Part shown: positions 1 to 64,000 of the stretch, one piece after another
Position numbering within the stretch: the stretch's first letter is position 1
How the letters are laid out: each line of letters opens with the position of its first letter
Assembly: GCF_001189915.1 (NCBI RefSeq)
Contig: NZ_LFLS01000001.1
Coordinates: 248,001 to 312,000, forward strand
Direction: 5' to 3'
Length of the DNA: 64,000 nucleotides
Source of the DNA: Herbaspirillum autotrophicum
Lineage (GTDB): Bacteria; Pseudomonadota; Gammaproteobacteria; Burkholderiales; Burkholderiaceae_D
Made by a program: the position numbers and the translations under genes
Notes under the pieces: generated by a model
Told to the model about the DNA's origin: nothing
What the model saw: the letters and a program-made list of their open reading frames with translations, nothing else
Databases searched by the model: none

Positions 1-1
1 G

Positions 2-289
2 CCGGAATTGAACCGGATTCTGGAAGAAGAATTTCCTGCATTCAATCTGCCGGTATCGAGCAATCTTCGCCTGCGGTTTTTTGAAGCGATCAAAAGTGTC
101 TTGAGCAAACATCGCAGCAGCCTGACAACACCTGATATCGATGTTGCCGCCTTTGTCGTGCAACGCATGCTCAAGGCGCTGATCAACGCGGTGGTATTGA
201 CCGGTCCGACCGGCGTCAATGCCGGCAGCGTGCGTTCGGAAATCATGCCGGCGGTAGTTGGATATTTAACCGCGGAGCGCAAGCACTGA
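2..289 (+). CDS. TetR/AcrR-family transcriptional regulator, C-terminal part
   Basis: The reading frame is open from the first bases of the window, so only the C-terminal ~95 residues are present and the DNA-binding N-terminus lies upstream. The helical segments (for example LRLRFFEAIKSVLSKHR, then AAFVVQRMLKALINAVVL) resemble the ligand-binding C-terminal domain of TetR-type repressors. That assignment rests on general pattern and is tentative. A TTG at position 8 is an internal Leu codon, not a convincing start. Its target cannot be inferred from this fragment. Confidence 0.55.
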   Translation, partial: PELNRILEEEFPAFNLPVSSNLRLRFFEAIKSVLSKHRSSLTTPDIDVAAFVVQRMLKALINAVVLTGPTGVNAGSVRSEIMPAVVGYLTAERKH

Positions 290-291
290 TT

Positions 292-355
292 GCGCATTCC
301 CGCGCCAACAGATGCCGTCGTCGCGATAAAGTGCGGCTTCCTGCCGGGAATGCGC
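292..355. repeat. Inverted repeat downstream of the TetR gene
   Basis: An 11-base arm (292-302, GCGCATTCCCG) is perfectly complementary to 345-355 (CGGGAATGCGC), with about 42 bases between. There is no run of T after it, so it is not a standard intrinsic terminator. It lies just past the TetR stop codon and could be a long-loop transcript end structure. Confidence 0.4.
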
Positions 356-405
356 CAGCCCCGCTTACTGTCATCACTGCAGCATTGAAATATTTGCAGC
401 CATTT

Positions 406-431
406 GGAATAAACTGATCTATCGGTACGTA
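406..431 (+). promoter_or_regulatory. Candidate ECF-sigma promoter (GGAATAA-N15-CGTA)
   Basis: GGAATAA at 406-412 is followed 15 bases later by CGTA at 428-431. This resembles the GGAA-type -35 and CGT-type -10 elements used by many ECF sigma factors. It lies about 50 bases before the first gene of an operon that itself encodes an ECF sigma factor and its anti-sigma factor, so autoregulation is a natural inference. It is not proved by sequence alone. Confidence 0.45.
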
Positions 432-484
432 TACCGGTCATGGGCAGGCATATCGCGGAGCCCGGGACAAGAAAGGAATTTCAA

Positions 485-850
485 ATGAGACTGTTTCCTT
501 ATTCGCTGATCGCATTGAGTCTGGTGGCATCGGCTGCTTTCGCTCAAGACATGGCCGTCAAGAAGGTGGATGGCATGCTGGTCAGCGCCAGCGGCATGAC
601 GGTGTATACCTTCGATAAAGATGTGGCAGGCAGTGGCAAAAGTACATGTAACGGCGGGTGTGCCAGCAACTGGCCGCCGGTAGTGCCTCAAGGTACGCCG
701 ACCGCGCCATTTTCCACTATCACCCGCGACGATGGTTCGCCGCAGCTGGCATTCAATGGCAAGCCGTTGTATCTGTTTGCTTCGGATAAGAAGCCGGGTG
801 ATCGCCAGGGTGATAATTTCAAGGACATCTGGCACGTCGTAAAAAACTGA
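485..850 (+). CDS. Small secreted protein, COG4315 / Lipoprotein_15 repeat family
   Basis: The 121-residue protein has a clear Sec signal peptide (residues 1-20, ending AFA). Two copies follow of the short repeat known from 'secreted lipoprotein' (COG4315) proteins. The first holds the VYTFDKD and CNGGCASNWPPV motifs, the second LAFNGKPLYLFASDKKPGD. There is no lipobox Cys, so it is probably soluble in the periplasm. The start at 485 is preferred over an upstream in-frame codon at 440 because GAAAGGAATTT lies just before it and the signal peptide begins there. It is the first gene of an operon with the ECF sigma and anti-sigma genes, so it is likely a target of that sigma. The biochemical function of the family is unknown to me. 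Confidence 0.85.
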   Translation: MRLFPYSLIALSLVASAAFAQDMAVKKVDGMLVSASGMTVYTFDKDVAGSGKSTCNGGCASNWPPVVPQGTPTAPFSTITRDDGSPQLAFNGKPLYLFASDKKPGDRQGDNFKDIWHVVKN

Positions 851-862
851 GTTTGTCCGCGC

Positions 863-1369
863 ATGTCTGACGAACAAGAGTTGCTGGCCGCCCTCCCGCG
901 CCTGCGCCGCTATGCGCGGGCGCTGGTGGACGACCGCGCCGGTGCTGACGATCTGGTGCAAGACACCATGGAGCGCGCCTGGCGCAAGCTGTCCGGCTGG
1001 CGCAAGGATAGTGACATACGTCCGTGGCTGTTGAGCATCATGCATAACCTGCATGTGGATCAGCGGCGCAAACCGGCGATTCCGACGGTCACGATGGAGG
1101 ATGATGATCTGGCAGCGATACCGGCAGCGGCTTTATATACGGAACGCCTGATCGGTCACGACCTTGAATCGGCCCTGCAACTGCTGGCAGTGGAGCAGCG
1201 TGAAATTCTGTTGCTGGTGGTACTGGAAGAAATGACATACGAAGAAGTGGCCGCCACGCTCAATATTCCGATGGGAACTGTCATGTCGCGCCTGTCACGT
1301 GCGCGGGAGCGCCTGCGCGCCTTGGTGGAAGGGCGTCCGGCGCCATCGACGCTGAAGGTGGTCAAATGA
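863..1369 (+). CDS. ECF RNA polymerase sigma factor
   Basis: This 168-residue ECF (sigma-70 family) factor has region 2 at about residues 10-75, with the DDLVQDTMERAWRK core-binding stretch and the RPWLLSIMHNLHVDQRR segment. Region 4 spans about residues 105-160 and contains the helix-turn-helix MTYEEVAATLNIPMGTVMSRLSRAR. It directs RNA polymerase to a small regulon, presumably through the GGAATAA-type element at 406-431. It lies 12 bases after the secreted-protein gene, and its stop codon overlaps the start of the anti-sigma gene (ATGA), indicating translational coupling. The inducing signal is unknown. Confidence 0.93.
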   Translation: MSDEQELLAALPRLRRYARALVDDRAGADDLVQDTMERAWRKLSGWRKDSDIRPWLLSIMHNLHVDQRRKPAIPTVTMEDDDLAAIPAAALYTERLIGHDLESALQLLAVEQREILLLVVLEEMTYEEVAATLNIPMGTVMSRLSRARERLRALVEGRPAPSTLKVVK

Positions 1370-2154
1370 ACAAGATGCCGATTACCGATGCTGACTTGCA
1401 TGCTTATGTGGACGGCTTGTTATCCGCCGACCGCCTGGCCGATGTCAGTGAGCATCTGCAACAACATCCCGAGCAGGCTGCGCGCTTGCGCAGTTTCCGC
1501 CAGCAGAATCAGGCGTTGCACTTGTTGTTTGATCCGGTGCTGGATGAAGCGGTGCCGCCGCGACTGGCCAAGCGTCCGCGCAGTGGTTGGCAATTGCTGC
1601 AGCAGTATGCTGCATTGCTGATCGTCGCCGTGGGTGCTGGTGTGGGCGGCTGGTATTTGCATGCTGCATCACAGTCGCCGGCGCTGGCCTGGCTGGGCAT
1701 GCCTGCCGATGCGTCGCTGCGGATGGCGCGTCAGGCGGCGGTGGCGCATGTGGTGTATAGCGGTGACGCCCGGCGGCCGGTCGAGATCGATGGTCAGCAT
1801 GAAGAGTTGCTGGTGAAATGGTTATCCAAGCGACTGGGTACCGAGTTGCACGCGCCGAAGCTGGCGACGCAAGGCTATGAACTGATCGGCGGGCGCTTGT
1901 TGCCGGGCCAGAGCGGGCCGGTGGCGCAATTCATGTATCAGCATCCCGATGGTCAGCGGCTCACGCTGTATGTCTCGACCGAGCAAGTGCAAAACCATGA
2001 CACTGGATTCCGCTTTGCCCAGGAAGGCAAGGTGAATGTCTTTTACTGGATCGATGGCGCTTTCGGATATGCCTTGTCGGGCAGCATCAGCAAGAGTGAA
2101 CTGGCACGCATTGCCGATACCGTCTATGCGCAGTTGGAAGTGCAGCGAAAGTAA
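1366..2154 (+). CDS. Transmembrane anti-sigma factor
   Basis: The 262-residue protein has a cytoplasmic helical N-terminus (residues 1-70), one membrane segment at about 81-98 (AALLIVAVGAGVGGWY) and a periplasmic C-terminal domain. This is the layout of COG5662-type anti-sigma factors. The zinc-binding HxxxCxxC motif of ZAS anti-sigmas is absent, so it must hold its sigma by another surface. The start overlaps the sigma gene stop by four bases, the usual arrangement for a cognate pair. By family logic it sequesters the ECF factor at the membrane until a periplasmic signal releases it. Confidence 0.88.
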   Translation: MNKMPITDADLHAYVDGLLSADRLADVSEHLQQHPEQAARLRSFRQQNQALHLLFDPVLDEAVPPRLAKRPRSGWQLLQQYAALLIVAVGAGVGGWYLHAASQSPALAWLGMPADASLRMARQAAVAHVVYSGDARRPVEIDGQHEELLVKWLSKRLGTELHAPKLATQGYELIGGRLLPGQSGPVAQFMYQHPDGQRLTLYVSTEQVQNHDTGFRFAQEGKVNVFYWIDGAFGYALSGSISKSELARIADTVYAQLEVQRK

Positions 2155-2199
2155 GGCCGGACATTGCTGTCCGACCTCCGCATTGCGTCTGCCGCGGGA

Positions 2200-4320
2200 T
2201 CACGATGATTTGATATTGTCTTCGGGCATGCTTGCCGTACCGACGTTGGCGGGCGGCAGAAAAAAGTCCAGCGGCTTTTTCAGGAAGCGGGCCAGCAAGC
2301 CCTTGAGCAGCGGTATGCCATGACGGAAGCGTACCTGACGTGAACGCATGGCCACAAACAACGCCAGCGAAAAACTGACCCACAGGTTGACGGTGCCGAT
2401 GGCGATGACGCCGAAGCCGGAAACGGCGATCATTTTCCAGGTGGTGGCGTGATCAAGCGCCACCATGGCGATGGCGAAATTGGCGGCTGAAAACGTGATG
2501 TGGCGAATGTCGATGGGCAGGCCGATGATGAAGCCAATCGTGCCGATGGTGCCGAGCAGGATCCCGAAGTAAAAATTCCCCATCAGGCCGCCGAGTCCGG
2601 TTTCCAGATAATCGCCCAGACGTGCGGTGCGGTTGCGCCCCAGCAAACGGTTCAGCCAGCGCGCGCGTCTTACGCGCTGCGACATGCGGGTATAGAGCGC
2701 CTTGTTGTCGTAATAGCCCGAGATCAGTCCGGCCAGAAACAGGCAGACGCCGGCAATCGCGGCATGGAACAGCGCCAGACTGGAAAACGGGTCGATGTCA
2801 TGCAGCAGATGCAATGCTTTATCGGTGTTCACAAAATGGTGGCCGGTCAGGCCGAAATACCCGAGCGCCAACAGATAGGCGACCGGGAATGCAATGCTCA
2901 GATTGCCCAGCACCGCGACAAATTGGGTGCGGATGACTTTGACTACCAGCTCGATCAGGCTGTCGAGGTCGATGTTGCGGCCATCGCGGCTATGCAAGTC
3001 GGCCGCGATGCGCGATGCAGTCATGGCAGGCTGTTTGGTGGCGACCGTGAAGTGCAGGACATGAATCAGCATGAAGCCGAAGGAATAATTCATGCTGAAG
3101 AGAAAGGCTTCCACCAGCGGCGCTGCACGCAGATAGGAAATCAATATTTTCAGCATGGCCATGCCGCCGATGATGAACCCGGCGCCAGCGGCGGAGCGGT
3201 ACATCGCGGTGTATTCGCTGCGGCTGTCTGCGATATAGTGCTCGCCGGTACGACTGGCGTTTTCGGTGACATTGCGCGCCAGCAAGTTGATGTTGTCGGC
3301 AAACAGTTCGCGCACCGTATATTTGCGGTTGTGCGCTTCCACCAATTCCAGTGCCAGATCCAGGCCGACCTTGCGCCGGTTTTCGATGCGCAGTTGCAGC
3401 GTGGCCGGATCGGCATCCCCGGAAATTTCCGGGCCGACATCCACCAGCGCCAGCAATTTTTGCAAGCGGTCCAGATGCTGGTCCAGCCGCACCAGCCGGT
3501 ATGTTACGGAAATGCTGGTGCCCAGCCGCAGTGTGCTTTTGCGGATTTTTTTGACGACCTCCTGGCATTGATCCAGCATCACGAATACGTGACTGGCATC
3601 TTCAATCGGGGTCGGGTCGCCTTGCAGGTGGCGCATGTAACCATTCAGATACGTATGCAATTCGACGTTTTGCATCAGGAACGGTGACTCGAACGCCTTG
3701 ATCTCGCTATAGATGCGGATCAGTTCCGGTTCCATGCCGATGGCGCTGATACGGTAGGACAAGATCTGGATTGCCAGCAGCATTTCCGTCAGGGTTTTTT
3801 GTTCATCCGGCTTGGTGCTTGCTGTCGGTAATTCGCTGTCGGCACGTTGCAGTACGTCAAGCAAGGCATTCCAGTCTGCCGTCGGTATCGCCTGTATCCA
3901 CAGATAGTCGGTGTTGTACGGCAATATTTTTTCAAGGCAATCGGGCAGGTATCGGTCATCCAGCGCCGGCGGCAAGATGCGATAGCTCAGCCGGCGATGC
4001 AGTTCGGAGAAAAAGCCGTCGTTCGACAGAATGCCGATATCGGTAAACAGGCTGGTCTGGCGCCGCGTGCAAAGCAATTGCAGCAGGTAGTAGCGCAAGG
4101 CGGCGGCATGCTGAGGATGGGCCTGCAGCAAATCAGTCAAAGTGCGGAGGCTGGTAACCGGTTCTTCTTGTGCCGGATGGGGGCGCAAGGCCTTGACCAG
4201 ATCGATCAGGTTGTCGAGTTCCGGGGAATCGGGGTGAGCAGTAATGCGTTCAAGTACTGGCAGCATGAAGTGAATGAGTGGCGGGTTGGTCAGGTGTGTT
4301 CGGGCGATGCCAAAAGGCAT
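2200..4320 (-). CDS. Large membrane protein of the 'site-specific recombinase Gcr' family
   Basis: This 706-residue protein matches in overall character the COG4389 / SpecificRecomb family, named after a gonococcal gene called Gcr. The N-terminal half (about 1-360) is helical and soluble. The C-terminal half has repeated strongly hydrophobic stretches, such as AGFIIGGMAMLKILISYL, FPVAYLLALGYFGLTG and FYFGILLGTIGTIGFIIG. That is membrane-protein architecture, and I see no tyrosine- or serine-recombinase catalytic motif, so the recombinase label is doubtful. It runs opposite to the neighbouring sigma operon and the small YjfB-type genes. The start ATG at 4320 has no strong ribosome site; an internal Met at residue 19 is an alternative. 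Confidence 0.75.
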   Translation of the reverse strand: MPFGIARTHLTNPPLIHFMLPVLERITAHPDSPELDNLIDLVKALRPHPAQEEPVTSLRTLTDLLQAHPQHAAALRYYLLQLLCTRRQTSLFTDIGILSNDGFFSELHRRLSYRILPPALDDRYLPDCLEKILPYNTDYLWIQAIPTADWNALLDVLQRADSELPTASTKPDEQKTLTEMLLAIQILSYRISAIGMEPELIRIYSEIKAFESPFLMQNVELHTYLNGYMRHLQGDPTPIEDASHVFVMLDQCQEVVKKIRKSTLRLGTSISVTYRLVRLDQHLDRLQKLLALVDVGPEISGDADPATLQLRIENRRKVGLDLALELVEAHNRKYTVRELFADNINLLARNVTENASRTGEHYIADSRSEYTAMYRSAAGAGFIIGGMAMLKILISYLRAAPLVEAFLFSMNYSFGFMLIHVLHFTVATKQPAMTASRIAADLHSRDGRNIDLDSLIELVVKVIRTQFVAVLGNLSIAFPVAYLLALGYFGLTGHHFVNTDKALHLLHDIDPFSSLALFHAAIAGVCLFLAGLISGYYDNKALYTRMSQRVRRARWLNRLLGRNRTARLGDYLETGLGGLMGNFYFGILLGTIGTIGFIIGLPIDIRHITFSAANFAIAMVALDHATTWKMIAVSGFGVIAIGTVNLWVSFSLALFVAMRSRQVRFRHGIPLLKGLLARFLKKPLDFFLPPANVGTASMPEDNIKSS

Positions 4321-4428
4321 CTTTACAACTGCAAATAAATGACAAGATGACGCAGTTTTTGTAAAGAAATGTCAAACTATGTCATCGAAGTTCTCGATAA
4401 AACATTGCAACCATACCAAGGAGTTCTC

Positions 4429-4602
4429 ATGGAGATTGCATCTATCGCCAGTGGTATAGCGACTGCCTGGCTCGCAAAAAAAGCAGTGGAAGTAGTAGGG
4501 CTGGATTTGACCAAGGTGGCACACAATGTCGTTGGTGAAATAGCAAGCCTGGCGCTGCCGTCGAATCCGAAGATCGGACGCATCATCAATACCAAAGCCT
4601 AG
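4429..4602 (+). CDS. Small YjfB-like protein (divergent paralogue)
   Basis: The predicted protein has 57 residues. I chose ATG 4429 over an in-frame upstream ATG at 4369 because AAGGAG sits at 4418-4423. From this start the protein lines up along its length with the YjfB-type protein encoded 360 bases downstream. Both begin M-(E/D)-(I/V) followed by an Ala-rich helix, and both end in the tail pattern SNPxxGRxxNTxA. The middle differs, with a VEVVGLDLTKVAHNVVGE segment here. No membrane segment or signal peptide is convincing. Family members are linked to motility by annotation only; function is unknown. Confidence 0.65.
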   Translation: MEIASIASGIATAWLAKKAVEVVGLDLTKVAHNVVGEIASLALPSNPKIGRIINTKA

Positions 4603-4611
4603 CGGGATCAA

Positions 4612-4644
4612 CAGTGCTTTCGGGGCGTGCTGTTGAAAGCACTG
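4612..4644. other. Stem-loop in the 360-base gap between the two small genes
   Basis: CAGTGCTTTC (4612-4621) pairs perfectly with GAAAGCACTG (4635-4644) around a 13-base loop, ten bases after the first small gene's stop. No T-run follows, so it may be a weak terminator or an mRNA end structure. Apart from this and the promoter at 4907-4933, I see no supported gene in 4603-4962; the short ORFs there have no ribosome site or family features. Confidence 0.45.
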
Positions 4645-4906
4645 CCCCTGAAAATGCCTCGTGCCGGAATCTTTACAACGGAGTGTACGGCTGGCGATAA
4701 GAGATGGCTATAGAGCATTTTGCAAGGCAGGATGGAATGAGATGGAGCGGGACGCGAAACGGTGGTTGTGGCGCCGTTGTCTGGCCTTCGATGACACTGT
4801 CGGAGCTGCTTGTGGCACATTGAGGCATGCATGTTGCGATTGAATTTGCGAATGTTATCACAAAGATAATAAGCGACCGGTTCGGAAGAAAACATCTTGA
4901 TTGCCA

Positions 4907-4933
4907 TCAAGAAATCCTGAATCATGCCGATAC
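4907..4933 (+). promoter_or_regulatory. Sigma-28 (FliA)-like promoter of the YjfB gene
   Basis: TCAAGAAA (4907-4914) is separated by exactly 11 bases from GCCGATAC (4926-4933). The sigma-28 consensus is TAAAGTTT-N11-GCCGATAA. The -10 matches 7 of 8 positions and the first five -35 bases match 4 of 5. The predicted start site is about 23 bases before ATG 4963, which has a good AAGGAG ribosome site. A flagellar-type promoter fits the motility annotation of the YjfB family. Confidence 0.6.
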
Positions 4934-4962
4934 CGGACGTGAAGCAAATTTAAGGAGTCGAT

Positions 4963-5151
4963 ATGGATGTCACTGGAATCGCCAATCTGGCAACTGCGCT
5001 GGCGACGCAAAAAAACAGCGATGCAGTCAATATCGCCGTACTGAAAAAAGCACTGGATTCGCAGGCGAATGCCGCCGTGGGATTGATTCAGGCACTGCCG
5101 CCTGTACCGTCCAATCCAAATGTTGGTCGCAACGTCAATACCACTGCATGA
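4963..5151 (+). CDS. YjfB family putative motility protein
   Basis: This 62-residue protein (start MDVTGIANLATALATQ) has the helix-rich layout and size of the YjfB 'putative motility protein' family, which occurs in flagellated bacteria. AAGGAG at 4952-4957 fixes the start. The C-terminal tail PSNPNVGRNVNTTA repeats the pattern of the neighbouring small gene, so the two look like a diverged tandem pair. It is preceded by a sigma-28-like promoter and followed by a strong intrinsic terminator, making it a single-gene transcription unit. The molecular role is unknown. Confidence 0.8.
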   Translation: MDVTGIANLATALATQKNSDAVNIAVLKKALDSQANAAVGLIQALPPVPSNPNVGRNVNTTA

Positions 5152-5186
5152 ATTGCGGTTAGATTGAACTAGCGTCACACAATTGA

Positions 5187-5214
5187 AAACGCACCATGAA
5201 TGGTGCGTTTTTTT
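5187..5214 (+). terminator. Intrinsic terminator after the YjfB gene
   Basis: AAACGCACCA and TGGTGCGTTT form a 10-bp stem with a TGAA loop, followed by further T residues. The A-rich left side also allows activity in the opposite direction. Confidence 0.85.
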
Positions 5215-5269
5215 ATGCCTGGCGTTATCGGAAAGCGCCGTGACTGAATGACGTTATGTCAGTGATGAC

Positions 5270-5297
5270 GACGGACACGGTATAGCTTGTGTCCGTC
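5270..5297 (-). terminator. Stem-loop at the end of the Bax-inhibitor-1 gene
   Basis: GACGGACAC (5270-5278) pairs perfectly with GTGTCCGTC (5289-5297) five bases beyond the minus-strand stop at 5303. There is no T-run on the minus strand, so it may stabilise the 3' end rather than terminate. The terminator at 5187-5214 could serve both genes. Confidence 0.45.
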
Positions 5298-5302
5298 GGT
5301 GT

Positions 5303-5995
5303 TCAGTCGCGATTGCCGCCGAAAATACCCAGAATGGACAGCAGGTTGACAAAGATGTTGTATACGTCGAGATAAATGCGCAGCGTAGCGGAAATATAAT
5401 TTGTTTCGCCGCCATTGATGACTTGTTGTACGTCAAACAAGATGTAAGCAGAGAAAATGGCGATCGCGACCACCGAGATTGTCAGTTGCAGGGCTGGCAA
5501 TTTCAGGAAGATATTGGCCAGCGAGGCAACGATAATCACCAGCAGACCGGCAAACAGCCACTTGCTCATGCCGGAAAAATCACGCTTCGACACCGTGGCC
5601 ACTGTTGCCATGACGCCGAAAATCAGCGCTGTACCGCCAAATGCGGTCATGATCAGCGTGCCGCCGTTGGAAAATCCCAGTGTGTATTCGATCAGTCGCG
5701 ACAGCATCAGGCCCATGAAGAACGTGAAGCCGAGCAGGATTGGCACGCCGAGTGCCGAGTTTTTGGTCTTTTCAATAGCGAAGAAAAAGCCGAATGCGAT
5801 TGCCATGAACAGCACGAAGCTGATCATCGGGCTGCCCGCGAACAGGCTGAAGTGCATCTGCACGCCAAGCCAGGCTCCCAGGACGGTAGGGATCATCGAC
5901 AGTGCCAGCAGCCAGTAGGTATTGCGCAGTACGCGGTTGCGGGCGAGCAGGCCGGTGGCCGAGTGGCCGAATGTATTTTGTAAATTTTGGTTCAT
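5303..5995 (-). CDS. Bax inhibitor-1 / YccA family inner-membrane protein
   Basis: This 230-residue protein has about seven hydrophobic segments, including the conserved central FVLFMAIAFGFFFAIE and ending near LVNLLSILGIFGGNRD, typical of the bacterial BI-1 (UPF0005, YccA/YbhL) group. E. coli YccA interacts with the membrane protease FtsH. The FtsH modulators HflK and HflC are encoded 12 kb away, but a functional link here is only inference. The start at 5995 is supported by GGAGG four bases upstream. It is transcribed alone. Confidence 0.9.
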   Translation of the reverse strand: MNQNLQNTFGHSATGLLARNRVLRNTYWLLALSMIPTVLGAWLGVQMHFSLFAGSPMISFVLFMAIAFGFFFAIEKTKNSALGVPILLGFTFFMGLMLSRLIEYTLGFSNGGTLIMTAFGGTALIFGVMATVATVSKRDFSGMSKWLFAGLLVIIVASLANIFLKLPALQLTISVVAIAIFSAYILFDVQQVINGGETNYISATLRIYLDVYNIFVNLLSILGIFGGNRD

Positions 5996-6129
5996 TTATC
6001 CTCCGAATGCGTTGAAATGCCGTGAAAGCATAGCATGATGGTCACTGCGTGGGACAACGGTATCTCCCCTAAGTTCTATGGACAACCCGGAACATGCGGG
6101 TTGTGGCACAGGGTTTGCAGTGAATTGCA

Positions 6130-6157
6130 TTGGAAACCAAATCTTTCATGATAGAAT
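6130..6157 (+). promoter_or_regulatory. Candidate sigma-70 promoter of ndk
   Basis: TTGGAA (6130-6135), a 16-base spacer and TAGAAT (6152-6157) resemble a sigma-70 promoter about 60 bases before the ndk start. The leader contains a small hairpin, AAGGG...CCCTT. A 7-bp inverted repeat, ACAACCC/GGGTTGT (6082-6104), lies just upstream and might be an operator for either flanking gene. Confidence 0.5.
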
Positions 6158-6220
6158 CGAAGGTTGATTGAATTGTTAATTAAGGGCTTTAACCCTTTCA
6201 TTTTATTGGAGTTTTTACAC

Positions 6221-6646
6221 ATGGCAATTGAACGCACCCTTTCGATTATCAAGCCGGATGCAGTCGCGAAAAACGTGATCGGCCAGATTTATTCCCGTTT
6301 CGAATCCGCAGGCCTGAAGATCATCGCTGCGCGCATGATCCATCTGTCGCGTGCTGAAGCTGAAGGCTTCTATGCGGTTCACCGTGAGCGTCCTTTCTTC
6401 AAGGATCTGGTTGATTTCATGATCTCCGGTCCGGTCATCGCTCAAGTGCTGGAAGGCGAAAACGCCATTCTGAAGCATCGCGACCTGATGGGCGCAACCG
6501 ATCCGAAAAAAGCAGAAAAAGGCACTATCCGTGCTGACTTCGCTGATTCGATCGATGCCAACGCTGTGCACGGTTCCGACGCAGTCGAAACAGCAACAGT
6601 TGAAATCGCTTATTTCTTCCCTGCATTGAACGTTTATTCGCGTTGA
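6221..6646 (+). CDS. ndk: Nucleoside diphosphate kinase
   Basis: Ndk transfers the gamma-phosphate of ATP to nucleoside diphosphates through a phospho-histidine. The 141-residue protein has the family start [14 protein letters not shown] and the active-site region [12 protein letters not shown], whose His is the phosphorylated residue. Length is standard. The start at 6221 follows TTGGAG. An upstream in-frame codon at 6164 would add 19 residues absent from the family and is rejected. It heads the conserved ndk-rlmN-pilW-rodZ-ispG-hisS run. Confidence 0.97.
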
Positions 6647-6711
6647 TTTGTAGCAAGTTCCTTGATGTTTTGCGTTAAATGCATCATGGTTAACAAAACA
6701 CGGTAATAGTC

Positions 6712-7884
6712 ATGACTACAGCTCTCACCAATCTGCTGGATCTGGATCCTGCGCAGCTCGTCGCTTACTGCGGCGAGTTGGGTGAGAAGCCGTTTCGTGC
6801 AAAGCAGTTGCAGCGCTGGATTCACCAGTTTGGGGCGTCCGATTTTTCGGAAATGACCGATCTGGCGAAATCGCTGCGCGACAAGCTTGCCACGCGCGCC
6901 TTTGTGGCGGCGCCGGCCATCATCAGTGACCATACTTCCACTGACGGCACACGCAAGTGGCTGGTTGATGTCGGTCAGGGCAATGCTGTCGAAACCGTAT
7001 TCATTCCCGAAGAAAACCGCGGCACACTGTGTATTTCCACGCAGGCCGGTTGCGCGGTCAATTGCCGCTTCTGTTCTACCGGCAAGCAAGGTTTCAATCG
7101 CAATCTGACTGTCGGTGAGATCATCGGTCAGTTGTGGATGGCAGAATTTGAATTGCGCAAGACCAAGGGTATCGAACCCGGCCCCAAGGGCGAACGCCAG
7201 ATCACCAATGTCGTGATGATGGGCATGGGCGAACCTTTGTTGAATTTCGAGCCTACCGTGACAGCGCTCAAGCTGATGCTGGACGACAATGCCTACGGCT
7301 TGTCGCGCCGTCGCGTAACGCTGTCGACCAGTGGTGTGGTGCCGATGATGGACAAGTTGTCGCAAGAGTGTCCGGTGGCGCTGGCGGTATCGCTGCACGC
7401 CTCCAACGACGTACTGCGCGATGGCCTGATTCCGCTGAACAAGAAATATCCGTTGCGTGAACTGATGGCGGCCTGCAAGCGCTATCTGGAATTCGCGCCG
7501 CGCGACTTCGTTACCTTCGAATATTGCATGCTGGATGGTGTCAATGACACCGATGCCCATGCGCGCGAGCTGGTGGCGCTGGTCAAGACTGGCGATACTG
7601 CGGTTTCCTGCAAATTCAATCTGATCCCGTTCAATCCGTTTCCCGAGTCCGGTCTCAAGCGTTCGCACAATCCGCGCATCAAGGCATTTGCGCAGATTCT
7701 GATGGATGCCGGCATCGTGACCACCATTCGCAAGACGCGCGGCGACGATATCGATGCCGCCTGCGGTCAGCTGGCGGGTGAAGTGAAGGATCGCACGCGG
7801 GTGCAGGAGCGCATGCAGAAAATGACCGAATATCAGCAAAAATTCGGCAAGGATTTTGGCCGCATCGTGGAGATTTCCGGGTGA
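6712..7884 (+). CDS. rlmN: Dual-specificity 23S rRNA (A2503-C2) / tRNA (A37-C2) methyltransferase RlmN
   Basis: This radical-SAM enzyme methylates C2 of A2503 in 23S rRNA and A37 in some tRNAs. The 390-residue protein has the N-terminal accessory domain, the CxxxCxxC cluster site in the segment [11 protein letters not shown], the MGMGEPL motif, and the C-terminal catalytic Cys in DIDAACGQL. These are the hallmarks of RlmN/Cfr. Its TGA overlaps the GTG start of pilW by four bases. Confidence 0.97.
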
Positions 7885-8693
7885 GGGGAAGTGGTCGGAT
7901 ATGGCATCTGTCGGCTTCGGTAGCATCTGCGTGGTTGCTGTTCGGTTGTGTTGCGGTAACGCGGGATCAGGCTGCACAGCCGACGCTGCCGGATATGTCG
8001 GTGGCAGCGGTTCCGGCTGATGCGCAAAAGCGCGCGGATATTCGTTTGCAACTGGCTGCCGGCTATTACGAACGCGGTCAGTTCGCCGTCGCGCTTGAAG
8101 AGACGCGGCTGGCACTGGAGGCGAAACCGGATTTTGCCGACGCCTACAGTGTGCAGGCATTGATCTATATGGAAACCGGTGCTGCCGGCCAGGCCGAAAG
8201 CAGTTTTCGGCAGGCATTGCGGCTGGTGCCGGATAATCCGGATTTTTTGAATAATTACGGTTGGTTTTTGTGCAACAACGACCGTGCCGGCGAGAGCATT
8301 GCCTATTTTGAATCGGCCTTGAAGAACAAGTCTTATAAGTCACCGTCCAAAGCACTCGTCAACGCTGGCGTATGCAGTCTCAGGTTACAGAACAGGCCCG
8401 CAGCAGAGCGCTATTTTTCTCAGGCGTTTCAATACGAGCCCGGCAATTTAGTGGTTAATGTGAATTTGGCCAATTTGTATTTCGACAGCCGTGATTTCGA
8501 ACGTGCCCGTTTTCATATCGCTCCCGTAGTGAAGGGCGATATGGCGAGTGCAGATGTGTTGTGGTTAGCCATCAGGGTAGAGCGCAAACTGGGCAATCAG
8601 CAGGCCCAGAGCGAGTTGGCAGCGCAATTGCGCCGTCGCTATCCGGCTTCCCCGGAATACGCGGCTTATCAACGTGGAGTATTTGATGAGTGA
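7881..8693 (+). CDS. pilW: Type IV pilus biogenesis/stability lipoprotein PilW (PilF)
   Basis: The 270-residue TPR protein starts with GTG overlapping the rlmN stop. A short signal sequence ends in the lipobox LLFGC (Cys23). Tetratricopeptide repeats follow, for example [21 protein letters not shown] and [27 protein letters not shown]. In Neisseria and Pseudomonas the homologue (PilW/PilF) is an outer-membrane pilotin needed for secretin assembly and stable pili. The position between rlmN and rodZ is the conserved location of pilW in proteobacteria, which supports the name. Confidence 0.92.
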
Positions 8694-9690
8694 TCAGCAG
8701 ATGAATGAGTTGCCGTCCCAAGAGCTTCCATCGGCTGTAGTTGAGTCGGCGCCCGTCGTATTGCCCGGCGCGCAACTGGCTGCATTGCGTCAGGCCAGGG
8801 GCTGGTCGGTAGAGCAGGTGGCCAGTCAGCTCAAGCTGGCGACACGCCAGGTGAATGCAATCGAAGCGGATAATTACGAGGCCTTGCCTGGCGCCGTTAT
8901 CATTCGCGGTTTTATTCGCGCCTATGCCAAATTGCTGGGTGTTGACAGTGGCGCATTGATGGCCTCGTTCCCCAAGGACAGCGCCGCCGAAAGTGTACCG
9001 GCACCGCAGCAGCGGGTGCTGTCGACACCATTTTCCGAGTCGCCGTTGCCACTGGGCAATCGCAGCAAGATTTCACCGGCTGTCGCTGGCGGCATCTTTG
9101 TCGCGATTGTGGCGGCAGCGGTGGTGGTCGCGGTGCAGCGGACCGATCTGCTGGCAGATGTACCGCAACTGGCCTGGCTCAAGCCTGCTGCGACTGCGCC
9201 GGTGTCCACCGAGGAAGTGCCGGAGCAATTGGCTGAAGCAAGCGGTGAGCCGGAAAAAAACCGACTCGATAAAGTCGATGGCGCAATCATCAATGCTTCT
9301 ACCGCCGCAGTCAGCAATTTGCCGGAACACATGGATCCGCCTGTAGTGGCGGCCAAGCCTGCGGCACCCGCAGTTGCCGCAGTGGCGCCAAAGCCTGTTG
9401 AGCCGGTCGCCAGCGTCGCTGCTGCCAGCGATGGCTTGACCATCAGCAAGAGCAAAGATCTGCTGCATTTGAAATTCCGTGAAGATTCATGGGTCGAAAT
9501 CCGGCGCGCCGACAAGACCACCATGATTTCGCGTTTGCTCAAGGCAGGTACTGCCGAGTCGTTCGATATCACTGAACCCGTGATGCTGGTGGTGGGTAAT
9601 GCCAGCGGAGTTGATGCCACACTGCGCGGCGCCACGCTCGACCTCAAGGGCGATACCAACAGCAATGTGGCGCGTCTGAGTCTGAAATAA
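8686..9690 (+). CDS. rodZ: RodZ-like helix-turn-helix membrane protein
   Basis: The 334-residue protein has a cytoplasmic Xre-type HTH (about 25-90, RGWSVEQVASQLKLATRQVNAIE) and one transmembrane helix (about 130-150, AVAGGIFVAIVAAAVVVAVQ). An Ala/Pro-rich linker and a C-terminal DUF4115 domain (SWVEIRRADKT...) follow. RodZ links the MreB cytoskeleton to cell-wall synthesis. The gene sits just before ispG, as in many proteobacteria. The ATG at 8686 overlaps the pilW stop; a GTG at 8674 is in frame, but its GTGGAG fits better as the ribosome site. Confidence 0.88.
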   Translation: MSDQQMNELPSQELPSAVVESAPVVLPGAQLAALRQARGWSVEQVASQLKLATRQVNAIEADNYEALPGAVIIRGFIRAYAKLLGVDSGALMASFPKDSAAESVPAPQQRVLSTPFSESPLPLGNRSKISPAVAGGIFVAIVAAAVVVAVQRTDLLADVPQLAWLKPAATAPVSTEEVPEQLAEASGEPEKNRLDKVDGAIINASTAAVSNLPEHMDPPVVAAKPAAPAVAAVAPKPVEPVASVAAASDGLTISKSKDLLHLKFREDSWVEIRRADKTTMISRLLKAGTAESFDITEPVMLVVGNASGVDATLRGATLDLKGDTNSNVARLSLK

Positions 9691-9696
9691 ATCTGT

Positions 9697-10965
9697 ATGT
9701 CATCTTCTCCATTTCCAATCGCGTCCGGTCCGCTGGCGCGTCGTCAGAGCCGTCGTGCCGTGATCAGTCATGGCGATCGTCAGGTATTCGTGGGTGGTGG
9801 TGCGCCGGTGATGGTGCAGTCCATGACCAATACCGATACCGCAGATGCGATCGGTACTGCGATCCAGATCAAGGATCTGGCGCGTGCCGGTTCGGAAGTC
9901 GTGCGCATTACCGTCAATTCGCCGGAAGCCGCGGCGGCAGTAGCGCCGATTCGTGAGCAACTCGATCGCATGGGGGTGGATGTGCCGCTGGTCGGCGACT
10001 TTCACTACAACGGTCACACGCTGCTCAATGATTATCCTGATTGCGCGCAGGCCTTGTCGAAGTACCGGATCAATCCGGGCAATGTCGGCAAGGGCGCCAA
10101 ACGCGATACGCAATTTGCGCAAATGATCGAAGTGGCATGCCGCTACGACAAGCCGGTCCGTATCGGTGTCAACTGGGGCAGTCTCGATCAGGCATTGCTG
10201 GCGCGTATCATGGACGAAAATGCCGGGCGCAAGGAGCCGTGGCCGGCGCAGGCGGTGATGTATGAAGCGCTGGTGACATCGGCGATTGAAAACGCGCAGC
10301 GGGCAGAACAACTGGGGCTGGCGGGTGACAAGATCATCCTGTCCTGTAAAGTGTCCGGCGTGCAGGATCTGATTGCGGTCTATCGCGAGCTGGCGCGTCG
10401 TTGCGATTATCCGTTGCATCTCGGCTTGACCGAAGCCGGTATGGGCAGCAAGGGCATCGTGGCATCGACGGCGGCATTGTCGGTGCTGTTGCAAGAGGGC
10501 ATTGGTGATACGATCCGTATCTCGCTGACGCCGGAGCCGGGTGGCGACCGTACCCGGGAAGTCATCGTCGGGCAGGAAATTCTGCAAACCATGGGCTTGC
10601 GCAAATTCACGCCGATGGTGATCGCTTGTCCCGGATGTGGTCGGACCACGTCAACAGTGTTTCAGGATCTGGCCGACAAGATTCAGACCTATCTGCGCGA
10701 TCAGATGCCGCACTGGAAGGGCGAATATCCCGGCGTCGAAAGCATGAATGTGGCCGTGATGGGATGCATCGTCAACGGTCCGGGCGAATCCAAGCACGCC
10801 AATATCGGCATCAGTCTGCCGGGCACCGGCGAGTCGCCGGCAGCACCGGTTTTCATCGATGGCGAGAAAAGAATGACCTTGCGCGGCGAACGTATCGCCG
10901 AGGAATTTCAGGCAATTGTGCTGGAATATGTACAGACCCGCTACAGCAAAAAAGTCGCGGCCTGA
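9697..10965 (+). CDS. ispG: 4-hydroxy-3-methylbut-2-en-1-yl diphosphate synthase
   Basis: IspG (GcpE) carries out the penultimate step of the MEP isoprenoid pathway, reducing MEcPP to HMBPP with a 4Fe-4S cluster. The 422-residue protein shows GDFHYNGH near the N-terminus and cluster ligands in ACPGCGRTT and [11 protein letters not shown]. It starts six bases after rodZ and is followed by hisS, the usual order. Confidence 0.97.
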
Positions 10966-11028
10966 TGGCCGTGAGCGCCCCGCGCGTTGACGCGGGCACT
11001 TCGAATAAAACATTACTCGTAAAAAAGC

Positions 11029-12378
11029 ATGTCAGAAAACAAGAAAGCTGAAAAAATCGTTGGCGTCAAAGGCATGAATGACATTCTGCCGGCCGATGCT
11101 CCCTTGTGGGAATTGTTTGAAAACACCGTCTACACGGTATTGAAAAGCTACGGCTTTCAGCAGATCCGCACGCCCATCGTCGAACCGACCGCCTTGTTTT
11201 CGCGCGGCCTGGGTGAAGTCACCGATATCGTCGAAAAAGAAATGTATTCATTCGTTGATTCGATGAACGGCGACAATCTGACGCTGCGTCCGGAAAATAC
11301 CGCCAGCGTGGTGCGTGCCGCACTTGAACACAATCTGACCTATGACGGCCCGAAGCGTCTGTGGTATGCCGGCCCGATGTTCCGTCATGAGCGGCCGCAA
11401 CGCGGACGTTATCGTCAGTTCCATCAGGTCGGTGCCGAAGCCATCGGCTTTACCGGTCCGGATATCGACGCTGAACTGATCATGATGTGCCAGCGTTTGT
11501 GGGATGATCTCGGCCTGGAAAACATTCGCCTGGAACTGAATTCGATTGGCGATGCGGAAGAGCGCAACAAGCACCGCGTCGACCTGATCGCCTATTTCGA
11601 GCAGCACAAGAGTTTGCTGGATGCCGATGCACAACGTCGTCTGCATGCCAATCCGCTGCGGATTCTGGATACCAAGAATCCGGCCATGCAGGAAATGGTC
11701 AATGCGGCACCGCAACTGATCAATTACCTCGGTGAAGAATCGCGCGCGCATTTTGAAGGTGTGCAAAAGATTCTCCGGCACAACAATATTCCGTTCACGA
11801 TCAATCCGCGCCTGGTGCGCGGCATGGATTATTACAACCGCACCGTGTTCGAATGGGTGACCGATCAGTTGGGTTCGCAAGGTACCGTCTGCGGCGGTGG
11901 CCGTTATGATCCGCTGATCGAAATGTTCGGCGGCAAGCCGACGCCAGCCTGCGGTTTTGCCATGGGCGTAGAGCGGTTGCTGGAATTGATGAAGGCCAGC
12001 GGCGAGCAATTCGCACCGAATCAGTGCGATATCTATCTGGTCCATCAGGGCGAGGCAGCGCAGTTGCAATCTTTTGTGCTGGCCGAGAGATTGCGCAATG
12101 CCGGACTCGATGTTGTGCTACATTGCGCATCGGCGAATGCCGGTGGCAGTTTCAAGGCGCAGATGAAACGCGCCGACGGCAGTGGCGCTGCCTTTGCGGT
12201 CATTATCGGCGAAGACGAAGTAGCGCAGGCGACGGCGACGGTGAAGAACTTGCGCAGTACAGATGGCGCCAGCGTGCAGGTCACGATTCCTTTCGATACC
12301 GTATCCGACTATATCGTCGATCAGATCACGGGCGATGATGATCATGGTCACGACCATACGCATTGCACCCACCATTAA
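11029..12378 (+). CDS. hisS: Histidine--tRNA ligase with a His-rich C-terminal tail
   Basis: This class II aminoacyl-tRNA synthetase charges tRNA-His. The 449-residue protein has motif 2 ([17 protein letters not shown]), the histidine-binding [14 protein letters not shown] segment, and motif 3 ([13 protein letters not shown]). The anticodon-binding domain is C-terminal. The last ~15 residues are [15 protein letters not shown], a His/Asp-rich extension not needed for catalysis and longer than the E. coli enzyme (about 424 residues). Such a tail could bind metal. The related HisZ is encoded at 19637-20788. Confidence 0.97.
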
Positions 12379-12411
12379 TCATTATTCATACTTTCAGACT
12401 CAGACTATTTC

Positions 12412-13062
12412 ATGGCATACGATCTCGAAGAGCAGGAACAAATTGCATCCATCAAAGACTGGTGGAACAAGTACGGCAATCTGGTGACATGGCTGCTGAT
12501 CATCGTGCTGGCCGGCTATGGTGCATGGAGCGGCTGGAATATCTATCAAAGCCGTCAGGCGCAACAGGCATCGCAACTGTTCGAAGAACAGCAGAAGGCT
12601 GCCGAAGCCAAGGATAATGCCAAGGTGCAGCGTGCCGCGACGGATATGCAAGACAAGTTCAGCGGTACTGCCTATGCGCAGATGAGCGCGCTGGTGGCTG
12701 CCAAAACCGCGTTCGAAGCCAATGATGCCGAGTCCGCCAAGAAGCAGTTGCAATGGGTGATTGATCATGGTCGTGGCGATGATTACAAAGCGATTGCCGC
12801 AGTTCGTCTGGCTGGCTTGTTGCTGGATGCCAAGGCTTATGACGAAGCACTGAAAGTGTTGTCGGGCAGCTACCCGGCGCAGTTTGCCGGCGCCATTGCT
12901 GATCGCAAGGGCGATGTGCTGGTGGCACAGGACAAGCGCGAAGAAGCGCGCGTTGCCTATCAGTTGGCGCTCGACAAGACCGAACAAAAAGATCCTGGCC
13001 GTCAATTGATTCAGCTCAAGCTGGATGCAATCGGTGGCGCACCTGCCAAAGCCGCGGCTTGA
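12412..13062 (+). CDS. yfgM: YfgM-type ancillary SecYEG translocon subunit
   Basis: The 216-residue inner-membrane protein has a short cytoplasmic N-terminus (MAYDLEEQEQIASIKDWW), one transmembrane helix (about 24-42) and a periplasmic TPR-like domain. This matches YfgM/DUF2133, which in E. coli binds the Sec translocon and periplasmic chaperones such as PpiD; a ppiD gene is present at 33412. It sits between hisS and bamB, its conserved place. Coordinates and start are firm. Confidence 0.93.
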   Translation: MAYDLEEQEQIASIKDWWNKYGNLVTWLLIIVLAGYGAWSGWNIYQSRQAQQASQLFEEQQKAAEAKDNAKVQRAATDMQDKFSGTAYAQMSALVAAKTAFEANDAESAKKQLQWVIDHGRGDDYKAIAAVRLAGLLLDAKAYDEALKVLSGSYPAQFAGAIADRKGDVLVAQDKREEARVAYQLALDKTEQKDPGRQLIQLKLDAIGGAPAKAAA

Positions 13063-13107
13063 TGGCGAATCAGATTCATCGTGAAATCCTGCAAGAGGAA
13101 AAACAAT

Positions 13108-14280
13108 ATGCGTAGTGAGTCACAAGTCAGATCCGGGCGCGCGGCAAAATTGGCGGCAACGTTGGTCAGTTGCGGTGCCATCGCAGTGTTGTCGGGTTGT
13201 TCGTTGTTTTCGAGCAAGAAAGATCCCAATCCACCGGCACCGCTGGTTGAATTCAAGCAAAGCTTGCGTACCCAGACCTTGTGGACGGTATCGATCGGCA
13301 AGGCCGGCACCTTCCTGTTTTCACCGGCAGTGGCCAAGGGCAGCGTGTTTGCGGCAGCCGCTGACGGCAACGTCACCCGCATTGATGTCGTCACCGGTCA
13401 GACCGTCTGGCGTGTCAGCGCTGGCACGTCGCTGACGGCCGGCGTCGGCAGCGATGGCAATACCGTTGCCGTGGTCGGTGAAAAAGGCCAGGTGCAGGCA
13501 TTCGACGCCAATGGCAAGTCACTCTGGAAGGCACAGGCGCCAAGTGAAGTGTTGTCAGCGCCGGCAGTTGGTCAGGGGCTGGTGGTGGTGCGCAGTATCG
13601 ATAACCGCATTTCGGCATTCGACGCTGAAACCGGCGCCCGTCGCTGGAGCGTGCAGCGGCCGTTGCCGACGTTGACCTTGCGCACGGCGCCGGGTATCGT
13701 GCTGGACAGTCAGACGGCGTTTGTGGCCTTGCCTGGCGGCCGTTTGTCGGCATTGGCGCTCAACAATGGCGGCCCGCGCTGGGAAATCGCTGTCGGCGAT
13801 CCGCGTGGCACCACCGAGCTGGAACGTATTGCCGATGTCTCGGGCATGCCGGCAGTCGGTGTGCGTGATGTCTGCGCAGTGGCCTATCAGGGCCGGATCG
13901 GCTGTTTCGATCTGGGCAACGGCAATGTGCGCTGGGTCAAGGATTTCTCCAGCAATGTCGGCGTCACCCTGAGCGACAGCTATCTGTTTGCCGCTGACGA
14001 CAAGGGCGGTGTTACTCAGTTTGCACGCGACACCGGTGCAGCTCTGTGGCGCAACAGCAAGCTGGCCAATCGTCAGTTGTCTGCGCCAATCGGTATTGGC
14101 CGCTCGGTCGCGGTTGGCGACTATCAGGGGTATATTCATTTCCTGTCCCGTGAAGACGGGGCATTCGTCGCCCGTACAAGTACTGACGGCAGTCCGATTC
14201 AAGCCACCCCGGTGGCTGCCGGACAAGCAGTCATTTTTCAAACTCAAGCAGGTTCCTTGGTCGCTCTGACGACAGAATAA
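13108..14280 (+). CDS. bamB: Outer membrane protein assembly lipoprotein BamB
   Basis: BamB is the beta-propeller lipoprotein of the BAM complex that inserts outer-membrane proteins. From ATG 13108 the product has 390 residues, with a signal peptide and lipobox LSGC (Cys31). It then shows repeated PQQ-like blades, such as VFAAAADGNVTRIDVVTGQTVWRVSAG and NRISAFDAETGARRWSV. The start is set by AGAGGAAA upstream; an in-frame GTG at 13081 is less likely. It lies between yfgM and der, the classic neighbourhood. Confidence 0.96.
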   Translation: MRSESQVRSGRAAKLAATLVSCGAIAVLSGCSLFSSKKDPNPPAPLVEFKQSLRTQTLWTVSIGKAGTFLFSPAVAKGSVFAAAADGNVTRIDVVTGQTVWRVSAGTSLTAGVGSDGNTVAVVGEKGQVQAFDANGKSLWKAQAPSEVLSAPAVGQGLVVVRSIDNRISAFDAETGARRWSVQRPLPTLTLRTAPGIVLDSQTAFVALPGGRLSALALNNGGPRWEIAVGDPRGTTELERIADVSGMPAVGVRDVCAVAYQGRIGCFDLGNGNVRWVKDFSSNVGVTLSDSYLFAADDKGGVTQFARDTGAALWRNSKLANRQLSAPIGIGRSVAVGDYQGYIHFLSREDGAFVARTSTDGSPIQATPVAAGQAVIFQTQAGSLVALTTE

Positions 14281-14286
14281 TTATTG

Positions 14287-15630
14287 ATGAAGCCGGTTAT
14301 AGCACTCGTAGGTCGCCCCAACGTCGGTAAGTCGACGCTGTTCAATCGGCTCACTCGTTCGCGCGATGCGTTGGTCGCAGACTTGCCCGGATTGACCCGG
14401 GACCGTCACTACGGCGAAGGCCGGGTCGGCGAACGTCCTTTTCTGGTGATTGATACCGGTGGTTTCGAGCCGGTCGCCAAAGAAGGTATCATGCACGAGA
14501 TGGCCAAGCAGACCAAGCAGGCAGTGGTCGAGGCCGATGTCGTCATTTTCATTGTCGATGGTCGTCAGGGGCTGACCCCGCATGACAAGACGATCACCGA
14601 CTTCCTGCGCAAATCCGGTCGTTCCGTGATGCTGGTAGTGAACAAGGCCGAGGGCATGAAGTACACCTCGGTCACAGCGGAATTTTACGAGCTGGGGCTG
14701 GGCGATCCGTATGTGATTTCCGCCGCGCACGGCGACGGCGTCGCCGATCTGGTCGATGAAGCACTCGATATCGCGCTGGTGCAGCGCCCGGATCTCGGCG
14801 AAGAAGCCGATTCCAAGGTGTCCGGTATCAAGATCGCGATCGTGGGACGTCCCAACGTCGGCAAATCGACGCTGGTCAATACCTTGCTCGGCGAAGAACG
14901 GGTCATCGCTTTCGACATGCCAGGCACTACGCGTGATTCGATTGAAATTCCGTTCGAACGCGGCGGGCAGCAATACACGCTGATCGATACCGCCGGTATC
15001 CGCCGGCGAGGCAAAGTGTTCGAAGCAATTGAAAAATTTTCGGTGGTCAAGACGCTGCAATCGATCTCGGAAGCGAACGTCGTGCTGTTGCTGCTGGATG
15101 CACAGCAAGACATTTCCGAGCAAGATGCGCACATCGCCGGTTTCGTGCTCGAATCGGGCCGGGCGCTGGTGGTTGGCGTCAACAAGTGGGATGGTCTGCA
15201 AAGCGATCGCCGCGATGAAATCAAAATGGATCTGGAACGCAAGCTGAGCTTTTTGTCATTTGCCAAAACGCATTTCATTTCTGCACTGAAATCGACCGGC
15301 ATCGGGCCGGTCATGAAGTCGATTGACGCGGCCTACGCGGCGGCCATGTCGAACCTGACGACGCCGAAGCTGACACGGGCGCTGATCGAGGCTGTAGAGC
15401 ATCAGCAGCCGCGTCGCAAGGGCTCAATCCGGCCGAAATTGCGCTATGCGCACCAGGGTGGCATGAACCCGCCAGTCGTCGTGATTCACGGCAATGCCCT
15501 GGAAGGTGTCGATGAAGGCTACAAACGTTATCTGGAAAAGCATTTTCGTGAAACTTTCTCGCTGGTCGGCACTCCACTCCGTATTGAGTTTCGCTCAAGT
15601 AAAAACCCATTCATCCGCCAGGATAAATAA
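14287..15630 (+). CDS. der: Ribosome biogenesis GTPase Der (EngA)
   Basis: Der has two tandem GTPase domains and a KH-like C-terminal domain and acts in 50S subunit maturation. Both P-loops are intact (GRPNVGKST near residue 8 and again near residue 185), as are the G3 motifs DTGG and DTAG and the G4 motifs NKAE and NKWD. The length of 447 residues is standard. A TTG immediately before ATG 14287 is in frame, but the ATG is the natural start. Confidence 0.97.
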
Positions 15631-15744
15631 GCAGGTCGTTTTGGCGTATATTTGGAAAACATTCACAAAGCATAAGTTGGTCAAGCACTTGAAATTTTTC
15701 GATGTGCCTCCAAGTCCTAATCACAACAACACAGTGGAGCTGCC

Positions 15745-15984
15745 ATGAGCAACAAAGGGCAATTATTACAAGACCCATTTCTTAACGCGTTGAGAAAAGA
15801 ACACGTACCCGTATCGATCTATCTGGTCAACGGTATCAAACTGCAAGGCCACGTAGAGTCATTTGACCAATACGTTGTCCTGTTGCGCAATACCGTGACC
15901 CAGATGGTCTACAAACATGCCATTTCTACAGTCGTACCAGCACGCGCAGTCAACCTCAGTCTCGACTCTGCAGACGCAGAATAA
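15745..15984 (+). CDS. hfq: RNA chaperone Hfq
   Basis: Hfq is the hexameric Sm-like protein that pairs small RNAs with mRNAs. The 79-residue protein starts [23 protein letters not shown], with the Sm1 motif [19 protein letters not shown] and the Sm2 segment YKHAIST. The C-terminal tail is very short, as in other betaproteobacteria. A GTGGAG ribosome site precedes it. The 114-base gap before it probably holds its promoter, but I cannot name one confidently. hflX follows, the usual order. Confidence 0.98.
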
Positions 15985-16011
15985 TGGTTTATCCCGCCGG
16001 CAATACGCCGT

Positions 16012-17148
16012 GTGCATTTTGATATGCGTGCCGCGCTAGTCGGCCTGGATTTCGGCAAGAACGATTTTGCCGCAAGTCTGGATGAATTGTTTTTGCTGGC
16101 AAAGTCGGCCGGCGCCGAGCCCGTGACAACCATCACGGGCCGGCGTGCTGCACCCGATGCTGCATTGTTTGTCGGTTCCGGCAAGGCGCAGGAAATTGCC
16201 GATGCCGTTGCCGACATGCAACTCGACATTGTCATCTTCAATCATGCCTTGTCTCCTGCGCAACAGCGCAATCTCGAACGCGTGCTGCAAACGCGGGTAC
16301 TTGATCGTACCAGTCTGATCCTGGATATCTTTGCGCAACGGGCCAAAAGCCACGAGGGCAAGGTTCAGGTCGAGCTGGCGCAACTGCAGCACCTTGCCAC
16401 CCGTCTGATTCGCGGCTGGACTCACCTGGAACGTCAAAAGGGCGGTATCGGCCTGCGCGGTCCCGGTGAAACCCAGCTTGAAACCGACCGCCGTTTGCTC
16501 GGCGACCGGGTCAAGGCCTTGCGCGGGCAGCTCGAAAAGCTGCACCGGCAACATGCCACGCAGCGCCGGGCGCGCGGTCGCAATGACACGTTCTCGGTGT
16601 CGCTGGTCGGTTATACGAATGCGGGGAAATCCTCCATATTCAACGCCATGGCCAAGGCCGGGGTGTATGCGGCCAATCAGCTGTTCGCCACACTCGATAC
16701 CACCTCGCGCAGGGTGTACCTGGGCGAAGCAGGGCACGTGGTAATTTCCGATACGGTCGGTTTCATTCGTGAATTGCCGCATCAACTGGTAGCTGCCTTC
16801 CGCGCGACACTGGAAGAAACCATTCATGCCGATTTGCTGTTGCATGTTGTCGATGCGGCAAGTCCGGTGCGCATGGAGCAGATCGAGCAGGTCAATCTGG
16901 TGCTCAAGGAAATCGGCGCGGATCACATCCCGCAGATTCTGGTCTGGAACAAGATTGACGCAGCAGGGCTGGAACCTGCTGTGGAGCAAGATGAGTATGA
17001 TAGAATTCACCGGGTTTTTGTCAGTGCGAAAACTGGTGCCGGCTTGGACTTGCTGAGGCAGTCGATTGCCGATTCGCTCAAGTCGTCGATAGAGGCTCGG
17101 AGGGGTGGTCAGTCCCGGGTTGTCGATTCTCAAGATGTGCACGTCTGA
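16012..17148 (+). CDS. hflX: Ribosome-associated GTPase HflX
   Basis: HflX binds the 50S subunit and splits stalled ribosomes, for example under heat stress. The 378-residue protein has the HflX N-terminal domain and its coiled linker with the GGIGLRGPGETQLETDRR signature. The GTPase domain has P-loop GYTNAGKS (about residue 200), DTVGFIRELP and NKID. The start is uncertain: GTG 16012 gives MHFDMRAALVG and ATG 16024 is four codons on; neither has a clear ribosome site. Confidence 0.95.
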   Translation: MHFDMRAALVGLDFGKNDFAASLDELFLLAKSAGAEPVTTITGRRAAPDAALFVGSGKAQEIADAVADMQLDIVIFNHALSPAQQRNLERVLQTRVLDRTSLILDIFAQRAKSHEGKVQVELAQLQHLATRLIRGWTHLERQKGGIGLRGPGETQLETDRRLLGDRVKALRGQLEKLHRQHATQRRARGRNDTFSVSLVGYTNAGKSSIFNAMAKAGVYAANQLFATLDTTSRRVYLGEAGHVVISDTVGFIRELPHQLVAAFRATLEETIHADLLLHVVDAASPVRMEQIEQVNLVLKEIGADHIPQILVWNKIDAAGLEPAVEQDEYDRIHRVFVSAKTGAGLDLLRQSIADSLKSSIEARRGGQSRVVDSQDVHV

Positions 17149-17208
17149 TTCATTGACGCGCATTTTCTTTTGATTCTTTCCACAAATAATTAAGCCGGAT
17201 CGCAACGC

Positions 17209-18531
17209 ATGCTTGTTTCTTTATTCAAAAAACTCGGTTTGAAATTCTCGTTGAACGATCCCCAGTGGGGCCGCGGTTCACAGGATGACAACAACCGTCA
17301 AAATCAGAATAACGGCGGTAACGGCAACAAGAAGCCGCCCAACGACGGACCTCCCGACCTCGATCAGTTGTGGCGTGATTTCAATCAGCGTATCAGTCGC
17401 CTGCTGGGCGGCAAGAACGGTGGCGGCAATTCCGGCGACGGTGACGGCGGCGGTGGCTTCAAGAAGGGCGACATCAAGGGTGCCGGTATCGGCGCCGGCG
17501 TGATTGCCGTCATTGTCGCCTTCCTGTGGCTGGCCAGTGGCTTCTTCATCGTGCAGGAAGGTCAGACCGCGGTCGTCATGACCTTCGGCAAATACAGCCA
17601 TACCACGCTGCCGGGTTTCAACTGGCGCTGGCCGTATCCGCTGCAAAGCCATGAAATCGTCAACGTCTCGCAAGTACGGACGGCCGAGATCGGCTATCGC
17701 GGCAATGCCCGCAACAAGCAACTCAAAGAATCGCTGATGCTGACTGACGATGAAAACATCATCGATATCCAGTTCGCCGTGCAATACAAACTCAAGAACG
17801 CTGCTGAATGGTTGTTCAACAACCGCGATCAGGATGAAACCGTGCGTCAGGTTGCAGAAACCGCGATTCGCGAAATCGTCGGTCGCAGCAAGATGGACTT
17901 CGTGCTCTATGAGGGCCGCGAAAAGGTGGCGCTTGATGTCGGTCAGTTGATGCAGCAGATTCTGGATCGCTACAAGTCCGGCGTGCAGATCACCAACGTG
18001 ACCATGCAGGGCGTGCAGCCACCGGAACAGGTGCAGGCCGCATTCGATGATGCCGTGAAAGCAGGTCAGGATCGCGAGCGTCAAAAGAATGAAGGTCAGG
18101 CTTATGCCAATGACGTGATTCCGAAGGCCAGCGGTGCCGCTTCGCGTCTGCTGGAAGAAGCCGAAGCCTATCGCTCACGCATTGTGGCCAACGCCGAGGG
18201 TGATGCCTCGCGCTTCAAGCAGGTATTGGACGAATACCAGAAAGCACCGGCCGTGACCCGCGACCGTATGTATCTGGAAACCATGCAGCAGATCTTCTCG
18301 AACACCACCAAGGTGATGGTCGACGCCAAGAATGGCAACAATCTGTTGTATTTGCCTTTGGATAAATTGATTCAGCAATCCGGCGCCGAGAGCGCAGCCA
18401 AGCCAGCGGTACCGGCAGCTGCAGCAACCGCACCGACCACTTCGGGGAATGATGCAGTGTATTCAGCAGATGTACAACGCGACTCCCGCACCCGCGATGC
18501 GCGCGATTCACGTGATCGGGAGGTGCGCTGA
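17209..18531 (+). CDS. hflK: FtsH protease activity modulator HflK
   Basis: HflK is a prohibitin/SPFH-domain membrane protein that, with HflC, forms large rings around the AAA protease FtsH. The 440-residue protein has an Asn/Gly-rich cytoplasmic N-terminus (about 1-90) and a single membrane helix (about 97-118). The SPFH domain follows (VQEGQTAVVMTFGKY...), then a long helical region and an Ala-rich tail. Its stop overlaps the hflC ATG by one base. Confidence 0.96.
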   Translation: MLVSLFKKLGLKFSLNDPQWGRGSQDDNNRQNQNNGGNGNKKPPNDGPPDLDQLWRDFNQRISRLLGGKNGGGNSGDGDGGGGFKKGDIKGAGIGAGVIAVIVAFLWLASGFFIVQEGQTAVVMTFGKYSHTTLPGFNWRWPYPLQSHEIVNVSQVRTAEIGYRGNARNKQLKESLMLTDDENIIDIQFAVQYKLKNAAEWLFNNRDQDETVRQVAETAIREIVGRSKMDFVLYEGREKVALDVGQLMQQILDRYKSGVQITNVTMQGVQPPEQVQAAFDDAVKAGQDRERQKNEGQAYANDVIPKASGAASRLLEEAEAYRSRIVANAEGDASRFKQVLDEYQKAPAVTRDRMYLETMQQIFSNTTKVMVDAKNGNNLLYLPLDKLIQQSGAESAAKPAVPAAAATAPTTSGNDAVYSADVQRDSRTRDARDSRDREVR

Positions 18532-19418
18532 TGGGCCGCCTGATTAGCACGGTTATTGCCGTCGTTGTCGCCTTGTGGCTGTTGTCGTCGACCATTTTCG
18601 TGGTTGACCAGCGGCAGTCGGCCATTGTTTTCGCCCTTGGTGAAGTCAAACAAGTCATTACCGAACCCGGTCTGCATTTCAAACTGCCGCCGCCGTTCCA
18701 GAATGTGATCTATCTCGACAAGCGTATCCAGACGCTGGATACCGCCGATGCCGACCGTTTCATCACGGCCGAGAAAAAGAACGTTCTGGTTGACTCCTTC
18801 GTCAAGTGGCGCATCGTCGATCCGCGTCTGTACTTCATCAGCTTTGGTGGTGATGACCGCCGGGCGCAGGATCGCATGGCGCAGATCGTCAAGGCTGCCC
18901 TCAACGAAGAAATCACCAAGCGCACCGTGCGTGAAGTGATCTCCGGCGAGCGCGGCAAGGTGATGGATGCGATTCAGCGCAAGGTGGCAGCAGAAGCCAA
19001 GCAGATTGGCGCTGAAATCATCGACGTGCGTCTGCGCCGGGTCGACTATGTCGATCAGATCAACAACTCGGTCTACGATCGCATGAAGTCGGAGCGGGCC
19101 CGTGTTGCCAATGAATTGCGTTCCACTGGTGCGGCCGAATCGGAAAAGATTCGTGCTGATGCCGATCGTCAACGTGTCGTGATTCTGGCGGATGCCTATC
19201 GCGATGCGGAAAAGATCCGCGGTGCCGGTGATGCCAAGGCATCCCAGGTGTATGCGCAGGCCTTTGGCCAAAATCAGGAATTTTACAAGTTCTACCGCAG
19301 CCTTGAGGCATACCGTGCCAGCTTCAAGAATCGTCATGACCTGCTGGTGGTGGATCCGAACTCCGAATTCTTCAAATATTTCAAAGGCGTGGGAACGGGT
19401 GCTGCTGCCAAGAAATAA
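18531..19418 (+). CDS. hflC: FtsH protease activity modulator HflC
   Basis: This 295-residue SPFH-domain partner of HflK has an N-terminal membrane anchor (about 4-24) followed by VDQRQSAIVFALGEVKQV and the conserved GERGKVMDAIQRKV region. With HflK it controls access of membrane substrates to FtsH. The gene is translationally coupled to hflK and followed by a terminator. Confidence 0.96.
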   Translation: MGRLISTVIAVVVALWLLSSTIFVVDQRQSAIVFALGEVKQVITEPGLHFKLPPPFQNVIYLDKRIQTLDTADADRFITAEKKNVLVDSFVKWRIVDPRLYFISFGGDDRRAQDRMAQIVKAALNEEITKRTVREVISGERGKVMDAIQRKVAAEAKQIGAEIIDVRLRRVDYVDQINNSVYDRMKSERARVANELRSTGAAESEKIRADADRQRVVILADAYRDAEKIRGAGDAKASQVYAQAFGQNQEFYKFYRSLEAYRASFKNRHDLLVVDPNSEFFKYFKGVGTGAAAKK

Positions 19419-19452
19419 AACGGCAATGTGAAGGCATAAAATTGCTGTAAGG

Positions 19453-19488
19453 ACAGATGCTGCTTGTTGAGGGCATCTGTTCGTTTTT
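19453..19488 (+). terminator. Probable intrinsic terminator after hflKC
   Basis: ACAGATGC (19453-19460) pairs with GCATCTGT (19473-19480) around a 12-base loop, followed by TCGTTTTT. It separates the hfq-hflX-hflK-hflC unit from hisZ. A 206-base gap surrounds it; I see no gene there. Confidence 0.65.
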
Positions 19489-19636
19489 GCTTCTCGAGTT
19501 TGCTTCTCGCGTTTTATTCTCAATATTTGTTTGAAAAAGTATCCCGATTTTCCGATAATGCAATCCGCTTGCTGAATAATCCGACGCTTGCGGACCGGTG
19601 CCGGTCCGAACCCATTTTTCCTGATTGATTCGCTTT

Positions 19637-20788
19637 ATGCCAAATTGGCTTCTTCCTGAAAACATCGCCGATGTCTTGCCGTCCGAAGCGCGCAAGATAG
19701 AAGAGTTGCGTCGCCGCGTGCTCGACAACTTCCGGCTGTACGGCTACGAAATGGTGATGCCGCCGCTGCTGGAGTATCTGGAGTCGCTGCTGACCGGCGC
19801 CGGTCAGGACATGGACCTGCGCACCTTCAAGCTGGTGGATCAGTTGTCCGGCCGCACGCTGGGCATCCGGGCCGACATGACCACGCAAGTGGCGCGTATC
19901 GATGCCCATCTGCTCAATCGCGACTCGGTAACCCGCCTGTGCTATGCCGGCAGCGTTCTGCATACCAAACCATCCGGTTTCCATGCCACGCGCGAACCGG
20001 TACAGATCGGTGCCGAAATCTACGGCCATGCCGGCCTTGAAGCCGATGCTGAGATTCAGGAACTGGCGCTGGCCTCGCTGGCGCTGGCCGGCATTACCCA
20101 GGTGCGTCTGGACTTGTGCCACGTTGGTGTCTTGCGCGCGCTGATTGCCAATGACGAACGCGCCGTCAAAGATGAAGCACAACTGTTCGGCTTGCTGGAA
20201 TCCAAGGATATCCCGGGCCTCAAGGAACTGACTGCAGATTACCAGCCGGCAACCCGTGCCGCCTTGCTGGCGTTGCCCGGCCTGTACGGCGATATCGACG
20301 TGCTGGACAAGGCGCGCAAGGTATTGCCGGTATTGCCAGGCATCACCGCGGCACTGGATGAATTGCAAGCGCTGGCGCAACAGGCCGGCGCTGCCAATGT
20401 CACGATCGATCTGGCCGACTTGCGCGGTTACCACTATCACAGCGGCGTCATGTTTGCGGCATACGTGCCCGGCCTGCCCAATGCGGTGGTGCGTGGTGGT
20501 CGCTACAACCATGTCGGTGAAGCATTTGGCCGGGCGCGACCGGCAACAGGTTTTTCCATGGATTTGCGTGAGTTGGCCCGGCTGATGCCGGGGGCGCAGC
20601 GCAAACCGGCTATCCTGGCACCGTGGGGCACTGCGGCCGGGCTCCGTGAGAAAATAGCGCAATTGCGCCAGGCCGGGGAAATCGTGATTCAAAGTTTCCC
20701 CGGACACGAGAACGACCAGGACGAGTTTGACTGCGATCGCGTAGTTGAACTGAATAATGGAAATTGGATTATCAAAAATTTAGGTTGA
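19637..20788 (+). CDS. hisZ: ATP phosphoribosyltransferase regulatory subunit HisZ
   Basis: HisZ is a paralogue of histidyl-tRNA synthetase that forms the regulatory subunit of the short-form HisG in histidine biosynthesis. The 383-residue protein starts [20 protein letters not shown] and keeps the class II fold ([48 protein letters not shown]). It lacks the anticodon-binding domain of true HisRS. The start at ATG 19637 is preferred over TTG 19625. It sits directly before purA, as in related bacteria. Confidence 0.95.
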
Positions 20789-22105
<1,317 letters not shown>

Positions 22106-22127
22106 TTCCGTTTGCGCTGAAAACAAG

Positions 22128-22667
22128 ATGAAAACATCCGACGATAAAGACCTGTGGGTCTCCTGGGACCAATACAACCGCAGTATCGAAAAACTGGCCT
22201 TGAAAGTGTTCGAGTCCGGCTGGCAGTTTGATCAGGTCTTGTGCCTGGCGCGTGGCGGTTTGCGCCCGGGCGACGTGTTTTCACGTATCTTCGATGTACC
22301 GCTGGCGATTCTGTCGACCAGCTCCTATCGCGAAGCCGCCGGCACCATTCGCAGCAGCCTGGATATCGCCAAGTACATCACCATCACCAAAGGCTCGTTG
22401 TCGGGCCGGGTGTTGCTGGTGGATGATCTGGTGGATTCCGGGGTCACTTTGCAAAAGGTGCAGGTACATCTGAAAGAACATTACCCGGCCGTGACCGAAA
22501 TCAAATCGGCAGTGCTGTGGTGGAAAGCATGTTCGATTGTCGAGCCGGATTATCATCTGGAATATCTGGCGACCAATCCTTGGATTCATCAGCCGTTTGA
22601 AGACTACGACGGTCTGGGTCCGCATCAGTTGGCAGCATGGATCAAGAAGGGTGAGAACCAGTCCTGA
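22128..22667 (+). CDS. Purine-type phosphoribosyltransferase (COG2236-like)
   Basis: This 179-residue PRTase-fold protein has the PRPP-binding motif VLLVDDLVDSGVTL around residue 100. The conserved LARGGLRPGDVF segment lies near residue 42 and WWKACSIVEPDYHLEYL later. This resembles the COG2236 xanthine/guanine/hypoxanthine-type PRTases. Substrate cannot be fixed from sequence. It lies 22 bases after purA and ends at a strong terminator, so it is probably co-transcribed with purA and acts in purine salvage. Confidence 0.88.
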   Translation: MKTSDDKDLWVSWDQYNRSIEKLALKVFESGWQFDQVLCLARGGLRPGDVFSRIFDVPLAILSTSSYREAAGTIRSSLDIAKYITITKGSLSGRVLLVDDLVDSGVTLQKVQVHLKEHYPAVTEIKSAVLWWKACSIVEPDYHLEYLATNPWIHQPFEDYDGLGPHQLAAWIKKGENQS

Positions 22668-22691
22668 TGCTGTTGCGGCGAATGCCGGATG

Positions 22692-22722
22692 AAAAAACGC
22701 TCGCGGATGCGAGCGTTTTTTT
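22692..22722. terminator. Strong bidirectional intrinsic terminator
   Basis: An A-run followed by ACGCTCGC, loop GGAT, GCGAGCGT and a T-run. The symmetric A and T tracts suit both the purA/PRTase unit and the convergent acetyltransferase gene. Confidence 0.9.
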
Positions 22723-22790
22723 ATGGACGTGGCAATTGTCTTTCGCATGCCTGGAGCCGCATTGATTCGCGTAGTTATCTGCCCACTTGT

Positions 22791-22814
22791 CCGCGCATTT
22801 ATCCGCGCATTTAT
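22791..22814. repeat. 12-bp tandem repeat at the 3' end of the acetyltransferase gene
   Basis: Two perfect copies of CCGCGCATTTAT (22791-22802 and 22803-22814) are followed by a partial third. The second copy overlaps the acetyltransferase stop codon, so slippage could change the protein end or the 3' UTR. Confidence 0.6.
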
Positions 22815-23311
22815 CCGATAAAAGACAACACCGCATAATCAAATCCGTTGAAGTGGAATCCTGCCACTTCCTGCATGCCCATGCGTGCATGCGCACGCAT
22901 TGAAGGCTGGTTGTCGCGTCGGATGAACAGGATGCCTTCGCGTCCCGGTTGCAGGCGTCGCAATTCGGCGCACATCAGTTGCGCCAGCCCTTGGCCGCGT
23001 TCTTCCTGTGCCACGCAAACCGGTCCGTAGACATACGCGGCAGCGCTGCCGGCATAGGCCGCAAACATGGCTTGCACAATCGGTATGTCGATATTGGTCT
23101 GGCGCGTGGCGGTCATCAGAAAGCCGCTCACGCGCTGATCGCGACGCGCCACGATCAGCGGCATGTCGCGCATCATCGTCGCCACCCGGTCGCGCGGCAT
23201 TTCCGCTGCGAGCGCGCCGCCGCGTGCGATTTGATTGGCTGCCTGCAAGGCGATGATGTCGTCGAGATCGGCGTCGTTTGCCGGGCTGATGTGGAGTTGC
23301 CGGTCGCTCAT
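22811..23311 (-). CDS. GNAT-family N-acetyltransferase
   Basis: This 166-residue acetyltransferase has the acetyl-CoA binding motif A region VYGPVCVAQEERGQGLAQLMCAEL, with Q/RxxGxG/A as EERGQGLA. Motif B is in SMRAHARMGMQEVAGFHFNGFDY. The start is taken at ATG 23311 with AGGA seven bases upstream; an ATG at 23332 is in frame but lacks this support. Substrate unknown. It lies on the minus strand beside the Crp/Fnr gene, which is transcribed toward it with about 60 bases between, so they may share a transcript. Confidence 0.85.
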   Translation of the reverse strand: MSDRQLHISPANDADLDDIIALQAANQIARGGALAAEMPRDRVATMMRDMPLIVARRDQRVSGFLMTATRQTNIDIPIVQAMFAAYAGSAAAYVYGPVCVAQEERGQGLAQLMCAELRRLQPGREGILFIRRDNQPSMRAHARMGMQEVAGFHFNGFDYAVLSFIG

Positions 23312-23371
23312 GATGGTGTCCTGGATGCGCACAGGGCGGCAGCGCTTGGGCAGCAGGAAGCTGCCATCCGG

Positions 23372-24049
23372 TCAGGGAAACTGGCGCAAGCCATCGAGAT
23401 CGAGAATCGTGATGCTGCCGTAATCGACTTTCAGCAAGCCGGCCTTTTCCAATACTTGCAACGCCTGATTGGCACGCTGGCGTGAAGCGCCGGACAGGTT
23501 GCCGACTTCTTCCTGCGAAATCTGCAATTCGCGACCGATGCCGGGATTCAGATATGGATTGAACAAGGCCGCCAGGCAACGCGCCACGCGCGCATCCGGT
23601 TCCAGCATACGGTCATATTCCACCAGCGAGATAAACAGCGCCAGCCGCTCGTTGAGCTGGGTCACCAGGAAACGGTTGAACGGAATGCTATTATCGAGCA
23701 GCCACAGATAGGTGGCTTTCGGCATGTACAGCAATTCGCTGTCGCGCAAGGCGATGACGTCGTATTTGCGCGGCTCATCCTTGAGCAGCGAGCCTTCACC
23801 GAGCCAGCCGCCGCTGGCCATGCCGGCGAAGGAAACCGTCTTGCCTTCGGGCGAGACGCTGCTCATCTTCAGCAAACCTTCATGCACACCGATCCAGTGC
23901 GTCACGGCATCGCCCTTGCGACAGACCAGCGAGCCCGCCGGGGTACGACGGCTGAATACCTCGGCCTCCACGCGTGTCAGTTGTTCAACACTCAAGGCGC
24001 TGGCCCAGATGGTCTTGGCCAGCATGTCTTTAATCGAAGTGGTGGTCAT
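23372..24049 (-). CDS. Crp/Fnr-family transcriptional regulator
   Basis: The 225-residue protein has an N-terminal cyclic-nucleotide-binding-like beta-barrel (residues ~10-130, FAGMASGGWLGEGSLL) and a C-terminal winged helix (ELQISQEEVGNLSGASRQRANQALQVLEKAGLLKVDYGSITILDL). There is no N-terminal cysteine cluster, so it is not an oxygen-sensing FNR. Several cAMP-contact residues of CRP are also not evident; the effector is unknown. It diverges from the acyl-CoA ligase/ABC cluster, making that cluster a candidate target. The 237-base gap (24050-24286) contains a TTGACA at 24216-24221, but I find no convincing matching -10. Confidence 0.9.
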   Translation of the reverse strand: MTTTSIKDMLAKTIWASALSVEQLTRVEAEVFSRRTPAGSLVCRKGDAVTHWIGVHEGLLKMSSVSPEGKTVSFAGMASGGWLGEGSLLKDEPRKYDVIALRDSELLYMPKATYLWLLDNSIPFNRFLVTQLNERLALFISLVEYDRMLEPDARVARCLAALFNPYLNPGIGRELQISQEEVGNLSGASRQRANQALQVLEKAGLLKVDYGSITILDLDGLRQFP

Positions 24050-24286
24050 TTATGATGCGTTGCAATATCAAAAGTTGGGCTAATTTCGGCAATTGTCTGC
24101 GGGATGACAACCCGGCATGAAAACACACACTACTATCATCGCATAAAAGCAGCGAATAACTCGAATGCTTGCGAGTGACAGTAAGTACAACGTAAGCATG
24201 TCGGTTCAGACTGACTTGACACTGACATATACCGAATGAGGTGCGGCATAGCTGCTGTGCATCATTCACATAAAAAAGGTGGGACG

Positions 24287-26248
24287 ATGGTGGAGACAAC
24301 ACAACGTCCAGGAGCGGAGACTTTTCCCCGGCTGCTCCTGAAGCATGCACAGACACGCCCGCAGCATCCGGCGTTTCGTGAAAAAGATCTTGGCATCTGG
24401 CAGACCACGACCTGGGCTGAAGTGGGTGCCGAAGTCAGGGCCTTTGCCTGTGGTCTGGCCGCGCTCGGTTTCAAGCGCGGCATGAGTCTGGCGATCATCG
24501 GCAACAATTGTCCGCGTCTGTATTGGGCAATGTCGGCCGCCCAATGTCTGGGTGGCATGCCGGTGCCGCTGTATCAGGATGCGCCGGCCGCCGACATGGC
24601 CTATGTGCTCAATGATTCGGAAATCGACTTCGTGGTCGTGGAAGATCAGGAGCAGGTCGACAAGGTCTTCGAAATCAAGCAAAGTTTGCCGCGCATCACG
24701 CATGTCATCTTCGATGACGAGCGCGGCATGCGCAATTACCACCAAGAGGAATTGACGGCATTTGCCAAAGTGCAGGAAATCGGCCGCGCCTTCGATCAGG
24801 CCAATCCGGATTTCTTCATGAGTGAAGTCAATGCCGCCGATGCCGACGACATCGCCATCATTCTGTACACCTCGGGCACCACCGGCAAACCGAAAGGGGT
24901 CTGTCATTCGCACGCAGCGATGATCGCTACCGCCCGCACGCTGGTGGAATTCGATCAGTTGAATGAACATGACGACGTGCTCTGTTATCTGCCGCTGGCC
25001 TGGGTCGGCGACTTTCTGTACTCGTTCGCACAGTCGCATGTGGCCGGCTTCTGTCTCAACTGTCCGGAATCGCCGAACACCGTCATGAGCGATTTGCGCG
25101 AGATCGGTCCGACTTACTATTTCGCGCCGCCGCGCATCTATGAAAACATTCTGACCCAAGTCATGATCCGCATTGAAGATGCCGGCTGGATCAAGCGCAA
25201 ACTGTTTCACGGTTTCATGGGCATTGCGCGCCGGGTCGGCATGCGCATTCTGGATAAACGGCCCGACGTGTCGCTGACGGACCGTCTGCTGTACGCGCTC
25301 GGCGATCTGGTGATTTACGGCCCGCTCAAGAATGTGCTCGGCATGTCGCGGATTCGTGTCGCTTATACCGGCGGTGAAGCAATCGGTCCTGATCTGTTCG
25401 ATTTCTATCGTTCCCTGGGCATCAACCTCAAACAGTTGTATGGCATGACCGAAACTTGCGTGACGGTGTGCATGCAGCCGTCAGGCGACGTCAAGCTCGA
25501 CACCGTCGGCCGGCCGATGAAGGGGGTGGAAATTCATATCGATACCAACGGCGAAGTGCTGGTGCGTTCACCGGGCTTGATGAAGTCGTATTTCAAGCGC
25601 CCTGATGCCACGGCCGAAGCAATCGATGTCAACGGTTACTTCCATACCGGCGATGCAGGATTTTTCGATCATGACGGTCACCTGAAAATCATTGACCGCG
25701 CCAAGGATGTCGGCAAGATGGCCAGCGGCGACATGTTCGCACCGAAGTACATCGAAAACAAACTCAAGTTCTTCCCGTTCATCAAGGAAGCGGTGGCCTT
25801 CGGCGATCAGCGCGAGCAGTGCACCGCCTTCGTCAATATCGACATGGATGCGGTCGGCAACTGGGCCGAGCGCCGGCATCTGGCATACAGCGGCTACAGC
25901 GATCTGGCGGCGCATCAAAGTGTCTACGGCCTGATCGCCGACTGTGTGGAAAAGGTCAATGCCGATCTGGCGCAGGATCCGCTGCTGGCCGGTTCGCAGA
26001 TTCATCGCTTTCTGATCCTGCACAAGGAACTCGATCCCGATGACGACGAACTGACCCGCACCCGCAAGGTACGGCGCGGTTTCATCGCCGAGAAATACGG
26101 GGTGCTGATCGACGCCTTGTATAGCGGCAAGCAATCGCAATACATCGAGACCCAGGTCAAGTTTGAAGATGGACGGCAAGGCATGATTGCCGCCGATTTG
26201 AAGATCAGCGATGTCAAGACTTTCGCTTCACTCACCAAAGCGGCATAG
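24287..26248 (+). CDS. AMP-dependent acyl-CoA synthetase (long-chain-fatty-acid--CoA ligase type)
   Basis: This 653-residue adenylating enzyme activates a carboxylic acid to its CoA thioester through an acyl-AMP. The P-loop-like motif YTSGTTGKPKG, the YGMTETC segment, and the hinge region GDAGFFDHDGHLKIIDRAKD are present. It resembles the FadD/FAA1-like group often found beside LIV-type ABC transporters in betaproteobacteria. The start at ATG 24287 follows AGGTGGG; ATG 24236 upstream is also in frame. Seven bases separate it from the livG-type gene, so it heads the operon. The substrate is unknown; an imported fatty or aromatic acid is a reasonable guess. Confidence 0.9.
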   Translation: MVETTQRPGAETFPRLLLKHAQTRPQHPAFREKDLGIWQTTTWAEVGAEVRAFACGLAALGFKRGMSLAIIGNNCPRLYWAMSAAQCLGGMPVPLYQDAPAADMAYVLNDSEIDFVVVEDQEQVDKVFEIKQSLPRITHVIFDDERGMRNYHQEELTAFAKVQEIGRAFDQANPDFFMSEVNAADADDIAIILYTSGTTGKPKGVCHSHAAMIATARTLVEFDQLNEHDDVLCYLPLAWVGDFLYSFAQSHVAGFCLNCPESPNTVMSDLREIGPTYYFAPPRIYENILTQVMIRIEDAGWIKRKLFHGFMGIARRVGMRILDKRPDVSLTDRLLYALGDLVIYGPLKNVLGMSRIRVAYTGGEAIGPDLFDFYRSLGINLKQLYGMTETCVTVCMQPSGDVKLDTVGRPMKGVEIHIDTNGEVLVRSPGLMKSYFKRPDATAEAIDVNGYFHTGDAGFFDHDGHLKIIDRAKDVGKMASGDMFAPKYIENKLKFFPFIKEAVAFGDQREQCTAFVNIDMDAVGNWAERRHLAYSGYSDLAAHQSVYGLIADCVEKVNADLAQDPLLAGSQIHRFLILHKELDPDDDELTRTRKVRRGFIAEKYGVLIDALYSGKQSQYIETQVKFEDGRQGMIAADLKISDVKTFASLTKAA

Positions 26249-26254
26249 GCCTGC

Positions 26255-27127
26255 ATGAGCCCGACCATGAAAAGACACCTAACGGAAGAAGTGCTGCCGC
26301 CGGCAACCGCATCGCACGACGAGCAGGGTACGACCCTCTCGGAGAGCGGCCGCAAGATCGGTGGCGTGATTCTGGATCTGCAAAACATTTCGCTCTCGTT
26401 CGGCGGCGTCAAAGCATTGACCGATATTTCGTTCAATGTCCGCAAACACGAGATTCGCGCCATCATCGGCCCCAATGGCGCCGGCAAGAGTTCGATGATC
26501 AATGTCATCAATGGCGTCTACCACCCGCAAAAAGGCAATATCGTCTTTCACGGCGAGCAGCGTCAAAGCATGCAGCCCAGCAAGGTGGCGCGGCAGGGCA
26601 TCGCCCGCACGTTTCAGAATATCGCGTTGTTCAAAGGCATGACCGTGCTCGACAACATCATGACCGGGCGCAACACCAAGATGCGCAGCGGCTTGCTGGC
26701 CAATGCGCTGTGGTGGGGCAAGGCGCGCAACGAAGAAATGGAACATCGCAAGAAGGTGGAAGAAGTGATCGACTTTCTGGAAATCCAGCATATCCGCAAG
26801 ACCCCGGTCGGCCGCTTGCCTTACGGTTTGCAAAAGCGCGTCGAACTGGCCCGGGCGCTGGCGGCGGAACCCAACATGTTGTTGCTGGATGAGCCGATGG
26901 CCGGCATGAACGTCGAAGAAAAACAAGACATGTGCCGTTTCATTCTGGACGTCAATGACCAGTTCGGTACCACCATCGTGTTGATCGAACATGACATGGG
27001 AGTGGTGATGGATATTTCGGATCGCGTCGTGGTGCTCGATTACGGCAAGAAGATCGGCGACGGTACCCCGGATGAAGTCATGAGTAATCCGGAGGTCATC
27101 AAGGCCTACCTCGGCACATCCCACTAA
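26255..27127 (+). CDS. LIV-type ABC transporter ATP-binding protein (LivG-like)
   Basis: This 290-residue ATPase of the hydrophobic amino-acid transporter (HAAT) family has Walker A GPNGAGKSS, a degenerate signature region GLQKRVELARALA, Walker B MLLLDEPMAGMN, and the His-switch segment IEHDMG. It carries an N-terminal extension of about 45 residues before the ABC domain. The start could be ATG 26255 or 26267. It energises import together with the other ATPase of this cluster (30699-31502). Confidence 0.92.
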   Translation: MSPTMKRHLTEEVLPPATASHDEQGTTLSESGRKIGGVILDLQNISLSFGGVKALTDISFNVRKHEIRAIIGPNGAGKSSMINVINGVYHPQKGNIVFHGEQRQSMQPSKVARQGIARTFQNIALFKGMTVLDNIMTGRNTKMRSGLLANALWWGKARNEEMEHRKKVEEVIDFLEIQHIRKTPVGRLPYGLQKRVELARALAAEPNMLLLDEPMAGMNVEEKQDMCRFILDVNDQFGTTIVLIEHDMGVVMDISDRVVVLDYGKKIGDGTPDEVMSNPEVIKAYLGTSH

Positions 27128-27139
27128 TCGGAGACGGTA

Positions 27140-28054
27140 ATGCAATTTTTCTTTGAAGTACTGATTAGCGGCTTGTTGTCGGGCCTGATGTATTCGCTGG
27201 TGGCGCTGGGTTTCGTATTGATCTACAAAGCCTCGGGCGTATTCAACTTTGCGCAGGGGGCGATGGTCTACTTCGCCGCGCTGGCGGTGGTCGGCCTGAT
27301 GGACAAGGGCATGCCGATGTGGGCTGCCATCATCGGCGCGTTCGTGGTGATGATTCTGGTGGGGCTGGCGACCGAACGTTTCGTGTTGCGCAAGCTGGTC
27401 AACCAGCCGCCGATCACGCTGTTCATGGCCACCATCGGTCTGGCGTTTTTCCTGGAAGGTCTGGGACCGTTGCTGTTCGGCAGTGAAGTGCGCGCGATTG
27501 ATCTGGGCATCGTCGATGAACCGATCATGGGCATCATGGACGCCATCGGTATCGGCATTTCCAAATTCGACATCTTCGCTTCCGGCATGGTGATCGGACT
27601 GGTGGCGCTGCTGGCACTGTTTTTCCAAAAGACCAAAGTGGGCCGTGCACTGCGCGCGGTGGCCGACGACCATCAGGCGGCGCTGTCGCTGGGTATTCCG
27701 TTGCAACATATCTGGGCCATCGTCTGGGGCGTGGCCGGGTTCGTGGCACTGGTGGCCGGCTTGCTGTGGGGTTCCCGTAACGGCGTCCAGTTTGCGCTCA
27801 CGATGACCGCACTCAAGGCTTTGCCGGTGCTGATCCTTGGTGGCTTTACGTCGATCCCGGGGGCGATTGTCGGTGGCCTGATCATCGGCGCCTCGGAAAA
27901 GCTGGCGGAAATTTATATTCCACCGGTCATGCAGGATATGTTCGGCGGCAATTTCGGCGGCATCGAGGGCTGGTTCCCGTATGTGTTCGCATTGCTGTTC
28001 TTGCTGGTACGACCCGAAGGTTTGTTTGGCGAACGCCATATTGACCGCGTTTGA
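27140..28054 (+). CDS. LIV-type ABC transporter permease (LivH-like)
   Basis: The 304-residue inner-membrane protein has about eight hydrophobic helices, beginning FFFEVLISGLLSGLMYSLVALGFVLIYKASGVFNFAQG. That opening is the family signature of LivH permeases. GGAGACGG precedes the ATG. It forms the membrane channel with the LivM-type protein encoded next. Confidence 0.94.
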   Translation: MQFFFEVLISGLLSGLMYSLVALGFVLIYKASGVFNFAQGAMVYFAALAVVGLMDKGMPMWAAIIGAFVVMILVGLATERFVLRKLVNQPPITLFMATIGLAFFLEGLGPLLFGSEVRAIDLGIVDEPIMGIMDAIGIGISKFDIFASGMVIGLVALLALFFQKTKVGRALRAVADDHQAALSLGIPLQHIWAIVWGVAGFVALVAGLLWGSRNGVQFALTMTALKALPVLILGGFTSIPGAIVGGLIIGASEKLAEIYIPPVMQDMFGGNFGGIEGWFPYVFALLFLLVRPEGLFGERHIDRV

Positions 28055-28112
28055 ATCCCGGCTGGTGTGATTCGTCGTTACCACTACCCGCAATTTCGCT
28101 TGGAGAAACACT

Positions 28113-29189
28113 ATGTTTTATCGTGAGGCCGGACAGTTCAAAACCTCGTATGTGGCGGACAGCCAGATTTTCCCGATCCGCCAGGATCGCATCGGCATGG
28201 TCTTGCTGCTGGCAGTGGCATTCGTCATCATTCCGCTGACTGGCAGTGAGTACTGGTTTTCGGCGATTCTGATTCCGTTCCTGGTGTTCGCACTGGCAGC
28301 GCTTGGCCTGAATATCCTGACCGGCTATGCCGGCCAGTTATCGCTGGGTTCGGCGGCCTTCATGGCGGTCGGTGCTTATGCTGCGTATAACTTTCAGTTG
28401 CGCATCGAAGGCATTCCGATCCTGTTGTCGTTCATTCTGGCCGGTTGCTGTGCGGCAGCGGTGGGAGTCCTGTTCGGGTTGCCGTCGTTGCGCATCAAAG
28501 GCTTCTATCTGGCGGTGGCAACGCTGGCGGCGCAATTTTTCGTGGTGTGGGCGCTGACCAAGTTTTCCTGGTTTTCGAATGACAGTTCATCGGGGGTGAT
28601 CAGCACGCAAAAGATCGACTTCTTCGGCATCGCGATCAATACGCCGGTGAAGAAATATCTGTTTGTGCTGGGCATCGTATGCGTGATGGCGATGCTGGCC
28701 AAGAATCTGGTGCGTTCGTCGACCGGACGCGCCTGGATGGCGGTACGTGACATGGACGTGGCGGCCGAGGTGATCGGCATCCAGCTCATGAAAACCAAGC
28801 TGCTGGCCTTTGCCGTCAGCTCGTTCTTCTGCGGCGTGGCCGGCGCCTTGTATGCATTCTGTTATCTCGGGTCGGTGGAGCCGGACGGTTTCTCGCTGGA
28901 TCTGTCGTTCAAGATTCTGTTCATGATCATCATTGGCGGCGTCGGCAGCATTCTTGGGGCTTTCCTCGGTTCGGCGTTCATCTTGCTGTTGCCGATTTTT
29001 CTCGATAACGTATTGCCGCCGCTGGCGTCCTTTTTCCATCTGCCATTCACCAACGCCACCGTGTCGCATATCCAGTTGATGGTGTTCGGCGGCCTGATCA
29101 TTTTCTTCCTGATTGTCGAACCGCACGGGCTGGCCCGTCTGTGGCAGATTACCAAGGAAAAGTTGCGCCTGTGGCCGTTCCCGCATTGA
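28113..29189 (+). CDS. LIV-type ABC transporter permease (LivM-like)
   Basis: The 358-residue permease has about ten hydrophobic segments. The conserved LivM sequence FALAALGLNILTGYAGQLSLG lies near residue 55, and the cytoplasmic loop GRAWMAVRDMDVAAEVIGI follows. The start is supported by TTGGAG. It pairs with the LivH-like protein upstream. Confidence 0.94.
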   Translation: MFYREAGQFKTSYVADSQIFPIRQDRIGMVLLLAVAFVIIPLTGSEYWFSAILIPFLVFALAALGLNILTGYAGQLSLGSAAFMAVGAYAAYNFQLRIEGIPILLSFILAGCCAAAVGVLFGLPSLRIKGFYLAVATLAAQFFVVWALTKFSWFSNDSSSGVISTQKIDFFGIAINTPVKKYLFVLGIVCVMAMLAKNLVRSSTGRAWMAVRDMDVAAEVIGIQLMKTKLLAFAVSSFFCGVAGALYAFCYLGSVEPDGFSLDLSFKILFMIIIGGVGSILGAFLGSAFILLLPIFLDNVLPPLASFFHLPFTNATVSHIQLMVFGGLIIFFLIVEPHGLARLWQITKEKLRLWPFPH

Positions 29190-29279
29190 TACCGGATTCA
29201 TGTTGTAGATCGCTGGCTGTAAAGACGATGCCCACCCATGACAGGTAGGCACAAGTAAAACCATAAAGGAGACAAGATC

Positions 29280-30602
29280 ATGAAAAGCATCAAACGACTC
29301 ATGCTGGTCGCTGCTACCGCAGCCAGCCTGTTGGCGCCGGCCTTGCCGGCAATGGCGCAAGCCAATGATCAGTTCATTGCGATTCCGAGCTATCGGGTTG
29401 GCCCCTACGGCACCAATGGCCAGTCGTATTACGGCGGTTATGTCGACTACCTCAATTACGTCAATCTCAAAGAGGGCGGCGTCAACGGCGTCAAGCTGTC
29501 GTGGGAAGAGTGCGAAACCGAATACAACAACGCCAAGGGCGTCGAGTGCTATGAACGGCTGAAGGGCAAGAATCCAATTACCAAAGGCACTGCCATCAAC
29601 TCGATGGCGACCGGCATTTCTTACGCGCTGATCGACAAGAGCGTGGAAGATAAAGTGCCGCTGCTGATGATGGGCTACGGTCGTACTGATGCCGTCGATG
29701 GCTCGGTATTCCCTTATGCCTTCCCGCTGGTGACTACTTATCAGATGCAGGTGTCGGCCATCGTCAAATATCTGACCAGCAAAAACAATGGTTCGCTGGC
29801 CGGCAAGAAAATCGTGTTCCTGTATCACGATTCGGCCTATGGCAAAGAACCTATCGTAGCGCTGGAAGCGGAAGCCGCACTGGGCAAGTTCAAGGTAGTG
29901 CAGATTCCGGTCGCGCATCCGGGTAACGAACAGGGCGCACAGTGGCTCAAGATCCGTCAGGAAAATCCGGATTACGTGATTTTCTGGGGCTGGGGCGTGA
30001 TGAACCAGACCGCGTTGAAAGCAGCGCAAAAGGTTGGCTTCCCGCGTGATCGCATCATCGGTTCCTGGTGGGCCGGTTCGGAAGAAGACACGATCCCTGC
30101 CGGTGACGCCGCCAAGGGTTACATGAGCGCAACCTGGAACGTATCGGGCAAAGGCGTGCCGCTGATCGCTGATATCGAAAAAGTCGTGTACGGCGCCGGC
30201 AAGGGCAATGTGCAAGACAAGAGCAAGATCGGTTCGGTGCTGTACAACCGCGGCGTCTCCGCAGCCATCGCTACGGTAGAAGCAATCCGTACTGCGCAAA
30301 CCAAGTTCGGCAAGGGCAAGGTCATGAGCGGTGAAGATGTGCGCTGGGGTCTGGAAAATCTGAACATTACCAACGCTCGTCTGCAACAACTCGGCGCTAC
30401 CGGTCTGCTGCCTGAAATCAAGACTTCGTGCGAAAACCATGAAGGTTCGGGCAAGGTCAAGATTCAGCAATGGGATGGCACCAAGTGGGTGTTGATCTCG
30501 GATTGGATCGAAGGCAACAAGAACCTGATTCACCCATTGTTCAAGGCATCTGCCGCCAAGTATGCAAAAGAAAAGGGCATTACTCCAGCCTGCATGAAGT
30601 AG
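29280..30602 (+). CDS. LIV-type periplasmic substrate-binding protein
   Basis: The 440-residue secreted protein has a clear Sec signal peptide (residues 1-26, ending AMA). The mature protein begins around QANDQFIAIPSYRVGPYGTNGQ and has the two-lobed type I periplasmic-binding fold seen in Leu/Ile/Val-type binding proteins. A strong AAAGGAGA site precedes it. The protein is longer than LivJ/LivK (about 370 residues), as in the group of binding proteins paired with acyl-CoA ligases. The ligand is not deducible from sequence. Confidence 0.92.
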   Translation: MKSIKRLMLVAATAASLLAPALPAMAQANDQFIAIPSYRVGPYGTNGQSYYGGYVDYLNYVNLKEGGVNGVKLSWEECETEYNNAKGVECYERLKGKNPITKGTAINSMATGISYALIDKSVEDKVPLLMMGYGRTDAVDGSVFPYAFPLVTTYQMQVSAIVKYLTSKNNGSLAGKKIVFLYHDSAYGKEPIVALEAEAALGKFKVVQIPVAHPGNEQGAQWLKIRQENPDYVIFWGWGVMNQTALKAAQKVGFPRDRIIGSWWAGSEEDTIPAGDAAKGYMSATWNVSGKGVPLIADIEKVVYGAGKGNVQDKSKIGSVLYNRGVSAAIATVEAIRTAQTKFGKGKVMSGEDVRWGLENLNITNARLQQLGATGLLPEIKTSCENHEGSGKVKIQQWDGTKWVLISDWIEGNKNLIHPLFKASAAKYAKEKGITPACMK

Positions 30603-30607
30603 GCATT

Positions 30608-30641
30608 GGCGCCGGCGCAGATATGCGCCGGCGCCTTTTTT
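30608..30641 (+). terminator. Strong hairpin terminator inside the transporter operon
   Basis: A perfect 12-bp GC-rich stem (GGCGCCGGCGCA / TGCGCCGGCGCC) with loop GATA is followed by six T. It starts six bases after the binding-protein stop and precedes the LivF-type gene. Partial termination here would raise binding-protein mRNA over the downstream genes. Confidence 0.9.
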
Positions 30642-30698
30642 CAGCGGCAGGCACGTGACGCCGCAGCGTAAATACAGCAAGGCATAGTCGGAGCAGAC

Positions 30699-31502
30699 AT
30701 GGGTACAGCACTCAATATCAACAATATCGAAGTCATTTACGATCACGTGATCCTGGTACTCAAGGGGGTCTCGCTGGCGGTGCCGCAAGGCAAGATCGTG
30801 GCCTTGCTGGGCGCCAACGGCGCCGGCAAAAGTACTACGCTGAAAGCGATTTCGAATCTGCTGTCGGCAGAACGTGGCGATGTCACCAAGGGCAGCATCG
30901 AATTCAACGGTGAACGGGTCGATCAACTGACCCCGAATGATCTGGTCAAGCGCGGCGTGATTCAGGTGATGGAAGGCCGGCATTGCTTTGGCCATCTGAC
31001 GGTGGAAGAAAACCTGCTGACCGGCGCTTACACCCGCAATATCAGCAATGCGGAAGTGAAGCAGGAGCTGGAAAAAATCTATGACTATTTCCCGCGCCTC
31101 AAAGTGCGGCGTAAATCGCAGTCGGGTTATACCTCCGGCGGCGAACAGCAAATGACCGCGATTGGCCGCGCCATGATGGCCAAGCCGTCCATGATTTTGC
31201 TGGACGAGCCATCGATGGGATTGGCACCGCAAATCGTCGAAGAAATTTTTGAAATCGTCAAAGATCTGAACACCAAGGAAAACGTCTCGTTCCTGTTGGC
31301 CGAACAAAACACCATGGTGGCGCTGCGTTACGCCGATTTCGGCTACATCCTCGAAAACGGCCGGGTGGTCATGGAAGGCGTGGCCAATGATCTGGCCAGC
31401 AATGAAGACGTCAAAGAGTTTTATCTGGGCGTGTCGGCGGCAGGGCGCAAGAACTTCCGCGACATGAAGTTCTATCGGCGCAGAAAACGCTGGCTGGCCT
31501 GA
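30699..31502 (+). CDS. LIV-type ABC transporter ATP-binding protein (LivF-like)
   Basis: The 267-residue ATPase has Walker A GANGAGKST, signature region TSGGEQQMTAIGRAMMA and Walker B MILLDEPSMGLAP, all intact. It is the second ATPase of the cluster. It carries a C-terminal tail rich in basic residues (NFRDMKFYRRRKRWLA) beyond the usual LivF end. The start follows CGGAGC. It lies downstream of the internal terminator, so it may depend on read-through or an unseen promoter. Confidence 0.93.
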   Translation: MGTALNINNIEVIYDHVILVLKGVSLAVPQGKIVALLGANGAGKSTTLKAISNLLSAERGDVTKGSIEFNGERVDQLTPNDLVKRGVIQVMEGRHCFGHLTVEENLLTGAYTRNISNAEVKQELEKIYDYFPRLKVRRKSQSGYTSGGEQQMTAIGRAMMAKPSMILLDEPSMGLAPQIVEEIFEIVKDLNTKENVSFLLAEQNTMVALRYADFGYILENGRVVMEGVANDLASNEDVKEFYLGVSAAGRKNFRDMKFYRRRKRWLA

Positions 31503-31621
31503 GTACCAACCACTGACCGGGTGGCGCGCCGCAGGTTCGCAACCGATTGCGGCCGGTGCCGCTGGCCTGCGTGCAGACCGCATCCAACAACGTAACTCCA
31601 GTTCACGCTCACAGGTTTTTC

Positions 31622-32875
31622 ATGGCCGATACTTTTGACTCTCTTGAAACACGCGATCCGCAGCAGCGCGAGGAAGCTTTGTTTCAGCAATTGCCGCATT
31701 TGCTGAAACGGACGCAGCAGGCGCCGGGCTGGGCCCGGATTCTGGAATCGGTGACGGCAGCCGATATCACCGACCGCACGGCACTGGCGCGATTGCCGGT
31801 GACCCGCAAGTCGGATCTGAAGGATTTGCAGGCGCTGGATGCACCGTTCGGCGGCATGACGACTACGCCGCCGCGGGAATTGCGGCGTCTGTTCGTGTCG
31901 CCGGGACCGATCTTCGATCCTGAGGGTCACGGGCAGGACTGGTGGCGCTTTGCACGGCCAATGACGGCGCTGGGCTTGCGCGCCGGGCATATCATCCAGA
32001 ATTGTTTTGCTTACCATTTCACACCGGCCGCGTTCATGGTCGAAGGCGGCGCCGCCAAAGTCGGCTGTGCGGTGATTCCGGCCGGCATCGGCCAGACCGA
32101 ACTGCAAGTGCAGGCCATCGCCGCATTGCGCCCCGATGCGTACGTCGGCACGCCGTCATTTTTGAAGATCATTATCGAAAAAGCGCAAGAAAGCGGTACG
32201 GACATCAGCAGCTTGCAACGCGCACTGGTGAGTGCAGAGGCGTTGCCGCCATCGCTGCGCAGCTGGTTTCACGCGCACGGCATACCCCATGTGCTGCAAC
32301 TGTATGCATCGGCCGATATCGGCAATATTGCGTATGAATCCTTGAGTGACGGTCAGGTCAATCCCGGCATGATTCTGGATGAAGAGCTGATTCTGGAAAT
32401 CGTGCGTCCCGGCACCGGAGATCCGGTGGCGGCCGGCGAAGTCGGCGAAATCGTGGTCACTTCATTCAATCCCGATTACCCGCTGATCCGTTTCGGTACC
32501 GGCGACCTGTCGGCGGTATTGCCCGGCATCTCGCCCTGCGGGCGCACCAATACCCGCATCAAGGGCTGGATGGGACGCGCCGACCAGACCACCAAGGTGC
32601 GCGGCATGTTCGTGCATCCTTCACAGGTGGCGGAAGTGGTGCGGCGTCACGCCAGCATTCTCAAGGCGCGACTGGTGGTCAGCGGTGAAATGGCCAGCGA
32701 CATCATGACCTTGCACTGTGAAACTGCCGATATGCCGACTGCGGTGGCGCAGATGGCGGCGATTGCCGACAGCGTGCGCGATATCACCAAGTTGCGCGGT
32801 GAAGTACGGTTTGTCGCTGCAGACAGTCTGCCGAATGACGGCAAGGTCATCGAAGACGCCCGCAAATACGAATAA
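31622..32875 (+). CDS. Phenylacetate-CoA ligase-family (PaaK-like) AMP-binding protein
   Basis: The 417-residue adenylate-forming enzyme resembles the PaaK group, with a phosphate-binding-like FVSPGPIFDPEG segment (replacing the SSGTTG of PaaK), QLYASADIGNIAYES, and the C-terminal TRIKGWMGRADQTTKVRGMFVHP. The change in the P-loop-like motif could affect ATP handling. ATG 31622 is the start; the frame also opens at 31547, but those 25 residues are not family-like. It is the second ligase of the ABC cluster, supporting a carboxylic-acid substrate. Confidence 0.85.
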   Translation: MADTFDSLETRDPQQREEALFQQLPHLLKRTQQAPGWARILESVTAADITDRTALARLPVTRKSDLKDLQALDAPFGGMTTTPPRELRRLFVSPGPIFDPEGHGQDWWRFARPMTALGLRAGHIIQNCFAYHFTPAAFMVEGGAAKVGCAVIPAGIGQTELQVQAIAALRPDAYVGTPSFLKIIIEKAQESGTDISSLQRALVSAEALPPSLRSWFHAHGIPHVLQLYASADIGNIAYESLSDGQVNPGMILDEELILEIVRPGTGDPVAAGEVGEIVVTSFNPDYPLIRFGTGDLSAVLPGISPCGRTNTRIKGWMGRADQTTKVRGMFVHPSQVAEVVRRHASILKARLVVSGEMASDIMTLHCETADMPTAVAQMAAIADSVRDITKLRGEVRFVAADSLPNDGKVIEDARKYE

Positions 32876-32895
32876 AAACGTTTTCCAGGCCGTGC

Positions 32896-33123
32896 TTACT
32901 TGCGTTGCACGGTCTTGATCACGGTAATGCGGGTAATCAGAAAGTCATCTTCGACCACTTGCCGGAACGGTGTGCCGATCACATTGAAGCCGGGACCGCC
33001 ATCGTCGTACCAGACGGTGGCGATGGCATCAAACTCCACTACACCCATGCCCAGCATCTGCGCCGACAGTACGAATTGCGCGCCTTCCCGCTGGCGTTGT
33101 ACGATTGCTTCCAGTTTTGTCAT
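32896..33123 (-). CDS. Small conserved-looking protein of unknown function
   Basis: The 75-residue protein (start MTKLEAIVQRQREGAQFVLS) has no signal peptide or membrane helix and is predicted mixed alpha/beta, with VVEFDAIATVWYDDGGPGFNVIG in the middle. AGGAATATCAAG upstream of ATG 33123 is a good ribosome site. I do not recognise the family. It runs opposite to the PaaK-like gene, with the two stops about 20 bases apart, and diverges from the small-RNA/ppiD promoter region. Confidence 0.6.
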   Translation of the reverse strand: MTKLEAIVQRQREGAQFVLSAQMLGMGVVEFDAIATVWYDDGGPGFNVIGTPFRQVVEDDFLITRITVIKTVQRK

Positions 33124-33188
33124 CTTGATATTCCTGTTTTGCGAGTAATGTCGCGACTTGCATCGCGGATTGCCTGCGGGCAGCATCG

Positions 33189-33217
33189 GTGACGATGCCG
33201 GCCGCTCTGTGTATAAT
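33189..33217 (+). promoter_or_regulatory. Sigma-70 promoter of the candidate small RNA
   Basis: GTGACG (33189-33194), a 17-base spacer and a perfect TATAAT (33212-33217). The expected start is near 33224. No start codon with a ribosome site follows within the transcript that would end at the 33313-33339 terminator. Confidence 0.65.
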
Positions 33218-33223
33218 GACGCG

Positions 33224-33339
33224 CGGGCATGAATGCTATGTAGAACAGCGGGCATGCCTCAGCGATGTAGAAGAGCGGATGTGTCCGCTCCGCCAGTATT
33301 TGTATTGCATGGGGCGAACGCAAGTTCGCCTTTTTTCTT
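33224..33339 (+). ncRNA. Candidate small RNA (or long attenuated leader) upstream of ppiD
   Basis: A short unit of about 114 bases runs from a good sigma-70 promoter to a perfect intrinsic terminator. Within it, GCGGGCATG...ATGTAGAA occurs twice as an imperfect ~25-27-base direct repeat (33223-33245 and 33248-33272). A 7-bp hairpin GAGCGGA/TCCGCTC follows, then the terminator. No convincing ORF is present. It could be a trans-acting Hfq-type RNA, a leader that attenuates ppiD (start 33412), or a decayed tRNA-like remnant. I do not recognise it as a named RNA family. Confidence 0.5.
33313..33339 (+). terminator. Intrinsic terminator before ppiD
   Basis: GGCGAAC and GTTCGCC form a 7-bp stem closed by a GCAA tetraloop, followed by TTTTTTCTT. 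Its position 70 bases before the ppiD start shows that transcription from the upstream promoter is meant to stop, or be regulated, here. Confidence 0.85.
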
Positions 33340-33411
33340 ATGTACGCGTTGTCCGGTATTATCCGGGCGAATGCGCGCTCATTGACTGTTTTTGTTCGTG
33401 ATTGGCAGACC

Positions 33412-35343
33412 ATGTTTGATTTTATCCGTACTCATCAGCGCTTGATGCAATTTTTGTTGCTGCTGTTTATTTTTCCTTCGTTCGCTTTTTTCGGCCTGGA
33501 AGGGTATAGCCGCTTTTCCGATGGCGACAATGCCGTGGCCAAGGTGGCCGGTCAGACCATCACCAAGGAAGAACTGGACGCCGCTCAGCGCCAGCAACTG
33601 GAACGCATGCGTCAGATGTTCGGCGGCCAGTTCGACGCCAAGATGTTCGATACGCCGGAAGCCAAGCGCGCCGTGCTCGACAATCTGATCGCACAACGTG
33701 CGCTGGGAGCCGAAGTCACGCGTGACAAGCTGGCCGTATCGGATCAGGTATTGCAGCAAAGCATCATGCAAATCCCGGGTCTGGTGAAGCCAGACGGTAC
33801 TTTCGACAATGAACAGTACAAGGTCTTGCTGGCCGCTCAGGGCATGAACCCCAAGGGTTACGAAGCCAGCCTGCGCCGCGACATGGCCTTGCAGCAACTC
33901 AACAGCGCGATTCAGGCCACTGCATTTGCGCCGAAGACCGTGGCTGGCCGCCTGTCCGATATCAATGATCAGGAACGCTCGGTACAGGAATTGCAATTCA
34001 AGGCGGCATCGTTTGCCGGTCAGGTCAAGATCACTGACGACATGCTCAAGGCCTATTACGACAAGAATGCCAGCCAGTTCGAAGTGCCGGAACAGGCCAA
34101 GGCGGAATACGTGATTCTGGACAGCGCCGCCGTAGCGGCACAGATCAGCGTCAGCGATGCCGATATCAAGTCTTACTACGATCAGAACCAGAAGCAGTAT
34201 TCGACCGACGAACAACGCCGCGCCAGCCATATCCTGATCGCCGTCAAGAAGGATGCACCGGCGGCCGACAAGGCAGCTGCCAAGGCCAAGGCCGAAGGTT
34301 TGCTGGCGCAGGTGCGCAAGAATCCGGCTGATTTTGCCAAGCTGGCCAAAGCCAATTCGCAAGATCCGGGCTCGGCTGAGCAAGGCGGCGATCTCGGTTA
34401 CTTCGGCAAGGGCGCAATGCTGCCGGCATTCGAAGATGCTGCCTTCAAGCTCAAGCAAGGTGACATCAGCGACGTCGTCGAATCCGACTACGGTTATCAC
34501 ATCATTCAGGTCACCGGCATCAAACCGGCTGCTGCCAAATCGCTGGATGAAGTCAAAGGCGAAATCGGTGCTGAAATCAAGAAGCAACTGGCGTCCAAGA
34601 AATATGCCGAACTGGCTGACATTTTCAGCAACACCGTGTACGAACAGGGCGACAGCCTGAAGCCGGTGGCGGACAAGCTGAAGCTGAAAATCGAAACTGC
34701 CGATGGCTTGCATCGCCAGCCGAATCCGGCACTGGCAGCGACCGTGCCTTACAACAATCCGGCGTTCCTCAAGGCCTTGTTCACGGATGACGTAATCAAG
34801 AGCAAGCACAATACGGAACCGGTGCAGGTTGCGCCAAGCGTATTGATGGCTGGTCGTATCGTGGAATACAAGCCGGTCACCAAGCGGCCGTTCGACGATG
34901 TCAAGAACATCGTGCGTGAGCGCGTGACACTGACGGAAGAAATGGCGCTGGCGAAAAAAGCCGGTGAAGCCAGGCTGGCAGAACTCAAGGCCAAGGATGA
35001 CAGCGCCGGTTTCGGTGACGTCCGCATCGCTTCCCGCGTCAAGACGCAGGGTTGGAATCAGGATGCATTCCTGGCCGTGATGAAGGCAGATACGGCCAAG
35101 TTGCCAGCCTATACCGGCGTCGAAGTGCCGGGTCTGGGTTACAGCGTATTCCGCATCACCAAGGTGGCGCAGCCGGCTGCTCCTGACGCGGCCCGTCGCA
35201 AGACCGAGCAGGAACAGATTGCCAATACGCTGGCACAACAGGAAATGCTGGCCTATGTGGCCTACCTCAAGGAACAGGCCAAGGTCAAAATCCTCAAGGG
35301 TGGTGAAGCATTGGTCGGCAAGAGTACTGAGCCGGCCAACTGA
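33412..35343 (+). CDS. ppiD: Periplasmic folding chaperone PpiD (SurA/parvulin type)
   Basis: PpiD is an inner-membrane-anchored periplasmic chaperone near the Sec exit. From ATG 33412 the product has 643 residues: MFDFIRTHQRLMQFLLLLFIFPSFAFFG anchor, an N-terminal SurA-like helical domain, and a parvulin domain at about residues 265-360 (RRASHILIAVKKD ... FAKLAKANSQDPGSAEQGGDLGYFGKG). A long C-terminal region follows. An upstream ATG at 33340 is in frame but overlaps the terminator region and lacks the family N-terminus. A strong terminator follows. Confidence 0.93.
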   Translation: MFDFIRTHQRLMQFLLLLFIFPSFAFFGLEGYSRFSDGDNAVAKVAGQTITKEELDAAQRQQLERMRQMFGGQFDAKMFDTPEAKRAVLDNLIAQRALGAEVTRDKLAVSDQVLQQSIMQIPGLVKPDGTFDNEQYKVLLAAQGMNPKGYEASLRRDMALQQLNSAIQATAFAPKTVAGRLSDINDQERSVQELQFKAASFAGQVKITDDMLKAYYDKNASQFEVPEQAKAEYVILDSAAVAAQISVSDADIKSYYDQNQKQYSTDEQRRASHILIAVKKDAPAADKAAAKAKAEGLLAQVRKNPADFAKLAKANSQDPGSAEQGGDLGYFGKGAMLPAFEDAAFKLKQGDISDVVESDYGYHIIQVTGIKPAAAKSLDEVKGEIGAEIKKQLASKKYAELADIFSNTVYEQGDSLKPVADKLKLKIETADGLHRQPNPALAATVPYNNPAFLKALFTDDVIKSKHNTEPVQVAPSVLMAGRIVEYKPVTKRPFDDVKNIVRERVTLTEEMALAKKAGEARLAELKAKDDSAGFGDVRIASRVKTQGWNQDAFLAVMKADTAKLPAYTGVEVPGLGYSVFRITKVAQPAAPDAARRKTEQEQIANTLAQQEMLAYVAYLKEQAKVKILKGGEALVGKSTEPAN

Positions 35344-35387
35344 GATTGACGCCGGCCACGCCCATGGCGTGGCCTGGCAGTCTGGAG

Positions 35388-35416
35388 TGCCCATCGTTGC
35401 GATGGGCATTTTTTTT
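35388..35416 (+). terminator. Intrinsic terminator after ppiD
   Basis: TGCCCATC / GATGGGCA stem with GTTGC loop and eight T. The rest of the 236-base gap to the next start (35580) shows no gene. Confidence 0.9.
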
Positions 35417-35579
35417 GCCCCGCCAGTTTGTCCGCAGCGCAGTGCCGGCCCCCGGCCCGCGCCATATCTGCAACATTGGCTGGTTTTATTTCCCCCGTTG
35501 CGCCGGGCTGATCGTAGAATGTGTTTCACCATCCGCATTCAATGCGATATGCGGTTTAACCGAATTGACGCAAGTACCC

Positions 35580-36347
35580 ATGCCAGCCCCCGTCCTGATC
35601 ATCCATACCGGCGATCCCAACGAAGAACTGAAAAGTGCCTACGGCAGCTATGCCGCACAACTCCAGCGTGCCGCCGGATTAAGTGATGACGAGGCCGAAA
35701 CCATTTGTGTGTTTCAGGGCGATTGCCTGCCGCCGCCGCAAGCTTATCGGGCGGCGCTGATTACCGGTTCGCCGACCATGGTCACCGATCAGCTGGACTG
35801 GAGCGAGCGCGCGGCCGAATGGTTGCGTCACGCTGCAGCACAGGGCTTGCCGATGTTCGGCATTTGTTACGGTCACCAGTTGTTATCCCACGCGTTTGGC
35901 GGCACGGTCGGTTATAACCCGGCCGGACGCGCTGCCGGTACCATGGCGGTGCAGAAGCTGGCCGCCGCTGCCGGCGAAGCCTTGCTGCACGAGACGCCAG
36001 ATGTTTTTCCGGCGCACATGCTGCATACCCAGGCAGTATTGCAACCGCCGTGCGGGGCGACCGTGCTGGCCAGTTCGCCGCTTGATCCGCATCACATGCT
36101 GCGCCTGGCGCCGCATATTTTTTCGGCGCAGTTTCATCCGGAATTTTCTCCTGAATTCGTGCGCGCGCATTTATCGTATTACGCCGAAACTTACCTTGGC
36201 AACGGCATCGATGCAATCGCCATGCGCGAGCAGGTCAGCGCGACACCACAATCGGCCGGTTTGCTGCGCCGGTTCTTGCAACTGCATGGTCGCCATGCGG
36301 TTGCCAATGCCGCCACAAGCGCGGCGACAAGCACCGCCGAAAGCTAA
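35580..36347 (+). CDS. Class I glutamine amidotransferase-like protein (GMP-synthase domain type)
   Basis: The 255-residue protein has the class I GATase fold with nucleophile Cys96 in MFGICYGHQLLSHAFGG and the catalytic HPEF near residue 183. It is a stand-alone GATase of the type annotated as GMP synthase (glutamine-hydrolysing) domain protein. No synthase domain is attached, so its acceptor is unknown; some relatives hydrolyse gamma-glutamyl compounds. ATG 35580 removes about 78 residues of non-family upstream frame. It converges on tesA, the stops overlapping by four bases. Confidence 0.85.
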   Translation: MPAPVLIIHTGDPNEELKSAYGSYAAQLQRAAGLSDDEAETICVFQGDCLPPPQAYRAALITGSPTMVTDQLDWSERAAEWLRHAAAQGLPMFGICYGHQLLSHAFGGTVGYNPAGRAAGTMAVQKLAAAAGEALLHETPDVFPAHMLHTQAVLQPPCGATVLASSPLDPHHMLRLAPHIFSAQFHPEFSPEFVRAHLSYYAETYLGNGIDAIAMREQVSATPQSAGLLRRFLQLHGRHAVANAATSAATSTAES

Positions 36348-36994
36348 CGCACGCTCAGCAGGGGCTTGAGATGCGGCCAGACATTGTCGAGCAACTGTGG
36401 TTGTGCCTGCTCATTGGGATGCATGCGGTCAGCCTGGAACATGGCTGGCTGGTCGGCAATACCCTGCATGAAAAACGGCACCAGCGCGGCCTTGTATTGT
36501 TTGGCGGCAGTCGAAAACAATTGTGAAAACTGGTTGGCATAGTCGGCGCCGTAATTCGGCGGGATCTGCATGCCGACCAGCACCACCTTGGCCTTGGCCG
36601 CTTTCGACATGCTCAGCAAGGCGTCCAGGTTGGCGCGGGTGGCGCTCAGTTGCAAGCCGCGCAAGGCATCATTGGCGCCCAGCTCAATGACGACGATATC
36701 CGGATTGTGCTTGCTCAGCAGCGCCGGCAGGCGGGTTTTGCCGCCAATGGTGGTTTCGCCGCTGATGCTGGCATTGACCAGCGTGGCATCGATTTTTTGC
36801 TGTTGCAACCGTTGTTGCAGCAGTGCCACCCAGCCGCTGCCGCGCGTCAGACCATATTCGGCGGACAGACTGTCGCCGAGCACGAGCACGGTTTTTGGTG
36901 CAGAATAAGCGCTCGCTGCAATCAGCAACAGCACCATGCCGATTGCCACCCGCCACACGTTGTTCAACCTTACCGCATATTCTGCAGACTGCAT
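36344..36994 (-). CDS. tesA: Arylesterase / multifunctional lysophospholipase TesA-type GDSL hydrolase
   Basis: The 216-residue secreted SGNH/GDSL hydrolase has a signal peptide (about residues 1-31, ending AYS) and the GDSLSAEYGL block. Also present are the oxyanion residues in the IELGANDALRGLQ block and the catalytic DxxH in DRMHPNEQAQ. E. coli TesA cleaves acyl-CoAs, esters and lysophospholipids in the periplasm. The ATG at 36994 has AGAGGAA at good spacing. It diverges from the ybbA-type gene exactly as in E. coli, and the two start codons overlap. Confidence 0.92.
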   Translation of the reverse strand: MQSAEYAVRLNNVWRVAIGMVLLLIAASAYSAPKTVLVLGDSLSAEYGLTRGSGWVALLQQRLQQQKIDATLVNASISGETTIGGKTRLPALLSKHNPDIVVIELGANDALRGLQLSATRANLDALLSMSKAAKAKVVLVGMQIPPNYGADYANQFSQLFSTAAKQYKAALVPFFMQGIADQPAMFQADRMHPNEQAQPQLLDNVWPHLKPLLSVR

Positions 36995-37712
36995 GCCTGA
37001 TTCCTCTTCTGTTACCGACAACATTCCTGCCATCGAAGTTACCCGCCTCGGCAAACGCGTTGCCGATGCTGCCGCACCGGCCACCGACATCAGTGCTGCC
37101 GGCGAGCTGGTGATCTTGCAAAACATTGATTTTACAGTGCAGTCGGGCACTACGCTGGCAATCGTCGGTGCCTCGGGGTCCGGCAAATCCACCTTGCTCG
37201 GTTTGCTGGCCGGGCTCGATACGCCATCCTCCGGCAGCGTCAAGATTGACGGCGTCGATATCTTCGCGCTGGATGAAGATGGTCGCGCCGGTTTGCGCAA
37301 GAACCGGCTTGGCTTTGTGTTTCAGTCGTTTCAGTTGCTGGGGCATTTGAACGCGCTGGAAAATGTCATGCTGCCGCTGGAATTGCGCGGCGACAGCGAA
37401 GCCAAAAGCAAGGCGCAGCGCATGCTGGAGCGCGTCGGCCTTGGCAGCCGGGTAAAACATTATCCGAAGTACCTGTCGGGCGGCGAGCAGCAACGGGTGG
37501 CGCTGGCGCGGGCATTTGTGACCGAGCCGCCGCTGTTGCTGGCCGATGAACCGACCGGCAGTCTCGATGCGGCCACCGGCGAAGCCGTGATTGCGCTGAT
37601 GTTTGAATTGAACCGTGAGCGCGGCTCGACGCTGGTGCTGGTGACGCACGATGCCTCGGTGGCGGCACGCTGCGCCAAGACCATCACGATTGCCGCCGGC
37701 AAGATCGTCTGA
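36993..37712 (+). CDS. ybbA: ABC transporter ATP-binding protein (YbbA/LolD-like)
   Basis: The 239-residue ATPase of the MacB/LolD-like group has Walker [10 protein letters not shown], signature [15 protein letters not shown] and Walker [13 protein letters not shown]. The divergent link to tesA matches the E. coli ybbA-tesA arrangement. The partner permease gene (ybbP) expected downstream is missing here. The ATG at 36993 lacks a ribosome site and ATG 36936 upstream is in frame; I prefer 36993 because its product starts [21 protein letters not shown]. Confidence 0.85.
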
Positions 37713-37721
37713 GCCGTTGCT

Positions 37722-38648
37722 TCAGGCAGCGGCCGGCTGCGGATGTGCGCGTTTGTGTTCGACATACGCGATGCTCATGCCGCTGGCGCAAATGACTGCA
37801 ATGCCCAGAATCGTCACGGCATCCGGAAACTGACCAAATACCAGCCAGCCCATGGTGCTGGCTGAAATGATCTGGGCATAGGCAAACGGCGTCAGTACCG
37901 AAGCCTCCGCGTGTTTATAGGCGCTGTTGAGCAAGAAATGGCCGATGGTGCTGGTGACGCCGGTGGACGCCATGATCAGCCATTCGAAGGTATCCGGCAT
38001 ATGCGGCGACCAGAAAAACGGCAACAGCAGGGTGCTCAGAATCATGCCGATCAGGCCACCGTAAAACAGAGTGACCAGCGGATCGTCAGCCTGATTGGCC
38101 TTGCGGTTCAAAATCGATACAAAAGCAAATACGGTGGCCGACATCAGGCCCAGTACCACGCCGTGGGGCGGAATGTCGCCGCCGGGTCGAATCACGATCA
38201 GCATGCCGATGAAGCCGACTGCCACCGCCACCCAGCGCGAGGCATACGTGGTTTCACCGAGCAGCCATGGCGACACCGCGAGCACGATCAGCGGGGCGCA
38301 GAAATTCATGGCGGTGCCTTCGGCCAGCGGCACGATCTTGATCACGGAAAAAAACAGCAGCGTTGAAATCAGCAACAGCGCGGCGCGTCCCACTTGCAGG
38401 CGCGGCCGGTTCGATTGCAAGATGCTCTTCCCATAGCGGCGGCGATACAGCGGCGCCAGCGTCAGGGCCATGAATACCGTATTGATGCTGTAACGCATCC
38501 ACGCAATCATGACTACGTGATAGCCGGATACGGCCAGCAGTTTGCCTGCCGTATCAAGCAGTGTCAGTGTCCACAGACCGGAAATCAGAAACAGAATGCC
38601 TAGCCATAATCTGGGGCGGCGAGCGGGTGAAAGCGGTGCGATGGCCAT
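37722..38648 (-). CDS. DMT-superfamily EamA-type permease
   Basis: The 308-residue inner-membrane protein has about ten transmembrane helices in two EamA repeats; the first starts [22 protein letters not shown], and the second follows [28 protein letters not shown]. Family members export or import small metabolites; substrate unknown. Its start region overlaps the end of the upstream nnr gene by 95 bases in another frame, and no good ribosome site is seen. Confidence 0.85.
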
Positions 38649-40149
38649 TGTCTCGGTTTATTTTATTTATCAGGGTACGTATTGCAGGTGCCAGTTCACT
38701 GGCAGTCAGGCCGATCGGCCCGCTGCCGCTTGCTACCAATTGATCTGCGGCCTTGCCGTGCAGCCAGACCGCCGCCGGTGCCGCGTCGCGCAGCGGCCAG
38801 CCTTGCGCCAGCAGCGCGCCGCATAAGCCGGCCAGGACATCGCCGGTACCGCCGCTGGCCAGCGCCGGATTGCCGCTGGTATTGATGATGATGTCGCCGT
38901 CCGGATAAGCAATCACGCTGCCGGCGCCCTTGAGCACGGCTACCACGCCAAAGCGCTGCGCCAGCTGGCGTGCCGCTTGCGGCCGGTCGTGCTGAATCTG
39001 GCCGACGTCGAGCGCCAGCAGCCGCGCTGCTTCCAGCGGATGCGGCGTGATCATGACGGCGCGCGAACGGGCGTTCAGCAAGACATGTTGCAGCCCGGGT
39101 TCGGCGGCGATCAGGTTCAAGGCATCGGCGTCCAGCACCAGCGGTCCGCTGGCATGCAGCGCGCGTGACAGCAAATCGTGCGCTTGCCGCGAGGTGCCGA
39201 GACCGGTGCCGACCACCAGCGTGGCATTGCCAAAATTCAAATCTGCCGCCAGTCGTAACATCAACTCAGGATGCACCGGATCATAAGCCGGCGCCTGTTC
39301 CAGAAAGCCTGCCAACACGCGTCCGGCACCGCCATAGGCAGCGCTGCGCGCGGCCAGCATGACTGCGCCGCCCATGCCGGGCGCACCGCCCAGGACCAGG
39401 ACGTCGCCATTGCTGCCCTTGTGCGAATTGCCGCGCCGCGGGCGCAGCGATGCGCTGAACAGGGATGGTTGGCTGAGCCAGGCATGCGGGGGCGGGAAAT
39501 GCGTGCTGTCGATGGCCAGCGTGTCGACGCTGATGCTGCCGCAATAATCGACGCCGTCGCAGGTATGCAAGCCGGTTTTGTCGCCGATGAAGGTGAGCGT
39601 GTGATCGGCGTGTACGGCAATGCCGGCGCTGCCGCCGACCACGGTGCCGGTGTCGGCATCGAGTCCGCTTGGCACATCGATGGCGAGAATCGGTACTTGC
39701 AGGCTGTCGATATATTCAATCGCGCTGCGCAGTGTGCCGCTGATCGGGCGTTGCAGGCCGATGCCGAACAAACCGTCGACGACCAGCGACCAGCGCCCGG
39801 TGCCCAGATGCCGGGGGTCATTGATATCGAGGAACAGGGCACCGCTGGCGCGTGCGCATTGCAGCGCATGCAGGGCATCGGTGCTGTACCGGGTTTCATC
39901 GGCATACAGCGCGACGCTGACGGCGAGATCGGATTGCGCCAGATAGTACGCCGCCTGCAAGGCGTCGCCGCCATTGTTGCCGGGGCCGGCCAGAATCAGG
40001 ATGGTGCCGTCAGGATCGTGGGCCGTCAGTTCCAGCACAGAGTTGGCGCAGGCCTGGCCGGCACGTTGCATCAGCGTCGAAGCGGGCAGAGCGGCGAGCG
40101 CTGCGACTTCGATCTGACGAATTTCTGCCACGGTGTAAAGCGCACTCAT
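38554..40149 (-). CDS. nnr: Bifunctional NAD(P)H-hydrate repair enzyme (epimerase and dehydratase)
   Basis: The 531-residue protein repairs damaged NAD(P)HX. The N-terminal epimerase domain (about 1-215, ILAGPGNNGGDALQAAYYL) interconverts R and S forms. The C-terminal ADP-dependent dehydratase (about 225-500) shows HPLEAARLL, VLKGAGSVI and GNPALASGGTGDVLAGLCGALLAQG. About 35 residues after the expected end (from [11 protein letters not shown] on) run into the permease gene and look like an unselected extension. The cytosolic housekeeping role is well supported. Confidence 0.94.
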   Translation of the reverse strand: MSALYTVAEIRQIEVAALAALPASTLMQRAGQACANSVLELTAHDPDGTILILAGPGNNGGDALQAAYYLAQSDLAVSVALYADETRYSTDALHALQCARASGALFLDINDPRHLGTGRWSLVVDGLFGIGLQRPISGTLRSAIEYIDSLQVPILAIDVPSGLDADTGTVVGGSAGIAVHADHTLTFIGDKTGLHTCDGVDYCGSISVDTLAIDSTHFPPPHAWLSQPSLFSASLRPRRGNSHKGSNGDVLVLGGAPGMGGAVMLAARSAAYGGAGRVLAGFLEQAPAYDPVHPELMLRLAADLNFGNATLVVGTGLGTSRQAHDLLSRALHASGPLVLDADALNLIAAEPGLQHVLLNARSRAVMITPHPLEAARLLALDVGQIQHDRPQAARQLAQRFGVVAVLKGAGSVIAYPDGDIIINTSGNPALASGGTGDVLAGLCGALLAQGWPLRDAAPAAVWLHGKAADQLVASGSGPIGLTASELAPAIRTLINKINRDNGHRTAFTRSPPQIMARHSVSDFRSVDTDTA

Positions 40150-40233
40150 GAGTTGATCCGCGAGGGAAGGGCAACTGCGTATGGGAATGTTGCCGGCGGA
40201 CCATTTTATGCCAATTGCAGCAAGTGCGCAGAC

Positions 40234-41523
40234 TTAGGTTGTCGCCGCCAGCGTATCGGCCATGGTCAGTCCGCTGATGTCGATGTCGGGTTGGCGCCCC
40301 TCAATCAGATCGGCCAGCAGTTTGGCAGCACCGACCGCGCTGGCCCAGCCGCCCACGCCATGGCCGGTGTTGACGAAAATATTGTGATGGGTGGTGGCGC
40401 CGAGCAAAGGCAAACCGTTCGGCTGCAGGGCCCAGGTGCTGCTCCAGAAGCTGGCGCTGTTGAAGTTGGCCGCATTCGGAAAATAATCGTTGGCGACTTT
40501 CAGCAAGCTGTTGATGGCTTTCGGGTGCGGCAAATCGGTGCGCGGCAAAAATCCCAGCAAGCCGCAAATGCGGATGCGATTGCCGACGCGGGCGATGGAT
40601 ACCTTGTAGCGTTGATCGATGAGCGCGGTTTGCGGCGCACTCTCCGGATTGCGTACCGGCACCACGGCGCTGTAGGTTTGCACCTCTTGCAGCGGCAACG
40701 TGACATTGAGCGGCGCCAGCAAAGCGGCGCTTTGCATGCCGGCCGCCAGCACCACGGCATCCACCAGCAGGGTTTCGTCGGCCAGCGTGATCGCTACCCG
40801 GCCGCCGAACTCGGGGCGGATTGCCGTCACGGTCTGGGCGAAATGGAATTGCACGCCGAGCGACTGTGCAATCGCTCGCAATTGTTTGGCGAACAGTACG
40901 CAGTTGCCCGATTCGTCTTGCGGATAATACATGGCGCCAGCCAGCGAGACGTCGGATAAAAATGCCGGATCGATGGCCTTGATGGCATCGGCGTCGACCG
41001 CCCGGCGCTGGACTTCGGCGTGTTGCAAACTGTCTTGCAGCACCGCGTTGTTATCGACATCGGCCTGATCCCGAAACAGCTGCAGTACGCCGGCCCGATT
41101 TTCATGTTCCAGCACGTAATGCTCTTGAATTTGCCTGGTCAGCATTTGCCCGTAAGCGGCGACCCGGGTCAGGCGTGATTTGTTTTCAGCGAAGGCATGC
41201 AGGAATTCCTGGCGCGACTTGCGCACCCAGCGTGAGCAGGATGTCTTGAGTGCGGACTTGAGCAGAATCGCCGGTTCAGTTTTGAAGCGGCCGCCACCCG
41301 CCATGCCGAGCAGGCCGGGTAATACCAGTGGTTGCGCCACGCCGGGCGCCAGCAGTCCGCTGTTGCCAAACGAGGCTTCTTCGGCGACATTGCCGCGCCG
41401 CTCCAGCACGGCCACTTCGAAACCAGCCAGCGCCAGAAAGTAGGCCGTACAGACGCCTGACAGTCCCCCGCCGATAACGGCTATCTGCTTTTGTGTCTTG
41501 TTTTGCATCACTTTATTCGTCAT
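40234..41523 (-). CDS. dadA: D-amino acid dehydrogenase-type FAD oxidoreductase
   Basis: The 429-residue DAO-family flavoprotein has the dinucleotide-binding motif IAVIGGGLSGVCTAYFLALAGFEVAVLE at the N-terminus. The DadA-like C-terminal segment is PNGLPLLGATTHHNIFVNTGHGVGGW. DadA oxidises D-amino acids (notably D-Ala) and passes electrons to the respiratory chain. No racemase gene (dadX) is adjacent, so the exact substrate is inferred. The start could be ATG 41523 or 41508. Confidence 0.85.
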   Translation of the reverse strand: MTNKVMQNKTQKQIAVIGGGLSGVCTAYFLALAGFEVAVLERRGNVAEEASFGNSGLLAPGVAQPLVLPGLLGMAGGGRFKTEPAILLKSALKTSCSRWVRKSRQEFLHAFAENKSRLTRVAAYGQMLTRQIQEHYVLEHENRAGVLQLFRDQADVDNNAVLQDSLQHAEVQRRAVDADAIKAIDPAFLSDVSLAGAMYYPQDESGNCVLFAKQLRAIAQSLGVQFHFAQTVTAIRPEFGGRVAITLADETLLVDAVVLAAGMQSAALLAPLNVTLPLQEVQTYSAVVPVRNPESAPQTALIDQRYKVSIARVGNRIRICGLLGFLPRTDLPHPKAINSLLKVANDYFPNAANFNSASFWSSTWALQPNGLPLLGATTHHNIFVNTGHGVGGWASAVGAAKLLADLIEGRQPDIDISGLTMADTLAATT

Positions 41524-41659
41524 TCATTGTCGGATTCCCCCGGGCCAAGACCAGCATCTGTTGCTGTCTCATCCCGCAATGCGGCATGAATGATACATCG
41601 AAACGTTTGGCACAGGCGCAGCCAGCCGCCGGTACTGCTCGCAGGCGGTGGAAAAGTGG

Positions 41660-41704
41660 TGCTGATTTTTTGCGTCCAATCGAATAAATCCTGCTGATTT
41701 TTTG
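41660..41704. repeat. Two direct 13-mers 32 bases apart, upstream of dadA
   Basis: TGCTGATTTTTTG occurs at 41660-41672 and again at 41692-41704. The 32-base period is about three helical turns, so a regulator could read both on one DNA face. They lie in the 347-base gap 41524-41870, between dadA and the BON-domain gene, which contains no gene I can support. Confidence 0.4.
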
Positions 41705-41870
41705 TGAAAATTCGCCGGGACTTTCTTCCGCTATTTCACGCATAAAGCCGATTTTGCGGAGGAACCGGCAGGGCCTCGGCAACCTCTCAGATGCACTGGC
41801 CCGCAGCGGGTCAGCTGCGCCGGTGAGTGCTTGCCGGCGTGTTCTTTATCCGATCTGAAAGGAATGTCGC

Positions 41871-42182
41871 GTGTCTGTTTCCAAAATGTTTACTGCGGTT
41901 TTGTTTGCCCTGAGTTTCCTGGCGCTGAGCGCTTGTGCGCCAACTGCCAAGCGCGCCAGCACCGGCGAGTATCTCGACGATACCGTCATCACTACCAAGG
42001 TCAAGGCGGCGATTTTCAATGAGCCATTGCTCAAGACGACTGAAATCGGTGTTGAGACTTTCAAGGGCACCGTGCAATTGAGCGGCTTCGTGAAGTCCGG
42101 CGCAGCATCGGCCAAGGCCGCAGAAGTGACGCGCGCCGTCAACGGCGTCAAGGAGGTCAAGAATAATCTGATCGTGAAGTAA
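41871..42182 (+). CDS. BON-domain lipoprotein
   Basis: The 103-residue protein has a signal peptide and lipobox LSAC around residue 22, then one BON domain (residues ~35-103, DDTVITTKVKAAIFNEPLL ... GTVQLSGFVKSGAASAKAAEVTRAVNGVKEVKNNLIVK). BON domains bind phospholipid surfaces; OsmY-like proteins act in envelope stress. The start is GTG 41871 after GAAAGGAA. Confidence 0.88.
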   Translation: MSVSKMFTAVLFALSFLALSACAPTAKRASTGEYLDDTVITTKVKAAIFNEPLLKTTEIGVETFKGTVQLSGFVKSGAASAKAAEVTRAVNGVKEVKNNLIVK

Positions 42183-42201
42183 ACCAACGCAGTGCGTGGC
42201 G

Positions 42202-43119
42202 TCAGGAGGTCCGGCGTTGTTCGCCGGCGTCCAGCGCCGCGAAACCTGCGCGCAGAAATGCCAGCAAGGCGCGCACGGTGGGCGAGGCGCTGTTGCGATG
42301 CGGATAGACCGCATGCAGCGGCACTTCCTCGCAAGTGAATTCATCCAGCAGCGTGACCAGTCGTCCGCTCTGGACGTCGGCCCGCACGTCAATCCACGAT
42401 TTATAGGCAATGCCGACGCCGGCCACGGCCCAGACGCGGGCGATGGTGGCATCGTCGGACATGCGGTTGCCGCTCACCTTGATATCCCACACCTGTTTGC
42501 CGCTCCCGAAATGCCAATGATTGAACAAACCATGCCTGAGATAAAACAGCAGGCAATTGTGATGGACCAGATCGTCCGGCGTTTGCGGCGTACCGTATTT
42601 TTTCAGATAGTCCGGCGCAGCCACCAGCACGCGCCGGCTGCTGGCCAGTTGTTGCGACACCAGCGATGAATCGACCAGCTTGCCGGAGCGGATGGCGACA
42701 TCGACGGCATCGCGGTAGAGATCGGCCATGCGGTCGGAAAATTGCAGCGTGAAGCTGACTTCGGGATGCTGTTCCTGGAAGTCATCGAGCCAGCCGAGCA
42801 ACACATTGCGGCCGGTATCCGAGGGCATGGACAAGCGCAAGTGTCCCTTGATATCTTCTTTGCCGCTGCTGAGCAGGGCTTCGCCTTCTTGCAGCAAGGC
42901 CAGTGCGTCGCGGCAATATTCCAGAAAAATCTCGCCCTCGGGCGTCAGCCGCATGCTGCGCGTGGAGCGCGCAAACAGCCGTACCTTGAGGCGTTGTTCC
43001 AGCCGCTTCAGGCTGGCGCTGGCGGTCGCTGGCAAAATCTCCAGCATTCTGGCAGCTTGCGACAGGCTGCCGCTGTCGGCGGTGTGAATGAATAATTGCA
43101 AATCGGTAATGGCGTACAT
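42202..43119 (-). CDS. LysR-family transcriptional regulator
   Basis: The 305-residue regulator has an N-terminal winged helix (residues 1-65, LFIHTADSGSLSQAARMLEILPATASASLKRLEQRL) and a C-terminal LysR substrate domain (DSSLVSQQLASSRRVLVAAPDYLKKYG). It diverges from the oxidoreductase gene at 43238, the classic arrangement for a regulator and its target. It resembles the group annotated around CrgA/YafC. The inducer is unknown. Confidence 0.93.
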   Translation of the reverse strand: MYAITDLQLFIHTADSGSLSQAARMLEILPATASASLKRLEQRLKVRLFARSTRSMRLTPEGEIFLEYCRDALALLQEGEALLSSGKEDIKGHLRLSMPSDTGRNVLLGWLDDFQEQHPEVSFTLQFSDRMADLYRDAVDVAIRSGKLVDSSLVSQQLASSRRVLVAAPDYLKKYGTPQTPDDLVHHNCLLFYLRHGLFNHWHFGSGKQVWDIKVSGNRMSDDATIARVWAVAGVGIAYKSWIDVRADVQSGRLVTLLDEFTCEEVPLHAVYPHRNSASPTVRALLAFLRAGFAALDAGEQRRTS

Positions 43120-43131
43120 GGCACTCGATTA

Positions 43132-43146
43132 TCAAATATTGTTTGA
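43132..43146. promoter_or_regulatory. LysR-type operator candidate (TCAAA-N5-TTTGA)
   Basis: A perfect 5-bp inverted repeat with 5-base centre, containing the T-N11-A core typical of LysR boxes, lies 13 bases upstream of the lysR start and within the shared divergent promoter region. Confidence 0.55.
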
Positions 43147-43237
43147 AAGTGCTGCAATTGTGAGCCTGTTTATCTGAAAAATCGATAGGTTCATAATGTC
43201 TGTCATACCAACCCGCCACTTGATTGAAGGAATGCAC

Positions 43238-44269
43238 ATGAAAGCCGTTGCCTTAACCCGTTATTTACCGATTACCGACCCGGAATCGCTGATCGATGTC
43301 GAACTGCCAACGCCACAGCCGCAAGGGCGCGACTTGCTGGTGGCAGTCAAGGCGATTGCCGTCAATCCGGTCGACACCAAAGTGCGCGCGCCCAAGGACC
43401 AGGTCGAAAGCACGCCGCGCGTGCTCGGCTGGGATGCCGCCGGGGTGGTCGAGGCGATTGGTCCTGAGGTAACCGCCTTCAAGCCCGGCGACCGCGTGTT
43501 TTATGCCGGTGACATCACCCGTCCCGGCGCCAACAGCGAATTTCAATTGATCGACGAGCGCATTGTCGGCCATCTGCCAGCCTCGCTCGACTTTGCGCAG
43601 GCCGCAGCGTTGCCGCTGACTGCCATTACCGCCTGGGAAGCCTTGTTCGACCGCTTGCGGATACCGGCCAAGAGCCTGGCGCCGGCGGCAGATGCCAGGC
43701 CGGCCACGATTCTGATCATCGGTGGTGCCGGTGGCGTCGGTTCCATCGCAATCCAGCTGGCGGCGCGGGTCGCCGGGCTGACCGTGATCGCCACGGCATC
43801 GCGGCCAGAGTCCGAGCAGTGGGTACGTGCGCTGGGTGCCGCCCACGTCATCAATCACTTCGGCGATATGCCGGCACAGTTGCAGGCGGCCGGCTTTGCC
43901 AGTGTCGATTACGTGCTGATCCTCAACGATACCGATCGCAACTTTCCGGCCGCCGCGCAAGTCATCGCGCCGCAGGGCATGATCGCCACGATTGTGGAAA
44001 ATGCCGCGCCGCTCGATATCGGTGCACTGAAGTCCAAGAGTGCCGGTCTGGTGTGGGAATTCATGTTTACGCGCTCGATGTACCAGACCGCCGACATGGA
44101 GCAGCAGGGCAAACTGCTCGATGAAATTGCCCGTCTGATCGATCACGGCACGCTGAAAACCACGGTCGGCCAAGTGTTGTCGCCCATCAACGCCGCCAAT
44201 TTGCGCGCCGCGCATGCGACGCTGGAAGCCGGACACGTGATCGGCAAGATCGTGCTGAAAGATTTTTAA
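43238..44269 (+). CDS. Zinc-type alcohol dehydrogenase / quinone oxidoreductase family protein
   Basis: The 343-residue MDR-superfamily NAD(P)-dependent oxidoreductase has N-terminal GroES-like fold (LGWDAAGVVEAIGPEVTAFKPGDRVFYAG) and a Rossmann domain with the GGAGGVGSIAIQLAA motif. Structural zinc cysteines are absent, placing it with quinone oxidoreductase-like (ZADH) enzymes. ATG 43238 follows GAAGGA; ATG 43196 is rejected. Probably controlled by the divergent LysR. Confidence 0.88.
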   Translation: MKAVALTRYLPITDPESLIDVELPTPQPQGRDLLVAVKAIAVNPVDTKVRAPKDQVESTPRVLGWDAAGVVEAIGPEVTAFKPGDRVFYAGDITRPGANSEFQLIDERIVGHLPASLDFAQAAALPLTAITAWEALFDRLRIPAKSLAPAADARPATILIIGGAGGVGSIAIQLAARVAGLTVIATASRPESEQWVRALGAAHVINHFGDMPAQLQAAGFASVDYVLILNDTDRNFPAAAQVIAPQGMIATIVENAAPLDIGALKSKSAGLVWEFMFTRSMYQTADMEQQGKLLDEIARLIDHGTLKTTVGQVLSPINAANLRAAHATLEAGHVIGKIVLKDF

Positions 44270-44324
44270 GGCCCGCAAGACTGCCGCAACCGGGCCGCGC
44301 ATCGTCAAATTTGCGCGGCAGCGG

Positions 44325-44354
44325 TGGGCCGGGACAGGGTGGTCAAGGTATAAT
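44325..44354 (+). promoter_or_regulatory. Candidate purL promoter
   Basis: A perfect TATAAT at 44349-44354 has a weak -35 (TGGGCC, 18-base spacer). The start codon is about 100 bases further on. An inverted repeat GCCGCGC/GCGCGGC (44294-44319) precedes it and may end the oxidoreductase transcript. Confidence 0.4.
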
Positions 44355-44461
44355 TCGGCTTTCCGCGCATCACAAGCTTACCGACGTCTGTTGTCTGGCC
44401 GTCAGGTATCGCCAAATAATGATGCCGCTCGATCCACAGCCTACTGCCTCGACCTTCTGCC

Positions 44462-47400
44462 ATGCTGATTCTGCCGGGTTCCAATGCCCTTTCTGCCTTC
44501 CGTACCCAACGTCTGTTGTCTCAATTGCAAGCTGTCGATGCCGCCATTACCGGCGTCACCGGGCGCTTCGTCCACTTTGTGGATGCTGCCGGCGCGCTGT
44601 CGCAGGATGACCATGCGCGACTGAACGGCTTGCTGACCTACGGCGAACCGTTCAGCGGCCGCGAAGAAGGCGATGAATTCGTGACGATTCCGCGCTTCGG
44701 CACCATTTCGCCATGGGCCAGCAAAGCCACCGATATCGCGCATAACTGCGGCATGACGCATATCCATCGCATTGAACGCGGCGTATCGTACCGGGTTCAG
44801 GTCAAGTCCGGCTTGCTCGGCGGCGTCAAAAAACTGGACGCCGGCAGCATCGATGCCGTAGTGGCCTTGTTGCACGACCGCATGACGGAAATGGTGTTGC
44901 GCCAGGCGCAGGACGCCGTCGGCCTGTTTTCCACACTGGATGCCAAGCCGTTGGCGTTCATCGATTTGCTCGGTGGCGGCAAGCAGGCGCTGGAAAGCGC
45001 CAATACCGAACTCGGCCTGGCCTTGTCGGATGATGAAATCGACTATCTGGTCGCCGCTTTCAGCCGCGCGCAGCGCAATCCGACCGACGTCGAACTGATG
45101 ATGTTCGCGCAAGCCAACAGCGAGCATTGCCGTCACAAGATTTTCAATGCCGACTGGACCATCGATGGTCAGGTGCAGGACAAGTCGCTGTTCGGCATGA
45201 TACGCAATACCCATGAATTGCATCCGCAAGGCACCGTGGTCGCCTACAGCGACAATTCCTCGGTGATCGAAGGCGCGACCATTTCGCGTTTTTATCAGCG
45301 CGGCGCAGCCAAGGGCAATGCCTATGAAGCGTCGGAAGAACTGACCCACATTCTGATGAAGGTCGAGACGCATAATCACCCGACCGCGATTTCGCCATTC
45401 CCGGGCGCATCGACCGGTGCCGGCGGCGAAATCCGCGATGAAGGCGCTACCGGACGTGGCGCCAAGCCGAAAGCCGGCCTGACCGGTTTTACCGTCTCCA
45501 ACCTGATGCTCACGCATGCCGTGCAGCCTTGGGAAAATGCACGCGACGTCGCGCAAAGCCCGGCGCAAAGGACCGCGCATGCGCAATCCGGTATTTACGG
45601 CAAGCCCGAGCGCATCGCTTCGGCCTTGCAAATCATGATTGACGGCCCGCTCGGCGGCGCTGCCTTCAACAACGAATTCGGTCGTCCCAATCTGGGCGGC
45701 TATTTCCGTACCTACGAACAAAATGTCGGCGGCGACGTGCAGGGTTATCACAAGCCGATCATGATTGCCGGCGGGATCGGCAATATCTCGGCCAAGCACA
45801 CCAGCAAGAATGCATTGCCGGTCGGCAGCCTGCTGATTCAGCTCGGCGGTCCCGGCATGCGCATCGGCATGGGCGGCAGCGCAGCGTCGTCGATGGCGAC
45901 CGGCGCCAATACGGCCGATCTGGATTTCGATTCGGTACAGCGCGGCAATCCGGAAATGGAGCGGCGGGCGCAGGAAGTCATCAATGCCTGTTGGGCCATG
46001 GCTGACGACAATCCTATCCTGTCGATTCACGATGTCGGCGCCGGCGGTCTGTCGAACGCTTTCCCGGAAATTACCAATGATGCCAAGCGCGGCGCGATTT
46101 TCGATCTGCGCAAGATTCCGCTGGAAGAGAGCGGTCTGGCGCCCAAGGAAATCTGGAGCAATGAATCGCAGGAACGCTATGTGCTGGCAATTGCGCCGGA
46201 GCAGTTGCCGTTGTTCCAGTATCTGTGCGAACGCGAACGTTGCCTGTTCGCGGTGGTCGGTACCGCCACCGAAGAGCGTCAACTGAAACTGATCGACCCG
46301 GAGCATGACAACAATCCGGTCGACATGCCGATGGATGTCTTGCTCGGCAAACCGCCGAAGATGCATCGCGACGTGGTGCACGCCAGCCGCAGCTTGCCGC
46401 CGGTGGATCTGACCGGTATCGGTTTGGTCGAGGCGGCAGAGCGCGTGTTGCGTTTGCCGACCGTGGCCGACAAATCATTCCTGATCACGATTGGCGACCG
46501 CAGCGTCGGCGCCATGACCGTGCGCGACCAGATGGTCGGTCCATGGCAAGTGCCGGTGGCCGATTGTGCCGTCACCACGATGGGCCTGGAAGGTTATCTG
46601 GGCGAAGCCATGGCGATGGGCGAGCGCACCCCGCTGGCGGTCATCGATGCCGCGGCGTCGGGCCGCATGGCAGTCGGCGAAGCCATCACCAATATCGCCG
46701 CCGCCCGCATCGGTAATATTTCCGACATCAAACTGTCGGCCAACTGGATGGCTGCTTGCGGTCAGCCCGGCCAGGACGCTGCCTTGTTCGATACGGTCAA
46801 GGCCGTCGGCATGGAATTGTGCCCGGCATTGGGCATCAGCATTCCGGTCGGCAAGGATTCGCTGTCGATGCGCACCACCTGGCAAGATGATGCCGGCGCC
46901 AAATCGGTGATGTCGCCGGTCTCGCTGATCGTGTCGTCGTTCGCACCGGTGCAGGATGTACGTCTGACACTGACGCCGCAACTGCGCACCGATCTGGGCG
47001 ATACCGCGCTGATTCTGATCGACCTCGGCCGTGGCAAGAACCGCATGGGCGCCTCGGCGCTGACCCAGGTCATGCAACAGATTGGCAATGAAACACCCGA
47101 TGTCGACAGCGCCGACGACGTCAAGGCATTTTTCGCCGCGATCCAGGAATTGAATCAGGATGGCAAACTGCTGGCTTACCATGACCGCTCCGATGGCGGC
47201 CTGTTTGCCACGCTGGCGGAAATGACCTTTGCCGGCCGCACCGGTATTTCGGTCAATCTGGATATCCTGACCATGGAAAGCGAACATGCTGCGGATTGGG
47301 GGGATTCCAAGAACTGGACCGCACAGGTTGCCGAGCGTCGCAATGAACTGACCTTGCGCGCGCTGTTCAGCGAAGAACTGGGCGCCGTGATTCAGGTACG

Positions 47401-48481
47401 TGCCGAGCAGAAATCGGAAGTCATGAATGTGTTGCGTACACATCAGCTGGGCGCTTGCAGCCATATCATCGGCAAGCTCAACGAACGTGACGTGATCGAA
47501 TTCACGCGCGACGCCAAGACCATTTACAACCAGCCGCGCAGCAGCCTGCATCGCCTGTGGAGCGAAACCAGCTGGCGCATTGCGCGTCTGCGCGACAACC
47601 CGGCTTGTGCCGATGCCGAATACGACCGTCTGCTGGATGCCACTGATCCGGGCATGACGCCAAAGCTGAGCTTTGATCCGCAAGAAGATATCGCAGCGCC
47701 ATTCATCAATACCGGTGCCCGTCCGAAGGTGGCGATCCTGCGCGAGCAGGGTGTCAATTCGCACATCGAGACTGCTTATGTGATGCACAAATCGGGCTTT
47801 GCTGCGGTTGACGTGCACATGAGCGATCTGATTTCAGGCCGTGCCCGTCTCGATGATTTTGCCGGACTGATCGCCGTCGGCGGTTTCTCCTACGGCGACG
47901 TACTCGGCGCCGGCGAAGGCTGGGCCAAGACGATTCTGTTCAACGCCAAGATGGCCGAGCAGTTCTCGAACTTCTTCCAGCGCGGCGATACATTCTCGCT
48001 GGGCATTTGCAACGGCTGCCAAATGATGAGCAATCTGAAGTCCATCATTCCCGGTGCTGAAGCATGGCCGAAGTTCACGCGCAACAAGTCGGAACAGTTC
48101 GAGGCACGTTTTGCCATGGTTGAAGTGGCGGATTCGCCATCGATCTTCATGCAAGGCATGGCCGGCACCCAGGCACCGATTGCCACCGCCCACGGCGAAG
48201 GTTTTGCCGACTTCTCGGAAACCGGTGATCTGTCGCAGGCGATTGTGGCCATGCGTTACATCGACAACAAGGGCGTCACCAGCGAAGCCTATCCGTATAA
48301 CCCGAACGGCTCGCCGCAAGGGATTACCTCGGTGACGACACCGGATGGCCGCTTTACCGTGCTGATGCCGCATGCCGAGCGCGTATTCCGTACCGTCACG
48401 CATTCCTGGCACCCGGATACCTGGGGTGCCGATTCACCGTGGATGCGCATGTTCCGCAACGCCCGCAAGTGGGTTGGCTAA
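44462..48481 (+). CDS. purL: Phosphoribosylformylglycinamidine synthase
   Basis: This single-chain large PurL carries out step 4 of purine synthesis, making FGAM from FGAR, glutamine and ATP. The 1339-residue protein has an N-terminal domain, two AIRS-like synthase halves ([63 protein letters not shown]-like [16 protein letters not shown]) and a C-terminal GATase domain ([14 protein letters not shown], nucleophile in [13 protein letters not shown]). Length and motifs are standard. There is no clear ribosome site before ATG 44462. A strong terminator follows. Confidence 0.98.
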
Positions 48482-48514
48482 GCCGCACCAGGCTTGAATG
48501 GCAATAAACAGAAA

Positions 48515-48540
48515 GGCACTCGGATGAGTGCCTTTTTTTT
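48515..48540 (+). terminator. Intrinsic terminator after purL
   Basis: GGCACTC / GAGTGCC stem with GGAT loop and eight T. The opposite strand ends in TTTCTGTTTATT, so it may also stop the convergent radical-SAM gene. Confidence 0.88.
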
Positions 48541-49859
48541 CAGAACAAGTCCATCTGGCGGCCGGCTTTTTCTGCTTTGCCGGAGGCCTGTTCTGGCGCG
48601 GATGGCAGGCTGACCGGACGGCGGAACTGACTGGTATCCAGTCTTGCATATTCCCGGTTGCGATGGGGCACGCCCAGCCGGCGGCAGGCGTTGTCGAAAC
48701 GCTGTCGCAGCAGATCCGCCCAGACTCCGGTGCCGTGCATGCGGGTAGCGAAACTGGCATCGTAGTCTTTGCCGCCGCGCATATCCTGGATGCGATTCAT
48801 CACCCGTTGCGCGCGATCCGGGAAATGTGCCTGCAGCCATTGTCGGAACAGCGGGCTGACTTCCCACGGCAAGCGCAGCACGATGTAGCCGGCACTGCTG
48901 GCGCCGGCTTCGATGGCGGCTTCCAGCACGCGCTCCAGATCAGGCTCGGTCACGAACGGAATCACCGGTGCAATGGAGACGCTCACCGGAATGCCGGCTT
49001 CGGCGAGCGTCCTGATCACACGCAAGCGACGCGTTGGCGTGGCCGCGCGCGGCTCCAGAGTGCGCGCCATTTTCGGATCGAGAGTGGTAATGGTGACGGC
49101 GGCAATGGCTTGCCCGCGGGCCGCCATGGGCGCCAGCAAGTCGATGTCACGCTCAATCAGCGAGGACTTGGTGATCAGCGCCACCGGATGCTGGCAATCG
49201 TGGAAAATCTGCAAGAGTTGGCGCGTGATCTTCAACTCGCGTTCGCACGGTTGATACGCATCGGTATTGATGCCGACGGTGATGGTCTCGGGCACATAGG
49301 CAGGGCGGGCGAATTCGCGCAGCAGCAACTCGGGAGCGTTGGTCTTGGCGAACAGGCGGCTTTCGAAATCGAGCCCCGGTGACAAGCCGAGATAGCTGTG
49401 CGAAGGACGCGCGAAGCAGTAGATGCAGCCGTGTTCACAACCCCGGTAGGGATTGAGCGACTGGTTGAAAGGCAGGTCCGGGGACGTGTTGCGGCTGATG
49501 ATGGATTTCGCCCGTTCTGTCGTCACGATGGTTTTCAGCGGTGGCAGTGCCTCCGTATTCTCTGCATTGGCGGGATACTCTCCGGTCATCTGCGGATCTT
49601 CCGCAGCGGCAACCTGATCCCCGGTGTCATCGCTTGTTTCCATAAAGGCAACGGCTTGCCAGCCATCGTCGAATTCCTCGCGAATCACCGTCTCATAGCG
49701 GCCGCGCAAATTGGTGACGGCGCCGCGCCCCTTGCGGGCCACTTGCTGACGGTGCAGGTACACCCCGGGTGTGAGCGTCGGGTCGTCATCCTTTGGCGGC
49801 TCGGGGCTCTTGGGAAATGCTGCCGCGATACCGTGCGGATAGTTGGGCGGCTTGGCCAT
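48540..49859 (-). CDS. PA0069-family radical SAM protein
   Basis: The 439-residue radical-SAM protein has the cluster motif CEHGCIYCFARPSH and a TIM-barrel region with KSSLIERDIDLL. The GATPTRRLR-like segment (PRAATPTRRLRVI) is typical of the PA0069 / SplB-related family, whose reaction is not established. The start is ATG 49859; an upstream ATG at 49904 would put the LexA box inside the gene and is rejected. It is preceded by a LexA box, so it is probably induced by DNA damage; PA0069 itself is reported in the P. aeruginosa LexA regulon. Confidence 0.88.
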   Translation of the reverse strand: MAKPPNYPHGIAAAFPKSPEPPKDDDPTLTPGVYLHRQQVARKGRGAVTNLRGRYETVIREEFDDGWQAVAFMETSDDTGDQVAAAEDPQMTGEYPANAENTEALPPLKTIVTTERAKSIISRNTSPDLPFNQSLNPYRGCEHGCIYCFARPSHSYLGLSPGLDFESRLFAKTNAPELLLREFARPAYVPETITVGINTDAYQPCERELKITRQLLQIFHDCQHPVALITKSSLIERDIDLLAPMAARGQAIAAVTITTLDPKMARTLEPRAATPTRRLRVIRTLAEAGIPVSVSIAPVIPFVTEPDLERVLEAAIEAGASSAGYIVLRLPWEVSPLFRQWLQAHFPDRAQRVMNRIQDMRGGKDYDASFATRMHGTGVWADLLRQRFDNACRRLGVPHRNREYARLDTSQFRRPVSLPSAPEQASGKAEKAGRQMDLF

Positions 49860-49874
49860 GCGATGAGGTGAAAA

Positions 49875-49894
49875 TGCTGTATATAAAAACAGTA
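49875..49894 (-). promoter_or_regulatory. LexA (SOS) box of the radical-SAM gene
   Basis: The window strand reads TGCTGTATATAAAAACAGTA, which matches the E. coli consensus TACTGTATATANANACAGTA at all but one position. It lies 16-35 bases before ATG 49859, where it would cover the -10 region and block transcription. Confidence 0.85.
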
Positions 49895-50114
49895 TTCTGC
49901 CCAATCACCCATTGCATCGCAATCCCTGTTTCAATTCTCTTTTGGCATTCTGGCAATGTGCCTGAACCCGGTATGGATGTCTGCATGAAAACATCCGTAT
50001 CACCGCCGCGATGCCCATGTGCTGGTTCCTGGCGGATGTGCCGCCAGCAGCGGGCAAGGGGGGAGTGCAGTCAACGGGTATCCCTCCAGATTGCCGCTGG
50101 CATGGATTGCGCGG

Positions 50115-50156
50115 CAATAAAAAAACGCCCGGTGCCGATGGCAACGAGCGTTTTTC
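50115..50156 (-). terminator. Probable terminator after the PpiC-type gene
   Basis: On the minus strand an imperfect GC-rich hairpin (AACGCTCGTTGCC / GGCACCGGGCGTT) is followed by seven T. The remainder of 49905-50197 holds no gene I can support. Confidence 0.6.
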
Positions 50157-50197
50157 TGTCATTGGCCGGAGCGTATCCGGCCGACTGACGGCAGTGA

Positions 50198-50974
50198 TTA
50201 CTGAATCTTGGCTTTCTTGCGCAGTTCTTCCTGATACGCAGCCAGTTTCTTCTGTTGCAGCGCTTCAGCGATTTGCGGACGCACTTCTTCCAGTGTCGGG
50301 ACCTTGGCCGGACGCACATCTTCCAGCTTGATCACGTGGTAACCGAATTGGGTCTTGACCGGCGTTTCGGTGATGTCACCCTTTTTCAGTGCCACCATGG
50401 CATCGGAGAACGGCTTCACGAACGAAGCTGGTGTTGCCCAGTCCAGATCGCCGCCGTTGGCTGCCGAGCCGGTATCTTTCGATTGCTTGGCCAGATCTTC
50501 AAACTTGGTGCCGGCCTTGAGCTTGGCGATGATGGCCTTGGCTTCATCTTCAGTGGCTACCAGGATATGACGGGCGTGGTATTCCTTGTCACCGGCCTGA
50601 GCCTTGAATTTGTCGTATTCAGCCTTGATTTCGGCATCGGTCACGGCATGCTTCTTCAGGTAGTCGCCGATCAGCGAACGCAGCACGATGGACTGGCGCG
50701 CCAGTTCCAGCTGGTTCTTGACTTCAGGCGTGTTGCCCAGGCCTTGCTTGTCGGCTTCCTGCATCAGGATTTCGCGGTTGATCAACTCTTCCTTGACCGC
50801 AGCACGCAGTTGCGGGCTGTCTGGCTGGCCTTGCGAAGTCATTTGCTTGACCATCGCATCGGCGCGCGACGAAGGAATTGCCTTGCCGTTAACGACGGCG
50901 AGGTTCTGAGCCATGACTGGCAGTGCAGCAGCGGCAAACAAAAGCACCAGCAAACGAGCGGGTTTAAAAGTCAT
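50198..50974 (-). CDS. Periplasmic peptidyl-prolyl cis-trans isomerase, parvulin (PpiC/SurA) type
   Basis: The 258-residue secreted protein has a signal peptide (1-22, ending VMA). A SurA-like N-terminal helical region and a parvulin domain (about 130-225, YHARHILVATEDEAKAII ... GGDLDWATPASFVKPFS ... GYHVIKLEDVRP) follow. It catalyses proline isomerisation to help fold outer-membrane or secreted proteins. It lies downstream of yciB-bolA on the same strand, a common betaproteobacterial order. Confidence 0.93.
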   Translation of the reverse strand: MTFKPARLLVLLFAAAALPVMAQNLAVVNGKAIPSSRADAMVKQMTSQGQPDSPQLRAAVKEELINREILMQEADKQGLGNTPEVKNQLELARQSIVLRSLIGDYLKKHAVTDAEIKAEYDKFKAQAGDKEYHARHILVATEDEAKAIIAKLKAGTKFEDLAKQSKDTGSAANGGDLDWATPASFVKPFSDAMVALKKGDITETPVKTQFGYHVIKLEDVRPAKVPTLEEVRPQIAEALQQKKLAAYQEELRKKAKIQ

Positions 50975-51043
50975 TATTGAATCCTAAAATTGGAGGTATT
51001 GAAAATGATTCGGAAGAATATTGGATTAATTCGATCAGTTCGA

Positions 51044-51319
51044 TTATTTATTTATCTCGGACGGCGCCAGTGCCTCGATGGCGAGGGCGTGAATATCCTG
51101 TTGCATCATGTCAGCGAGGCAATCATACACCAGCCGGTGACGAATTAAACGGTTTTTCCCTTCGAAAACAGCGGATATCAGGCGCACACGGTAATGTCCG
51201 CCTCCGGATGCTGCACCGGCATGCCCGGCATGCTGTGCAGACTCGTCCAGCACTTGACAGTCCAGCGGCGAGAAAGTTGCAAGCAGGCGCTCGCGGATGG
51301 CTTCCGGGCGGGCGCTCAC
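51044..51319 (-). CDS. BolA family protein
   Basis: The 91-residue BolA-like protein has a class II KH-like fold with the conserved [31 protein letters not shown], including the helix-turn-helix-like end HALAIEAL. BolA proteins bind monothiol glutaredoxins and iron-sulfur clusters and can regulate genes. The start is GTG overlapping the yciB stop by four bases, so they are translationally coupled. Confidence 0.93.
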
Positions 51320-51936
51320 TCAGTGTCTTTCATGTGTTTCGACAAGAACAGGCTTTGCGCGATCACGAAGGCAAACATCAGTCCCATGCCGCCGAACATC
51401 TTGAAGTTGACCCAGGTATCGAGCGGGAAATTGAAGGCCACGTACAGATTGAGCACGCCCATGGCGGCAAAGAATGCGGTCCAGGCCAGATTCAGTTTGT
51501 TCCACACCGGATCGGGCAGGGTGATCTGCTTTTCCATCATGGAGCGGATCAGGTTTTTCTTCAGGGCCAGTTGACTGACCAGCAATGCCAGCGCAAAGCA
51601 CCAGTACAGAATGGTGGGCTTCCACTTGATGAACGTATCGTCACGGAAGTAGATGGTGGCGCCGCCGAACACGACGATGATGGCCAGCGATACCCACAAC
51701 ATGGCATCGACTTTCTTCTTGCGCGCCAGCAGCCAGCCGATCTGCGCCAGCGAGGCCAGAATCGCCACCGCCGTGGCCAGCAGGATCGGTGCTTGCGTGA
51801 CCGCTACCGTGCCGCCCGACATGATGCCGGACAGATAATGTGAAACCAGCCCCTGCGCGGCTTCGGCATGGCCTTCGGCCCACTTGAAGACGCCAAAGAA
51901 GAGGATGACGGGAAAGAGGTCGAACAGAAACTTCAT
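51316..51936 (-). CDS. yciB: Inner-membrane septation protein A (YciB/IspZ)
   Basis: The 206-residue membrane protein starts [27 protein letters not shown], the family signature. It has about five to six transmembrane helices and ends with the [17 protein letters not shown] tail. Its homologues affect cell division and envelope integrity. The length is near the family norm of 180-200. Confidence 0.94.
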
Positions 51937-51958
51937 AGCGATTCTTTACTGTTGAGGT

Positions 51959-52357
51959 TCAGGTGGTCGGATCAAAACGCAATGATGCCGAATTGATGCA
52001 ATAGCGCAATCCGGTCGGCGGCGGACCGTCGGGAAATACGTGGCCCAGATGCGCATCGCAGACATTGCAAATGATTTCGGTACGCATCATGCCATAACTC
52101 TGGTCGACTTTCTCACGCACATTGTCCGGATTGAGTGCTTCGAAGTAGCTGGGCCAGCCGCAACCTGAATCAAACTTGGCATCCGAGGCGAACAGCGGGG
52201 TGTTGCAACAAACACAAGTATAGATGCCGGCTTCATGGTGATCCCAGAAACGGCCGGTGAAGGCGCGCTCGGTGGCGGCGTGACGGGTCACCTGGTACTC
52301 CATGGCGTCCAGTTGTTCGCGCCATTCGGCGTCTGATTTGGTGACTTTGGTGTTCAT
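51959..52357 (-). CDS. msrB: Peptide methionine-R-sulfoxide reductase MsrB
   Basis: The 132-residue MsrB reduces methionine-R-sulfoxide in proteins. It has two CxxC zinc pairs (CVCCNTPLF and [10 protein letters not shown]), the CGWPSYFE motif and the catalytic Cys in [14 protein letters not shown] 52357 has a GGAG upstream; the frame runs 68 codons further but those residues are not family-like. Confidence 0.96.
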
Positions 52358-52412
52358 GACGGGCTCCGTATGCTGGTGCTGATTAATGATAATGCGTTGG
52401 TCTGTGCGCCGG

Positions 52413-53900
52413 TCAGGACGAACAGCTGACTTCCAGATGACTGGCCCAGTCCGGTGGCAGCGCCGCATAGTGCGCATGCTCAGGCTGTTCGTCGAATGGC
52501 CGTTGCAATACCTGCAGCAAGCGCGCAATCTCCGAAAAGTCTTTATTTTGCGCCTTTTCAATCGCGGTTTGGGCCAGATAATTGCGCAGAACGTATTTGG
52601 GGTTCACTTTGTCCATTGCAAGTTTCCGTGTGGCATCGACACTGTTTTCCTGTTGCAGGCGGGCCCGGTATTGCACCGCCCAGGCGTCGAAGGCCGGGCG
52701 CTCGATGAACAGATCGCGGACCGGCGCATCGTGTTCGGGCGCGGCCAGTTGCAGATTGCCGAGGCTGCGGAACAGCAGGGTGAAGTCGACATGGCTGCTT
52801 TGCATGATGGCGAACAGGCCGTCAATCAGGGCCTCGTCACCCGGCAGGGTTTGCTGCAAACCGAGTTTGGCGTGCAGCAAGCGCTCGTAAGCCAGCGTGT
52901 ATTCGGCATCATAGCCGGCCAGCGCGGCTTCGGTCGCTTCCACGCTGCCGATCAGCGGCAGCATGGCTTGCCCGAGGGCAAAGCAATTCCATTGACCGAT
53001 GCGCGGCTGCATCTGGTATGAGTAGCGTCCCTGCTGGTCGGTATGGTTGCAGATATGCTTGGCGTCGAATGCTTCCATGAAGCCGAACGGACCGTAATCC
53101 AGCGTCAGGCCGAGGATCGACATATTGTCGGTATTGAGTACGCCGTGCATGAAACCGACCGCCTGCCACTGTGCCACCAGCCGTGCGGTACGGCGGGTCA
53201 CTTCCGTCAGCAGCGCCTGATACGGATTGTCGGTGCTCAGCAGTTGCGGATAAAAATTGGCAAGCACATTGTCGGCCAGCAATTTCAGTTCATCGTGCCG
53301 CTGGTTGTAATACCAATGCTCGAATGAGCCGAAACGGATGAAGCTGGGCGCCATGCGGGTGACCACGGCGGTACTTTCCGGCGTTTCGCGCATGACCAGC
53401 TTGTCCGAGCCGGTGAGGCCCAAGGCCCGGGTAGTGGGAATGCCGAGCGCGGCCATGGCTTCCGAGCACAGGAATTCGCGGATCGAAGAGCGCAAGACGG
53501 CGCGGCCGTCACCCATGCGCGAATACGGGGTTTGCCCGGCGCCTTTCAATTGCAGCTCCATGCGGCCGCCATCGCGGGCCGGCAGGTCTCCGAGTAAAAT
53601 GGCGCGGCCGTCACCCAATTGGCCGGCCCATACCCCGAACTGATGTCCTGAATAGACTGCGGCCAGCGGACGCGAGCCTGCGGCAATACTGTTGCCGCTC
53701 AGAATATCGACCAGCGCGGCGCTGCTGTCGTTGCTGTCGAGCCCGATCAGCGCCGCTGCCGGTGCGCTGACTGCCACCAGATAAGGCGCGGGCAGCGGAG
53801 TGGGTTGCAGATGCGTATAAAATGCCGGCGGCAGCGTGGCGAAGGCGTTGCTGAATGTCAGCGCCGCCAGCGGCCGGGCCGTAGTCAAAGGTGCGGTCAT
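52413..53900 (-). CDS. selO: Protein adenylyltransferase SelO (YdiU)
   Basis: SelO is a pseudokinase that transfers AMP to Ser/Thr/Tyr of redox-related proteins. The 495-residue protein has the nucleotide-binding LGDGRA, the [33 protein letters not shown] block and [20 protein letters not shown]. It ends in Cys-Ser-Ser, matching the conserved C-terminal Cys (selenocysteine in vertebrates). The start is taken at ATG 53900; in-frame Met at 53951 is an alternative and no strong ribosome site decides. It neighbours msrB, another redox gene. Confidence 0.92.
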
Positions 53901-54071
53901 GGATGTGGTAACTGGAGAGGTAGCGGGCAAGGTGACGGGAATAAACCGCATTTTGACAGAGAACCGGATATCCCATAGCATCGCGCTGTTTTATCAATTC
54001 GCGCCGGCCGCCAGCCCGGCGGTATCACGGCTGCGTCATGGCTGCATTACGGCTACATATCAAGGCTGAAT

Positions 54072-55019
54072 TTGGAATTTGCACTGATCACTTTTCTCAA
54101 CGGACTCAGTTACGGCTTCTTGCTGTTCATGCTGTCGTCCGGCCTGACGCTGATTTACAGCATGATGGGTGTGCCCAATTTCGCCCATGCCAGTTTCTAC
54201 ATGCTCGGCGCTTACGCCGCCTATGCCATCAGCAGCGTGCTCGGTTTCTGGCCAGCGCTGGTGCTGGCGCCATTACTGATCGGCGCGCTCGGGGCGCTGA
54301 TCGAGCATTACGGCTTGCGCATCGTGCATCGTTACGGCCACATTCCTGAATTGCTGTTTACCTTCGGCTTGTCCTATATGGTGGTCGAAGTGGTGCAACT
54401 GATCTGGGGCCGGGCCCCGGTGCCATACCGGATTCCGCCGGAACTGGACGGTACTTTGTTTACCTTGTATTCCACTACCTTCCCGGTGTATCGCGGCTTC
54501 ATGCTGCTGGTCGCGGCCTGCATGCTGGTGGCGATTTACGCACTGTTGCGGCATACCCGCATCGGTCTCACGATTCAGGCCGCGCTGACGCATCCGCAGA
54601 TGGCTGAAGCGCTGGGCCATAATGTGCCGCGCGTCTTCATGCTGGTATTTGGCGGCGGTTGCGCGCTGGCGGCGCTGGCCGGAGTCATCGGCGGCAATGC
54701 CTTTGTCACCGAGCCGGGCATGGCGGGGGCGGTCGGCAGCATCATCTTCGTGGTAGTGATCGTCGGCGGTCTCGGTTCGCTGGCCGGCGCGTTCATTGCC
54801 TCGATGCTGATCGGCCTGGCGCAAACCTTTGCCGTCGCTCTCGACTATTCGCCGGCTTCCGTGCTGGCGACACTGGGCGTCACCATCGATCCGGGCGCAC
54901 CCCTGCAAGCGCTGCTTGGTTTGAGCATCGCTCAGGTGGCGCCGATCTTGCCGTATCTGTTGCTGATCGTGATGCTGATCGTCAGACCCAAGGGTTTGAT
55001 GGGCACGCGCGAGGGTTGA
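54072..55019 (+). CDS. Second LIV-type ABC permease (LivH-like)
   Basis: The 315-residue permease begins LEFALITFLNGLSYGFLLFMLSSGLTLIYSMMGVPNFAHAS and has about eight membrane helices. The start is TTG 54072 with AAGG upstream; the frame is open further upstream without ATG. It is the first of four overlapping genes of a second importer lacking a binding-protein gene. Confidence 0.9.
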   Translation: MEFALITFLNGLSYGFLLFMLSSGLTLIYSMMGVPNFAHASFYMLGAYAAYAISSVLGFWPALVLAPLLIGALGALIEHYGLRIVHRYGHIPELLFTFGLSYMVVEVVQLIWGRAPVPYRIPPELDGTLFTLYSTTFPVYRGFMLLVAACMLVAIYALLRHTRIGLTIQAALTHPQMAEALGHNVPRVFMLVFGGGCALAALAGVIGGNAFVTEPGMAGAVGSIIFVVVIVGGLGSLAGAFIASMLIGLAQTFAVALDYSPASVLATLGVTIDPGAPLQALLGLSIAQVAPILPYLLLIVMLIVRPKGLMGTREG

Positions 55020-55020
55020 G

Positions 55021-56262
55021 ATGAAGCGGCCATTGTCATTGCTAACGTCACCGTCAAACCGCAGCTGGTGCTGGGCTGCCTATGTACTGGTGCTGCTGAC
55101 CGCGCCGTTGCTGTTCCGGCAAAACGCCTCGCTGTCCTTGCTGTCGCAGATGGGCACCATGATCTTGCTGGGCCTGTCCTGCAACATGCTGCTGGGTCAG
55201 GGCGGCATGCTGTCATTCGGTCATGCGGTGTATTCGGGACTCGGCGCGTTCGTGGCGATTCACGCCCTCAATCGCGTCAGCGACGGCAGCCTGCTGTTGC
55301 CGGTGACGCTGATTCCGCTGGTCGGCGGCGTGGCCGGCATGGGCTTCGGCATGCTGTTCGGTTACGTCACTACGCGCCGCGCCGGCACCACCTTTGCCAT
55401 GATCACGCTGGGCATGGTGGAACTGGTCTCGGCGTGCGCCTTGATGTTTCCGGGTTTTTTTGGCGGCGAGGGCGGGATTGCCGGCAATCGCGTGGCGGGC
55501 GCGCCGGTACTGGGGATCAGTTACGGACCGCAGATCGAGGTGTATTACCTGATTGCCTTCTGGTTGTTGCTGGGTACCGCCGCCATGTATGCCTTCACCC
55601 ATACGCCGCTGGGGCGCATGCTCAACGCCGTGCGCGACAATCCGGAACGGGCCGCCTTTGTCGGCTACGACCCGCAAAAGGTGCGCTATCTGACCCTGAT
55701 CCTGTCGGCCTTCTTTGCCGGCATTGCCGGCGGTCTGAGCGCCATCAATTTCGAAATCGTCAGCGCCGAAAATGTCGGTGCCTTGCGTTCCGGCACGATT
55801 TTATTGTTCACCTTCATCGGCGGTACCGGCTTCTTTTTCGGGCCGGTCATCGGCGCCGTCATCGGCGTCCTGTTCTCGGTATTGCTGTCGACCTATACCA
55901 AGGCCTGGCAGTTTTATCTTGGCGCCTTTTTCATTCTGATCGTCATGTTTGCCCCCGGCGGCATGGCGCAATTACTGGTGTCGGGTGTCGCCATCTTGCG
56001 TGGCGGCTGGCGTCAGGTCTGGAGGCAATTGCTGGCGATCAGCGTCTGTGCCGCACTGTTGCTGGCTGGCTGCGTCGCCGTGGTGGAGTTGTGGTACCGG
56101 CAAGATCAGGACGCCGCCATCGCCACTGCCGGCGCGTCAGTCTGGCTGGCGGCTGGCGCCGCCATCGTGATCGGACTGAGCGGCATGTTATGGCTGCGGC
56201 CACGCTTCATGCGTGCCAGCGCACGGGCGTTGCAAGCCGGTAAGCAGCGGGAGCAGACATGA
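55021..56262 (+). CDS. Second LIV-type ABC permease (LivM-like) with extra C-terminal helices
   Basis: The 413-residue permease has the LivM core (ILLGLSCNMLLGQGGMLSFGHAVYSGLGA; loop GRMLNAVRDNPERAAFVGY). It then carries a C-terminal extension of about 85-95 residues holding two more hydrophobic segments (LLAISVCAALLLAGCVAVVELW and ASVWLAAGAAIVIGLSGMLWL). Usual LivM length is about 320-360, so this is unusual. It lies one base after livH-like and overlaps the next gene by four bases. Confidence 0.9.
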   Translation: MKRPLSLLTSPSNRSWCWAAYVLVLLTAPLLFRQNASLSLLSQMGTMILLGLSCNMLLGQGGMLSFGHAVYSGLGAFVAIHALNRVSDGSLLLPVTLIPLVGGVAGMGFGMLFGYVTTRRAGTTFAMITLGMVELVSACALMFPGFFGGEGGIAGNRVAGAPVLGISYGPQIEVYYLIAFWLLLGTAAMYAFTHTPLGRMLNAVRDNPERAAFVGYDPQKVRYLTLILSAFFAGIAGGLSAINFEIVSAENVGALRSGTILLFTFIGGTGFFFGPVIGAVIGVLFSVLLSTYTKAWQFYLGAFFILIVMFAPGGMAQLLVSGVAILRGGWRQVWRQLLAISVCAALLLAGCVAVVELWYRQDQDAAIATAGASVWLAAGAAIVIGLSGMLWLRPRFMRASARALQAGKQREQT

Positions 56263-57017
56263 CGATTGCGGCACTGGAAGTCAGCGCGTTGCGCAAGCGT
56301 TTTGGGCAAACCGACACCATTTGCGGCGTCGATCTGCAGATTGCCGCAGGGCAGCGCTGCGCTCTGATCGGTCCCAACGGCGCCGGCAAATCGACCCTGT
56401 TCAATCTGATTTCGGGACGTCTTGCCGCCGACGCCGGCACCGTGCGCTTGCATGGCGAACGGATCGACGGCCTGACGCCGTTTCAGATCAACCGCCGTGG
56501 CCTGGCGCGCAGCTTTCAGATTTCCAGTCTGTTCAACAACCTGAGCGCCTTTGAAAATATCCGCTGCGCGCTGCTGTGGCAACTGGGCTATCGCTATTCC
56601 TTCTGGCATCGGCTGCATCGCTTGCGCGACGCCCGCGATCAGGCCGAGGCGGTACTGGCGCAGATCGGCTTGTCGGCAAGACGCGATGTGCTGGCCGGCT
56701 TGCTGACCTATGCCGAACAACGCGCCCTGGAAGTCGGCATCACGATTGCCGCCGGTGCCGAAGTGATTTTGCTGGATGAACCGACCGCCGGCATGAACCG
56801 CGCCGAATCGGCGGCCATGGTCGAGCTGATTCGCCAGGTCACCGCCGGCAAGACGCTGCTGATGGTCGAGCATGACATGGACGTGGTGTTCGGTCTGGCT
56901 GATCGTATTGCGGTGATGGCCGACGGCGTCGTGATTGCCTGCGACAGTGTCGCCGCGATTCGCGCCAATCCTGATGTTCAACGTATTTATCTGCATCGTC
57001 CCGGCCATGTTGCTTGA
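56259..57017 (+). CDS. Second LIV-type ABC ATP-binding protein (LivG-like)
   Basis: The 252-residue ATPase has Walker A GPNGAGKST, a changed signature region (TYAEQRALEVGITIA, lacking LSGGQ), Walker B VILLDEPTAGMN and EHDMD. GGGAG precedes it. It overlaps livM-like by four bases and livF-like by eleven. Confidence 0.9.
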   Translation: MTIAALEVSALRKRFGQTDTICGVDLQIAAGQRCALIGPNGAGKSTLFNLISGRLAADAGTVRLHGERIDGLTPFQINRRGLARSFQISSLFNNLSAFENIRCALLWQLGYRYSFWHRLHRLRDARDQAEAVLAQIGLSARRDVLAGLLTYAEQRALEVGITIAAGAEVILLDEPTAGMNRAESAAMVELIRQVTAGKTLLMVEHDMDVVFGLADRIAVMADGVVIACDSVAAIRANPDVQRIYLHRPGHVA

Positions 57018-57711
57018 GATCGACAACCTCCACGCGTATTACGGCCAGAGTCACGTCTTGCATGGCGTGTCGTTGCGGGTCGATGCCGGTGAAATCGTCA
57101 GTGTGCTGGGGCGCAATGGCGTCGGTCGTTCGACCTTGCTCAAGGCCATCATGGGGCAGTTGCAAACCGAAGGTAGTATCCGCTTTCGCAATGAACCGAT
57201 GGCGGGTTTGAAAACCTTCGATATTGCCCGCCGCGGCATTGCCTATGTGCCGGAAAGCCGCGATGTGTTTCCGGGGCTGACGGTGGCGCAAAATCTGCTG
57301 CTCGGTCAGCAACGCCGGCGCAGTCATCAGCCGGCAGCATGGACTGCGGCCGACATGTACCGCATGTTTCCGCAACTGGAGAAGCGGCGCGCTGTGGCGG
57401 CCGGTCTGTTGTCGGGCGGTGAGCAGCAAATGCTGAGCCTGTCGCGTTCACTGATGGGGAATCCGGATCTGATCCTGATCGATGAGCCGACCGAAGGCTT
57501 GTCGCCGCAGATGGTGGAGCTGGTGGCCGGTTATCTGCAAGCCTTGCGCGGGCGCGGTATTGCCGTGTTGCTGATCGAACAGAAACAAACCATTGCGCTG
57601 GATATTTCGCAGCGACTGTATGTCATGGGGCATGGCGCGGTGGTGTTCGACGGCACGCCGCAGCAGTTGCAAGAGAATCGCGCGCTGCGCAGCGAGTGGC
57701 TGGAAATCTGA
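57007..57711 (+). CDS. Second LIV-type ABC ATP-binding protein (LivF-like), Walker A Arg variant
   Basis: The 234-residue ATPase starts MLLEIDNLHAYYGQSHVLHG. Its Walker A reads GRNGVGRST: the normally invariant Lys is Arg (codon CGT). The other motifs are normal (LSGGEQQMLSLSRSLMG, LILIDEPTEGLSP). Such a change weakens or abolishes ATP hydrolysis in many ABC proteins, though I believe similar LivF variants occur in other proteobacteria. The start is ATG 57007, overlapping livG-like. Confidence 0.9.
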   Translation: MLLEIDNLHAYYGQSHVLHGVSLRVDAGEIVSVLGRNGVGRSTLLKAIMGQLQTEGSIRFRNEPMAGLKTFDIARRGIAYVPESRDVFPGLTVAQNLLLGQQRRRSHQPAAWTAADMYRMFPQLEKRRAVAAGLLSGGEQQMLSLSRSLMGNPDLILIDEPTEGLSPQMVELVAGYLQALRGRGIAVLLIEQKQTIALDISQRLYVMGHGAVVFDGTPQQLQENRALRSEWLEI

Positions 57712-57797
57712 TACCAGTATCTGTCAAAGATAGCGAATGCGGTATCCCTGCCTGTCGCCAGCGGTAAAGAAAAATTTACGATTGCACGGATTTTGCA

Positions 57798-57819
57798 CAT
57801 GGCGGCAGGTGCCGCCATG
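57798..57819. repeat. Near-uninterrupted inverted repeat downstream of the livF-like gene
   Basis: CATGGCGGCA (57798-57807) and TGCCGCCATG (57810-57819) form a perfect 10-bp stem with a 2-base centre. No T-run follows on either strand, so it may be a regulatory DNA palindrome or RNA structure. Confidence 0.55.
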
Positions 57820-57834
57820 CATGCTGTTGTTCGG

Positions 57835-57858
57835 CCGGGAGTGTCGCGACATTCCCGG
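57835..57858. repeat. 24-bp palindrome next to the peptide gene
   Basis: CCGGGAGTGTCG / CGACATTCCCGG is a 12-bp palindrome with one mismatch and no loop. It lies 20 bases beyond the peptide stop. No T-run is present, so a terminator role is unsure; a protein-binding site is possible. Confidence 0.5.
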
Positions 57859-57878
57859 TCGTCAGCATTGGTTAGGCC

Positions 57879-58043
57879 TTAGCAGCGGTCGTCACCGCCG
57901 TCAAGTGGCGGGGGCGGTTCGCAGGTCGGTGGCTTTGGCGGCAGACATGCCGGCGCCGCTGGCTTGAAGATGTGCAGAAGTTGCAGCAGGCAGCAAAAAC
58001 CGCCGGCGACATTGCTCAGTTCGGTGCTATTCAGTGCTTTCAT
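57879..58043 (-). CDS. Double-glycine-leader, Cys/Pro-rich small peptide (possible bacteriocin/RiPP precursor)
   Basis: This 54-residue peptide has the N-terminal leader MKALNSTELSNVAGG, with the (E)L-S-x-V-x-GG pattern of double-glycine leaders removed by C39-peptidase ABC exporters. The predicted core of 39 residues starts FCCLLQLLHIFKP, then turns to a Pro-rich stretch (10 Pro) with 5 Cys in all. It ends in an acidic tail DGGDDRC. GGGAG six bases before ATG 58043 supports the start. No transporter, peptidase, immunity or modification gene is adjacent, so export must use genes elsewhere. I do not recognise a named family; function is inferred from the leader only. Confidence 0.7.
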   Translation of the reverse strand: MKALNSTELSNVAGGFCCLLQLLHIFKPAAPACLPPKPPTCEPPPPLDGGDDRC

Positions 58044-58079
58044 GGCAAACTCCCAGGTAAAAGTTGCATAACGGAGGGG

Positions 58080-58103
58080 CACTGCCGGTGTTGTCTGGCA
58101 GTG
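58080..58103. repeat. Inverted repeat upstream of the peptide gene
   Basis: CACTGCC (58080-58086) and GGCAGTG (58097-58103) form a perfect 7-bp dyad with a 10-base centre, 37 bases before the peptide start. It could be an operator or 5'-UTR hairpin. Confidence 0.45.
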
Positions 58104-58408
58104 AAGTAACGATAAGTATTTTGGCCGGCGATGTATATTGAACTATCCCCGTTTTGTCTTCCTTCTTCCGCACGCAATTCCCTGCATCAAATATGGCGAG
58201 GGCCAAGAGAAAGTAGGGGCTTTGATCTGAAAAAAACGTGATGGCGGGGCGACGGTATGCGACAAACTGCTGCAACGGCTCGATGAGCAAGGACGGAAAT
58301 CGTGGGAAGCGGGCGTTGCCACGGAGGAGATTGCTGGCCGGGCAGAAGTGCAGTCAGCCGGTCATGGCAGCGGGCGCGGCCATGACCTCATGCAAAAGGC
58401 GTGGTTGA
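58104..58408. other. Intergenic region between the peptide gene and the MFS gene
   Basis: About 300 bases hold no gene I can support. It presumably contains the peptide promoter (minus strand), but no clear sigma-70 pair stands out. A TATACA sits near 58131-58136 on the minus strand without a good -35. An ORF spanning 58027-58290 lacks a family and a ribosome site. Confidence 0.4.
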
Positions 58409-59701
58409 TTACTTGTTGACCAGTCGCGCTGGCACCGTCAGTGTCAGCAAGCCGCCCAGCACCAGCGATGCTGCCAGCACATACATGCCGGAGTTGGTGC
58501 TTTGGGTGGCATCTTTGAGCCAGCCCACCAGATACGGGCTGACAAAACCGGCCAGATTGCCGAGCGAATTGATCAGGGCGATGCCGGCAGCGGCCGCCGC
58601 ACCGCCCAGGAATGCCGTCGGCAGACTCCAGAACAGCGGCAGGGTGGTCATGATGCCGATGGTGGCCAGCGTCAATGCCGCCATGGCGACGATGGTGTTG
58701 TGGTCATACATGGTGCTCAGCAGCAGGCCGATGGCGCCGAGGAAAGCCGGAATGGCGACGTGCCAGCGGCGTTCGCGATGCTTGTCGGCGCTGCGCCCCA
58801 CCAGCACCATGGCGACGGCGGCGAAGGCATACGGAATCGCCGTCAGCAAGCCGATGTTGAGCGGATCGGTGACGCCGGTGGTCTTGATGATGGTCGGCAA
58901 CCAGAAGCTGACGCCATACAGGCCCATGACGAAACAGAAATAGATCAGCGCGCTCAGCCATACCTTGGGATTGGCAAACATCTGGCCCATCGAGGTTTCT
59001 TGTTTTTGGCTGGCTTCGGCCTTGATCTGGGATTCCAGCAATTGCTTTTCGGTTTCGCTCAGCCAGTCGGCGTCACGGATGCGGTCTTTCATGTAGAAAA
59101 TGATGACCACGCCCAGTACCAGCGAAGGAATCGCTTCCAGAATGAACATCCACTGCCAGCCGCTCATGCCGTAGACGCCCGGCATGGAGTGCATGATCCA
59201 GCCCGACAGCGGGCCGCCGATGACGCCCGACAAGGCAATCCCGGTCATGAACAGCGCCGTGATCTTGCCGCGCCGGTGCGACGGATACCAGTAAGTCAGG
59301 TACAGAATCACGCCCGGGAAGAAGCCGGCTTCGGCCACGCCCAGCAGGAAACGCATGACATAAAACATTTCCGGCGTGGTGACGTAAATCATGGCGCCGG
59401 AAATGATGCCCCAGGTGATCATGATGCGGGCGATCCAGAGCCGGGCACCGACCTTGTGCAAGATGATGTTGCTGGGGACTTCGAAAATGAAATAACCGAT
59501 GAAAAAGATACCGGCGCCAAGGCCGTACACGGTTTCGCTGAACTTGAGGTCGGCCAGCATTTGCAGTTTGGCAAAGCCGACGTTGACGCGGTCCAGATAA
59601 GAGGCAACATAGCAAAGGAACAGCAGTGGCAGCAAACGCCACGTTACCTTGGAAAAGGTGGCTTCTTCAAATGACGGGGTACTGGCAGGATGTTGCGACA
59701 T
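58409..59701 (-). CDS. MFS transporter, anion:cation symporter (ACS)-like
   Basis: The 430-residue, 12-helix transporter shows LLPLLFLCYVASYLDRVNVGFAK in the first helix region, typical of the ACS family that imports organic anions such as tartrate, galactarate or aromatic acids. GGAG upstream supports the start. It is downstream of the SDR-ALDH-SDR genes on the same strand and may bring in their substrate. Confidence 0.9.
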   Translation of the reverse strand: MSQHPASTPSFEEATFSKVTWRLLPLLFLCYVASYLDRVNVGFAKLQMLADLKFSETVYGLGAGIFFIGYFIFEVPSNIILHKVGARLWIARIMITWGIISGAMIYVTTPEMFYVMRFLLGVAEAGFFPGVILYLTYWYPSHRRGKITALFMTGIALSGVIGGPLSGWIMHSMPGVYGMSGWQWMFILEAIPSLVLGVVIIFYMKDRIRDADWLSETEKQLLESQIKAEASQKQETSMGQMFANPKVWLSALIYFCFVMGLYGVSFWLPTIIKTTGVTDPLNIGLLTAIPYAFAAVAMVLVGRSADKHRERRWHVAIPAFLGAIGLLLSTMYDHNTIVAMAALTLATIGIMTTLPLFWSLPTAFLGGAAAAAGIALINSLGNLAGFVSPYLVGWLKDATQSTNSGMYVLAASLVLGGLLTLTVPARLVNK

Positions 59702-59768
59702 GTCTCACTCCAGGTTAATCCGGACGTCGGAATGCGGCGCCGGTACGGCTGTTCTTATTGGTTGAAAA

Positions 59769-59792
59769 CAGACCCGGATCAAGCCGGGTCTG
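59769..59792 (-). terminator. Hairpin terminator between the SDR and MFS genes
   Basis: CAGACCCGG and CCGGGTCTG form a 9-bp perfect stem (loop 6). On the minus strand TTTTC follows. It is in the 231-base gap 59702-59932, which contains no gene. It separates or attenuates the MFS gene from the upstream catabolic genes. Confidence 0.6.
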
Positions 59793-59932
59793 CTTTGTGC
59801 GAAAACGCCGTGCCTCGTGCAGACTGCATGGAAATTTTTCGCGGTGCAGCATTGTAGCGCTTGGCGTTGCGAAGTCAATGCCGGTTTTTGCGCAGGCACC
59901 GGCGCTGTTTCAACGCCACTTTCGGACGGTTT

Positions 59933-60691
59933 TTATACGCAGCGACCGCCATCGACTTCGAGGCAGGCGCCGGTAATGAAGGCCGCTTCGTCCGAGCCCA
60001 GATACAGGCAGGCGTTGGCAATATCGTCGGGGGTCGAGAAGCGTCCCAGCGGAATCGTCGCCGTGAATTTCTTGCGGTTTTCCGGGGTATCCGGCACGCC
60101 CATGAATTCGCTCAGCAAGCCGGTCGCCGAGATCACCGGGTTGACGCAATTGACGCGGATATTGTCCGGGCCGAGTTCGGCCGCCATCGATTTGCTGGTG
60201 GTGATCACGGCTCCCTTGCTGCCGTTGTACCAGGTCAGACCCGGACGCGGACGGATGCCGGCAGTGGAGGCGATATTGATGAAGGCGCCGCCGCCGACCT
60301 TGCGGAAATGCGGCACAAACGTGTGGGCGCTGAGGAAGATGCTCTTGACGTTGATGGCGTACACGCGGTCAAACTCTTCTTCGCTGACTTCCAGCATCGG
60401 CCGGTTGCGGTGGGTGGTGCCGGCGTTGTTGACCACGATATGCAGGCCGCCAAAGGCTTCCAGCGTCGCGGCCAGCAAGGCATTGACATCGCCGCTGCGC
60501 GAGACGTCGGTGCGGAAGAAACGCGCCTTGCCGCCGGCCTCGTTGATTTCCTTGACCACGCGATGGCCGCCGGTTTCGCCGATGTCAGCCACCATCACGC
60601 TGGCGCCTTCGCGGGCATATGCCTTGGCAATGCCTTCGCCGAAGCCGGAACCGCCGCCGGTCACGATTGCTACTTTGTCTTTCAAACGCAT
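59933..60691 (-). CDS. SDR-family oxidoreductase (glucose-1-dehydrogenase-like)
   Basis: The 252-residue short-chain dehydrogenase has the TGGGSGFGEGIA cofactor motif, NNAG, catalytic S...YNGSK (Tyr-x-x-x-Lys) and a C-terminal ITGACLEVDGGR. AGGAG precedes ATG 60691. It is probably NAD(P)-dependent; substrate unknown. It lies downstream of the ALDH gene. Confidence 0.92.
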   Translation of the reverse strand: MRLKDKVAIVTGGGSGFGEGIAKAYAREGASVMVADIGETGGHRVVKEINEAGGKARFFRTDVSRSGDVNALLAATLEAFGGLHIVVNNAGTTHRNRPMLEVSEEEFDRVYAINVKSIFLSAHTFVPHFRKVGGGAFINIASTAGIRPRPGLTWYNGSKGAVITTSKSMAAELGPDNIRVNCVNPVISATGLLSEFMGVPDTPENRKKFTATIPLGRFSTPDDIANACLYLGSDEAAFITGACLEVDGGRCV

Positions 60692-60773
60692 GTCTTCTCC
60701 TGTGATGAGTGAATGCCGGGCTGACGCAGTGTCGCGCCGGCGGATGATATCGAGAGTGTTCAGTGGTGCAGCA

Positions 60774-62207
60774 TTAATCGTGCTTGATGGCGATGGTCTT
60801 GAGGACGGTAAAGCCGTACAGCGCCTCAAAGCCTTTTTCGCGCCCGTGGCCGCTGGCCTTGACGCCGCCGAACGGCAATTCGACACCGCCGCCGGCACCG
60901 TAATTGTTGATGAAGACCTGACCGCTGCGCACGGCCCGGGCGATACGCATCTGGCGCCCGCCATCGCGGGTCCAGACGCTGGCGACCAGACCGAAATCGG
61001 TGCTGTTGGCGAGGCGGATGGCGTCGGCTTCATCCTCGAAAGGCATGGCAGACAGTACCGGGCCGAATACTTCTTCCTGGGCCAGCCGATGCTGGAACGG
61101 CACATCGCGCAACAGTGTCGGGGCCTGATAAAAACCGCCGGCCGGCGCGCCGTCGGCAATCTGTCCTTGCGCCACTACCGGAATGTTGTCGGCGGCCGCG
61201 TCGCGCAGGAAACCGGCAACCCGTTCTTGTTGCGTCTTGCGGATCAGCGGACCGCAATCCAGATCCATGGCGGCGGAGCCGACGCGCAGCTTGGAGAACG
61301 CCTGACCAACGCGTTCCAGCACCTGTTCATAGGCGGCACGCTGGATCAGCAAGCGGCTGCCGGCGGAGCAGGTCTGGCCCGAGTTTTGCACGATGGCATT
61401 GACGATCACCGGCAGCATGGCGTCCATGTCGGCATCGGCAAACACGATCTGCGGCGACTTGCCGCCGAGTTCCAGCGTCACCGGCGTATGGTTTTCGGCG
61501 GCGGCGCGCACCACGATCTTGCCGACATTGGGCGAGCCGGTGAAGGACACGTGATTGACGTCGGGATGTTTGATCAGCAGGTCGCCGGCTTCATGACCGT
61601 AGCCGGTGACGATATTGATGACGCCTTCAGGAAAGCCAACTTCAGCGGCCAGTTCGGCCACGCGCAACAGCGACAGGCAGGCATCTTCGGCCGGTTTGAC
61701 GACACAGGTATTGCCGGCTGCCAGGGCGCCGCCGACGCAGCGACCGAAAATCTGCATCGGATAATTCCACGGCACGATATGCGCCGTCACGCCATGCGGT
61801 TCGCGCAAGGTCATGACGGTATAGCCGGCCTGATACGGAATGGTGTCGCCATGGAATTTATCGGCGGCGCCGGCATAGAACTCGAAATAGCGGGCGATGG
61901 CGGTGGCGTCGGCGCGCGCTTGTTTGAACGGTTTGCCGCAATCGCGGGCTTCCAGTTGCGCCAGCTCTTCATGATGCTCTTGCAGTTTGAGTGACAATTT
62001 CATCAGCAGGCGACCGCGTTCGGCGGCGCTCAGGCGGCTCCATGCACCTTCATAGGCGCGGCGGGCGGCAGCGACGGCGAGGTCGATGTCGGCCGCGTTG
62101 CCGCGTGCCAGTGCGTCGAAGGTCTGGCCATCGGAGGGGTCAATCACGGCGATGCTTTCACCGGAAGACGGCGCCACGTGGCGGTTGTTGATGAAGTGCT
62201 GTTTCAT
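60774..62207 (-). CDS. NAD(P)-dependent aldehyde dehydrogenase
   Basis: The 477-residue ALDH superfamily member has the catalytic Cys in NSGQTCSAGSR, the general-base Glu in TLELGGKSPQIV, the FTGSPNVGK segment and PWNYPMQIFGR. It resembles betaine-aldehyde- or gamma-aminobutyraldehyde-type enzymes, but the substrate is not set by these motifs. Same strand as both SDR genes. Confidence 0.94.
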   Translation of the reverse strand: MKQHFINNRHVAPSSGESIAVIDPSDGQTFDALARGNAADIDLAVAAARRAYEGAWSRLSAAERGRLLMKLSLKLQEHHEELAQLEARDCGKPFKQARADATAIARYFEFYAGAADKFHGDTIPYQAGYTVMTLREPHGVTAHIVPWNYPMQIFGRCVGGALAAGNTCVVKPAEDACLSLLRVAELAAEVGFPEGVINIVTGYGHEAGDLLIKHPDVNHVSFTGSPNVGKIVVRAAAENHTPVTLELGGKSPQIVFADADMDAMLPVIVNAIVQNSGQTCSAGSRLLIQRAAYEQVLERVGQAFSKLRVGSAAMDLDCGPLIRKTQQERVAGFLRDAAADNIPVVAQGQIADGAPAGGFYQAPTLLRDVPFQHRLAQEEVFGPVLSAMPFEDEADAIRLANSTDFGLVASVWTRDGGRQMRIARAVRSGQVFINNYGAGGGVELPFGGVKASGHGREKGFEALYGFTVLKTIAIKHD

Positions 62208-62248
62208 GTTGCTGGCCTGTTCACAAGAAGGTTGGAGAGGGAAGAGCG

Positions 62249-63070
62249 CTACATGGCAATCGACATGCCGCCATCGACGTACAGCACGTGGCCGTTGACG
62301 TAGGAGGCGGCATTGGATGCCAGAAATACGGCCGCACCGGCGATTTCATCGGGACGCGCCCAGCGTCCCAGCGGCGTGCGGGTGGCGAAGTGGGCATTGA
62401 TCTTGGGATCGGCAATGGAGGCCGCATTGGCATCGGTGGCGACGCCGCCCGGTGCAATCGCGTTGCTGGTGATGCCGTGCGGGCCATACTCGGCAGCCAG
62501 CGCCCGCATCATGCCGGTCAAACCTTGTTTGGCGCCGGTGTAGACGGCATCGCCGGAACGCGCGATCTGGCCCGCAATCGAGGTCACCGTGATCAGGCGG
62601 CCGCTGGCTTGCGGCAGCATGATGCGCGCGGCTTCGCGCGACAGGATGTAACCGGCCACCAGATTGATGTCGAGCATGGCGTGGATTTCGTCATCGCTGA
62701 ATTCCAGCAGCGGCTTGCGGTGACGCAGGCCGGCATTGTTGACCAGAATGTCGAGCCGGCCGTACTGTTGCCCGATGCTGCTGAACGCGGCCTTGACGGC
62801 ATTGTTATCGGTGACGTCGAACGCCATGGCGCTGGCCGACAAGCCTTGCGCGGTGATGGTATTGACGGCGGCATCAAGCGTAGTCCGGTCGCGGCCATTC
62901 AGGATCACGTGAGCGCCGCAGCCGGCCATGGCCTGGGCAATACACAAACCGATATCGCGCGCAGCGCCGGTGACGAGGGCGACTTTTCCGGACAGCGAGA
63001 AATGCTGCAAATAAGGTTGCAAATAAGGCTGCAGATCGGGTTGAGACGAGGGTTGATGCGCTTGAGTCAT
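62249..63070 (-). CDS. SDR-family oxidoreductase (gluconate 5-dehydrogenase-like)
   Basis: The 273-residue SDR has TGAARDIGLCIAQAM, NNAG, catalytic Ser and YTGAK, and ends NGHVLYVDGG. Its N-terminus carries the repeat QPYLQPYLQ, encoded by 12-bp tandem units at 63006-63037, before the conserved HFSLSGKVALVTG. It is the first gene of the minus-strand catabolic set, divergent from the GntR-type regulator. Relation to gluconate is only by general resemblance. Confidence 0.9.
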   Translation of the reverse strand: MTQAHQPSSQPDLQPYLQPYLQHFSLSGKVALVTGAARDIGLCIAQAMAGCGAHVILNGRDRTTLDAAVNTITAQGLSASAMAFDVTDNNAVKAAFSSIGQQYGRLDILVNNAGLRHRKPLLEFSDDEIHAMLDINLVAGYILSREAARIMLPQASGRLITVTSIAGQIARSGDAVYTGAKQGLTGMMRALAAEYGPHGITSNAIAPGGVATDANAASIADPKINAHFATRTPLGRWARPDEIAGAAVFLASNAASYVNGHVLYVDGGMSIAM

Positions 63071-63234
63071 GTCTGTTCCAGTTCGGGGCAAAGACGCGAC
63101 ATTAGCATTGCACGGGCTGCTGAGGGTGGCGTCGATTCCATGGAACTGCTGTCTCCTGTCATGAGGCGGTGGCCGTCGTGTTTTTTCGCGGCTTCTGATC
63201 TGCGCCAATCTAAAGTAGCGAAATAAAGATGTCA

Positions 63235-63259
63235 ACTAATATTACTAATCTGACTTGGT
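63235..63259. promoter_or_regulatory. Possible regulator-binding region of the divergent GntR/SDR promoters
   Basis: ACTAAT occurs twice nine bases apart (63235-63240, 63244-63249), and ACTAA-N6-TTGGT (63244-63259) forms a near-dyad. The area is AT-rich in GC-rich surroundings and lies between the two divergent genes. It is a candidate operator for the FCD-type regulator; this is tentative. Confidence 0.35.
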
Positions 63260-63382
63260 TGTAAGCCGGATCGGCCATTGTTGTTGTGGCAACGGTATTC
63301 TGAGTCAACCTGCTGCCACGCGCTAAAATCCGGTACGATGCGAGGCAAATCACGCGATAACGCGATTACCGGGACAATTGCC

Positions 63383-64000
63383 ATGCCGAAATCTGCCAAC
63401 GAAATCAGTCAAGACAGCAGCGACAGCGTCGCCAAAGTTGTCAATATCAAGACGCCCGGTTTGTCGGCAGATGCGCTGGCGCTGGCGGCTGCCGGGCTCG
63501 GGCCGATCCGGCTGGAGCGCTTTGCCGAGCGCGTCTACGAAAACCTGTTCCATGCCATCGTCGAAGGCAAGATCGCGGTCGGCAGCCGGTTGCCTTCGGA
63601 AAATGATCTGGCGGCGCTGTTCGATGTGTCGCGCCCGATTGTGCGGCAGGCGCTGGACCGCTTGCGCGAAGATCAACTGGTGGAATCGATCCGCGGCTCC
63701 GGCACCTACGTCAAAGACAAGCCGGAACTGGCCGCCACCTTGCCCGACGCCGAGCCGGCCGAGCGCATCGGCCACATCATGAATGGTCTGGAATTGCGCA
63801 TGGTGATCGAGCCTGAATGCGCCTACATGGCAGCGTTGCGCCGCAGCGCTTCGGATCTGGAGCAGATGGAACTGATGCTGGGCAAGCTGGAAGAAGCCAA
63901 TGCTACCGGCGCGATTGCCCACCATTTCGATTACGCCTTCCATGAAGCGATTGCGGCTGCCACGGCCAACCAGCGTTTCGTACAAATTCTGAAGACGCTG
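63383..64000 (+). CDS. GntR/FadR-type (FCD domain) transcriptional regulator, cut by the window end
   Basis: The first 206 residues are present and the frame is open at the window edge. The N-terminus is variable, then a winged helix (about 45-115, RLERFAERVYENLFHAIVEGKIAVGSRLPSENDLAALFDVSRPIVRQALDRLREDQLVE) and the start of the helical FCD domain (ELRMVIEPECAYMAALRR). ATG 63383 is the likely start; ATG 63338 is in frame upstream. It diverges from the SDR-ALDH-SDR-MFS set and probably controls it. Confidence 0.9.
   Translation, partial: MPKSANEISQDSSDSVAKVVNIKTPGLSADALALAAAGLGPIRLERFAERVYENLFHAIVEGKIAVGSRLPSENDLAALFDVSRPIVRQALDRLREDQLVESIRGSGTYVKDKPELAATLPDAEPAERIGHIMNGLELRMVIEPECAYMAALRRSASDLEQMELMLGKLEEANATGAIAHHFDYAFHEAIAAATANQRFVQILKTL

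Follow-up and report, generated by a model that had tools for sequence, protein, structure and literature searches.

A putative double-glycine-leader peptide gene of Herbaspirillum autotrophicum whose product is probably exported in trans

We analysed a 64,000-nucleotide stretch of Herbaspirillum autotrophicum DNA (hereafter the window) and found on its minus strand, at 57879..58043, a 54-codon ORF that is probably the precursor gene of a small secreted peptide exported in trans. This reading draws on features seen in the DNA, namely a double-glycine (GG) leader, a ribosome site, a C39 exporter with an intact catalytic triad on another contig of the genome, a 5′ motif common to other precursor genes, and a DNA-level relative (G031b) that adjoins the operon of a peptidase-containing ABC transporter (PCAT) in another genome of the genus. 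According to the mechanism that we propose, the ribosome would make the 54-residue chain, the C39 peptidase domain at the N terminus of a PCAT would recognise the leader, and the PCAT would cut after Gly15 and export the 39-residue core, which would leave the cell through an HlyD-type adaptor and a TolC-type channel. Because no exporter is linked to the window gene, we propose that the exporter encoded on contig C25 most likely acts in trans on the window peptide; the peptide encoded next to this exporter and an orphan on contig C24 would be further substrates. The secreted core, possibly held by disulfides, probably acts outside the cell, in antagonism or in signalling.

The ORF extends from the ATG at 58043 to the TAA at 57881-57879, and translation of the plus strand over the same interval reads differently. 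A GGGAG ribosome site is located 7-11 nt ahead of the ATG (58050..58054, minus strand), in agreement with an earlier sequence-only reading that had described a 54-residue gene with a good ribosome site here, naming no strand. The product consists of the 15-residue leader MKALNSTELSNVAGG (57999..58043, minus strand) followed by the 39-residue core FCCLLQLLHIFKPAAPACLPPKPPTCEPPPPLDGGDDRC (57882..57998, minus strand). Our composition count agrees with the 5 Cys and 10 Pro already noted for the core, which also contains 2 Gly and has a computed unmodified mass of 4,172 Da and a computed pI of 5.4. A start at an in-frame GTG farther upstream would lengthen the ORF to 67 codons; we preferred the ATG because of its ribosome site and the 15-residue leader. 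A 24-nt near-perfect palindrome (CCGGGAGTGTCGCGACATTCCCGG, 57835..57858), read directly 20 nt past the stop codon, has no T-run and is a possible transcript end. The promoter and terminator scan found neither a sigma-70-like promoter nor an intrinsic terminator at the peptide gene, and the locus had no Rfam match.

The gene is flanked by a plus-strand ABC ATPase ORF of the branched-chain amino-acid transporter type, which ends at 57711, and by a minus-strand MFS ORF that starts at 58409. According to domain matches, the three adjacent large ORFs encode two ABC_tran proteins and one MFS_1 protein, and no tailoring enzyme was recognised among them, so that the earlier suggestion of a RiPP finds no support here. 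That no exporter lies nearby was borne out by tblastn with C25 and G031 proteins: the two HlyD queries had no match in the window, and all significant matches of the two PCAT queries were to the ATPase domain. For a linked transmembrane immunity gene, we applied a simple test to ORFs of 40-250 codons in 57690-58430 (Kyte-Doolittle mean of at least 1.6 over 19 residues), and 0 of 10 ORFs reached the threshold, as the sequence-only reading would have it. We also rejected the alternative of an upstream leader ORF serving a gene downstream of it, since the large ORF that comes next on that side sits on the opposite strand.

Judged by profile and model scores, the leader of the window gene exceeds what chance would give. 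It is short, ends in GG at residues 14-15 and is hydrophobic at −4 (V12), −7 (L9) and −12 (L4), as double-glycine leaders (ending in GG or GA) are (PMC11494933). With a matrix made from 24 leaders of loci around exporters, the window peptide start ranked first among the 5,129 starts in the window that have 15 open codons (15.5 bits; next 11.8), and in 30 windows with shuffled bases, which offered 100,912 starts, this score was never attained. In leave-one-out scoring the 24 training leaders reached 16.1-36.9, which places the window leader just under the weakest of them. A second profile, built from 31 leaders that included those of G031, G007 and C24 and left out the window leader, gave the latter a score of 23.3. 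This profile was applied to 84,431 distinct starts, six loci that repeat the window gene being excluded; among starts outside its training set, just three outscored the window leader, and all three lie in exporter loci (L135, two starts; L128, one). These scores support the C39-type double-glycine end claimed for the leader.

A 75-position DNA model of four other precursor genes, with the window gene excluded, had the peptide locus as its top match in the window with a rough E-value of 0.0012 (runner-up 0.19). A 20-column protein HMM built without the window peptide gave it an E-value of 2.6 over the whole genome. The Bacteriocin_IIc family PF10439 aligned to residues 2-21 at 13.6 bits (E 0.068), below its curated cut-off of 27.1 bits, so that the peptide is not a member; in the own-genome search this family reached E 0.81, also below cut-off, and it was weakly positive in 9 of 14 control genomes as well. 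No NCBIfam family was found for the peptide. If the ORF had arisen by chance and were not expressed, this would agree with the bare ELSxVxGG DNA pattern, which occurs at chance level in 6 Mb (2 matches, and 2 in the reversed control), and with the single-sequence searches described below, which returned no significant homologue, but the combination of leader, ribosome site and upstream DNA scores like a precursor gene and there is 74% DNA identity to G031b, and we consider a chance ORF very improbable.

In the genome of H. autotrophicum, we found two C39-domain ABC proteins, on contigs C25 and C23. The C25 PCAT can be aligned with 4ry2, a transporter of solved structure, and has Cys, His and Asp at the matching places; these are the catalytic residues of C39 (PMC11494933; this and the other articles cited are drawn on in excerpt). 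The genome search called for by the sequence-only reading thus returned one C39 exporter with an intact triad, as expected for a genome that encodes a PCAT substrate. This exporter adjoins an HlyD gene that precedes it, with a 52-codon GG peptide (MQVLNRQEVKEGSGG...) upstream. Read by eye, the C23 protein has TDTGLQC where C25 has TECGLAC, with Thr in place of Cys, and therefore lacks the catalytic Cys; HlyD and OEP proteins adjoin it. A third relative, on contig C89, lacks both a C39 domain and the front part of the membrane domain. The genome has 48 OEP domain matches, so OEP-type channel proteins are present, and an exporter match at 64% was found in Pseudoduganella rivuli.

The leader HMM matched the precursors on C89 and C25, both training members, and a new candidate on C24 (E 0.0028). 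The C24 gene (L166, G000:C24, 9539-9697, minus strand) has 52 codons, encodes MQILTQAELKDVAGA followed by GLDIGIWNGGPLHGPLGGQVIVESSPSGGLDIETWVP and carries AAGGAG ahead of its ATG; searches of its contig found neither a C39 protein nor an exporter match with an E-value of 1e-60 or below. The earlier description of the window gene as standing alone is therefore correct for the locus but not for the genome, which holds a C39 exporter on C25 and this second orphan GG peptide, the latter found by the proposed search for other such leaders.

The window, C25 and C24 genes also share upstream DNA. The heptamer AACTTTT sits 22, 21 and 22 nt ahead of the ATG in the window gene on contig C1 (58059..58065, minus strand), the C25 gene and the C24 gene, respectively, and in 0 of 5,000 shuffles of four upstream regions did three share a 7-mer at a matching offset. 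Over the 45 nucleotides of the leader, DNA identity to the window gene is 29 for C24, 27 for C25, 18 for C89 and 24 for G031, and pairs without the window gene range from 20 to 29. A DNA model of the C24, C25 and window genes had no other convincing match in the genome; weak DNA-model matches on C67 and C13 read as other proteins and were rejected. All three peptides have a 15-residue leader, but the C25 and C24 cores contain 19 and 24% glycine and no Cys, unlike the Cys/Pro-rich core of the window peptide, and the C25 peptide has a linked exporter whereas the window peptide does not.

The same three-gene DNA model, run over 61 genomes, led to the same-genus genome G031 (contig C61, E 0.009), where two Cys/Pro-containing GG peptides lie beside HlyD, PCAT and OEP/TolC genes and a 314-codon ORF. 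These are G031a (L193 5691-5813, minus strand) and G031b (L193 6196-6354, plus strand), and they read MKQIDRSQLENISGG followed by FCRPKCCGNPC... and MKQLDRTQLENVAGG followed by TFCQPKNAC.... The window gene and G031b are 74% identical over an ungapped 65 bp, from 10 nt before the ATG through codon 19 (E 7.6e-8 for a 945-base subject set). When a profile of the window peptide, G031a and G031b was run over 392 family genomes, it added one convincing member (E 1.3e-5), in the same-genus genome G007 (L234 7571-7759, plus strand). The G007 peptide, MKQVERSHLDNISGG followed by CKHRRP...PPPPP, is encoded upstream of HlyD, PCAT and OEP genes in an orthologous operon. The PCATs of G007 and G031 are 67% identical, and those of G031 and C25 are 27% identical. 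The 314-codon ORF of G031 (L193, G031:C61, 6440-7384) separates a Cys/Pro GG peptide from its HlyD and has no Pfam match; in the G007 operon, this place is not occupied by an ORF of that size.

G031a, G031b and G007 resemble the window peptide in having a 15-residue MK-type leader, a Cys near the GG and a Pro-containing core, but they are linked to HlyD-PCAT-TolC operons and differ from it in the rest of the core and in Cys spacing. Leader identity to the window peptide is 6/15 for G031a, 10/15 for G031b and 6/15 for G007, and three other precursors reach 8/15, ahead of G031a and G007. Because the link runs via G031b and via a profile that contains the window peptide, G031a and G031b, any kinship of G031a and G007 with the window peptide would be indirect. 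A Cys follows the GG within 3 residues in all four peptides, and beyond it the Cys positions are not conserved. Of the leader and Cys conservation on which the sequence-only reading had set its check, the leader part thus holds for G031b and, less certainly, for G007, and the Cys part for one residue only.

The similarity of the cores was compared with shuffles. It was no better than composition would give for G031a and G031b (974 and 1,171 of 2,000 shuffles reached the score), and for G007 and a Polaromonas sequence, L048, it arose only via poly-Pro (14 and 18 of 2,000). The 5-mer KPAAP, which is common to the window peptide and G031a, was equalled by 225 of 20,000 shuffles; FC after the GG together with LP at core positions 19-20, also shared with G031a, was equalled by 8 of 20,000, a post hoc observation on which we do not rely. 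Across 21 precursors, leader identity correlated weakly with the Cys and Pro content of the core (rho 0.32, p 0.16). The L048 peptide (9696-9908, minus strand, from a Polaromonas MAG) is a Cys and poly-Pro GG peptide, MRILTLEEMELVAGGCGKPK...PPPPPPVDTGTL, located some 1.6 kb past a PCAT match of the C25 type.

Single-sequence homology searches were less productive. In the genome_contigs collection 594 stretches matched, none of which was confirmed; among the 61 relatives nothing was significant, with G031b present at E 0.47, and twelve matches of that search were translated and rejected, none being a GG peptide. Nothing significant was found among plasmids and phages or in the 392 family genomes, where the best non-self E-value was 8.4e-4. 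A plasmid megablast with the 10-kb region matched 72 records, none at 80% coverage, and the five listed were short matches of 71-73% identity. Two further matches of the three-peptide profile were rejected: one in G278 (1e-4) is partial, contains a TGA and has no such leader, and one in G276 (E 0.0017) also has no such leader. At 14 same-genus loci syntenic with the neighbouring MFS gene (the MFS match plus 1.5 kb to either side, scanned for ATG starts preceded by an RBS-like stretch), the 17 filtered ORFs included no GG precursor when inspected by eye.

Because the closest gene pairs with a PCAT type that is apparently absent from the genome, we weighed whether the window gene is a relic of a G031/G007-type operon (peptide, HlyD, PCAT, TolC) that was otherwise lost, leaving an orphan that is no longer exported. 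G031b adjoins exactly this type of operon, no exporter of that type turned up in the genome of the window, and the only C39 proteins found there, on C25 and C23, are 27% and 24% identical to the G031 PCAT. Moreover, C25 may not accept the window leader because PCATs can be selective, as with the Rtg PCAT, which prefers its own set of GG peptides (PMC7018657). Against a relic stand the intact ORF, ribosome site and leader, the lack of any HlyD or C39 fragment found in the window and the 5′ motif common to the window, C25 and C24 genes, and on balance we hold this history to be unlikely. That a cognate exporter exists but is absent from the assembly would be in keeping with a draft genome of 99 contigs, but its listed completeness is 99.98%, and we give this explanation very little weight. 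Export in trans, with C25 as the candidate exporter, is the reading that we prefer.

As for function, the peptide could be a bacteriocin resembling class II microcins, with an immunity gene that is unlinked or has escaped recognition; we hold this to be possible though short of likely. The length of the leader, its GG end and the hydrophobic residues at −4, −7 and −12 are as in enterobacterial class II microcins (PMC11494933), and a PCAT and an HlyD are present in the genome. Set against the class II microcin criteria as far as excerpted from PMC11494933 and PMC9746304, the peptide has the leader features but neither the linkage nor the glycine content: no PCAT or MFP gene lies close to it in the window, the C39 exporters being on other contigs, and glycine makes up 4 of its 54 residues (7.4%) compared with 12-26% in known ones (PMC11494933). 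The peptide further differs in having no family match and no immunity candidate, none of the gap ORFs of 40-250 codons in the window containing a membrane-helix-like stretch; the same was true of the gaps read in G007, G031 and C25, where the 314-codon ORF of G031 falls outside the size range. Glycine content and gap ORFs thus tell against the bacteriocin of the sequence-only reading.

Because the gaps of the window, C25, G007 and G031 contain no membrane-helix-like ORF of 40-250 codons, signalling is about as likely as killing. The exported peptide would then act as a signal or in some other non-lethal way, and it would belong to a co-regulated group of GG peptides that use one exporter; we assign this reading the same limited plausibility. 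Such a role fits the 5′ motif common to three dispersed genes and the absence of a membrane-type immunity candidate from the gaps, and it has a precedent in pneumococcus, where the ComAB PCAT serves several GG peptides and contributes to the export of BriC (PMC7595303). On the other side, we noticed no receptor gene alongside, and AACTTTT has no known function. BriC is a GG peptide that uses a multi-substrate PCAT, as we propose for the window peptide, but it comes from a Gram-positive bacterium, in which its competence regulation and biofilm role have been shown (PMC7595303).

Taken further, the dispersed GG peptides on C1, C24, C25 and perhaps C89 might be controlled through a common 5′ motif and exported by a single PCAT acting in trans. 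A Gram-negative, beta-proteobacterial genome would then have an equivalent of the GG-peptide network of pneumococcus, its secreted peptides being hypervariable, in part rich in Cys and Pro, and without immunity genes beside them; we regard this scheme as rather doubtful. A genome-wide screen for GG leaders in Gram-negative bacteria was reportedly made by Dirix et al. 2004. The kind of peptide is already known, but the window member and its small family seem to be undescribed in the literature searched; titles and the starts of abstracts yielded no description of such a peptide in Oxalobacteraceae, subscription journals lying mostly outside the scope of the search. Because recent microcin searches take nearness to a PCAT gene as a mark of a true precursor (PMC11494933, in the part drawn on), unlinked precursors such as those of the window and C24 are easy to miss. 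Should a single exporter indeed handle several dispersed precursors that carry the 5′ motif, counts of secreted peptides in Burkholderiales would be too low, and a search by leader combined with upstream DNA, as tried here, could uncover such sets. The product itself could be a new antagonistic or signalling peptide rich in Cys and Pro.

Several GG precursors with similar leaders and different cores occur in a row near one exporter in L135 (G056:C363) and in L128 (G048:C3). On contig C89 (L122, G000:C89, 7013-9637), the 115-aa GG precursor MRNLTESELDFVSGA... overlaps by 4 bases an ORF with a JmjC_2 domain (PF08007, E 6.8e-23), which is followed by the exporter ORF without a C39 domain. The JmjC oxygenase coupled to this precursor could be a peptide-tailoring enzyme.
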